Source: a virus
Length of the DNA stretch: 32,288 nucleotides
Direction: 5' to 3' (one strand)
Virus record (IMG/VR): IMGVR_UViG_3300005513_000015
Span: 1-32,288 of that record
Shown: positions 1-32,288 of the stretch, piece by piece
Position numbering within the stretch: the first letter of the stretch is position 1
Layout of the letters: each line of letters begins with the position of its first letter
The notes under the pieces: generated by a model
Databases searched by the model: none
What the model was told of the DNA's origin: nothing
The model's input: only the letters and a program-made list of their open reading frames with translations
Position numbers and translations under genes: made by a program

Positions 1-57
1 AGCATACAATGCTTTCTTCTGCGACCGCTTCTCTTGGACTTTTTCAGGTCTTGACAT
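1..57 (-). CDS. Possible 5' end of a leftward gene cut by the window edge
   Basis: An ATG on the minus strand at 57 opens a frame that stays open to base 1, 19 codons beginning MSRPEKVQEKRSQKK. The peptide is very basic. No good Shine-Dalgarno sequence precedes it, and it follows the methyltransferase stop by about 160 bases in the same direction. It could be the start of the next left-arm gene or chance coding. The 58-219 gap shows no other gene. Too short to assign a function. Confidence 0.25.
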   Translation of the reverse strand, partial: MSRPEKVQEKRSQKKALYA

Positions 58-219
58 CGCGTGAGCTCGACTTTTCGCATTCGTGCAAGATTTGCATACG
101 CGCGTGAATCCAACAGAGCTAGCCTTGTTCCGAGTAAATGCTTCGATAGGCTTGCATTCCAGGGAGATGCGGCAATTCTTTGTCTGCATTATGATTTAGC
201 TCGGTTAGGTCACGCCGCT

Positions 220-948
220 TCAGCGCGTGAGAAGGTCGAATGCTGTTGCTGCCACGATTGGAACCTGCCCATTTCCAATGGCTTCAGTGCGCTCCACTGC
301 AAAGGCCAGCCCATCATCCATTCGACGAAACTTGCGGGCCATCTCCACCCAACGGCGTCCACTATCGCTAGACACTCCTTCGTAACTCCAAGGCTGCATC
401 GCAAGTTGTCGAGGTTGTTCGATAAGCCCGGCCCGCGCCGGCCCCATGACTTCAGAGGAGTGGGCAACGATCCAGGCGCGGTTACGTTCGTGACAGGCGC
501 CAAGCTGGGCCGCTGATAGACACGACCAGCGAGCATCAAACCCGATGGAGGCAAGATCGGCGAGCACGCGGTCGAGTCCTCGAGTAACGAGTGCTGGGCT
601 GTTCTCAATGAACACGAAGCCGGGTCGAACTTCGCCCACAATCCGGAAGAACTCCGACCAGAGCCCACTGCGCTCGCCTTCGAGGCCCAACTTGGTGCCG
701 GCAACGCTAATGTCCTGGCATGGAAAGCCGCCCGATACGACGTCAACAATGCCTCGCCATGGCTTTCCGTCAAAACTCGTGACGTCAGACCAAATTGGGA
801 ATGGTCGGATGGCTCCATCGTTTTGCCTCTGTGCCAGAATTTGTGCTGCGTGGGCATCACGTTCAACTGCGACGATGGTTTGCCATCCAAGAAGGTGGCC
901 GCCGAGTATTCCGCCACCAGCGCCTGCGAAAAGAGCCAACTCATTCAT
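220..948 (-). CDS. Solitary C5-cytosine DNA methyltransferase with a very short target-recognition region
   Basis: Transfers a methyl group from S-adenosylmethionine to C5 of cytosine in DNA. Motifs in order over 242 residues: FAGAGGG (7-13, SAM binding), PCQ with catalytic Cys77 in GGFPCQD, ENS (115-117, where the family usually has ENV), RNRAW (155-159), and GNGQVP near the C terminus. I start at 948 (MNELALF), because motif I should lie close to the N terminus; an ATG at 993 adds 15 residues that do not look like the family. The stretch between motifs VIII and IX, which holds the target-recognition domain, is only about 60 residues, and the whole protein is short for a family usually above 300. 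No restriction endonuclease lies beside it, so it probably protects phage DNA. It is last in the left arm before the window edge. Confidence 0.9.
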   Translation of the reverse strand: MNELALFAGAGGGILGGHLLGWQTIVAVERDAHAAQILAQRQNDGAIRPFPIWSDVTSFDGKPWRGIVDVVSGGFPCQDISVAGTKLGLEGERSGLWSEFFRIVGEVRPGFVFIENSPALVTRGLDRVLADLASIGFDARWSCLSAAQLGACHERNRAWIVAHSSEVMGPARAGLIEQPRQLAMQPWSYEGVSSDSGRRWVEMARKFRRMDDGLAFAVERTEAIGNGQVPIVAATAFDLLTR

Positions 949-998
949 AGCCCCTGATTCTCTAAAAAGGAGGCGCCAGACCGGCCGCCCCAAACACG

Positions 999-1020
999 CC
1001 GCAGACTGTGCTGTCTGCGG
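999..1020 (-). other. Perfect 8-bp hairpin in the gap between methyltransferase and exonuclease genes
   Basis: The 949-1110 gap has no convincing gene. It holds a perfect inverted repeat, CCGCAGAC and GTCTGCGG, around a 6-base loop. A second weaker GC-rich pairing just downstream on the minus strand (about 966-992) runs into five T residues at about 963-967, so a leaky leftward terminator or a processing site ahead of the methyltransferase is possible. The role is inferred only from structure. Confidence 0.35.
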
Positions 1021-1110
1021 GACTGGTATAGGCGCGTCCCCTCACCCGCTGTTTGGCGAGATCAATACCCGAGTGGGCTACATCGCTTGGGGTGGGGAAC
1101 GCGTGGAGGT

Positions 1111-2718
1111 TTAGGCTGCGTGAGCAAGCCCGCGAGCCGCCGCATCGATGTGCTCGATCAGCGCTGCACAAATCTGAGGGAAAACTTCCTCGTGGTACAA
1201 CTTGGCAGCCTTGTCGGTGGCTGCGTGCTTGAATCCGAGAGCCACTAAGCCTTCGGCTGTCAAAGCGATCGGTGCCAGTCGTTCGTTAATCTGGCCAAGA
1301 CGCAGTGTCGGAGCGCCGGTCGGCGTAGTGCCAATCCAAGGCGCTGCGACCTGAACTGGCTTCGTGGCGATCGGCGCTGGCGCCACGACTGCGGGTGTGG
1401 GCGGCGGCGCCGCCTTTACCTTCTCCGCTTCTGCCTGCTTGTGCTGTTCGATCCGCGTGGTGACGGCCAATTGGAAGTCCTCAGCGGGCTTCTGGATCAG
1501 TGATTGCAGGTCGCGGAATAGGAAGCCATGAGCTTCGCCGTGCGGCTTGTACCAGTCGAGCTTCGCACGCAGATCGCGGGCGACGGCATCGGCGGCAATC
1601 TTGCCGTTGGACAGCGCCGTGTCGATCGCATCGTGCAGGCTTGCCATCGTCCGTTTGTTCTTCGCTGCGCCGACAAAATCGGGCGCCGCCACTTCAAGCC
1701 GAACGTCGCCCAAGGCCAGATCTGCCGCGAGTGCCGCGCAGTGATCAGCAAATTTCTTGCGGCCGCCGGCGATGATCGAATCCTTGACTTCGGTCTTGCG
1801 CTTGGTCACCAGTTTGTCGAGATCCAACCGGACGCGGCGAGCCTCGGCACCGATGTCGTCGATGGTCTTGAACAATTCGTCGATGCTCTGCGTCTGGCTC
1901 AGCGCGTGCTCCTTCGCCGCTTTGAGTCGTGATTCGACGTCTTCGCACCACTTGACGGTCTTCTCGGCGTCGGCGAAATGCTGGTCGGTCGTCAGTTCGC
2001 GGTTGATACCTGCGAAGACAGCCAGTGCGTGAGCCTTGAAATCGCGGAGGTTGCTATGCTTGACAACACCGCTGAGTTCGATGTGCAGCGCGGGAAGCGT
2101 TTCAGGCGTGTGGCCGATCGGCTTTTCTTCGATGACTTGCGGCACGTAGGCGGCCAGGTCTTTTTCAAACTGCACCCAGCCGTCGATGATCCGCTCGAAC
2201 CAAGCCTGATCCGGGTAGACCTCCATGTATTCCATGTTGTCTCGCGTGCCGTCTGAGCATACGAAGATGACCTTCTGCGCGCCGGCCACCAGCATGATTT
2301 GCTGGCACTGCGGCTGATACTCTTCCGGCAGCACCTTATTGCGCACCGATTCGGCTAGAGTCGCATTCCACTGCTTATGCTCGAATGCAATCTCGTCGTC
2401 GAGCGTCAGGCCGTCACACGATGCTGAAAGCACGCCCAGCGAACGCGTCACTGGGTACAAGTCCTGCCCGATCAGTTCTTCGATGATGGGCCGGGCCAGC
2501 GCTTCTACTTCGTGACCGTAGTCCAGGATGTTCTTCTGAACCCACTCGCTGAACTCCTTGGGATTGCCGGTATGCTTCATGTGAAGCAGTTCGGTGCGCT
2601 TGGCCTTCGTCGAGATTCCGAGCATGGCAGCGGCCTCGCTGGCGCCGAACTTCGTCAGGCGGAACTGTGCCCATTCATCCGAGCCTTGAATCAGGTCGTG
2701 AGTTATGCGGTCAGTCAT
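1111..2718 (-). CDS. YqaJ-type phage recombination exonuclease with a long C-terminal extension
   Basis: Probable lambda-Exo-like 5'-3' double-strand DNA exonuclease making 3' single-stranded tails for annealing recombination. The N-terminal ~190 residues show the YqaJ nuclease pattern: GSDEW with a following Arg (12-20), FGASEAAAMLG (24-34), GHEVEA (68-73), CDG with Asp102, EHK with Glu113 and Lys115, and a conserved Gln near YQPQCQQ (134-140). After about residue 200 comes a charged, helical, probably coiled-coil region that contains a DUF1351-like segment, then a Pro/Ala-rich linker (about 436-465) and a C-terminal domain, 535 residues in all against about 200-330 for simple family members. 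The start overlaps the upstream annealing-protein gene by 8 bases, the usual exonuclease/annealing operon pair. Confidence 0.88.
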   Translation of the reverse strand: MTDRITHDLIQGSDEWAQFRLTKFGASEAAAMLGISTKAKRTELLHMKHTGNPKEFSEWVQKNILDYGHEVEALARPIIEELIGQDLYPVTRSLGVLSASCDGLTLDDEIAFEHKQWNATLAESVRNKVLPEEYQPQCQQIMLVAGAQKVIFVCSDGTRDNMEYMEVYPDQAWFERIIDGWVQFEKDLAAYVPQVIEEKPIGHTPETLPALHIELSGVVKHSNLRDFKAHALAVFAGINRELTTDQHFADAEKTVKWCEDVESRLKAAKEHALSQTQSIDELFKTIDDIGAEARRVRLDLDKLVTKRKTEVKDSIIAGGRKKFADHCAALAADLALGDVRLEVAAPDFVGAAKNKRTMASLHDAIDTALSNGKIAADAVARDLRAKLDWYKPHGEAHGFLFRDLQSLIQKPAEDFQLAVTTRIEQHKQAEAEKVKAAPPPTPAVVAPAPIATKPVQVAAPWIGTTPTGAPTLRLGQINERLAPIALTAEGLVALGFKHAATDKAAKLYHEEVFPQICAALIEHIDAAARGLAHAA

Positions 2719-3763
2719 TCTCGTGGCTCCATGAGTCCAGCGTCAGTTTCTGTTCTTCGCTGAGTTTGGTCTTCGTCTCGATCATCTTGACCAACTCGGC
2801 GGGCGTCTTTTTCTTCTCGACGATCAGCTTTCGCCATTCAGGTGACTTTTTCTCGAAGTCATCGGCAGTGCAGACCGGAATCACCTTGGCGCTCGTTGAG
2901 CCGCTTTCGCTGCCCTCCCCGCCCTGCTCGGCCTTGTTTTCGACAACCTGCTTCCAGGTGGCCTCGCCGTCCTTGATCGCGCCATAGATGCCGCGCAGAT
3001 CTACCAGTTCTGCGGGCGAGCACGTATCAAGCGCGTGGCCAAGATACTTCGTTAGGTCTTCGACTTTCACGCCGATTTCAGCGAATGCATCGGCGATGCG
3101 CTTCCGTTCCGCTCCCGGATCGCGGGCGGCTTCGTTCATTCGGACCGCCTTGATGATTTCCTCTGCTTCGTCCTGTAGATCGCCCGGAATAATCCGCAGA
3201 CCAAGCGTCCGTACAGCTTTGGAAATCAGGGCGCCGCGCTTGTTGAGCAAGTCGTCATCGTTGGCCGGAACGGTGTAGACCATCTTGCCGTAGCTATTCT
3301 TTCGGACCGAGAGATACGAACCATCGTCGGCCGGCTTCGAGCGCTCGACCGTCTTCGACACCCGCACATCCAGCGGATAGGTCAGGTTCGATTCCAGGTC
3401 CGTTACGCTGACGCAATGAATCTCCTTAGCGTCGTCCTCGAATGTCATGGACGTCTCGACCAGCACGTTCTTCATGCAACGCAACGCGACTTCCACGAAG
3501 CGAATCCCCAGACCCTCTACACCTTGGCCGATCGGCTTGCGGTAGTACGCGCTCTTGTTGTGCGCGAAGGATGGCCGCTTGCACTCGCTCATCAAGTCCT
3601 GCCGCACCTGATCCCAATTGCGCGGCTGGCGCATCGCCATCACGTAGCGGGCCTCGACCATTGCCTTCGCCTTGGCCGCAATGGCCGTCGAGGCGGTTTC
3701 GACCAGTGCGTTGGTCGTCTCTTGTGCGCCGAATTCCTGGCGTACTGAAAGTGCTGTGCTCAT
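2711..3763 (-). CDS. Probable phage single-strand annealing protein (RecT/Bet-like role)
   Basis: 350 residues from ATG 3763, preceded by AGAGGGAAGC; that ATG overlaps the stop of the upstream gene (ATGA). An in-frame start at 3790 is less likely. The core has the pattern GLGIRFVEVALR (about residues 85-96), then VTDLESNLTYPLDVRVSKTVER, then a region with NKRGALISKAVRTLGLRIIPGD, which I recognise from phage proteins that sit beside YqaJ exonucleases. The C terminus is charged and helical, with WRKLIVEKKKTPAELV. No classical RecT or Bet signature can be read by eye, so annealing activity is inferred mainly from the operon partner. It would coat 3' tails made by the exonuclease and anneal them to complementary single strands. 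Confidence 0.65.
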   Translation of the reverse strand: MSTALSVRQEFGAQETTNALVETASTAIAAKAKAMVEARYVMAMRQPRNWDQVRQDLMSECKRPSFAHNKSAYYRKPIGQGVEGLGIRFVEVALRCMKNVLVETSMTFEDDAKEIHCVSVTDLESNLTYPLDVRVSKTVERSKPADDGSYLSVRKNSYGKMVYTVPANDDDLLNKRGALISKAVRTLGLRIIPGDLQDEAEEIIKAVRMNEAARDPGAERKRIADAFAEIGVKVEDLTKYLGHALDTCSPAELVDLRGIYGAIKDGEATWKQVVENKAEQGGEGSESGSTSAKVIPVCTADDFEKKSPEWRKLIVEKKKTPAELVKMIETKTKLSEEQKLTLDSWSHEND

Positions 3764-3954
3764 GCTGCTTCCCTCTGTTGTTGCTTCCACAGATCAAACC
3801 GGTGCTCGTAGTTTTCGAAGTAACCGGCGAACGTGTCGCGAAGCTTTGTTTTGTTGACTGGATCGGCCATCAGGTAGCAGTGGGCCAATGACTGGACGAA
3901 AGAGCCGCCCTGCACTTCCATCATGTGGATGGCGTTGTCGTAGTGCTGGGTCAT
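3760..3954 (-). CDS. Small phage protein, 64 aa, upstream of the recombination pair
   Basis: Starts at ATG 3954 (MTQHYDNAIHMME), overlapping the stop of the upstream gene by ATGA, and its own stop overlaps the start of the annealing-protein gene in the same way. The 64 residues are mostly helical with aromatic and charged residues and no membrane segment. A longer reading from 4032 would run over the upstream gene and has a glycine-rich junk-like leader, so I reject it. Function unknown. Translational coupling suggests it belongs with the recombination genes. Confidence 0.7.
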   Translation of the reverse strand: MTQHYDNAIHMMEVQGGSFVQSLAHCYLMADPVNKTKLRDTFAGYFENYEHRFDLWKQQQREAA

Positions 3955-4142
3955 GCCGCCCCCGCCCGAAGCGCCACGCAGATCCACCAGACGCAGCCGA
4001 TAGCCACGCCGCAGCCAATCGCCCAGATCCACGCCTTCACGTCACTCTCGCGCTCGACGTGCAGTTTGCTGTTCGGACCAAACGCCTCAGTCATCGTGCG
4101 TGCCGTGCGATAGCGGTAGTGCTGGATGTCTCTCGAAAACAT
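3951..4142 (-). CDS. Small membrane protein, 63 aa
   Basis: A polar N-terminal half (MFSRDIQHYRYRTARTM) is followed by one hydrophobic segment, AWIWAIGCGVAIGCVWWICV, at about residues 37-56, enough to cross the inner membrane once. There is a short tail, RAGAA. The gene is coupled by ATGA to the next one downstream. Function unknown; possibly a superinfection or host-membrane modulator, which is only a guess from size and position. Confidence 0.65.
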   Translation of the reverse strand: MFSRDIQHYRYRTARTMTEAFGPNSKLHVERESDVKAWIWAIGCGVAIGCVWWICVALRAGAA

Positions 4143-4144
4143 GG

Positions 4145-4318
4145 TTAACCTCCGAGTAGTTGTTTAAGCACCAGTGCAGCAATCGCGCCGATAGAGCCGG
4201 CCGTGGTCCACATCAGGATCTCGGCTTGGCGCTGGCGTTGCTCTTCTGCTAAGCGGTCGCGACCGGCATCAGATATGCATGTCGTGCAGCCGTCGTGTAT
4301 CTCGTATGTGGCGCTCAT
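4145..4318 (-). CDS. Small membrane protein with an N-terminal CxxC, 57 aa
   Basis: Starts at ATG 4318 (MSATYEIHDGCTTC), whose bases overlap the stop of the upstream gene. Residues 11-14 are CTTC. A charged stretch, RLAEEQRQRQAE, comes next, and a hydrophobic C-terminal segment from about residue 35 (ILMWTTAGSIGAIAALVLKQ) could cross the membrane. The longer reading from 4393 lies inside the upstream gene. Function unknown. Confidence 0.65.
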   Translation of the reverse strand: MSATYEIHDGCTTCISDAGRDRLAEEQRQRQAEILMWTTAGSIGAIAALVLKQLLGG

Positions 4319-4695
4319 GACTGGCTCCCGGTGGCTTTTTCGATTGCGATTCGAGCACGCTTGGTCATTTCGTTGACTGCTTCGCGCTGCCACTGACGGT
4401 CATCTTCTCCGCCGTCTGCTCGCCCTGAGAGGGTGTCCAGCCCGTATCGGCGGATACTTTCGAGCGCTTCGTAGAGGTCAGGCGCGGCGGCTATCAGGCG
4501 GCAGTTAGCTTCGAACACTGCGGATTTCATTTCCGGGTTGTCATGTGCTCGTTTCGCGGATTCGAATGACTCTAGGAGGCAGACTTGAACCTCGCGGGGG
4601 CCGCCGACGATGTGCGTGGAATAAACGCTGTCGTCTTCCAACACTTCGCGGGGCATGAGCTTCCACGGCCCCGGCGTATGCTTGATCTCGCTCAT
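4315..4695 (-). CDS. HTPGPW-type conserved phage protein, 126 aa
   Basis: Begins MSEIKHTPGPWKLMP. The HTPGPW start is a hallmark of a widespread phage family of unknown function. A later conserved stretch reads ANCRLIAAAPDLYEALE, also typical (family members usually have N/CxRLIAAAPDLLEA). GGGGAGG lies 7 bases ahead of ATG 4695, which decides against the alternative ATG at 4701. ATGA overlaps join it to both neighbours. No catalytic motif is visible. Confidence 0.85.
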   Translation of the reverse strand: MSEIKHTPGPWKLMPREVLEDDSVYSTHIVGGPREVQVCLLESFESAKRAHDNPEMKSAVFEANCRLIAAAPDLYEALESIRRYGLDTLSGRADGGEDDRQWQREAVNEMTKRARIAIEKATGSQS

Positions 4696-4877
4696 TGCCA
4701 TCCTCCCCACTGCCGATTCGTGCGCGGGTAGTCGATCCGCTCGAAGTGCTTGTCGCTTGCAATCTCGGCCAGCTCGTCGTCTGTGATCGGCGGCTCGGAC
4801 TCGAAGTAGTCGTCTTGCGCCTTGCGCTGCCTGCGCTCGAATTCGGCCCAAGCGCGTTGATTTGCGTGCTGTCCCAT
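4692..4877 (-). CDS. Small acidic phage protein, 61 aa
   Basis: MGQHANQRAWAEFERRQ is followed by a highly charged region with ITDDELAEIA and ends WGGWQ. AGGAG sits 6 bases ahead of ATG 4877. The stop overlaps the next gene by ATGA. An upstream extension to 5012 would run through the structured RNA-like stretch and has no ribosome site. Function unknown. Confidence 0.75.
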   Translation of the reverse strand: MGQHANQRAWAEFERRQRKAQDDYFESEPPITDDELAEIASDKHFERIDYPRTNRQWGGWQ

Positions 4878-4879
4878 AT

Positions 4880-5075
4880 GGACTCCTGATAATTTGCCAG
4901 AGCTACTCGCTGCACTGCGCTTACTCGTACTGCCTTCCGCGCAGAATCCGCTTTTGCCCTGAGCGATAGCGACTGGCAGTCCTCTTAAGGGGACATTGGC
5001 TCGCCGGTACAACCCTTAGAGGCCAATCACCATCACTCAAGGCCCGGGCATCCCACCCGGTGCTAGGCGCTGTTT
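4880..5075 (-). ncRNA. Candidate small structured RNA in the left arm (about 200 nt)
   Basis: The 220-base gap 4878-5097 holds no convincing gene but has dense pairing. A perfect 5-bp hairpin is at 5044-5060 (CCGGG/CCCGG). CCCTTAGAGG (5013-5022) can pair with CCTCTTAAGGGG (4981-4992), apart from one bulged base. A competing 6-bp stem is formed by ATTGGC (4995-5000) and GCCAAT (5022-5027). A 6-bp long-range stem joins ACTGCC (4929-4934) and GGCAGT (4975-4980). The mutually exclusive stems suggest a switch or an antisense RNA such as the C4 type known from phages P1/P7, but I cannot confirm that family. Strand is inferred from the surrounding leftward operon. Confidence 0.45.
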
Positions 5076-5097
5076 GTGCCGCGCTGGCTTCGGGGAA

Positions 5098-5337
5098 TCA
5101 ATCGAAGTACTCGACGCGATACACCGGTTGCTTCAACTGATAGACATCGGGGAAGGAACTGATGTTGTGCCAGTGCGTTCCGCTATCAGCCCGCACTTGC
5201 TCGGGTCCCTTCGATCCGCGCCACCAGACCATCGAATCTCGTGTCACGCGCCCGTCGCGCACCGGCAAACTTTCTTCTCGCTTCAGGCCGAAGACGACTT
5301 CGAGTTCTTTCAGTTGTTCTTCGTTAAATTGGCTCAT
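5098..5337 (-). CDS. Conserved phage protein, 79 aa, probably small beta-rich
   Basis: MSQFNEEQLKELEVVFG opens with a helix, then a basic stretch (KREESLPVRDGRVTRDSMVWWRG) and aromatic strands (THWHNISSFPDVYQ, PVYRVEYFD). A GGAGAG ribosome site precedes ATG 5337. It is the first gene downstream of the small genes at 5350-6130. No catalytic motif recognised; function unknown. Confidence 0.72.
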   Translation of the reverse strand: MSQFNEEQLKELEVVFGLKREESLPVRDGRVTRDSMVWWRGSKGPEQVRADSGTHWHNISSFPDVYQLKQPVYRVEYFD

Positions 5338-5349
5338 TCCAACTCTCCG

Positions 5350-5484
5350 TTATTGATCCAGCGCTTCAAACAGCTTGGCTCGGAAGACCTGCCACGCGGC
5401 CTCATCCTTCGCCGCAATCTCAGCCAACTGCTCGTCAATCGATGCGCGGGTGAATTCGATCCAGTCGTCGATTGCGGGTTTCAT
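5350..5484 (-). CDS. Very small helical phage protein, 44 aa
   Basis: Read directly from the minus strand: MKPAIDDWIEFTRASIDEQ onward, ending FRAKLFEALDQ. GGAG lies 8-9 bases upstream of ATG 5484, and that ATG overlaps the stop of the upstream gene (ATGA). Amphipathic and acidic, predicted mostly helical. The coupling and ribosome site make it a probable real gene. Function unknown. Confidence 0.6.
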   Translation of the reverse strand: MKPAIDDWIEFTRASIDEQLAEIAAKDEAAWQVFRAKLFEALDQ

Positions 5485-5600
5485 TGCTCACACTCCATAC
5501 GTCTATCGACTCGCTCTGGCGGATTGGCGCCGCGGATGAACAGGATGCACACCGTAACGGCGCCACACCATGCGCCCAGAGCGAAATAACAGGCGTTCAT
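5481..5600 (-). CDS. Tiny single-span membrane protein, 39 aa
   Basis: ATG 5600 follows GGAGG at short spacing and overlaps the stop of the upstream gene. MNACYFALGAWCGAVTVCILFI forms one hydrophobic segment, with a polar, basic tail, RGANPPERVDRRMECEQ. Size and one span are typical of phage accessory membrane peptides. Function unknown. Confidence 0.6.
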   Translation of the reverse strand: MNACYFALGAWCGAVTVCILFIRGANPPERVDRRMECEQ

Positions 5601-6130
5601 TTGGCCTCCGTGGCAGCAATGATTGCAGCGCGCATGCGGGCTCGAAAATCGTCCTGATTGCGCTCGTATGAAAACCATTCAAGGATCGCGGCGTCGATCT
5701 TTTCGTCCGTCAGCGCTTTAGGCTGGCTGACAGGCGACACATACCCGCTATGCTTGTCCGCGTCGTAGTCAAGAATGGACGGCTGTTGTTCCAGTTCGCC
5801 GATCATCCAGCGCATGCGATCGGCTTCATAGCGCACGCGATCTGGGTATTCTGAGCGGTCGATCGTGATTCCTTTCCAGATCTCGCCTGCGTGTAAGATC
5901 GCTGTCCAGTTCGTTTTTCCGTTGCTCTCGGGCATGGATCCGTACCAGACGGCGAGATTCGGTAGTGCTTTCGGCTGGCTGGCAGATAGTGCGGCGTTCC
6001 ACGCGTCGATCCACACCCGCCAATCTTCGACGCGACGCACCGGGCTTTCGCCGGTGAAGTAGTATTTCGATTCTTCGAACGCCCTTGAAGCGGCATCGGT
6101 GTTTAACCGGCTGTCTGTCTTGTCGGTCAT
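5597..6130 (-). CDS. Phage accessory protein, 177 aa, two short repeats
   Basis: Starts MTDKTDSRLNTDAASRAFEE at ATG 6130; GGGGTG lies just upstream. It carries a segment WRVWIDAWNAALSASQPKAL and later the echo VSPVSQPKALTDEKIDAAI, so the SQPKAL element occurs twice, perhaps flanking a swapped module (about residues 49-150). The N-terminal part resembles the phage pattern FE.W......W.AW.AA. The C-terminal ~25 residues (RNQDDFRARMRAAIIAATEAK) are helical. No enzyme motif; function unknown. Confidence 0.75.
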   Translation of the reverse strand: MTDKTDSRLNTDAASRAFEESKYYFTGESPVRRVEDWRVWIDAWNAALSASQPKALPNLAVWYGSMPESNGKTNWTAILHAGEIWKGITIDRSEYPDRVRYEADRMRWMIGELEQQPSILDYDADKHSGYVSPVSQPKALTDEKIDAAILEWFSYERNQDDFRARMRAAIIAATEAK

Positions 6131-6131
6131 G

Positions 6132-6482
6132 TCACACCCCGATCTCAATTGGCACAGCAACCGCTAGCATCCCAACTCCGTTGCGGTCAGCGTTGTCGCG
6201 TGCCAGAGCTTCGCTATCGAACGTTGCAGCGCTGTTGCCCGCGTATGAATTAAGGCGCATGTCGTAGACGTTCACATACACCGTCTTTTTGCGGGGTGCC
6301 ATGCAAAGCCGCTCGCCGGCGTTACTGACTGATCGAACTTCGCCATCTGGCCATTCGATAATCGGACGCCCGGTCTTTGTCACTCCGACAAACCACGCGT
6401 GCTCATACCAAGGGTTGTGCTTGTCGGCGCGCACCCAAACAGGCTCACCACGCTTGGCGGCTTCAAGGTCGAAAGGTTTCAT
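6132..6482 (-). CDS. Conserved phage protein of the MKPFDLEAAKRGEPV type, 116 aa
   Basis: The opening MKPFDLEAAKRGEPVWVR is a widely seen phage signature for small beta-strand proteins of unknown role. Predicted strands alternate with turns (FVGVTKTGRPIIEWPDGEV, TVYVNVYD), and the protein ends MLAVAVPIEIGV. ATG 6482 lies inside the 3' end of the upstream gene, a 20-base overlap. No good ribosome site is seen, so coupling is likely. The stop is one base before the next ATG. Confidence 0.8.
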   Translation of the reverse strand: MKPFDLEAAKRGEPVWVRADKHNPWYEHAWFVGVTKTGRPIIEWPDGEVRSVSNAGERLCMAPRKKTVYVNVYDMRLNSYAGNSAATFDSEALARDNADRNGVGMLAVAVPIEIGV

Positions 6483-6624
6483 GTAAGCACCACGCGATTT
6501 GGCTGTAGTCCACAGACATGACCAGCCGTGAATTGGAATAGACGTCGAAGTGCCGCGCGAACGTCAGGATGTAGTTGGAGACTCTCGGCACGCAGGCCCG
6601 GAATCCGAAGTCGGTGTAGAACAT
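6463..6624 (-). CDS. Small phage protein, 53 aa
   Basis: MFYTDFGFRACVPRVSNYIL onward from ATG 6624, with GAGG six bases upstream. Rich in aromatic residues and strands (HFDVYSNSRLVMSVDYSQ). The longer reading from 6687 lies inside the upstream gene and is rejected. Its 3' end overlaps the next gene. Function unknown. Confidence 0.65.
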   Translation of the reverse strand: MFYTDFGFRACVPRVSNYILTFARHFDVYSNSRLVMSVDYSQIAWCLHETFRP

Positions 6625-6625
6625 C

Positions 6626-6814
6626 TCAAACCTCGTCCGCATCAATCGCCGCGAGAAGATCGCGGTCATCCTCAGCAAGCTCAACATCGCTGCTGCCGTT
6701 GCGCATGATCTGAATGCCAGCCATCGCCGCAGAGTGGGATGAGAAACTGCCCAGCCACCTGTCGCCCGCGTACAGTCTGCCGTCGATGATGGTCATGTCT
6801 TGTTGCCAATTCAT
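6626..6814 (-). CDS. Small acidic phage protein, 62 aa
   Basis: MNWQQDMTIIDGRLYAGDRW has a small beta-rich N terminus, and the C terminus ends in an acidic helix, ELAEDDRDLLAAIDADEV. GAGG precedes ATG 6814 by six bases and the ATG overlaps the previous stop (ATGA). Function unknown. Confidence 0.68.
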   Translation of the reverse strand: MNWQQDMTIIDGRLYAGDRWLGSFSSHSAAMAGIQIMRNGSSDVELAEDDRDLLAAIDADEV

Positions 6815-7038
6815 GATTGGCCTCGGGCGCGTAGCATGGCGTCGGCAATGTCGTACGCGTGCTCGGTGATCTCGTGAATGCGCAATCCCCATGTATCGGG
6901 ATGGGCGCAGATTCCTTGCATCGCCTTCGCCGCCATGTAGTCACGCAGCGTCATACCGGGCTCAGGCTGATAAATCATCGAATCCCTGATCTGCTCGTCG
7001 CACGGAAACGCCGGGCCACCATCTTTGATTTCGTTCAT
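6811..7038 (-). CDS. GGPAFP...GMTLRDY-type conserved phage protein, 75 aa
   Basis: The pattern KDGGPAFPCDE, then GMTLRDYMAAKAMQGICA, is the signature of a small protein family found in very many tailed phages, usually annotated hypothetical. AGGAG lies six bases ahead of ATG 7038. The C-terminal helix, AYDIADAMLRAR, is also typical. No activity is known. Coupled by ATGA to the next gene. Confidence 0.85.
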   Translation of the reverse strand: MNEIKDGGPAFPCDEQIRDSMIYQPEPGMTLRDYMAAKAMQGICAHPDTWGLRIHEITEHAYDIADAMLRARGQS

Positions 7039-7040
7039 GA

Positions 7041-7103
7041 TTAACTCCTACCCTGCGTATCTGCCAGGTAAGCCAGCTTGAGAGTTGCTATGAGGTCGAG
7101 CAT
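7041..7103 (-). CDS. Mini-gene of 20 codons with a perfect ribosome site
   Basis: Read directly: MLDLIATLKLAYLADTQGRS then TAA. GGAGG lies five bases before ATG 7103, and the ATG follows the stop of the upstream gene by one base. The stop reaches to within two bases of the next gene's ATG, so the frame exactly fills the 66-base space between two genes. Amphipathic helix; it may be a coupling leader or a real micropeptide. Confidence 0.5.
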   Translation of the reverse strand: MLDLIATLKLAYLADTQGRS

Positions 7104-7104
7104 T

Positions 7105-7602
7105 TCAGCCTCCTGAAGATGCGGCGCGGGCACATAGTTCGGCGATATTGATGCGCCATTTATATGACCCCACACATTCGATCAAGCTCATTGCTTCGAG
7201 CCGTGTCCATAGCGGCCCGGTTTCGGTCCATGCTTCGCCACTATTCAGCTTGCACCCTGGGTTATCGCGCACAAGCTCCACGAATCGCAGTTCTTCCGCG
7301 GTCAGTGTTCCAACATTTACGGCTGGCTCTGCACTCGCGGCATCGCTAACAGTGGCTGCGCTAGATTTGACGAGAAGGGCGCGCAGTTGCGCTGCATAGT
7401 CCTGCCATTCAGAGAGATAGCTGGCTTGCGAACAACCGCCGCAAACCATAGCGCCGCCCAACGGGTGCAGGTTGTCGCGCTTCGCGCATTGCTCGCACTC
7501 GCCGAATCGCACAGCATCTGCGACGTAATCGTGGCGCTTCGGCTCTAAGGGCAAGTCCACACTCGCCTCATCACGAGCCAAACCTGATTGATTACCCTTC
7601 AT
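7105..7602 (-). CDS. Phage protein with a zinc-ribbon-like segment, 165 aa
   Basis: Starts MKGNQSGLARDEASVDLPLE at ATG 7602 with GGAGG upstream. CEQC and a later CGGC, about 20 residues apart (about residues 38-60), can bind zinc. The C-terminal half has a helix-rich segment (TAEELRFVELVRDNPGC) and a winged-helix-like end (LWTRLEAMSLIECVGSYKWRI). A small regulatory or DNA-binding role fits but is inferred. The alternative start at 7689 lies inside the upstream gene. Confidence 0.68.
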   Translation of the reverse strand: MKGNQSGLARDEASVDLPLEPKRHDYVADAVRFGECEQCAKRDNLHPLGGAMVCGGCSQASYLSEWQDYAAQLRALLVKSSAATVSDAASAEPAVNVGTLTAEELRFVELVRDNPGCKLNSGEAWTETGPLWTRLEAMSLIECVGSYKWRINIAELCARAASSGG

Positions 7603-7603
7603 C

Positions 7604-7891
7604 TCAACCTCCAATCTCTTGACTAGCGATCCACGCTTCGGCATCGGCAGCGGTTCTGAAAACCAATACAACCCTGCGCGGAGAATCAAGATCGATGCTT
7701 ATCGGCCGGATATCAGTGGTCATGGGAAGGCAGTTCATGGCCTGTTGGATAAAGGTACAAGTTGCCTCTATCGAGTAATGCCCATCCGCCCGGATGTTCT
7801 CGATTAATGACTTGAGGATTTCGCGAGCTTCCTCAATGTCGTCATCAGCCTCGTCATCCTGTCTCGCTACAGCTTTCTCGATCATCTTCAT
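7604..7891 (-). CDS. Small phage protein, 95 aa
   Basis: The best start is ATG 7891 (MKMIEKAVARQDDE): GGAGG lies six bases upstream. ATGs at 7933 and 7939 add 14-16 residues (MAMTSLMASLKRLEAD) and have only a weak GGGA site. An acidic helical N terminus is followed by strands (DSPRRVVLVFRTAADAEAWI). The ribosome-site region shares CCTCCAATCTCTT (plus-strand sense) with that of the downstream gene at 7602. Function unknown. It is the first gene after the large RNA candidate. Confidence 0.65.
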   Translation of the reverse strand: MKMIEKAVARQDDEADDDIEEAREILKSLIENIRADGHYSIEATCTFIQQAMNCLPMTTDIRPISIDLDSPRRVVLVFRTAADAEAWIASQEIGG

Positions 7892-7984
7892 ATCAGCCTC
7901 CAATCTCTTTAGCGACGCCATCAGCGACGTCATCGCCATTTCAAATCCCGATGAAATAAGTTGTACTGAATGCCATCATGTGAG

Positions 7985-8683
7985 AATCACCTAACCGCCG
8001 CCGACTCAGCGAATCGGCCGCGGCTAGGGGACTCAGAATTCGTGCCGGTTACGTATCCGGCGTTCGTTGGCGTAGAACCGTTCTCGTGACCCTATCCACA
8101 GCTTGCCAGGCCCGCGCTTCAAAGGGTGTGGAGGCGAAGTCTTTATCACTCGTCCGCCAGCGAGTCGCACACACCGATGGAGTTTGATGTCCATCTACCT
8201 GGGTGCAATTTCGGTGCAGTGTTTCTGAGAGAGCGCTGTTGCTATCAGGGAGACCTTCGAGCCGGGTTCGGCGCTACCGGGTTATGGGGGACCACGGATC
8301 TATGCGGCTACTAACGGCGGATACTCAGTCTGTGACGGGAGCTCAGCGGCTCTCTCAGAAAAACTGCTACACATGCGGGACCAGTCTGTCTCCCGATCCC
8401 GCATGGTTTGCACCCGTTACCGCGCCACGGTGTGCTGGGCGATGCTTTCGCATCTGAGGATCATCTGTCCTCGTTTCAGGCTCTTTCTTCTTCCTCCGAG
8501 CCAGGCCAAGGGAGGGACACCAACGTGTCTGGACGACTGTTTCACGTCCGTTTATCTTTCCGATTACGCTTAAAGACCCAAACCGCGATCCGGCTCTGCC
8601 GGGGCGGGTGCTTCTACTGCGGGTAATTCACGGTCTCGTCAGTGAGCGCCTTACGCTCAGACCGCCGAAGCGGTTTCGACCTG
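7985..8683 (-). ncRNA. Candidate giant structured RNA of the left arm (about 700 nt)
   Basis: No convincing gene in 7940-8683 on either strand, but dense perfect pairing. In minus-strand order: ACCGC-UUCG-GCGGU (8661-8674), a 6-bp hairpin (8643-8659), CCGGC/GCCGG (8590-8602), GACAC/GUGUC (8516-8529), GAGGA/UCCUC (8456-8472), GAUGC-GAAA-GCAUC (8441-8454), a perfect 9-bp stem (8397-8405 with 8372-8380), a 13-bp long-range stem plus 4 bp beyond one bulge (8344-8361 with 8222-8238), GAUGG/CCAUC (8176-8195), a 6-bp closing stem (8125-8130 with 8170-8175) around ACUCG/CGAGU (8148-8165), and a 39-nt hairpin with 14 bp and one G-G mismatch (7990-8028). The GNRA and UUCG loops occur only in the minus-strand reading. 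Size, complexity and phage setting resemble GOLLD/ROOL RNAs; family not assigned. Confidence 0.75.
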
Positions 8684-8890
8684 TTAGCGCACCTGGAACG
8701 ATATGCACGGTTTGTTGTGCGCGCCCAAGCGAAGTGCTGAACCGGCGAGGATCGTGTGGCATTCATGCGCGACCATCGAGCCGTTCGGAATCATCTCCGG
8801 TGCGTCGAGCGGGCCGCCAAACGTCAACATGAAAGTTCCGTCGAAGACTTCGTCAATCGCGCGGAATGCATTAAGGTTGTTCGGGCTCAT
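8684..8890 (-). CDS. First gene of the leftward arm, 68 aa, unknown
   Basis: MSPNNLNAFRAIDEVFDGTF onward from ATG 8890, with AGGGGA upstream. Predicted mixed strands: GTFMLTFGGPLDAPEMIPNG, then HTILAGSALRLGAHNKP. The longer reading from 8941 would start inside the promoter -10 region and is rejected. The first gene under the leftward early promoter in lambdoid phages is often a regulator, such as N, but this protein is not Arg-rich and does not look like N. Its stop abuts the large RNA candidate. Confidence 0.62.
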   Translation of the reverse strand: MSPNNLNAFRAIDEVFDGTFMLTFGGPLDAPEMIPNGSMVAHECHTILAGSALRLGAHNKPCISFQVR

Positions 8891-8936
8891 TTCAATCCCC
8901 TTCTCCGTCGTTGCGTTGTGTTGCGGTATGGAGAGA

Positions 8937-8966
8937 ATCATAGATCAATTTGATTTGCTTTGCCAA
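8937..8966 (-). promoter_or_regulatory. Leftward early promoter (PL-like)
   Basis: Minus strand: -35 TTGGCA (8961-8966), an 18-base spacer and -10 TATGAT (8937-8942), each 5 of 6 to the sigma70 consensus. It reads into the 68-aa gene at 8890 and the left arm. One GATTTGCT box (8952-8959) lies in the spacer and another just upstream, as expected for repressor control. Confidence 0.7.
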
Positions 8967-9051
8967 GCGCTATGTCGCAAAAAGATTTGCTCGGAGCGAA
9001 CAATTATTTCTATCGCCTGCATAGCTTCAATAGATCATAAAGATTTGCTCA
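8945..9051. promoter_or_regulatory. Left operator cluster: three GATTTGCT boxes
   Basis: GATTTGCT occurs at 8952-8959, 8984-8991 and 9042-9049, the last two inside AAAGATTTGCTC. A related sequence, GCAAAAAGATTTG, recurs in the rightward operator region at 10193-10205, so the same repressor or Cro probably binds both. The spacing, 32 and 58 bases, is irregular. Full operator symmetry could not be settled by eye. Confidence 0.55.
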
Positions 9052-9099
9052 GATAGAGGGATCGCCGTCTAGACTGAAGGTGGGTACTAGGAGGCTGAG

Positions 9100-9300
9100 A
9101 TGACCGCAGACGACGTGATAACGGTTTTCGAGCGATTGAACGTCGAGGGCCGAGCAGACGTACCGATTGACTACGCGTGCGCCGGCTTCGCAGGCTGGCT
9201 TGCGCAGAACTGGGAGAGATTCGGGGGAGACGACCTGGCCGTGTTGACGTCGGTCGGTGCTACGTTATGGCGGGAGGGCTTCGAGCAGAGGCGGAAATGA
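9100..9300 (+). CDS. Isolated rightward gene between left promoter and repressor, 66 aa
   Basis: MTADDVITVFERLNVEGRAD onward, with a strong AGGAGG seven bases before ATG 9100. Acidic, helical, with aromatic residues (FAGWLAQNWERFGGDDLAVL). It is transcribed against both flanking leftward units, towards the repressor, and a hairpin terminator for the repressor transcript begins at its stop codon. The position, beside the operator boxes, suggests a lysogeny-expressed or immunity-linked gene. Function unknown. Confidence 0.72.
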   Translation: MTADDVITVFERLNVEGRADVPIDYACAGFAGWLAQNWERFGGDDLAVLTSVGATLWREGFEQRRK

Positions 9301-9321
9301 AAAACCCGGCCGAGGCCGGGT
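9300..9321 (-). terminator. Intrinsic terminator of the repressor transcript
   Basis: A perfect 8-bp stem, ACCCGGCC/GGCCGGGT (9304-9321), with a 2-base loop that will open in practice. In minus-strand sense it is followed by TTTTTCATTT. Read rightwards there is no T tract, so it mainly ends leftward repressor transcription. Confidence 0.75.
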
Positions 9322-9394
9322 CGTTCAGTGCTGCAAAGATGGTCAGTCAGATCGACCGCCATCGGCTACCCCGTATTTGTGGTTTTTAGCGGTC

Positions 9395-10153
9395 TTAATT
9401 ACCGCCGGCCAAGCCTGAACCGGATCGATACACAACCTCTCCGGCGATCTGAAGCCCTTCCAGCTGGTCCGCGGCGATGATCTTGTCGGGAAACTCTGGA
9501 TTGTAGGAATGCAGCCTCAGAGCGCCCTCCGGCTCCTTAAAGATCTGCTTCACCAGCGGTTCATCCTGAAACGTCACGGCGTAAATCAGACCGTCCTTCA
9601 CCCGGTTCTTCGCCATGCAAATCATCATCATGTCTTTATTGAACAGATACGGCTCCATGCTCCGACCGTGAACCTGGGCCAACCTGCAATCCTGTGGGCG
9701 CACACCAAGGGCCTTGAAGAAACCGATATCAAACGGCAGCGCCTTTTTTTGTCGTACTTCCCATTGAATCACGCCATTCCCCGCTGAGTAACGATAGTCA
9801 TAACGGTCGATCCACACCCGGTCGTCGTCGGGCTCGAGATCTTCCGGGGTCTCCCATGTGACTAAGTTACCGCTTCCTTCTGGCAGCAATTTCTCGAGTA
9901 CGGCTGACCTTGTTCCGCTGATTGATGCATCGGCGCTGCCGGTTATGTGCTCGACGTCAAGCCACCCTTCTGGCTTGCCAAACGCCCCCTCGATACGGCG
10001 CGCCAGTTTGTCGCCGATGTTGCGAGTCGGCGACGGCCCCATGAACTGATTGACCTGCTGCGTGCTGCTGTCTATTCGACGCGCGAACTCGGCCGGGCCC
10101 TCGTGTGCGAGCGCGCGCGCATTCTCTAACCGGATCTCTTTCACCGTTTTCAT
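9395..10153 (-). CDS. CI/LexA-type phage repressor with S24 self-cleavage domain
   Basis: Maintains lysogeny by binding the operators and is cleaved when RecA is activated. Numbering from MKTVKEIR (ATG 10153): N-terminal helix-turn-helix about residues 1-65 (EFARRIDSSTQQVNQFM), a linker, the Ala124-Gly125 cleavage site in YSAGNG, catalytic Ser165 in HGRSMEPY, and Lys202 in PLVKQIF. 252 residues, normal for the family. The start is uncertain: neither ATG 10153 nor an in-frame ATG at 10180 has a ribosome site, so the message may be leaderless, as for lambda cI from PRM. Transcribed leftwards, divergently from the Cro-like gene. Confidence 0.92.
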   Translation of the reverse strand: MKTVKEIRLENARALAHEGPAEFARRIDSSTQQVNQFMGPSPTRNIGDKLARRIEGAFGKPEGWLDVEHITGSADASISGTRSAVLEKLLPEGSGNLVTWETPEDLEPDDDRVWIDRYDYRYSAGNGVIQWEVRQKKALPFDIGFFKALGVRPQDCRLAQVHGRSMEPYLFNKDMMMICMAKNRVKDGLIYAVTFQDEPLVKQIFKEPEGALRLHSYNPEFPDKIIAADQLEGLQIAGEVVYRSGSGLAGGN

Positions 10154-10164
10154 GGTGCGAATGA

Positions 10165-10253
10165 TGACGGGATCAATCATTTTGATCAACGTGCAAAAAG
10201 ATTTGATTTAGCAAAGCAAAAAGCTTGAGTCGCACATCGTTTTGATCTATGCT
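10165..10253 (+). promoter_or_regulatory. Rightward early promoter and right operator region
   Basis: -35 TTGAGT (10225-10230), 17 bases, -10 TATGCT (10248-10253); transcription would begin near 10260, ahead of the Cro-like ATG at 10287. The sequence TTGATCTATG around the -10 is also found, on the other strand, in the leftward promoter. Upstream lie GCAAAAAGATTTG (10193-10205) and repeats based on TTGATCAA (10172-10188), probable operator sites shared by the divergent repressor promoter. Confidence 0.6.
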
Positions 10254-10286
10254 GACAGCACTACATGATTTCTCGGTGCTGACTAA

Positions 10287-10574
10287 ATGGATCTTCGAAC
10301 GTGGTTCCTCACTACCAAGCCTGACGAGCGCCGTGCGCTTGCCGCGAAGATCGGCAGGTCGGTCGAGTACCTCTATCTTTGCACGCGACCGGGACGTAAG
10401 CCTGGCGCCAAACTCTGCAAAGACCTTGTCGAAGCTGATCCACGTTTCACTCTCGCGGAGCTTCGCCCTGATCTGTGGGGCGATGGCATCGACTCGTATG
10501 CCGCGAGCGACGACAGTCAGCCCCCGGTCGGCGGGACTAACAAAGGTACGAAACAGGCTCGAGCGGTGATTTAA
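10287..10574 (+). CDS. cro: Cro-like (YdaS-type) helix-turn-helix regulator, 95 aa
   Basis: MDLRTWFLTTKPDERRALAA opens a helix-turn-helix (about residues 12-50: DERRALAAKIGRSVEYLYL). It is followed by the segment FTLAELRPDLWG, which is characteristic of YdaS/Cro-type phage proteins. The C-terminal ~25 residues are polar and probably disordered. It sits divergent from the repressor under the rightward promoter and is followed by a terminator, the classic cro place. No Shine-Dalgarno sequence is obvious. Expected to repress the repressor gene and trim early transcription. Confidence 0.85.
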   Translation: MDLRTWFLTTKPDERRALAAKIGRSVEYLYLCTRPGRKPGAKLCKDLVEADPRFTLAELRPDLWGDGIDSYAASDDSQPPVGGTNKGTKQARAVI

Positions 10575-10598
10575 ACGATTCATTGATTTTTCTTAGTT

Positions 10599-10627
10599 AG
10601 AGGTGGCCTGAGCCGCCTCTTATTTGG
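10599..10627 (+). terminator. Terminator after the Cro-like gene (tR1-like)
   Basis: AGAGGTGGC, loop CTGA, GCCGCCTCT (9 bp with one G-U), followed by TATTTGG. The T tract is imperfect, so termination is probably partial, letting some early transcription continue into the CII-like gene. Confidence 0.6.
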
Positions 10628-10676
10628 CCCTACCGCTGACAGGTTACGCAACAGGTTAGCGATTTGAATTTCAACT

Positions 10677-11048
10677 ATGAACAGCGAAGAACTTCAGATG
10701 ATGGGCGGCGCAGTCAACGGCTCGGGCTTTCTGCCCAGCAGTGAGATTGCGGCGTGCGCCAGTTTTCGTGATGCCGTTCTGCTGGCGTGGAGCAATCGCC
10801 GCATCAAGGGCATGACGAAAGCTCGCCTCGCAGAAGTCTGCGAGCTGCTTCCCCAGCATCTTTCGGATTACCTCAGCAGCGATGAAGTCAATCCGAAAGG
10901 GCAGCGCCGGCGCTCGTTACCGGCAGACAAGATCGCAGCGTTCGAGGCGGCTGTCGGCAATCGGGCAATCACTCAATACCTCGTCCGAAAGGTCTCATTG
11001 AACCTGATGGAAGAGTGGCAGGCCCAGATGGGCAAGAAGGTGGCATGA
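10677..11048 (+). CDS. CII-like phage regulator, 123 aa
   Basis: A central helix-turn-helix is readable: RDAVLLAWSNRRIKGMTKAR, then LAEVCELLPQHLSDYLSSD (about residues 28-70). This pattern is common in the cII position of Burkholderia-type lambdoid phages. The C terminus is helical (ITQYLVRKVSLNLMEEWQAQ). It may activate lysogeny promoters or join replication control; the first is inferred from position between cro and replication genes. ATG 10677 has no clear ribosome site; two further in-frame ATGs follow within ten codons. The stop overlaps the next start (ATGA). Confidence 0.72.
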   Translation: MNSEELQMMGGAVNGSGFLPSSEIAACASFRDAVLLAWSNRRIKGMTKARLAEVCELLPQHLSDYLSSDEVNPKGQRRRSLPADKIAAFEAAVGNRAITQYLVRKVSLNLMEEWQAQMGKKVA

Positions 11049-11218
11049 AGTATGAGGACGCAAGAGAGATCTGCAGAGCAGCATTCGCAGACGCAGTAGC
11101 AAAGGGGGCTGGAGACGTTCAACAAGCGGTGGCAATGCAGGCGGCCGGTGATCGGAGGTTGACGCAGGCATTGCACATCGTAGCGACCGAAAAACCTGAA
11201 CCGACTTCGGACGCATAG
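11045..11218 (+). CDS. Small phage protein, 57 aa
   Basis: MKYEDAREICRAAFADAVAK onward, starting at ATG 11045, which overlaps the previous stop; GAAGGTGGC precedes it. Alanine-rich helices, then a polar tail. Function unknown. Confidence 0.68.
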   Translation: MKYEDAREICRAAFADAVAKGAGDVQQAVAMQAAGDRRLTQALHIVATEKPEPTSDA

Positions 11219-11256
11219 CGGATAAAGAGACCGGACATGAAGCAAATCGACAACCG

Positions 11257-11275
11257 CGGCGAAAGCCGTTTTTTT
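11257..11275 (+). terminator. Compact hairpin with seven Ts
   Basis: CGGC-GAAA-GCCG followed directly by TTTTTTT. The stem is short but carries a GNRA loop and a long T tract. It lies 38 bases after the preceding gene and breaks the chain of overlapping genes, so it may limit early rightward transcription (tR2-like) unless antitermination occurs. Confidence 0.6.
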
Positions 11276-11356
11276 AGCGCCATGTACCGGTCAATTTTTC
11301 AGTCAGCAGATTCGAAGGTAGCAATACCGACTAACCGGTCCCGCCTGGAGGGTGGA

Positions 11357-11446
11357 ATGAAAGCGTTCTTGTTGTTCTGCTCGACGGTCTGGATCTGCGT
11401 CGTGATCGTGTGGACCGTTGGTGAACTGATCGGGGTGATTGGATGA
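11357..11446 (+). CDS. Tiny membrane peptide, 29 aa
   Basis: MKAFLLFCSTVWICVVIVWT and a short rest, almost wholly hydrophobic, one span. GGAGGGTGGA sits before ATG 11357. An in-frame ATG at 11237 would put the T7 terminator inside the gene and has a poor ribosome site. ATGA overlap with the next gene. Function unknown. Confidence 0.55.
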   Translation: MKAFLLFCSTVWICVVIVWTVGELIGVIG

Positions 11447-11595
11447 AGCGCGATCTCCTGTCGACGAAGACGCCCGAGCAGGAGCGTCAACTTGAGATGG
11501 CGCGGAACATCGGCCATCTGAAGACCAAGCAATCGAAACAACAGCAGGCCCACATGCTCTGTGTGTCGCTGGTCAGAATGATCAAGGGGAAGTGA
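11443..11595 (+). CDS. Small basic phage protein, 50 aa
   Basis: Read directly: MKRDLLSTKTPEQERQLEMA onward, ending LVRMIKGK. It is too short for a usual gene call, but its ATG overlaps the preceding stop, and its stop overlaps the next ATG (TGATG). Strongly basic and helical; function unknown. Confidence 0.6.
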   Translation: MKRDLLSTKTPEQERQLEMARNIGHLKTKQSKQQQAHMLCVSLVRMIKGK

Positions 11596-12392
11596 TGATG
11601 GGCGAGGCACTGAAAGTAGTTGATGGTGGCAAGGCGACAAAGCGCAAGGCTATTGGGAAAAAGACTCGCTTCGAAGTTTTCAAGCGCGATTCCTTCAAAT
11701 GCCAATACTGCGGCAAGTGCGCTCCTGAAGTGGTTCTGAACGTCGACCATATCCACCCTGTCAGCCAGGGCGGCGACGACGACATGATGAATTACATCAC
11801 CTCCTGCTTTGACTGCAACAGCGGCAAGTCTGACCGCCTACTGTCAGATGATTCAGTCGTCGCCAAGCAGCGTCAGCAGCTCGAGGAACTGAACGAGCGC
11901 CGCGAACAACTGGAAATGATGCTTCAGTGGCGCGACGGGCTGAAGGCGATCGACGAGGATTCGCTGCAACAGATTGAGGCAACGTGGAGCGACACGGTTC
12001 CCGGTTTCCACCTGAACGAAACGGGACAAAACGCAGCTCGGAAACTGCTCAAGACGTTTGGTCTCATCGCAGTATTGGACGCCATCGATATCGCCGGGCG
12101 CCAATACATCAAGTTCAACAGTGAAGGGAACGCGACGAGCGAATCCGCCAACCTTGCATGGTCGAAGATCGGCGGCATCTGCCGCAACGCCGCGATGCCG
12201 GAATCCATGCGCAAGCTCTATTACGCTCGCGGCATCATTCGCAACCGCATCTATGTCAATGAAGCGCAAGCGATGAACCTTATGAAGGGCGCGGTCGCGA
12301 ACGGCATGGATCCCGAAGAAATTGTCGCGCTTGCCAAGTCTGTTCGAAACTGGACCGAATTCAAAGCGGTACTCGAAGGCTGGACGGAGTAA
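11595..12392 (+). CDS. HNH endonuclease-domain protein, 265 aa
   Basis: A McrA-type HNH fold with a structural zinc site: CQYC (Cys36, Cys39), DHIHP (Asp51-His52 and following), NYI with Asn66, and CFDC (Cys71, Cys74). Residues 85-115 look coiled-coil (KQRQQLEELNERREQLEMML). The rest is helical with no known catalytic motif, including a LAWSKIGGICRNAA stretch. AGGGG precedes ATG 11595. It sits directly before the replication initiator (3-base gap), so a replication-linked nicking or nuclease role is possible. The long C-terminal domain makes a simple homing enzyme less likely. Confidence 0.82.
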   Translation: MMGEALKVVDGGKATKRKAIGKKTRFEVFKRDSFKCQYCGKCAPEVVLNVDHIHPVSQGGDDDMMNYITSCFDCNSGKSDRLLSDDSVVAKQRQQLEELNERREQLEMMLQWRDGLKAIDEDSLQQIEATWSDTVPGFHLNETGQNAARKLLKTFGLIAVLDAIDIAGRQYIKFNSEGNATSESANLAWSKIGGICRNAAMPESMRKLYYARGIIRNRIYVNEAQAMNLMKGAVANGMDPEEIVALAKSVRNWTEFKAVLEGWTE

Positions 12393-12395
12393 CAC

Positions 12396-13304
12396 GTGGC
12401 AAGAGCCAGAAACATCAAACCGGGAATCATGGAGAACGAGGATCTTGCTGACCTCGAACCCATTGCCCGACTCCTGTTCATCTACTTGTGGATGCTCGCT
12501 GATCGTGATGGACGTCTAGAGGATCGTCCGCGGAAGATCAAAGCGAAGGCGCTTCCCTATGACGATGCAGACGCAGACGAAATCCTGAGCGGTCTCGAAT
12601 CTGGCGGATTCATCGTTCGGTACGAAGTGAACGGTCTGCGGTGCATCCAGATTGCGAACTTCTTGAAACATCAGAAGCCGCACTCGAATGAAACTGTAAG
12701 CAACTTGCCACCTTGCCCTGAAGAACTTCTGACCATGGTTCGAAGCACTTCCAGCCATGAGAGTGATGGCGACGAGTCGGAAGAGGAAGCACTTGGCTCT
12801 TGTATCTCTGATTCTCTGACTACTGATTCACTGATTGCATGTGAAAAGCAAGAGGCTTACGCCTCTGCCGACAGCAGCGCCAAGGCGCCTGCTGCCGACA
12901 CGACCAAGGACCGCGAAGGTAACGGCGAAGTGACCGGGGAGCGCGGCATCAAGGGAGTTCCTGTCTGCCCTGTGCAGCAGATCGTTGACCTGTATCACGC
13001 GTGCATGCCTGCTAATCCGAAGGTTCGTGTTCTCGACGATGCGCGCCGCAAGGCGATTCGTGCGAGGTGGAACCAGGCTGCAGTGCTCGACCAGGTCGGC
13101 CCTTTTGGCTACAAGACCGGCTCCGAAGGTCTGGCCGCATGGAAGCGATTTTTTGAGGTTTGCGCGGACTCCGACTTTCTGACCGGTAACGCGAAGCCTC
13201 AGCCGGGGAAGCCCCCGTTCATTGCGACGATCGATTTCCTGATGTCGCCGGCTGGCTTCAAGAACGCTGTTGAAAACAAGTACCACCGCGAGGCTAAACA
13301 ATGA
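12396..13304 (+). CDS. Phage replication initiator / helicase loader-like protein, 302 aa
   Basis: GTG start at 12396 with GGAG upstream. The beginning MARARNIKPGIMENEDLADL is diagnostic of a phage replication protein family (RNIKPGFFKNEDLAE type), which is why I keep GTG over the ATG at 12429. A winged-helix N-terminal domain (1-100) is followed by an acidic, low-complexity linker (about 115-190). The C-terminal domain has VQQIVDLYHACMPANPKVR and RKAIRARW, as in replisome organisers that bring in DnaB. Lambda O/P-like role at the phage origin, which may lie within the gene; no clear iterons were found. Confidence 0.82.
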   Translation: MARARNIKPGIMENEDLADLEPIARLLFIYLWMLADRDGRLEDRPRKIKAKALPYDDADADEILSGLESGGFIVRYEVNGLRCIQIANFLKHQKPHSNETVSNLPPCPEELLTMVRSTSSHESDGDESEEEALGSCISDSLTTDSLIACEKQEAYASADSSAKAPAADTTKDREGNGEVTGERGIKGVPVCPVQQIVDLYHACMPANPKVRVLDDARRKAIRARWNQAAVLDQVGPFGYKTGSEGLAAWKRFFEVCADSDFLTGNAKPQPGKPPFIATIDFLMSPAGFKNAVENKYHREAKQ

Positions 13305-14665
13305 CCGCAAACGACCTGCGCACCACGCCGCAATCGGTAGAGTCCGAGCAAAGCGTGATTGGCGCCTTGCTGATTGACAACGACGCTATCGACCGAGTCG
13401 GCGACCTGCGCACTGAGCATTTTTACCGCGGCGATCATCGTGCAATTTACGCTGAGATCGTCGGCATGATCGCCGCCGGCATTCCGGCTGACGTGATGAC
13501 GGTCTATGAGCGGCTATCCGCTAAGGGCAAGTCTGATGACGTGGGGGGGCTCTCCTACCTGAACGCGCTGGCTCAGAACACTCCGGGCGCGTCGAACATT
13601 GCCCGCTACGCACAGATCGTCCGCGACCGTGCGCAAAAGCGCGGCCTGCTGGTGGTGGCGTCTGAGATTCAGGATTCGGTGGTGACGACGCCCGACGAGG
13701 CAGTGGTACTGATCGACCGCGCGCAGGAAAAGCTGGAGAAGTTGGCCGAGGCGCGCGTGAAGTCCGAGCCGGCGCTTGCCGGTGAAAGCCTTGGTGACTA
13801 CCTGACGAAGCTCGAGGAGCGCATCGAAGGTAAGGGTAAGCCGATTCCGACCGGCCTGCGGGATCTCGACCACAAGCTCGGCGGCGGCATGAATGGCGGA
13901 GATCTTGTGATCGTGGCCGCCCGGCCGGCCATGGGTAAAACGGCTCTGGCACTCGGCATTGCCAATCACGTTTCAGTCGAAGCGCCGGCCCTCGTGCTTG
14001 AGATGGAAATGATGGTTTCTCAGTTGCAGCAGCGCAACGTATCAATGCAGGGCCGCGTGTCGATGCGCCGCCTGCGTGAGCCGCATCTTCTGTCAAACGA
14101 TGACTGGGACCGGATCACTGTCGCCACTCAGCGAATCACCCAATTGAAACTGTATCTAGACGATCAGCCTGGCCTGACGATGCTCGAGGTCCGCTCTAAG
14201 GCGCGGCAGATAAAACGCAAGCATGGCCTATCGCTGCTGGTGGTCGACTATCTGGGCCTGATGGCGATGGGCTCCGAAGAGCGCCACGACCTGCGTATCG
14301 GCGCAATCACGAAGGGGCTGAAGTCCCTGGCGAAGGAGTTGGACATTCCTGTGATTGCCCTCTCGCAGCTCTCGCGGAAGTGCGAGGAGCGTACCGACAA
14401 GCGCCCGATCATGTCGGACCTGAAGGATTCGGGCGACATCGAAGCCGACGCCGACACGATCCTTTTTCTGTACCGGGATGAGGTTTATCACCCCGATTCG
14501 ATGGACCGCGGAATTGCTGAAATCATCATCGCGAAGCAACGGCAAGGCGAGACCGGACGTGTTGCGGCGGCCTATATCGGCGACTTCACTCGCTTCGAGG
14601 ATCTGGCGCCAGGGCATTCGTTCGGCCAATCGGAGCGCCCCAGATCGAGACGGGGTTTTGAATGA
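13301..14665 (+). CDS. dnaB: Replicative DNA helicase, DnaB family, 454 aa
   Basis: Hexameric 5'-3' helicase that opens the replication fork. The N-terminal DnaB domain (1-110) begins TPQSVESEQSVIGALL. A linker leads to the RecA-like domain: Walker A RPAMGKTA (208-215), Walker B SLLVVDY (311-317), the ALSQLSR sensor segment (353-359), and the DLKDSGDIEADAD stretch (373-385) with FLYRDEVY (389-396). Full family length. ATG 13301 overlaps the initiator stop (ATGA). Encoding its own DnaB frees the phage from the host helicase loader. Confidence 0.96.
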   Translation: MTANDLRTTPQSVESEQSVIGALLIDNDAIDRVGDLRTEHFYRGDHRAIYAEIVGMIAAGIPADVMTVYERLSAKGKSDDVGGLSYLNALAQNTPGASNIARYAQIVRDRAQKRGLLVVASEIQDSVVTTPDEAVVLIDRAQEKLEKLAEARVKSEPALAGESLGDYLTKLEERIEGKGKPIPTGLRDLDHKLGGGMNGGDLVIVAARPAMGKTALALGIANHVSVEAPALVLEMEMMVSQLQQRNVSMQGRVSMRRLREPHLLSNDDWDRITVATQRITQLKLYLDDQPGLTMLEVRSKARQIKRKHGLSLLVVDYLGLMAMGSEERHDLRIGAITKGLKSLAKELDIPVIALSQLSRKCEERTDKRPIMSDLKDSGDIEADADTILFLYRDEVYHPDSMDRGIAEIIIAKQRQGETGRVAAAYIGDFTRFEDLAPGHSFGQSERPRSRRGFE

Positions 14666-14844
14666 CCGCCGAAGCCTGCCTAGCTCGCTTCACCCAGGCG
14701 GTACGCGACGGCCGGCGCGGTGATTTTGGTAAGGCAAAGAGCCTCGTCGAATCCGTTAGCGAGAAGTACGGCAGCCGGCAGGGCGAGATAGCGAAGAAAG
14801 AATTGTGGGCCGCGATCAAGAGTGAGCGGTGGGCAAATAGATAG
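14662..14844 (+). CDS. Small basic phage protein, 60 aa
   Basis: MTAEACLARFTQAVRDGRRG onward, coupled to the helicase gene by ATGA. Basic and helical, possibly DNA-binding; function unknown. The downstream space to 14912 holds only the mini-gene described next. Confidence 0.65.
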   Translation: MTAEACLARFTQAVRDGRRGDFGKAKSLVESVSEKYGSRQGEIAKKELWAAIKSERWANR

Positions 14845-14855
14845 AAGACGGGGGA

Positions 14856-14915
14856 ATGATGGAAATAACTGAAATCGACGTAGGTAGTAGTACTAATCGC
14901 GCGAAGGTCGTATGA
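14856..14915 (+). CDS. Mini-gene of 19 codons before a conserved phage gene
   Basis: Read directly: [19 protein letters not shown], with GGGGG just before ATG 14856 and a stop that overlaps the next ATG (ATGA). It may act as a translational coupling leader rather than make a working peptide. Confidence 0.4.
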   Translation: MMEITEIDVGSSTNRAKVV

Positions 14916-15415
14916 GCCGCAGCCAAAAACCGAGAAAGAAGTACAACCCGAACCGTCGCCTGGAGCGTTGCGCCGTAATCATGGAGCGCGCCGTTGCCCG
15001 TATGCCGATCCGCGAGGATGCAAAGCGCGACATTGAAATCGCAGCACACATCGCTCTCGATCGACTGCTTAAAGGCGGCGACAAGGATTCTCTCTACGTG
15101 CTGGCAAGCGCAATCGACGTCGCGCATGAACTGGCGAAAGACCCGGCTCGAGGCGTCGGCGCTGAATACCTCGCTGACATCGAAGCCGGCATGGCGGCCA
15201 TCGTGCGCGCCAAGAAGCACGGCGATCTGACTGGTGTCTGGAAGCTTTCCGGAGACGATGCCGACCGCGTCAGTACCGCCCTCGCCGTTCACGACGCCCA
15301 GCTTGAAATTGCGAGCCGTGAACTGGTGGTCGACTGCATCAACGTCGTGACTGCGCGGGTCGAGGGCGGATCGAAGGAAACCGAGTTCGAAGAAATGATG
15401 TTGGAAGCGGCTTAA
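14912..15415 (+). CDS. Phage replication-region protein, 167 aa
   Basis: A basic N terminus ([16 protein letters not shown]) is followed by helices ([40 protein letters not shown]). An acidic tail, EFEEMM, ends it. It sits between helicase and SSB genes, so a DNA metabolism accessory is plausible. No catalytic motif is seen and the function is unknown. Confidence 0.72.
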
Positions 15416-15434
15416 TCAATTTACGGAGTTAGAA

Positions 15435-15884
15435 ATGGCAGCAGTAAACAAAGTGATTCTCGTGGGCAACCTCGGCGCAGATCCTGAAGTGCGCTACTTG
15501 CCGAGCGGTGACTCGGTAGCAAACATCCGCCTGGCAACGACTGACCGCTACAAGGACAAGCAGAGCGGCGAAATGAAGGAAGCCACCGAGTGGCACCGCG
15601 TGTCGTTCTTCGGTCGCCTCGCCGAGATCGTTTCCGAGTACCTGAAGAAGGGCTCGACGGTCTACATCGAAGGAAAGATCCGCACGCGTAAATACCAAGC
15701 GCAGGACGGCACCGATCGCTATTCGACGGACATCGTTGCGGACCAGATGCAGATGCTTGGGGGCCGTCCAGAAAGTGGCGAGCGTCCGCAACCGCAGCGT
15801 CGTCAGGAGCCGCCGCAACGTGCGCAACAACAGGCGCCGGCTGGCGGTGGCTTCGATGAGATGGATTCCGACATCCCTTTCTAG
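15435..15884 (+). CDS. ssb: Single-stranded DNA-binding protein, 149 aa
   Basis: Coats single-stranded DNA in replication and recombination. The OB-fold domain starts [20 protein letters not shown] and has [14 protein letters not shown] and [16 protein letters not shown] (to about residue 105). A Gln/Pro/Arg-rich linker follows, and the acidic tip [10 protein letters not shown] recruits partner proteins. Length is normal. ACGGAG precedes ATG 15435. Confidence 0.97.
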
Positions 15885-15893
15885 GAGCGCGCC

Positions 15894-16472
15894 ATGGGAG
15901 CCAAGAAATGGTCCGATGAGGAGATCGCAATTGCCCGCGACATCCTGACGAGCGGCAAGACCGTCAAGGCGATGGCGCATCTGCTGCCCGATCGCCCAAT
16001 CGGTGGCATCAAGTGCATGGTTACGAAGCTCGCCGGCGACGCGACAAAGAAACGCGGCGACACGCAATGGCTTTGGCCAGCGATGGAGCGAGAACTTAAA
16101 CAGAACCCCGGACAAACCATTGAGGAACTGCGCATTAAGTTCGGCTGCTCGCATAAGCACGCCTGCGATGTCATCCGCTCGCGGCACGGCTCAGGTGTCT
16201 ATGTCTCGGACTGGAAGACCTATATCGGCCACCACATCGAAAGATGGTCGCCCGGAGTTGGTCCAGACGCGCCGAAACCGCCGCGTCAGTCGATCGAGGA
16301 GCGCCGCCGTCTCGGGCGACTTGCGTATCGGATGCGAACTGCAAAGCGGAATCCGTTCGAAAACATGCTGATGCAACTGCAAGGCGAATGCCCGCGGGTT
16401 GGCGCAAATGATTCGGGCCGTGTCTACATCCACCTGACCGATTCACCCGAAGAAGAAATGGAGGTCGCATGA
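15894..16472 (+). CDS. Predicted DNA-binding protein with SANT/Myb-like start, 192 aa
   Basis: MGAKKWSDEEIAIARDILTS onward resembles a Myb/SANT-type helix set (WSDEEI, then AMAHLLPDRPIGGIKCMVTKL). A second helix-turn-helix-like part follows: QTIEELRIKFGCSHKHACDVI (about residues 74-95). AGGAGCGC precedes the ATG. The C terminus is acidic (DSPEEEMEVA). A regulatory or nuclease-associated DNA-binding role is likely but not proven. Coupled to the next gene by ATGA. Confidence 0.7.
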   Translation: MGAKKWSDEEIAIARDILTSGKTVKAMAHLLPDRPIGGIKCMVTKLAGDATKKRGDTQWLWPAMERELKQNPGQTIEELRIKFGCSHKHACDVIRSRHGSGVYVSDWKTYIGHHIERWSPGVGPDAPKPPRQSIEERRRLGRLAYRMRTAKRNPFENMLMQLQGECPRVGANDSGRVYIHLTDSPEEEMEVA

Positions 16473-16744
16473 ACTGCAAACCTGGGGATCTGGCGATCGT
16501 GATCAAGTCATTGAAGGGCCGCGGCGTGGGCGCAATCGTCGAAGTTGTAAAGGCACATGGGGATTGGGGTGGACTGGGGTTCTGCTGGGTCGTGAATTCA
16601 CCTCGGCCGATGATGACCGCTCGCCCCGATGGCACTAACAGAAGGCTGTCGACCCTACACCTCGCGCCTGACGACTGGCTCCGCCCCGTCAGCGGCCTAC
16701 CCGCCAACGACGAAGTAACCGACAACATCAAGGAGCCGGCATGA
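16469..16744 (+). CDS. Small conserved phage protein, 91 aa
   Basis: MNCKPGDLAIVIKSLKGRGV onward is a small beta-barrel-like pattern, GDLAIV, then GAIVEVVKAHGDW, seen in many Burkholderia phages. The segment LAPDDWLRPVSG closes the conserved part. Joined by ATGA overlaps to both neighbours. Function unknown. Confidence 0.75.
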   Translation: MNCKPGDLAIVIKSLKGRGVGAIVEVVKAHGDWGGLGFCWVVNSPRPMMTARPDGTNRRLSTLHLAPDDWLRPVSGLPANDEVTDNIKEPA

Positions 16745-17205
16745 GCACAGAACTCAAAGAACCCTCGCAACTCGTTATCGGCCTCACGCATCGCCAGATG
16801 CTTGACTGGATGGCTGAGGATGGCGTGTTTTGCTCGCCGGATAAGTACGCGCGTCGGCTTCAGGAAGCGCAGCGCCGGGCGATCGCAGCACAGAAGGTCC
16901 AAGAGATCGTCGAGTCTCAATCGTCCATCGACGCCGACATCGCTCGATTCGTGGATAGCAACTTCTGGGAGTTGGTTGCATCCGGCAAGGAATGCGGTTG
17001 CCACAAGTGCATTGAGGACAAGTCCCTGCGGACCAGTGCATTCGGCCCGATCCCGTTGGCCGCGACACGCATGATCCTCTGCCCGACTTGCGGTAACAAG
17101 CGCTGCCCCAAGGCAAGCAACCACGAACTGGCTTGCACCAATAGCAACGAGCCCGGGCAGCCTGGCTCGGTCTACACGAACAACAACACGGAGAAGACGG
17201 CATGA
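16741..17205 (+). CDS. Conserved phage zinc-binding protein, 154 aa
   Basis: The C-terminal third carries ILCPTCGNKRCPKASNHELA followed by CTNSNEPGQPGS, the signature of a widespread phage family with a CxxC...C zinc site. A second CGCHKC cluster is at about residues 84-89. The N terminus is helical with a coiled-coil-like middle (RLQEAQRRAIAAQKVQEIVE). The role is unknown; zinc-knuckle proteins of this type are thought to bind nucleic acid or protein. ATGA overlaps on both sides. Confidence 0.82.
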   Translation: MSTELKEPSQLVIGLTHRQMLDWMAEDGVFCSPDKYARRLQEAQRRAIAAQKVQEIVESQSSIDADIARFVDSNFWELVASGKECGCHKCIEDKSLRTSAFGPIPLAATRMILCPTCGNKRCPKASNHELACTNSNEPGQPGSVYTNNNTEKTA

Positions 17206-17528
17206 GCAAATGGATCTACGCACTATCGACCGACGCAGTGGTTTTCGGCTGCTTCTATCTGTGGAAGGTTGAGCATGTCGACGCCGCCAGGCCGTTCCTG
17301 ACCTTCATTCTGTGGACGTTTGCCATTCTGATTTTGTTGGCCGCATTCGTGGCGGATAAAGAAACGCGCCGTCGAAGCATGGTTTTCCACGCATACACCC
17401 ATGCGAGTACTGCGCTGACTGTCGGCCTGATGGTCTGGTCCGGGATGACGGCGTGCGCGATCACGTTCTTTATAGGCTGGCTGCTCGTCCAGCCAAAGAT
17501 CCGCGTCAGTGCGGAGGCCGCCAAGTGA
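17202..17528 (+). CDS. Integral membrane protein, 108 aa, about four spans
   Basis: Hydrophobic segments: ALSTDAVVFGCFYLW (about 6-20), PFLTFILWTFAILILLAAFV (about 31-50), STALTVGLMVWSGMTA (about 69-84) and CAITFFIGWLLV (about 85-96), ending in a basic tail. ATGA overlap at the start and GTGA at the end. Function unknown; superinfection or lysis accessory roles cannot be told apart here. Confidence 0.75.
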   Translation: MSKWIYALSTDAVVFGCFYLWKVEHVDAARPFLTFILWTFAILILLAAFVADKETRRRSMVFHAYTHASTALTVGLMVWSGMTACAITFFIGWLLVQPKIRVSAEAAK

Positions 17529-17755
17529 TCGAAGACGTTTGCATTATCAACGGGGCTTGGGTGGCCCTCACCGATTGGTACCCGCCGAGCGTAAAGCCGG
17601 TCCGCCCCGGCAATTACCGCGCTCAGTTCTTCGACGCCGGCTGGATGTACGACTGGACGGTGTATTGGGACGAAGTTCGCCAACTGTGGCTAGACCGGGA
17701 AGGCGGAAGTTCATTGATCGATCAAAACCTCACCTGGAGAGGGCAAACAGCATGA
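17525..17755 (+). CDS. Phage protein with GTG start, 76 aa
   Basis: Best start is GTG 17525, overlapping the previous stop as GTGA. Begins with VIEDVCIINGAWVALTDWYP. WYPPSVKPVRPGNYRAQFFD is a familiar phage motif (Wyp....PvrpG.Y), with aromatic strands after it (WMYDWTVYWDE). Longer readings start inside the membrane-protein gene. Function unknown. Confidence 0.72.
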   Translation: MIEDVCIINGAWVALTDWYPPSVKPVRPGNYRAQFFDAGWMYDWTVYWDEVRQLWLDREGGSSLIDQNLTWRGQTA

Positions 17756-17934
17756 ACAACTCAGCCGAATACGTTGTCAAGGTAGCGACGCTCTCCCGCA
17801 AGGTCGAGGAAGCCAGCGCCCAAGGGTTCCGCACCAAAAGTGCCATGGAACTGCTGTACGCACTCGAATCTGCAATGGATGCGCTCATGTCGACGGCCAC
17901 CGCGGAGTATCTGGCTAGTGAGGTGAAGGCGTGA
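17752..17934 (+). CDS. Small helical phage protein, 60 aa
   Basis: MNNSAEYVVKVATLSRKVEE onward from ATG 17752, with GAGAGGG upstream and an ATGA overlap. All-helical with Lys/Glu and Ala. Function unknown. Confidence 0.68.
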   Translation: MNNSAEYVVKVATLSRKVEEASAQGFRTKSAMELLYALESAMDALMSTATAEYLASEVKA

Positions 17935-18275
17935 CGGACGAAGGCGAAATCAACATTTTCCGCGCGCTCGACTTCATCAGAGACAACGCGCCGGCGTACG
18001 CGAAAGCAAAGTCAGAGCGCATCTATCTAGAAGAGTTCAGAAAAACCAAGAAGGCGATCTTGATGCAGGACGCGGAGCGCTCTGGCCACAAGTCCGCCGT
18101 AGCCCAGGAGCGCGAGGCATATGCCGACCAAAGCTACAACGAGCATCTCCTTGCCCTCATGGCTGCTGTAGAGGAAGAGGAACGTCTGCGTTGGCTAATG
18201 GTAGCGGCCCAGGCCCGCATTGAAGCATGGCGCTCCATCGAGTCCAGCCGGCGAGTGGAGGCGAAGACGTTATGA
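17931..18275 (+). CDS. Conserved phage protein of the RDNAPAYAKAK...YLEEFRK type, 114 aa
   Basis: GTG start at 17931 (GTGA overlap). The pattern IRDNAPAYAKAKSERIYLEE, with later GHKSAVAQEREAYADQSYNE and RIEAWRS, marks a family common beside NinG genes in tailed phages, with no known activity. It is one long coiled, highly charged helical protein. It may bind DNA or protein, but this is not established. Confidence 0.85.
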   Translation: MTDEGEINIFRALDFIRDNAPAYAKAKSERIYLEEFRKTKKAILMQDAERSGHKSAVAQEREAYADQSYNEHLLALMAAVEEEERLRWLMVAAQARIEAWRSIESSRRVEAKTL

Positions 18276-18481
18276 CCGAGATCCAGCGAAAGCGCATCCA
18301 ACTGGAACGACGCCTGGCCGCAGTGCAAAGCGACTTGGCCATGCTGAAAGCAAGTTGCCCGCACGAGGCGGTGAAGCGCACAGCAAACAGCGATACCGGC
18401 AATTGGTGTGCCGCGGATGACCGCTACTGGACTGCCTGCGAATGTCTCGACTGCGGCAAGCATTGGACGGAGTGGAAATGA
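18272..18481 (+). CDS. Small zinc-ribbon-like phage protein, 69 aa
   Basis: A coiled-coil start (MTEIQRKRIQLERRLAAVQS) is followed by CPHE and later CECLDCGKHW, giving a possible Cys/His zinc site. ATGA overlaps on both sides, directly ahead of NinG. Function unknown. Confidence 0.7.
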   Translation: MTEIQRKRIQLERRLAAVQSDLAMLKASCPHEAVKRTANSDTGNWCAADDRYWTACECLDCGKHWTEWK

Positions 18482-19104
18482 TCCGCTCTTCCCTTCCTGT
18501 CAAGAAGAAACTAAAGCCCAAACGCTGCCGAAATTGTGGCGCGAGTTTTGCCCCTATTTCAAGCATGTCCAAGGCTTGCAGCGTCCCTTGCGCAATAGCT
18601 CTGACCGAGACGGCCAAGGCAAAGCAAGCGGCCAAGGCCAAGCGCGAGGAGAAGAAGTCGATTCGAGTTGCGCTCGAAAAAACCAAGACTCGCGGGGCGC
18701 ATTTGAAGGAGGCGCAAGCCGCCTTTAACGCCTACGTGCGAGAGCGCGACTACGGGTTGCCCTGCATTAGCTGCGGCATCCCGTCGAGGGAAGCGTTCGG
18801 CGGCGCTGTCGATTGCGGGCATTACCGCAGCACCGGAAGCGCCGCACATCACCGGTTCAACCTGAAAAACTGCGCCGCACAATGCGTTAAGTGCAATAGG
18901 TACCTAGGGTCGAACACCGTTGAGATGCGCAAGGGAATGATCGAAAAATTCGGCCTCGAAGCAATCGAGGCGCTTGAGGTTGATCAGTCTGTACGGAAGT
19001 TTGACATTGATTATCTGACTCGCCTCAAGCGGATTTTCCGGAAAAAGGCGAGACGTGCAAAGGCAAGGAGAGAACGTGAAACCGAAACACGTTATGCAGC
19101 CTAA
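18478..19104 (+). CDS. ninG: NinG/Rap recombination nuclease, 208 aa
   Basis: Lambda NinG (Rap) cuts branched recombination intermediates such as D-loops and Holliday junctions. Seen here: an N-terminal zinc finger, CRNCGASF...CSVPC (about residues 17-40); a long Lys-rich helix; and the family core AFNAYVRERDYGLPCISCG, DCGHYRSTG, HHRFNLKNCAAQCVKCNRYL (about residues 90-150), an HNH-like zinc-nuclease set. The length matches the family. ATG 18478 overlaps the previous stop. It complements the exonuclease/annealing pair in the left arm. Confidence 0.93.
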   Translation: MIRSSLPVKKKLKPKRCRNCGASFAPISSMSKACSVPCAIALTETAKAKQAAKAKREEKKSIRVALEKTKTRGAHLKEAQAAFNAYVRERDYGLPCISCGIPSREAFGGAVDCGHYRSTGSAAHHRFNLKNCAAQCVKCNRYLGSNTVEMRKGMIEKFGLEAIEALEVDQSVRKFDIDYLTRLKRIFRKKARRAKARRERETETRYAA

Positions 19105-19861
19105 TGACAGGTTCGGGCGGTTGACCTTTAAAGAGGAGATCGCTGAACGACGCTCCAATACGCGTTACGGGATATTTGCGTGCGATTGCGGGGTTACGAA
19201 GGAAATATCGATACCTAATGTCGCTGCGGGAAAATCGAAGAGTTGCGGATGCCTTGCCTTTGAGGCAACTGGCGATCGAGCGCGTACTCATGGACTAAGC
19301 AAAACCCCGGAGTATGCCGTGTGGGCGCGAATGATTACGCGCTGCACAAACCCGAAGGCGTCGCGCTACGCTCGATACGGCGGCCGAGGGATAGCGGTGT
19401 GCGAACGGTGGCGGCATTCTTTCGAGAACTTCTTGGCCGATATGGGAGAGAAACCACCGGGCATGACCATCGAGCGCGATGACGTAAATGGCAACTACGA
19501 GCCCGGTAATTGCCGCTGGGCGACCAAAAGGGAGCAGCATTGGAACAAGTCAACAAGCAACATCGTTGAATACCGCGGCGAACGGAAATGCGTCGCAGAA
19601 TGGTGCGATCAGTACGGCATCCCTTACACCACGTTCATTCAGCGCCTAAGGCGCGGCTTGCCGCTAGACGAAGTTTTTGAAACGAACCCGGATGGATTCT
19701 GGAAGAAGTCGATAGTCGTCGATGGCGTATCAAAGATAACCACCGAATGGATGCGCGACGCCGGCATACCGATTTCATCCTTCTATCACTTCCGGCGCAA
19801 GGGGCTCAGCGAGGAAGAGATCGTTAGGAAGTATCTCGCCAAGAAGGCGGAAGCCGCATGA
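19076..19861 (+). CDS. Probable mobile HNH/AP2-like endonuclease with NUMOD-type repeats, 261 aa
   Basis: GTG 19076 follows AAGGAG and lies 28 bases inside the end of ninG. Three parts: an N-terminal Cys-rich module (FGRLTF, FACDCG, SCGCL; to about residue 60); a core with GLSKTPEYAVWARMITRC, YGGRGIAVCERW, FLADMGEKPPGMTIERDD and GNYEPGNCRWAT (about residues 70-155), typical of free-standing HNH/AP2-class mobile nucleases; and two HTH repeats like NUMOD modules (CVAEWCDQYGIPYTTFIQRL and TTEWMRDAGIPISSFYHF). The overlap with ninG suggests a late insertion. Nuclease activity is inferred from family resemblance. Confidence 0.75.
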   Translation: MKPKHVMQPNDRFGRLTFKEEIAERRSNTRYGIFACDCGVTKEISIPNVAAGKSKSCGCLAFEATGDRARTHGLSKTPEYAVWARMITRCTNPKASRYARYGGRGIAVCERWRHSFENFLADMGEKPPGMTIERDDVNGNYEPGNCRWATKREQHWNKSTSNIVEYRGERKCVAEWCDQYGIPYTTFIQRLRRGLPLDEVFETNPDGFWKKSIVVDGVSKITTEWMRDAGIPISSFYHFRRKGLSEEEIVRKYLAKKAEAA

Positions 19862-19914
19862 AGCCCGCCAAAACTTATCCCTCACCACTAATTGCCAAGG
19901 TATAGGAGACAAAC

Positions 19915-20313
19915 ATGGTTCAGCGATACGGAACTAGCTCAATGCCGGTAGAGAACGGCGTCTACGTGCGGCACTCCGATTATGAGGCGCTTGAGTCGGA
20001 GTGTGCCGACTGGAAGCGGCGCTGGCAAGACGCCGTAGATCATGCATCCGAGGCAATCACCGAGCGCAATCACTGGCAGTCGAACCACGACAACCAGGTA
20101 TCGCGCGCACGGTTCCTGGTCGAGCGCGGTGACATTCCGGTTGAGCGAGTGCGGGCTTATCAGATGCTTGGCGCGCTGTTGGCGCTGGAAGAAGCAGTCC
20201 GTGCCCAGCGCGCCATTTACGAAGGCACGAGCGACGAGGACAACATGACCGGGAATGGCATAACGCGTGCGCTGGATTTGGTCGATTCTGAACGCGCAAA
20301 GGAGCAAGCATGA
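19915..20313 (+). CDS. Phage accessory protein, 132 aa, coiled-coil middle
   Basis: MVQRYGTSSMPVENGVYVRH onward. The stretch YVRHSDYEALESECADWKRR and the following ~50 residues look coiled-coil. ATAGGAG sits before ATG 19915. The C terminus is helical. Function unknown. The overlap chain restarts here after the mobile-type gene. Confidence 0.72.
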   Translation: MVQRYGTSSMPVENGVYVRHSDYEALESECADWKRRWQDAVDHASEAITERNHWQSNHDNQVSRARFLVERGDIPVERVRAYQMLGALLALEEAVRAQRAIYEGTSDEDNMTGNGITRALDLVDSERAKEQA

Positions 20314-20540
20314 CTATTGACATCGACGAAATCGAGCGCATCGCTAAGGCTGGTGATCCGTGGGGATACGCGGCTACTTCGGCTAATGTGCTCGCTTTGA
20401 TAGCAGAGGTGCGCCGGATGCGCGCCCTGCTCGACAACCGCCCAGCCCTCAACGCAGGTCTGGCCGAGGCATACACGCAATGGACGGCCGGAGTCTACGA
20501 GAGCGACGGCACTGGAATGGGAAGGGAGACGCAGCAATGA
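20310..20540 (+). CDS. Ea22-like small phage protein, 76 aa
   Basis: MTIDIDEIERIAKAGDPWGY and the following ALIAEVRRMRALLDN match the layout of Ead/Ea22-like proteins (acidic start, Lys-Ala helix, then LIAEVRRLRA). The next gene has the same plan, so the two are probably paralogs. ATGA overlaps on both sides. Function unknown. Confidence 0.7.
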   Translation: MTIDIDEIERIAKAGDPWGYAATSANVLALIAEVRRMRALLDNRPALNAGLAEAYTQWTAGVYESDGTGMGRETQQ

Positions 20541-20881
20541 TCGACATCGACGCACTGGAAGCGCTGGCGAAGGCGGCGCTAAATGGCACAAACGGGTTGC
20601 GGCCGGCGTGGGAGGCATATAGCGCTGCGGCCACTCCCGTTGCAATCATCGATCTGATCGGCGAGGTGCGAGCGCTGCGGGAGGATGCCGAACTCTTGCA
20701 CCTTCTAGTCGCAACATGCGATGCGCTCGACGCAAACTCATTCGACGATTCGAATCAGCCAGGGACGCTACGCATCACGGTCAAGCATAAGACGCAAATC
20801 TATCCGGAGTTGCAGATGAAGATCATCGATTTTCTGAGGGGATATAAGGAGCGAGTGGACGCTACGCGAGGTGCCGCATGA
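20537..20881 (+). CDS. Second Ea22-like phage protein, 114 aa
   Basis: MIDIDALEALAKAALNGTNG, then VAIIDLIGEVRALREDAELL, repeats the plan of the gene before it (IDID.E.IAKA...LI.EVR.MR). The C-terminal 40 residues, with TLRITVKHKTQIYPELQ, differ. ATGA overlaps at both ends. Function unknown. Confidence 0.7.
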   Translation: MIDIDALEALAKAALNGTNGLRPAWEAYSAAATPVAIIDLIGEVRALREDAELLHLLVATCDALDANSFDDSNQPGTLRITVKHKTQIYPELQMKIIDFLRGYKERVDATRGAA

Positions 20882-21078
20882 AAACCGTAATCCTCTGCGT
20901 CGGCTTCTACGGCCTAGGCGTATTCAACTGCGCAGTCTTCGCTGCTGTGTACCTCCTCCACCGTCCCCGCTACGTTGCGCCGACTAAGCGGAGGAAGTAT
21001 CGGGATGCGCCAGTTACAGAGGTAGAGAAGCCGGCAGAGCCGATGTACATGTACGGCGTTACAGGGCTCGAAGAATAA
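20878..21078 (+). CDS. Small single-span membrane protein, 66 aa
   Basis: The hydrophobic stretch VILCVGFYGLGVFNCAVFAA (about residues 4-27) is followed by a basic patch, RPRYVAPTKRRKYR, and a polar tail, a typical N-in/C-out-or-reverse small phage membrane protein. ATGA overlap with the previous gene. Last gene before a terminator. Confidence 0.68.
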   Translation: MKTVILCVGFYGLGVFNCAVFAAVYLLHRPRYVAPTKRRKYRDAPVTEVEKPAEPMYMYGVTGLEE

Positions 21079-21098
21079 TCGCAAAACAGGTGATTGAC

Positions 21099-21131
21099 AG
21101 CGCTTCAAATAAGGACTACGAAGCGCTTTTC
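21099..21131 (+). terminator. Intrinsic terminator ending the early rightward operon
   Basis: AGCGCTTC (21099-21106) and GAAGCGCT (21120-21127) form a perfect 8-bp stem with a 13-base loop, followed by TTTCTG. It separates the accessory operon from the late-control genes. A TAGAAT at 21135-21140 could be a -10 box, but no good -35 box fits it. Confidence 0.68.
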
Positions 21132-21200
21132 TGCTAGAATTCATAACAGAGTTTCATGTGTTTAATCAACAACATTTTGTTTCCACGTGCGGGGTTCGTG

Positions 21201-21710
21201 ATGTTCAAAGACAAGTATGCAAGTGACGTCAGAAGTTCGAATCTCGCGTGGAATGAGCGGGAAGAGAAATCGGTCGATCGACTCACAGCGATGGGCCTTT
21301 CTGACCCGCTCGGCGCCGCCCTATTCCGGTTCAAGTTTGGCTCGGACGCCGCGGCGGGAAAGCGGGCAATTCATCTTTTGGCGCACAAGGCGAAATGCTC
21401 GCTCGGTGTTGAACTGACCTACGCGCAGAAACTGGCAACGGCTTGCATCAAAGAATTCGTGCTCGACAACTGCGTCCCGTGCAATGGTGCAGGTCTGATC
21501 CTCAACGGCGCGCGTTACGACAAGTGCCCGAAATGTGACGGCTCAGGTGTCAAGAGGCACTCCGATAGCGAGCGCGCTTTGGCCGCCGGCCTGCCGGTCG
21601 AATCGTGGTCGAAGCATCAGAAGAACTTCGACAAGACGATGACTTGCATGATGGCGTCTATCGCGGCGACAGGTAGCAAGGTAAGTTCGCTGATGCGGGA
21701 GGCGGCATGA
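21201..21710 (+). CDS. Putative late antiterminator, Q-like, with DnaJ-type zinc finger, 169 aa
   Basis: Start taken at ATG 21201 (MFKDKYASDV), with GGGG upstream; an in-frame ATG at 21156 is possible. The core, about residues 25-100, is helical. CVPCNGAGLI (about 91-100) and KCPKCDGSGV (about 108-117) form a CxxC...CxxC finger of the DnaJ/Q kind. The C terminus is helical. It is followed within about 500 bases by a strong promoter running into a terminator, the lambda Q/pR'/tR' layout, which is the main reason for the call. Q family identity is not proven by sequence alone. Confidence 0.65.
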   Translation: MFKDKYASDVRSSNLAWNEREEKSVDRLTAMGLSDPLGAALFRFKFGSDAAAGKRAIHLLAHKAKCSLGVELTYAQKLATACIKEFVLDNCVPCNGAGLILNGARYDKCPKCDGSGVKRHSDSERALAAGLPVESWSKHQKNFDKTMTCMMASIAATGSKVSSLMREAA

Positions 21711-21931
21711 GCATTCGTATTTCGATACCCACAAAAATCCGAGACCAATGGTCAGGTTATGACGTGGACACCACTGCGAGCTATAACCTATCGGTACACG
21801 AGGCTGAAGCACTGGTTAGGTCTATCAACGCTCAAATTCCTATCGAGCATGCGCGTATAGAGCGCGACCACCAAGCAGAAATAGAGCAGCTCGAATCACG
21901 CCTGCGTGTACTGAAGGGGACAACGTCATGA
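21707..21931 (+). CDS. Small phage protein, 74 aa
   Basis: MSIRISIPTKIRDQWSGYDV onward has beta strands, then a coiled-coil-like C terminus, ERDHQAEIEQLESRLRVLK. ATGA overlaps on both sides, so it is co-translated with the Q-like protein. Function unknown. Confidence 0.7.
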   Translation: MSIRISIPTKIRDQWSGYDVDTTASYNLSVHEAEALVRSINAQIPIEHARIERDHQAEIEQLESRLRVLKGTTS

Positions 21932-22191
21932 CAATTCATCGCATTGTCTGCGCCGCCAACCGAAAGCGCTTCACCGGTGAGGTCGTTCTTGGCATTCGCC
22001 ATTGGGATGCCTTCATGCACAAGCTCCATACCGAAGGCGATCCGGTTGATCAGGGGTTTATCGACAACAAAGGTGCGTTCCTGAGTCGCACCGATGCATG
22101 GAAGGTCGCAGAGGCCGCAGGCCAGATCATCCGTCGCGTCGGCGGCGACGATTCGAACGGCGGCACGTTGTATTCCGAAAATTTGTATTGA
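21928..22191 (+). CDS. Conserved phage protein of the RHWD...QGFID...GGTLYSENLY type, 87 aa
   Basis: ICAAN-type start (HRIVCAANRKRFTGEVVLGI), then RHWDAFM, QGFIDNKGAFLSRTDAWKVA, GQIIRRVGGD and GGTLYSENLY, a highly conserved set in a family spread through tailed phages and unrelated to known enzymes. ATGA overlap at the start. The promoter for the late leader begins 32 bases after its stop. Function unknown. Confidence 0.85.
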   Translation: MTIHRIVCAANRKRFTGEVVLGIRHWDAFMHKLHTEGDPVDQGFIDNKGAFLSRTDAWKVAEAAGQIIRRVGGDDSNGGTLYSENLY

Positions 22192-22222
22192 CCAGTAAAC
22201 AACAAAATCTAGAAAATAGTTG

Positions 22223-22250
22223 TTGCACAACACCGCATCTGGTATATACT
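22223..22250 (+). promoter_or_regulatory. Strong sigma70 promoter, probable late promoter (pR'-like)
   Basis: -35 TTGCAC (22223-22228), 16-base spacer, -10 TATACT (22245-22250), in an AT-rich island (AAAATCTAGAAAATAGTTG upstream) unlike its GC-rich surroundings. Transcription would begin near 22257 and meet a terminator about 138 bases on. Confidence 0.78.
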
Positions 22251-22256
22251 GTGCCC

Positions 22257-22394
22257 GTACTGCTTGATTGTCGGCCTTCTGTGTCGGAAGGCTGTGCAGT
22301 AGAGCCGAAAGGCTCACCCCAAATCCCCGCGAGTGGGTAAACTCGTCTCAGAATTTCCGAAGCCCTGCCAGCCTAAAAGCTCGCGGGGCTTTTT
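22257..22394 (+). ncRNA. Late leader RNA ending in an intrinsic terminator (6S/tR'-like)
   Basis: Hairpins: GCCTTC/GAAGGC (22274-22292) and GAGCC-GAAA-GGCTC (22302-22315). Then a perfect 9-bp stem, CCCCGCGAG (22325-22333) with CTCGCGGGG (22380-22388), and TTTTT at 22390-22394. Two alternatives compete with it: CGAGT/ACTCG (22330-22345), and AAGCCC (22360-22365) with GGGCTT (22386-22391). The pattern fits a promoter-proximal terminated leader that an antiterminator must cross, as in lambda. A small RNA with its own role is also possible. Confidence 0.65.
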
Positions 22395-22410
22395 CATTTC
22401 CGGCTCCGCC

Positions 22411-22659
22411 ATGCGATTTCCCTCTCCCCTCGAATCCCGAATGTACGGGAATCCCGAGCGCATTCTTGAGGAAAACCAGGCGGCTCAAGCCAACGCAGAG
22501 AAACGCGCCGAGAAGCGCCGAACGCTGACTGTCCGTAAGGAATGGAGCGAAGCGCGCAAACGTGCCGAATCCCTATTTGATCTCCCCGCTGGGGCCGGCG
22601 CTGTGTCGGCCGTCCCGTGCCCCACTCCCTCTGCAATGAGGGTCGAGCTGGTCGACTGA
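22411..22659 (+). CDS. Basic small phage protein, 82 aa
   Basis: Starts MRFPSPLESRMYGNPERILE at ATG 22411, directly after the leader terminator; no clear ribosome site. An Ala/Glu/Arg-rich helix (NQAAQANAEKRAEKRRTLTV) dominates. The next in-frame ATG (22441) is an alternative start. Function unknown. Confidence 0.55.
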   Translation: MRFPSPLESRMYGNPERILEENQAAQANAEKRAEKRRTLTVRKEWSEARKRAESLFDLPAGAGAVSAVPCPTPSAMRVELVD

Positions 22660-22677
22660 CGCCAGCGAGAATTCGAT

Positions 22678-22806
22678 ATGAACGCACAAGACCTAATCGA
22701 CAGCCTGGAACTGGACCTCGAGCGCATGCGCAACATCGATCCGGCGCTGAGGGCTTCGATGATCGCCCGGCTGGATGAATTGAGGAAGGCTGTGAAGCAG
22801 ATATAA
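22678..22806 (+). CDS. Very small helical phage protein, 42 aa
   Basis: Read directly: MNAQDLIDSLELDLERMRNI, then DPALRASMIARLDELRKAVK and QI. Leucine heptad spacing suggests a coiled-coil dimer. The ribosome site is weak (GCGAGA). It lies 18 bases after the previous stop. Function unknown. Confidence 0.55.
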   Translation: MNAQDLIDSLELDLERMRNIDPALRASMIARLDELRKAVKQI

Positions 22807-22813
22807 TTGCAGA

Positions 22814-22866
22814 GCGCGGATAGGGTAGCTCCCGACACGGTTGGTTTGACCGCCAATCTTCCGCGC
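22814..22866 (+). ncRNA. Compact branched RNA element before the GIY-YIG gene
   Basis: GCGCGGA (22814-22820) and TCCGCGC (22860-22866) close a 53-nt fold with two inner arms: GGG-TAGCT-CCC (22823-22833) and either CGGT/ACCG (22838-22852) or TTGG/CCAA (22841-22856). It recalls a reduced tRNA without an anticodon arm but lacks a T-loop consensus and a CCA position, so it is not a tRNA. It may be a processing or regulatory structure in the late transcript. Confidence 0.4.
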
Positions 22867-22900
22867 CCCTCAAATGGTCTACCTCTAGTCAAGGTAAAGA

Positions 22901-23821
22901 ATGAATAACGTTGCTGGCATTTATGCCATTACCAGCGCGTCTGGGAAGCAATACGTAGGCTCGGCGGTTAATATCAGAAGAAGGTGGCATGTCCATCTTC
23001 ATCACCTTCGAGCAGGGTCGCACCATAACCCGCATCTGCAATCGGCATTTAAAAAGCATGGCGAGTCAGGGTTGCGGTTTGAGATCCTGTTGATCTGCGG
23101 AAAGCCTGATTTGCTCATGTATGAGCAGCTAGCTATTGATTGCTTGGTGCCGGGCTACAACATCTGCAAGACTGCGGGCAGTCATCTCGGCATGAAACGC
23201 CCTGAGGCGACATGCCACAAGATTTCTGCTGCCTTGACTGGCAGAAAGATGTCCGCGGCTGCCAGGGCGGCTATGAGGGCGATCCGGGATACTCCGGAGT
23301 GGCGGGAGAAAGCATCTGCCATTCGCAAAGGAAAGTCGCCGACGACCGAGGCGATAGCGAGGTCCGCGCAAGCAAGGCGGGGGAAACCTCTATCTGCCGA
23401 AACCAAAGCAATCTTGTCCGCCAAGAGCACACTGTTTGGTCAATCTCCCGATGAGCGGCGCAGGAGGTCTGAACGGCTGAAGAACCGGGTTGTGACTGCA
23501 GAGACGCGCGCTAAGTTGTCCGCAGCCCGCATGGGCAAGCGCCTGTCAGATGATCACAGGGCGAAGTTATCGGCGGCGATGAACGCTCGATCACCAGAAG
23601 CTAGGGCCCAAGCCGCTGCAGCATCATTCGCAGCAAGGGCAAAGCCCGTCAGAATCGTTGATACCGGCAAGGTGTTTGAATCGCTGGTGCATGCGGTGAT
23701 CTGGCTGAAAGACTCGGGAATATCAAAGGCTACGTCTTCATACCTGAGCCATGTGTGCGCCGGGCGCAGGAAAAGCGCTTACGGATACAGATGGGAATTC
23801 GTGGAGCGAGAGGCGACATGA
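22901..23821 (+). CDS. GIY-YIG homing-type endonuclease with NUMOD3 repeats, 306 aa
   Basis: Catalytic GIY-YIG domain: GIY (6-8), YVG (18-20), Arg26 in NIRRRW, Glu75 in YEQ, and GYNI (85-88). Then four or five Ser/Lys/Ala-rich repeats of the NUMOD3 type (HKISAALTGRKMS, ARRGKPLSAETKAILS, TRAKLSAARMGKRLSDDHRA), a DNA-binding array. A C-terminal NUMOD1/HTH-like part follows (VFESLVHAVIWLKDSG). AAGG lies upstream of ATG 22901. It is a free-standing mobile gene lodged between small late genes and the large RNA candidate. Target unknown. Confidence 0.93.
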   Translation: MNNVAGIYAITSASGKQYVGSAVNIRRRWHVHLHHLRAGSHHNPHLQSAFKKHGESGLRFEILLICGKPDLLMYEQLAIDCLVPGYNICKTAGSHLGMKRPEATCHKISAALTGRKMSAAARAAMRAIRDTPEWREKASAIRKGKSPTTEAIARSAQARRGKPLSAETKAILSAKSTLFGQSPDERRRRSERLKNRVVTAETRAKLSAARMGKRLSDDHRAKLSAAMNARSPEARAQAAAASFAARAKPVRIVDTGKVFESLVHAVIWLKDSGISKATSSYLSHVCAGRRKSAYGYRWEFVEREAT

Positions 23822-23970
23822 CTTTCGATGGTTGGGAGTCAATCCTCACCTTTGGCCCGATGGTGGCCGCAACGTGGCACCTCGCATGCGCCCACACCCT
23901 TACCGGCTACTCGGAGTGGCTGATCGACGTTTGCGAGCCGTTCGCTGTTGGTGGTGCGCGCGAGAGTTGA
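23818..23970 (+). CDS. Small phage protein, 50 aa, partly hydrophobic
   Basis: MTFDGWESILTFGPMVAATW onward from ATG 23818, overlapping the GIY-YIG stop (ATGA), with GAGAGG upstream. Amphipathic with aromatic residues; a weak membrane segment at about residues 8-26. It may be the original neighbour of the genes before the mobile nuclease. Function unknown. Confidence 0.58.
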   Translation: MTFDGWESILTFGPMVAATWHLACAHTLTGYSEWLIDVCEPFAVGGARES

Positions 23971-24014
23971 TCGACGGCCGGCAGTGTTGCGATCCGATGG
24001 ATAAACTTGATTGA
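23886..24014 (+). CDS. Possible overlapping Cys-rich micro-protein, 42 aa
   Basis: In another frame than the 50-aa gene: MRPHPYRLLGVADRRLRAVR, then CWWCARELIDGRQCCDPMDK. CxxC and CC could bind zinc, and a CWWC...CC pattern is not what chance usually gives, but there is no ribosome site and it overlaps the 50-aa frame heavily. It may instead be the 5' border of the large RNA. Confidence 0.3.
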   Translation: MRPHPYRLLGVADRRLRAVRCWWCARELIDGRQCCDPMDKLD

Positions 24015-24880
24015 GGTGTGACATGGACATTCGTCCGCGCAGGGACAATCTTCCCAAGCCATGATCCCCGCTTCGCCGCCAACTACGGTCGGCGTAGCAG
24101 TTTGATACGGGCGGCGGAGCCCTTTCGCGCATGACGCTTTGGCTTCGGGAGCTACCGGGGTGGGCCAACAAGGCGTCAGTCGTGAGAGCAAATTGGTTCG
24201 ATATCGTTATGTCGATATCGCTTTCACGCATGACGATTGCGGTGGTGCAGGGCACGGTTGCGACAGATTGATCATCTGTTTGCGCCGGTAAGCGAACCTT
24301 ATGCTGCGCGCAGTCGTCAGCCGTGAGAGTGAATGCGCAGGCTGATGCGCCCAACCCTGCCCCGGAGCCGGGGAAGTGCAAGAGAACCGGACGTGCCGGA
24401 GATCAGCGCCGGCCACTCTCAACGAAATCGGTCTGGGCTGTTTGCCCCTTAGTGGCACGAGGAAAGCACCAACACAGACGCCGCATAATCGTAAGCGGCA
24501 AGAACATGCCGGGAGCAGAGACCGGACAAGCGGGTGTCTGCCGCCCGATTGGGCTCGCATGAGCTATCAAGGCAGTTCTTAACCTCGTTCGGTGCGAACT
24601 GGTCAATCGCCGTAGAGCCTCACGAAACGAGGCCCTTCATGCAGGCGCATTCAGCGCGGACAAAGCAAGCCATAGCCTTCTGCGACAACGCGGTGGGTAG
24701 ATCCGGCCGGATTTGGGACTGCTCCGGGAGTGCGCCGCCACGAAGGTGAAATTAGCGACGCGCCTGGCGATAGCCACCTGCGGGTCACGCGGTCTGCGAC
24801 AAAGTAGCTTTCATCCAATTCTCCTCGCGTCGACTCCCCCTTCGACGTCTGCCGGCGCCGAAAGGCTGCTGGCTTTTTTA
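24015..24880 (+). ncRNA. Candidate giant structured RNA of the late region (about 865 nt)
   Basis: No convincing gene on either strand. Plus-strand pairing: CGTCA/TGACG (24174-24178, 24231-24235) around CGTGAGAGC/GCTTTCACG (24181-24189, 24220-24228) and CGATATCG pairs (24199-24220); ACAGAT/ATCTGT (24263-24279); an 8-bp long-range stem, TGAGAGTG/CACTCTCA (24324-24331, 24414-24421), enclosing GCGCA/TGCGC and CCCCG/CGGGG hairpins; an 8-bp stem (24475-24482 with 24533-24540) around a GCCGC/GCGGC hairpin (24480-24499); CAGTTC/GAACTG (24573-24601); GCCTC/GAGGC (24617-24633); TGGC-GATA-GCCA (24765-24776); CGTCGA/TCGACG (24828-24847); and a 3' terminator. A 20-nt element at 24174 recurs at 24315 (17 of 20 identical). 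Its size, late phage position and multibranch form resemble GOLLD/ROOL RNAs, not verified. The 5' end is uncertain. Confidence 0.75.
24851..24879 (+). terminator. Intrinsic terminator at the 3' end of the large late RNA
   Basis: GCCGGC-GCC-GAAA-GGC-T-GCTGGC (one G-U pair, one bulge) followed by TTTTTT (24874-24879). The GAAA loop fixes the plus strand. It lies only 14 bases before the next gene, so late genes beyond it need read-through, fitting Q-type antitermination. Confidence 0.85.
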
Positions 24881-24893
24881 TTCTGGATCTCCG

Positions 24894-25109
24894 ATGGCAG
24901 CTCGCAAGACAGTCAAAGTCGTCGCTGAGCGCACGGAGATTTGCAAGGAATGTCGAGCTGTCCATTGCAGCCGGACCGAAGGCATGCGCTGCCGGCGCTA
25001 CCCGCCAGTGTTCGTCTATGACCCGGCCACCGGCGTATCAAGCGCTGAGTGGCCGGAAGTCAATCCGGACGACTGGTGCATTGAGTTCAAACCAAAATTG
25101 ACGTCTTAA
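24894..25109 (+). CDS. Conserved phage zinc-binding protein, 71 aa
   Basis: CKECRAVHCSR (about residues 17-27), MRCRRYPP (about 31-38) and WPEVNPDDWCIEF (about 53-65) give a four-cysteine site in the order seen in a common phage family (C..C...CRRYPP...WP.V...DWCGEF). No clear Shine-Dalgarno sequence precedes ATG 24894. It is the first gene beyond the large RNA terminator. Likely structural zinc; role unknown. Confidence 0.8.
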   Translation: MAARKTVKVVAERTEICKECRAVHCSRTEGMRCRRYPPVFVYDPATGVSSAEWPEVNPDDWCIEFKPKLTS

Positions 25110-25118
25110 GGGGAAACC

Positions 25119-26303
25119 GTGGCACGACAATTTGACCCGCGTTTGCGAGAATTTGCCGATGCCCGGGAAATTTCCTTTCTCGAAGCCGTCGAGAAGCACG
25201 GCAAGCCCACGCTCGCAGCCAAGGCTCTCGGGCTGCATCACAGCGTTCTGATTCGCGCTCTGGGTAATCTGGAGAAGCGTGCGGCGAAGATGGGGTATAG
25301 CCCGGAGCATCATTTCGTCCACTCGGTGCCCGATGGCTTTACCGCTGACGGCGTCTCGACGTACTTCAATGCCGATGGCCAGCCGACCGGACAATGGGTA
25401 AAGGCGAAAGCTGACAAATCGCGCCAGGAAGAAATCTTCCGAGAGGCATGTGCCGCGATGGCTGAGACGCTGCCGCGGATGAGGCCGGCGCCGATGCCCA
25501 AGGGCACGAGTGACGCGCTGTGCAATCTGTACACATTCACCGATTACCACCTGGGAATGCTGGCATGGGGTAAGGAAACCGGCGCGGACTGGGATTTGAA
25601 GATTGCCGAGCGCACTCTGGTATCCGCGTTCGCACACATGATCGAGGCCGCTCCGAAGGCAAGTACAGCATTCGTCGCACAGCTCGGCGACTTCCTTCAT
25701 TCGGACGGTTCCGGCGGCATGTTGCCAGTGACGCCCTTGCACCAGAACATTTTGGACCAGGACGGCCGGTACTCGAAGATCGTCGGCGTGGCCATTCGTG
25801 TCCTGCGCCGGATCATTGATTTCGCTCTGGAGCGGCACGATAAGGTTGTCGTACTGATGGCGGAAGGCAATCACGACCTCAGTTCCAGTGTGTGGCTTCG
25901 AGCTATGTTCCGCGCGCTATACGAGAACGAGCCGCGGGTGACTGTGATCGACTCCGAGTCGCCCTACTACGCGTGGCAGCATGGCACAAACATGCTGGGC
26001 TTCCATCATGGACACCTGACCAGGAAAGAAAACATGCCCCTTCTCTTTGCCGCGAAATTTCCGGCAATGTGGGGCGCGACGACCAAGCGCGTGATCCACA
26101 CAGGTCACCAACACCACAAAGACGAGAAAGAGCATACGGGCGTTACAGTCGTGCAGCATAGAACGCTGGCGGCAAATGACGCTCACTCTGCCCGTCACGG
26201 CTACGTCTCGGAGCGCTCCGCACAGGCCATTACCTACCACGTTCAATATGGCGAGGTAGCGCGCAATACGGTGGTGCCTGAGATGTTTGAGGCGGCAGCA
26301 TGA
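25119..26303 (+). CDS. Calcineurin-like metallophosphoesterase with N-terminal winged helix, 394 aa
   Basis: GTG 25119 with AGGGG upstream. An N-terminal DNA-binding part (about residues 15-60, SFLEAVEKHGKPTLAAKALG) leads, after a linker, to the two-metal phosphoesterase: Asp142-x-His144 in TDYHLG, GD (190-191), GNHD (250-253), FHHGH (295-299) and GHQH (329-332). All metal ligands are present. Proteins of this build are often found next to terminase genes in betaproteobacterial phages. The substrate is unknown; DNA ends, nucleotides or a protein phosphate are possible. Confidence 0.9.
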   Translation: MARQFDPRLREFADAREISFLEAVEKHGKPTLAAKALGLHHSVLIRALGNLEKRAAKMGYSPEHHFVHSVPDGFTADGVSTYFNADGQPTGQWVKAKADKSRQEEIFREACAAMAETLPRMRPAPMPKGTSDALCNLYTFTDYHLGMLAWGKETGADWDLKIAERTLVSAFAHMIEAAPKASTAFVAQLGDFLHSDGSGGMLPVTPLHQNILDQDGRYSKIVGVAIRVLRRIIDFALERHDKVVVLMAEGNHDLSSSVWLRAMFRALYENEPRVTVIDSESPYYAWQHGTNMLGFHHGHLTRKENMPLLFAAKFPAMWGATTKRVIHTGHQHHKDEKEHTGVTVVQHRTLAANDAHSARHGYVSERSAQAITYHVQYGEVARNTVVPEMFEAAA

Positions 26304-26365
26304 CACCCCTCCTCGCCTACTACCTGCTAGTGGCGGCTTGCTTGGTTGTGCCGCCGAGATATTGA
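26300..26365 (+). CDS. Tiny hydrophobic peptide, 21 aa
   Basis: Read directly: MTPLLAYYLLVAACLVVPPR then Y and stop. Its ATG overlaps the phosphoesterase stop (ATGA), and it ends ten bases before the small-terminase ATG. A single hydrophobic segment could sit in the membrane; it may also be only a coupling frame. Confidence 0.42.
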   Translation: MTPLLAYYLLVAACLVVPPRY

Positions 26366-26374
26366 GGAAACACT

Positions 26375-27040
26375 ATGGCGCAAACAAAGAAGGCCACGCC
26401 GGACTGGGAGCGCATTGAAGCCGACTATCGGGCCGGCTTACTGTCGGTGCGGGAGATTGCAGCCGCACAAGGGATTTCGCACACCGCAATCCAGAAGAAG
26501 GCCAAGGCCGAAGGATGGGAGCGCGATCTCGGCAAACGCATACAGGCCAAGGCCGAAGCGCTGGTTGCCAAGCGTGAAGTTGCCAGCCAGGTTGCCACGG
26601 AAACCAAGGCGGCAACCGATGCGGTCATTGTTGAGGCGAACGCGCAGGTCATCGCCAATATCCGACTCGCGCACCGCAAGGATATTTCCCGGGCGCGTGG
26701 CATCGCAATGAACCTGCTGGGTGAACTGGAAGTCGAGACAGACAACGTCGATCTCTTCGAACAGTTGGGCGAGATGCTCCGCTCCGATGACGAGAAAGGT
26801 CAGGACAAGCGCAATGACGTGTACCGCAAGGTCATCTCAGGCGCAACACGCGTTGACAGCATGAAAAAGCTGGCCGAGACGCTCAAGACGCTGATCGGAC
26901 TCGAACGCGAGGCATACGGTGTCGCAGAAGAACAGACGCCGCCTCCAGCTCCATCGGTCACCGTGAACAACGCACCGCCGGCCACACTGGCAGAGATCAA
27001 GCAGGTTTTGACGGAGAACGCCGCGAACCCGAAGGTATGA
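26375..27040 (+). CDS. terS: Terminase small subunit, 221 aa
   Basis: Recognises phage DNA for packaging. N-terminal helix-turn-helix: WERIEADYRAGLLSVREIAA and QGISHTAIQKKAKAEGWERD (about residues 11-50), the usual small-terminase pattern. Then a long helical oligomerisation region (about 55-170) and a Pro-rich stretch, TPPPAPSVTVNNAPP, with a C-terminal helix that would bind the large subunit. GAGG precedes ATG 26375. The large subunit follows 4 bases later. Confidence 0.9.
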   Translation: MAQTKKATPDWERIEADYRAGLLSVREIAAAQGISHTAIQKKAKAEGWERDLGKRIQAKAEALVAKREVASQVATETKAATDAVIVEANAQVIANIRLAHRKDISRARGIAMNLLGELEVETDNVDLFEQLGEMLRSDDEKGQDKRNDVYRKVISGATRVDSMKKLAETLKTLIGLEREAYGVAEEQTPPPAPSVTVNNAPPATLAEIKQVLTENAANPKV

Positions 27041-27044
27041 GGCT

Positions 27045-28433
27045 ATGGAATTCAGCGATACGGAACGGCGCTCTTACCGTTCGCTGTCGATGGCCGACCT
27101 CTTCTGGTTCACGCGCTGGATGTTCGTCAACCGCCGCGGATACACGTGGCAGCAGGCACAGCACCATGCGACGGTCTGCGAAGCGCTAATGCGGGTGTTT
27201 CGTGGTGAGTGCAAGCGCCTCATCATCAACATCCCGCCGCGCTACTCCAAGACGGAGATCGTCAAGAATTTCGTCGGCTGGTCGCTTGGCCACGCGCCTG
27301 ACAGCGAATTCATTTACACGTCGTATTCATCGCGCCTCGCTGCAGCGTCCTCATGGGACGTCCGCGGGCTGGTGCAGGAAGCCGAGTACAAGGCAATCTT
27401 TCCGTCTGTTGGCCTGCGCGAAGACAGCCAGGCCAAGGACGAATGGCGCACGACGGCTGGCGGCATCATGTACGCCGTGGGCGCTGGAGGCACGATCACC
27501 GGTTACGGCGCTGGCAAGCATCGCCCCGGTTTCGGCGGCGCCCTTCTGATCGACGATCCGCACAAGGCAGATGAAGCCCGGTCGGACGTAATGCGTCAGA
27601 ACGTGATCGACTGGTTTCAGAACACGTTTGAATCACGGAAGAACAGCCCCGACACGCCGATCATCCTCATCATGCAGAGGTTGCATGAGAGCGACCTTGC
27701 CGGGTGGCTGCTGAACGGCGGCAACGGCGAGAAGTGGGAACGCGTCTGTCTGCCTGCCCTGCAGGATGACGGCACAGCGCTCTGGCCTGAGAAGCATTCA
27801 GTCGAAGAATTGCGCCGCATGGAAGCGGCATCGCCCTATACGTTTGCTGGGCAGTATCAGCAACGACCGGCGCCGGCTGAAGGCGGCATCTTCAAGCCCG
27901 ACCAAATCCAGACCATCGACGCACTGCCCTATGGACATATCCAATGGGTGCGCGGCTGGGACTTGGCGAGCACGACGGATGGCGACTTTACTGCCGGCGG
28001 CAAGATTGGCCGCCTGCCGGATGGACGCTTCATCATCGGCGACATGGTCAGGCTGCGCGTCGGCCCCGATGAGCGGGACGCGGCGATGGTCAACACCGCC
28101 TCGCTAGATGGCGTGTCGACGAAGATCAGCATCCCGCAAGACCCGGGACAAGCAGGCAAAACGCAGGTTCTTTACCTGACGCGCGAGCTCGTCGGCTATC
28201 CGGTGACGACGTCCCCTGAATCGGGCGACAAGGTCACGCGAGCCGAGCCATTCGCAGCACAGGTCAACGTTGGCAACGTCGTCATGCTGCGCGGCAGTTG
28301 GAACGCTGCATTGATCGACGAAATGCGCATGTTCCCGAACGGCAGTTTTGATGATCAGATCGACTCGCTCTCTCGCGCGTTCTCGCATTTGATTGGTGGC
28401 GGCCTCGCTCAGTGGGCCGCGCTCGCAGGATAA
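27045..28433 (+). CDS. terL: Terminase large subunit, 462 aa
   Basis: ATP-driven packaging motor and headful or site nuclease. ATPase part: Walker A-like PPRYSKTE (64-71), Walker B with ALLIDDPHK (166-174), and a coupling region around IILIMQRLHESDLAGWL (206-222). The RNase H-like nuclease has Asp306 in RGWDLAST, Asp366 in SIPQDPGQ, and Asp437/Asp440 in SFDDQIDSLSRA. The family is the HI1410/P22-like type usually paired with a DUF1073 portal. Full length with all motifs. Confidence 0.95.
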   Translation: MEFSDTERRSYRSLSMADLFWFTRWMFVNRRGYTWQQAQHHATVCEALMRVFRGECKRLIINIPPRYSKTEIVKNFVGWSLGHAPDSEFIYTSYSSRLAAASSWDVRGLVQEAEYKAIFPSVGLREDSQAKDEWRTTAGGIMYAVGAGGTITGYGAGKHRPGFGGALLIDDPHKADEARSDVMRQNVIDWFQNTFESRKNSPDTPIILIMQRLHESDLAGWLLNGGNGEKWERVCLPALQDDGTALWPEKHSVEELRRMEAASPYTFAGQYQQRPAPAEGGIFKPDQIQTIDALPYGHIQWVRGWDLASTTDGDFTAGGKIGRLPDGRFIIGDMVRLRVGPDERDAAMVNTASLDGVSTKISIPQDPGQAGKTQVLYLTRELVGYPVTTSPESGDKVTRAEPFAAQVNVGNVVMLRGSWNAALIDEMRMFPNGSFDDQIDSLSRAFSHLIGGGLAQWAALAG

Positions 28434-28478
28434 ATCTACCCGGCGCCCGCGCCTCCATAAGCAAGGATTCACTCGCGC

Positions 28479-29930
28479 ATGTCCAAGTCACGTCGAAACC
28501 AGAAGGCCGGCGTGGTGCAGGCAGTCCGTACATCGGACAGTTTCCAGAACGCTTCGGCGAGCCTCGGCTGGGGCACCAATAACCAGTCGAGCGCTTCGCA
28601 GTACGCGCTGTCGTATCAAAGCCGCAACCGCATAAACCTCGAGGCTGCGTATCGCGGCTCTTGGGTAGTCCGCGCGGCCGTCGATGCGATGCCGGAAGAC
28701 ATGACCCGGTGCGGCATCGAAATGTCTGGTCTTGAGCCGGAAGACATTTCGATGATCGAGCGCGACATGATGCGCCTGGCGATCTGGGATGCGCTGTGTG
28801 ACGACGGCAAGTGGGCGAATCTGTACGGCGGCTGCCTCGCTGTGATGCTGATCGACGGGCAGGACTTCGCCACTCCGCTGCGTGTGGAGACGATAGCCAA
28901 AGATCAGTTCAAGGGGCTGCTTATCCTTGACCGCTGGATGGTGTCGCCGCCCGTTGGCGATGTGGTGACAGAGTTCGGCCCCGACATGGGCAAGCCGGTC
29001 TTCTACAACGTCATCGCCGACTACGCGGCCATTCCCAAGGCCAAGATCCACTACTCGCGCGTGATTCGGCTCGACGGCATGGATCTGCCGTTCTATCAGC
29101 GCGTCGCAGAGAATGGCTGGGGCCTCTCGGTCCTTGAACCGATGTGGGATCGACTGATCGCGTTCGATAGCGCATCGGTCGGAGCCGGCCAATTGATATA
29201 CAAGGCGCATCTGCGCACGATGACAATCGACGGGCTTCGCGACATCATCGCGGCCGGCGGCCCCGCACTTGCTGGTCTCAATGCGCAGATCAAATACACA
29301 CGCGAGGCACAGACCAACGAAGGTATGACGCTGGTTGATGCCAAAGACAAGTTCGAAGCGCATACCTACGCGTTCTCTGGCCTCTCCGACATGCTCACCC
29401 AGTTCGCGCAGCAGTTGTGCGGTGCGCTCGGGATGCCCTTCACTCGCCTGTTCGGACAGTCGCCTACTGGTCTGAACGCAACCGGCGAAGGCGAGATGAA
29501 GCAGTGGCATGAGAAGGTCAAGCAGAACCAGGAGCGGCGCCTTCGTAATCCGCTGCATCGCCTGCTGTCGGTCATGTCAATGTCGACGCTCGGCAAGCCA
29601 TTGCCCGACGACTTCGCGTTTGAGTTCCGCAACCTTCAGGAAATGTCGGAGAAGGAAAAGTCAGAGATCGCCAAGTCGACCGTGGATGCTGTTACGGCTG
29701 CCGTCGATGCGAATCTTTTGACCGTCAGTGGCGGTATGAAGGAGCTGAAAGCATCTGCTCCGAACACTGGCATGTTTGGCTCAATTTCTGACGACGCGAT
29801 CAACGAAGCCGAAGAACAGGAAAAGAACGCCCCGCCACCTGGTGAGATGGACTTACCTGACGTGTCGAATCTGACTGGCGATTCGGGCAGCGCTGTATCG
29901 TGGCTCAAACGCCTGCGTAAAAAGAAATGA
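28479..29930 (+). CDS. Portal protein, DUF1073/HI1409 family, 483 aa
   Basis: Forms the dodecameric ring at the head vertex through which DNA is pumped. Family features: an N-terminal arm with NRINLEAAYRGSWVVRAAVD and AMPEDMTRCGIE; the middle SRVIRLDGMDLPFYQRV and GWGLSVLEPMWDRL; and the C-terminal FAQQLCGALGMPFTRLFGQS with PTGLNATGEGEMKQWHE, both very characteristic. Length is right for the family. It has a 45-base gap after the terminase and an ATGA overlap with the next gene. Confidence 0.93.
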   Translation: MSKSRRNQKAGVVQAVRTSDSFQNASASLGWGTNNQSSASQYALSYQSRNRINLEAAYRGSWVVRAAVDAMPEDMTRCGIEMSGLEPEDISMIERDMMRLAIWDALCDDGKWANLYGGCLAVMLIDGQDFATPLRVETIAKDQFKGLLILDRWMVSPPVGDVVTEFGPDMGKPVFYNVIADYAAIPKAKIHYSRVIRLDGMDLPFYQRVAENGWGLSVLEPMWDRLIAFDSASVGAGQLIYKAHLRTMTIDGLRDIIAAGGPALAGLNAQIKYTREAQTNEGMTLVDAKDKFEAHTYAFSGLSDMLTQFAQQLCGALGMPFTRLFGQSPTGLNATGEGEMKQWHEKVKQNQERRLRNPLHRLLSVMSMSTLGKPLPDDFAFEFRNLQEMSEKEKSEIAKSTVDAVTAAVDANLLTVSGGMKELKASAPNTGMFGSISDDAINEAEEQEKNAPPPGEMDLPDVSNLTGDSGSAVSWLKRLRKKK

Positions 29931-30673
29931 CCCTCACCCTTGACCGCAAGCGCAGCCGCAACCCGGTCAAGACGGGCCGCGCCGAGCAACGCTATGCCCT
30001 GCAACTTCGCAAGGTCGCGCAGCAGGTCGGTTCCATTGTGTCGCCGTTCACTCCCGGCGACATGAGTGCGGTCCCGACCATCGAGCAGTTGCTCAAAGCC
30101 TACTCGGACATGCTCAGAGGCTGGGCGACGCAAACCGCAAGCGACATGCTGATGGACGTCGCGCTACGTGACGAACAGGCGTGGGCGACGATGGCCAAGG
30201 ATCTGTCCCGCGGCCTTCGCGAAGAAATCCGCAATGCGCCGACCGGCCGCGTGATGCAGCAGCTGCTGGCCGAGCAGGTAACGCTCATCCAGAGCATTCC
30301 GCTTGAGGCGGCGCAGCGGGTGCATCGGCTCACTCTTGAGGGTGTCGAGAACAGCACACGGGCCAGCGAGATCGCGAAAGAGATTCTGCGCACTGAGGAA
30401 GTCACCACCTCTCGCGCTGTATTGATTGCACGCACAGAGACCGCGAGGACCGCGGCCACTCTGACCCAGGCTCGCGCCGAACACATAGGCGCCGATTCGT
30501 ACATCTGGCGCACCAGCGGCGATTCGACCGTACGCAGCGATCACCGTGCGCTCAACGGCAAGATTTTCCAGTGGAACAACCCGCCCGTCGCCGATGAGCG
30601 ATCTGGCGAGCGTGCGCACCCTGGATGTATCTGGAATTGCCGATGCTATGCCGAACCCATCATCCCTGACTAG
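29927..30673 (+). CDS. MuF/SPP1 gp7-like head morphogenesis protein, 248 aa
   Basis: Minor head protein packed with or attached to the portal. The MuF domain is clear in the C-terminal half: TTSRAVLIARTETARTAATL, then IWRTSGDSTVRSDHRALNGK, and HPGCIWNCRCYAEPI with the two closing cysteines. The N-terminal half is helical. Start ATG 29927 overlaps the portal stop. It is followed directly by the small protein at 30674. Confidence 0.93.
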   Translation: MTLTLDRKRSRNPVKTGRAEQRYALQLRKVAQQVGSIVSPFTPGDMSAVPTIEQLLKAYSDMLRGWATQTASDMLMDVALRDEQAWATMAKDLSRGLREEIRNAPTGRVMQQLLAEQVTLIQSIPLEAAQRVHRLTLEGVENSTRASEIAKEILRTEEVTTSRAVLIARTETARTAATLTQARAEHIGADSYIWRTSGDSTVRSDHRALNGKIFQWNNPPVADERSGERAHPGCIWNCRCYAEPIIPD

Positions 30674-31168
30674 ATGCCCCAAGCGCTTCATATTTACCTC
30701 CACGTTCACGACGCGAAGTGGGAGGAACAAAACCATCCGCGTAAGGAGAATGGGCAATTCGGAGCGGGTGGTGGTGGCGCTGTAGCACTGAAAGGCGACG
30801 AGCTCGGTGACTACACGAGCATGAAGGAACTTCGGCAGAAAGCCTTGGAACATGCCGATCGCTTTATCGGAAAGTCGTTCAGCAACCGAGCTACTGGCAA
30901 TGAAATTGAGGTGACCAGGAAGGGCGTCAAGCACACGCTGTCTGGAGCATCCGACACCTTAGTCAGGACGGTCCCGGCCATACCTTCCCTGCTTGAGAAC
31001 GCGAAGTTGATTGCAACGGCATCAGACAAGCGTGGCGATGTCAACGTTCTGTCTGTGGAGACGTATCACGCTCCGATCGAGATTGACGGACAGCATCACA
31101 ACGCAATCCTGACTGTGAAGCGGTATTCAGACGGGCGCCGCTATTACGACCACGGCATCGTGAAATAA
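30674..31168 (+). CDS. LPD3/BECR-like small protein behind MuF, 164 aa
   Basis: MPQALHIYLHVHD, then a linker KWEEQNHPRKENGQFGAGGG (about residues 15-34), a W.E..HPR...GQF tag common on phage head-linked proteins. The C-terminal domain (about 50-164) has IGKSFSNRATGNEIEVTRKG, KHTLSG, IPSLLENAKLIATASD and DGRRYYDHGI, resembling the polyvalent-protein LPD3 or barnase/EndoU/ColicinE5/RelE-like (BECR) domains. MuF proteins often carry such domains as fused C termini; here it is a separate gene starting on the base after the MuF stop. A head-carried effector is possible. Nuclease activity is not shown by any certain residue. Confidence 0.6.
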   Translation: MPQALHIYLHVHDAKWEEQNHPRKENGQFGAGGGGAVALKGDELGDYTSMKELRQKALEHADRFIGKSFSNRATGNEIEVTRKGVKHTLSGASDTLVRTVPAIPSLLENAKLIATASDKRGDVNVLSVETYHAPIEIDGQHHNAILTVKRYSDGRRYYDHGIVK

Positions 31169-31171
31169 AAA

Positions 31172-31315
31172 GAGACCGCCGTTTAAGTAACGTACCTCAC
31201 ACGCTGCCAGGGCGGGATGGTTTGAACGTCCGGGGTCTCAAAATCAATTATAGACCCAGTTGCCATAAACGCAAAATTCCGCGTCTGAACAATCACTTAG
31301 CCCGCTCCGCGCGGG
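31172..31315 (+). other. Structured gap between the BECR-like gene and the protease gene
   Basis: The 165 bases 31169-31333 hold no gene. GAGACC (31172-31177) and GGTCTC (31234-31239) close a 68-base fold containing CGTT/AACG. A separate hairpin, CCCGC-TCCGC-GCGGG (31301-31315), lies 18 bases before the next ATG. No good T tract follows, so it is more likely a translational or processing element, or a weak terminator, than a strong stop. Confidence 0.4.
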
Positions 31316-31333
31316 TCTCCCTACGTTCCTTAT

Positions 31334-32288
31334 ATGTCCAATGCCTGCGAATGCAAAGCGTGCGTGAGCAAGCGCGCGCCGACGAAAGATGCAATCACGG
31401 CCAGCGGCATGCTCGCTACTGAGCAGATCGGCCCGAAGCAGTCGCTGCTGGCCAGTGGCGCCCTTCTCTGTCAGGACGTGCCGATCGCTCGCATCGGCGT
31501 CCAAGACTACGCCGCGACCGAACTTCCGGATATCGAAGATAAGGACGGCGTGATTGAAGTCGAGCGAACCGAGGATGAGGTGTTCAATCCAGAGGCCATC
31601 GCATCGTTCGAAGGCGCACCGGTAACGATCGAGCACCCGCGCGAGCCAGTCACGCCAGATAACTGGATCGTCTACGCCAAAGGGTCCGTCCACAACGTGC
31701 GCCGCGGCGACGGCGAAATGAGTGACTTCTTGATGGCTGACCTCCTGATTCAAGACAAGGGCGCCATTCATGACGTGCAGACCAAGCGGCTCAAAGAAAT
31801 CTCCTGCGGGTACGACGCGGGATATCTGCAGATCGCGCCGGGACGTGCTCGGCAAACGGACATCGTGGGCAACCACGTTGCGCTGCTGGCGGGCTCGGCC
31901 CGCTGCGGCGAAGCCTGCTCCGTGCAGGACTCACTACCAACCTCCATTGGAGATCCATTAATGGCAACGAAGAAAGGCGCTGAATCCCTCAAGGACAAGC
32001 TGCGCAAGCTCTTCATGACGCGCGATTCGGAAGCCTTCGAAAAAGCGTTGTCTGAGGAAGTCAAAGACGAAGACGGCGCGGCTGGCAACGTCCCCGCCAT
32101 CCACATTCACATGCCCGGCGCCGAAAAGGCCGACGCAGCGGAAGAAACGAAGGACGACGAGTCCGAAGCTGATCCGATGGCTCAGGTCATGGACGCGATC
32201 AAGGCTGTCGCCGAGTCCGTTGCAGCAATCGGCGAGCGGGTTTCGAAGCTCGAAGCTGGCCCGACCAACGACTCTGAAGAAGAGAAGA
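31334..32288 (+). CDS. DUF2213-type prohead protease, fused to scaffold, cut by the right edge
   Basis: Read directly from ATG 31334 to the edge, 318 codons with no stop. Start MSNACECKACVSKRAP is Cys-rich and has no clear ribosome site; ATG 31409 is an alternative. Conserved parts: LLCQDVPIARIGVQDYAATE (about 44-63), PVTIEHPRE (about 96-104), LKEISCGYDAGYL (about 155-167, the likely nucleophile Ser) and TDIVGNHVALLAGSARCG (about 177-194), the DUF2213 protease pattern. From residue 210 the sequence becomes a charged helical scaffold (KDKLRKLFMTRDSEAFEKAL and later acidic blocks). It would mature the prohead after assembly. Confidence 0.88.
   Translation, partial: MSNACECKACVSKRAPTKDAITASGMLATEQIGPKQSLLASGALLCQDVPIARIGVQDYAATELPDIEDKDGVIEVERTEDEVFNPEAIASFEGAPVTIEHPREPVTPDNWIVYAKGSVHNVRRGDGEMSDFLMADLLIQDKGAIHDVQTKRLKEISCGYDAGYLQIAPGRARQTDIVGNHVALLAGSARCGEACSVQDSLPTSIGDPLMATKKGAESLKDKLRKLFMTRDSEAFEKALSEEVKDEDGAAGNVPAIHIHMPGAEKADAAEETKDDESEADPMAQVMDAIKAVAESVAAIGERVSKLEAGPTNDSEEEK
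31961..32288 (+). CDS. Nested scaffold start inside the protease gene (runs off the edge)
   Basis: ATG 31961 is in frame with the protease (codon 210), exactly at the border between protease and scaffold parts. TTGGAG lies 8-9 bases upstream. Internal initiation would give a free scaffold protein (MATKKGAESLKDKLRKLF onward) as in lambda C/Nu3. The existence of the shorter product is an inference from the start signal and domain border. Confidence 0.55.
   Translation, partial: MATKKGAESLKDKLRKLFMTRDSEAFEKALSEEVKDEDGAAGNVPAIHIHMPGAEKADAAEETKDDESEADPMAQVMDAIKAVAESVAAIGERVSKLEAGPTNDSEEEK

Follow-up and report, generated by a model that had tools for sequence, protein, structure and literature searches.

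Results

A gene-free, structured plus-strand segment lies in front of the packaging genes

The window (the entire 32,288-nt stretch analysed) is a viral contig, in which a gene-free segment is flanked by a short ORF ending at 24014 and a 71-aa ORF starting at 24894. The 5' neighbour of this segment is a gene for a GIY-YIG/NUMOD3 homing endonuclease (22901-23821), and its 3' neighbours are the 71-aa ORF and genes for a phrog_704 exonuclease, the large terminase, the portal and Mu F-like functions. The ORFs that cross 24015-24893 have no match in Pfam or PHROGs, and no frame is consistently open across the cores described below; a coding gene across the segment was rejected on both counts. Comparison with shuffled sequences gives z = −3.6 for the plus-strand fold of 24015-24893, with no shuffle equalling it, and z = −1.8 for the minus-strand fold; the minimum-free-energy structure of the entire 879 nt is not regarded as the true fold. 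The fold reveals an intrinsic terminator near the 3' end that a simple terminator scan missed owing to a bulge. The results uphold the preliminary description of the segment as a structured plus-strand non-coding RNA, rather than a coding gene, with a GAAA-capped terminator of its own and a late-gene position in front of the terminase and portal genes. The parts of the segment are collected in Table 1.

Table 1. Features of the RNA array, in window coordinates
Feature	Position	Strand	Description	Basis
Phage non-coding RNA array	24015-24893	+	Preceding ORF end to next ORF start	No Pfam/PHROGs family; fold z −3.6
5' module	24068-24117	+	Stem CCGCUUCGCCGCC/GGGCGGCGG enclosing hairpin CUACG-GUCGG-CGUAG	94% identical in L052
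Degenerate first scaffold unit	24121-24220	+	A-A'-A order as in core	Sequence, coordinates
Strand A0 of degenerate unit	24121-24129	+		
P1a of degenerate unit	24130-24137 with 24172-24179	+		
Strand A'0 of degenerate unit	24181-24189	+		
GATATCG hairpin of degenerate unit	24199-24220	+		
Hairpin P1 of core	24220-24331	+	Strand A (24220-24228) complementary to A' (24322-24331); variable interior	
Conserved core	24320-24425	+		Covariance model R1, 81.2 bits
P2 closing stem, 5' strand	24324-24331	+	Pairs with 24414-24421	Covariation
Hairpin A	24335-24350	+	GCGC-AGGCUGAU-GCGC; D-arm position	Alignment
Variable cassette	24351-24394	+	44 nt; anticodon-arm position	125 insert clusters among 167 cores
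Hairpin B	24395-24413	+	GCCGG-AGAUCAGCG-CCGGC; T-arm position; loop complementary to loop A	
P2 closing stem, 3' strand	24414-24421	+		Covariation
Downstream module	24459-24540	+	GAGGAAAGCACC; closure 24475-24482 with 24533-24540; hairpin AUGCCGGGAGCAGAGACCGGAC at 24506-24527	
3' module	24739-24816	+	CACGAAGGUGAAA...GCUUUCAUCC	87.5% identical in L008
Intrinsic terminator	24851-24882	+	GAAA-capped, with U tract	Fold; segment conserved in L052, L443 and L009

The array contains a widespread core closed by a covarying stem

The starting point for comparison was a distant, 32-nt blastn match in Burkholderia phage CSP3, with a second matching piece nearby, in which stem changes from A-U to G-C occur on both sides. 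Pattern scans gave cores in IMG/VR and in named phages, and were followed by a covariance model, R1. A core comprises, in order, the closing stem P2, a short AAU linker, the 4-bp hairpin A, an insert, and the 5-bp hairpin B, which is directly stacked on P2. The family member that is conserved measures ~105 nt, or ~200 nt if hairpin P1 in front of it is counted.

P2 is 7-10 bp long in 150 of 167 cores. The sequences flanking hairpins A and B pair at 7.53 of 8 positions, with perfect pairing in 70% of cases, as compared to 9.3% with swapped partners, and with 47 different 5' strands; in this test hairpins A and B were set by sequence alone, so that it is free of pairing-based selection. In an alignment of 60 sequences (A2), selected partly by pairing, 95.6% of cells are paired and 15 pairs, including 9 of 9 in P2, show two-sided changes; none of 500 shuffles scores as high, and slid partners pair in 28-52% of cells. 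Hairpins A and B are near-invariant, in part by construction, cores having been found through a sequence scan for one or the other. Their loops are complementary, and the few changes in them are compensatory (GGUGAU/AUCACC in L125; ACUGA/UCAGU in L130 and L075). We conclude that the core has a P2 helix and complementary loops with some compensatory changes. The first of two long-range closures noted in the preliminary description coincides exactly with P2, the covarying stem of this widespread RNA; for the second, in the downstream module, pairing is possible and hairpins are enclosed, and homologues are few.

A blastn search with one core version matches, often partially, 1191 of 5426 complete E. 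coli genomes (about one-fifth). GTDB genomes contain 116 stretches with a core, almost all of them from gamma- and betaproteobacteria. The core is present in only 4 of 369 host genomes of the class, and we therefore regard it as a phage RNA, not a core-genome RNA. Lambda itself was considered as a carrier, and no core was found in it. The records inspected have no annotated RNA at the core itself; Rfam models give no match to the core group at model threshold, and every Rfam family was rejected for the window. Supplementary files (e.g. PMC8040213) apart, no description of the core was found in the literature, and a 20-mer of the core did not occur in the papers searched.

The core is tRNA-shaped and is associated with tRNA genes

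Four features of the core are those of a tRNA: a closing, acceptor-like stem of ~7 bp; a 4-bp arm after a short linker; a 5-bp arm that abuts the 3' strand of the acceptor; and, as the few compensatory changes indicate, loops in contact. The 5-bp arm does not carry a canonical T-loop, its loop being 9 nt long (AGAUCAGCR), and neither covariance models nor ARAGORN find a tRNA or tmRNA in the core. An N-CCA end is in register in 21 of 140 cores (15%; 2.7 expected), as compared to 141 of 152 phage tRNAs in the same material, and we therefore call the core tRNA-shaped and not a tRNA.

The cores keep company with tRNA genes. Eighteen of 166 have a tRNA no more than 200 nt away, against an expectation of 3.4, and all 24 that lie within 1 kb of one are on the same strand. 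Perfect T-arms outside called tRNAs number 23 in sense and 0 in antisense orientation within 400 nt of cores, against 7 in 1.35 Mb elsewhere, a 30-fold increase in density confined to the sense strand. The results show same-strand association of cores with tRNAs and enrichment of T-arms near cores. In L009, a relative syntenic with the window, a true tRNA-Thr stands immediately 5' of the shared terminator; P7 differs from a P1-like plasmid by a core inserted after tRNA-Thr; and a module, GAGGAAAGCYCCGG, stands 3' of tRNA genes in some phages and 3' of cores in others. Sense terminators occur within 200 nt of 34 of 165 cores, as compared to 8.4 for random windows. In VLCpiS13c and BUCT_49532 the genes 3' of the core are on the opposite strand, which, like the terminators, speaks for a stand-alone RNA.

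Two further loci have tRNA-related sequences near a core. Upstream of position 6370 in L188, a degenerate tRNA with a T-arm lies inside a long hairpin stem 5' of a core. In Bordetella phage PHB04 (L062, 1787-2028), a match to the permuted tmRNA model RF04321 (104.5 bits) follows three tRNAs, a few hundred bases 5' of a core.

Cassettes are diverse and are exchanged between stems

The insert between hairpins A and B ranges from about 20 to 166 nt and falls into 125 clusters among 167 cores. One 46-nt insert is present without a single difference in the P1-like frame UUGUGGUG of E. coli elements (L072, L075) and, in L043, in frame UGAGAGUG, and other near-identical inserts are likewise common to different stems or frames. 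The T-loop motif occurs in only 6 of 167 inserts. We conclude that cassettes are diverse and have been exchanged between stems. In L224 (3063-3148), ARAGORN calls a tRNA-Pro within the cassette of the core.

The locus is a mosaic, and an upstream strand competes with P2

Outside the core, the modules of the array recur in differing combinations. The 5' module is found with an altered inner hairpin in L009 and L004 (A3) and in L443. The hairpin of the downstream module is conserved in L008 and L441, and a related GAGGAAAGC module stands 3' of cores or tRNA genes elsewhere. A wider search for the 3' module of the window found it in the L008 contig only, which makes it lineage-specific; a stretch related to it lies 5' of the tRNA-Thr of L009. 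L052 has the 5' module, core and terminator and lacks most of the intervening parts, and L008 has the 3' part without the core; from these combinations, the locus is a mosaic. The preliminary description thus holds for the structured stretch, whereas a single RNA of ~865 nt is unproven: an array of RNA modules is the better description of the locus, those outside the core being mostly lineage-specific.

In many loci a strand A, upstream of the core, is complementary to A', the 5' strand of P2. A and A' form Watson-Crick runs of at least 8 in 40 of 154 loci and of at least 10 in 15, as compared to 4.0 and 0.1 with swapped A'; the Watson-Crick-only version of this A-A'-A test is clear, whereas a version allowing G-U separates poorly from controls. 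Strand A is absent from stem groups ATTGGA and GTGATC. Because strand A and the 3' strand of P2 both pair with A', hairpin P1 and stem P2 are mutually exclusive, in the manner of a folding switch. We conclude that an upstream strand competes with P2 in many loci.

Phage P1 links the core to STnc100, and other known RNAs differ

In phage P1, the ban operon, which is under C1 control, carries two elements between trnT and tciA. They are overlapped in antisense by ORFs plp and upl (L435, NC_005856, 1973-2542), of which plp also overlaps tRNA-Thr. These ORFs are probably not genes; CRISPRi of them leaves plaquing normal (PMC10695390). The second elements of P1 and P7 are matched by both R1 and STnc100 (RF02076), with nearly equal borders and the same layout, at RF02076 scores (33.4 bits for P1, 43 bits for P7) below the gathering cut-off of 47 bits; the window has no match to RF02076 up to E 10. 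STnc100 shares with the window group a closing stem (GGUG/CACC), an AAU linker, hairpin A, a middle part, and hairpin B abutting the stem. STnc100 and its relative PasD also share with it a position in the Q-to-lysis region of prophages and the use of different seeds on one frame (PMC13192938). However, the hairpin A and B sequences of STnc100 are unlike those of the window group, and the window group extends to virulent phages and to phages of betaproteobacteria, with exchange of entire cassettes. A second subtype, GGUGAAUGCGGCUAAGCGCACGCGG..., follows the P1 core (L435, 2576-2705), with a similar form at ~2640 in a Klebsiella phage (L065); this subtype forms a bridge to STnc100.

The resemblance to GOLLD (RF02032) and ROOL (RF03087), named in the preliminary description as possible relatives, is one of habitat and style: these are phage RNAs near tRNA islands, with loop-loop contacts and a variable linker that at times holds a tRNA (PMC12286853). 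However, the core is far smaller (~105 nt vs. 400-900 nt) and has tRNA topology, and neither covariance model matches the window, even at E 10, so that membership in either class is not borne out. tRNAs and the tRNA-like domain of tmRNA share with the core an acceptor-like stem of 7-10 bp followed by a short linker, arms of 4 and 5 bp, contact between the loops, an insert in place of the anticodon arm and some N-CCA ends; they differ in that the loops of the core are non-canonical, most cores lack CCA, and no tRNA or tmRNA model matches in the core. AgvB and AsxR, anti-sRNAs that likewise come from the Q-to-lysis (moron) region of prophages (PMC4104026), were rejected as the same RNA on size (51-60 nt), structure and Rfam family.

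T4 rnaC and rnaD (species 1 and 2) are also unexplained stable RNAs in a phage tRNA cluster, with an adjacent GIY-YIG homing endonuclease and, in rnaC, a T-arm, but hairpins A and B are, by eye, absent from the T4 sequence. In T4 rnaC (L444, 409-672), the T-arm is canonical, and CGAGGAAA...GUAAGCCGAGUAGC resembles the GAGGAAAGC...CGCAAGCCGG module that follows cores and tRNAs. The homing endonuclease of the window is encoded directly upstream of the RNA array, a placement comparable to that of SegB next to the tRNA, rnaC and rnaD genes of T4, and may be a driver of module exchange.

On these comparisons, the core appears to represent an undescribed RNA group that is widespread in phages of gamma- and betaproteobacteria and whose architecture is also that of STnc100, a family of prophage sRNAs. 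The preliminary description offered two alternatives, a new class or a known one in unusual hosts, and the answer falls in between. The nearest kind is prophage sRNA; what is new is the covarying scaffold, the cassette exchange, the tRNA setting and the breadth.

Discussion

A scaffold on which cargo is swapped is well supported. As to transcription, processing, partners and benefit of the RNA, we infer the following. The stretch would be one of the phage RNA transcription units in which relatives carry tRNA genes; here it would contain tRNA-shaped and other structured modules and probably be transcribed together with the lytic or late genes of the phage. In its rigid scaffold, P2 would be acceptor-like, hairpin A D-arm-like and hairpin B T-arm-like, with the loops pairing at the "elbow", and the scaffold would fold, protect and display the cassette. 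The cassette would be cargo, exchanged between phages through recombination in the invariant hairpin sequences, and would act in trans. Its likeliest role would be that of a base-pairing sRNA seed, which has been proposed for the relatives STnc100 and PasD; a tRNA-like decoy is the alternative. We consider the joint claim, that is, a tRNA-shaped scaffold together with exchangeable, trans-acting cargo, to be evenly poised between right and wrong. Against it, the N-CCA end is in register in only 21 of 140 cores, most of which are not tRNA-like at the 3' end, the 9-nt loop of hairpin B is not a canonical T-loop, and CRISPRi of plp and upl in phage P1 gives no plaque defect (PMC10695390). A broader proposal, which we put forward tentatively and consider somewhat less likely than not, is that a natural tRNA-shaped scaffold, distinct from tRNA, tmRNA, GOLLD and ROOL, is common to phages of gamma- and betaproteobacteria, that cargo RNAs are swapped into it where a tRNA has its anticodon arm, that it has spread via tRNA arrays as a platform for fast-changing anti-host or anti-defence RNAs, and that STnc100 and PasD are two domesticated examples.

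The main rival is a decoy or substitute for tRNAs, in which the array would counter tRNA-cleaving defences and the cassette would replace the anticodon region that the nucleases attack. The shape of the core, its location in tRNA arrays, the rapid turnover of cassettes and the dispensability of the phage P1 region in a laboratory host are all consistent with such a role, and phage tRNAs can defeat tRNA-cleaving defences (PMC13096335; see also PMC11555353); but most cassettes have no recognisable anticodon arm, no more than 6 of 167 inserts contain the T-loop motif, and CCA is missing from most cores. We think this reading unlikely. The A-A'-A order and the covarying upstream strand, with its excess of runs of at least 8 (40 of 154 loci vs. 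4.0 expected), could instead point to a cis-acting leader, that is, an attenuator or antiterminator of the next operon that switches as P1 and P2 compete for the strand they share, and in several phages the element does stand 5' of lysis or packaging genes. However, the element also stands between tRNA genes in phage P1 and upstream of ssb, opposite-strand genes lie downstream in VLCpiS13c and BUCT_49532, and the ATTGGA and GTGATC stem groups have no upstream strand; a cis-acting leader is in our judgement quite improbable.

An ornate, nanocage-type RNA like GOLLD or ROOL, in which loops A and B would kiss between molecules and enclose a variable linker, would share with the core the habitat of phages and tRNA islands, the kissing loops, and the linker, that of L224 holding a tRNA. 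We consider it very improbable. Against it stand the size of the core, ~105 nt and not 400-900 nt, the failure of the GOLLD and ROOL models to match, and the placement of hairpins A and B, both of which flank P2 in the manner of a three-way junction, an arrangement in favour of intramolecular pairing. Invariant hairpins around exchangeable cassettes, next to a homing endonuclease, would also be expected of a DNA-level recombination or mobility site with single-strand hairpins as in attC, the RNA structure being incidental. The boxes of attC are fixed in sequence, whereas the stems of the core change in every way, and the strict strand bias with tRNAs, the enrichment of sense terminators and the confinement of T-arms to the sense strand also argue against a DNA site, to which we give the least credence of all.

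The tRNA-shaped scaffold with exchangeable cargo provides one structural description for sequence left unannotated in P1, D3, P7, lambdoid prophages, Klebsiella and Burkholderia phages, and about one in five of the complete genomes of E. coli (1191 of 5426, with at least a partial match to one such element). It links this unannotated phage sequence to the poorly understood sRNAs STnc100 and PasD, and, because an invariant frame holds exchangeable cargo, it makes function testable. The core group looks like a shared carrier of fast-changing regulatory or decoy RNAs, and the findings suggest that phage tRNA arrays are home to many tRNA-like RNAs overlooked by tRNA finders.
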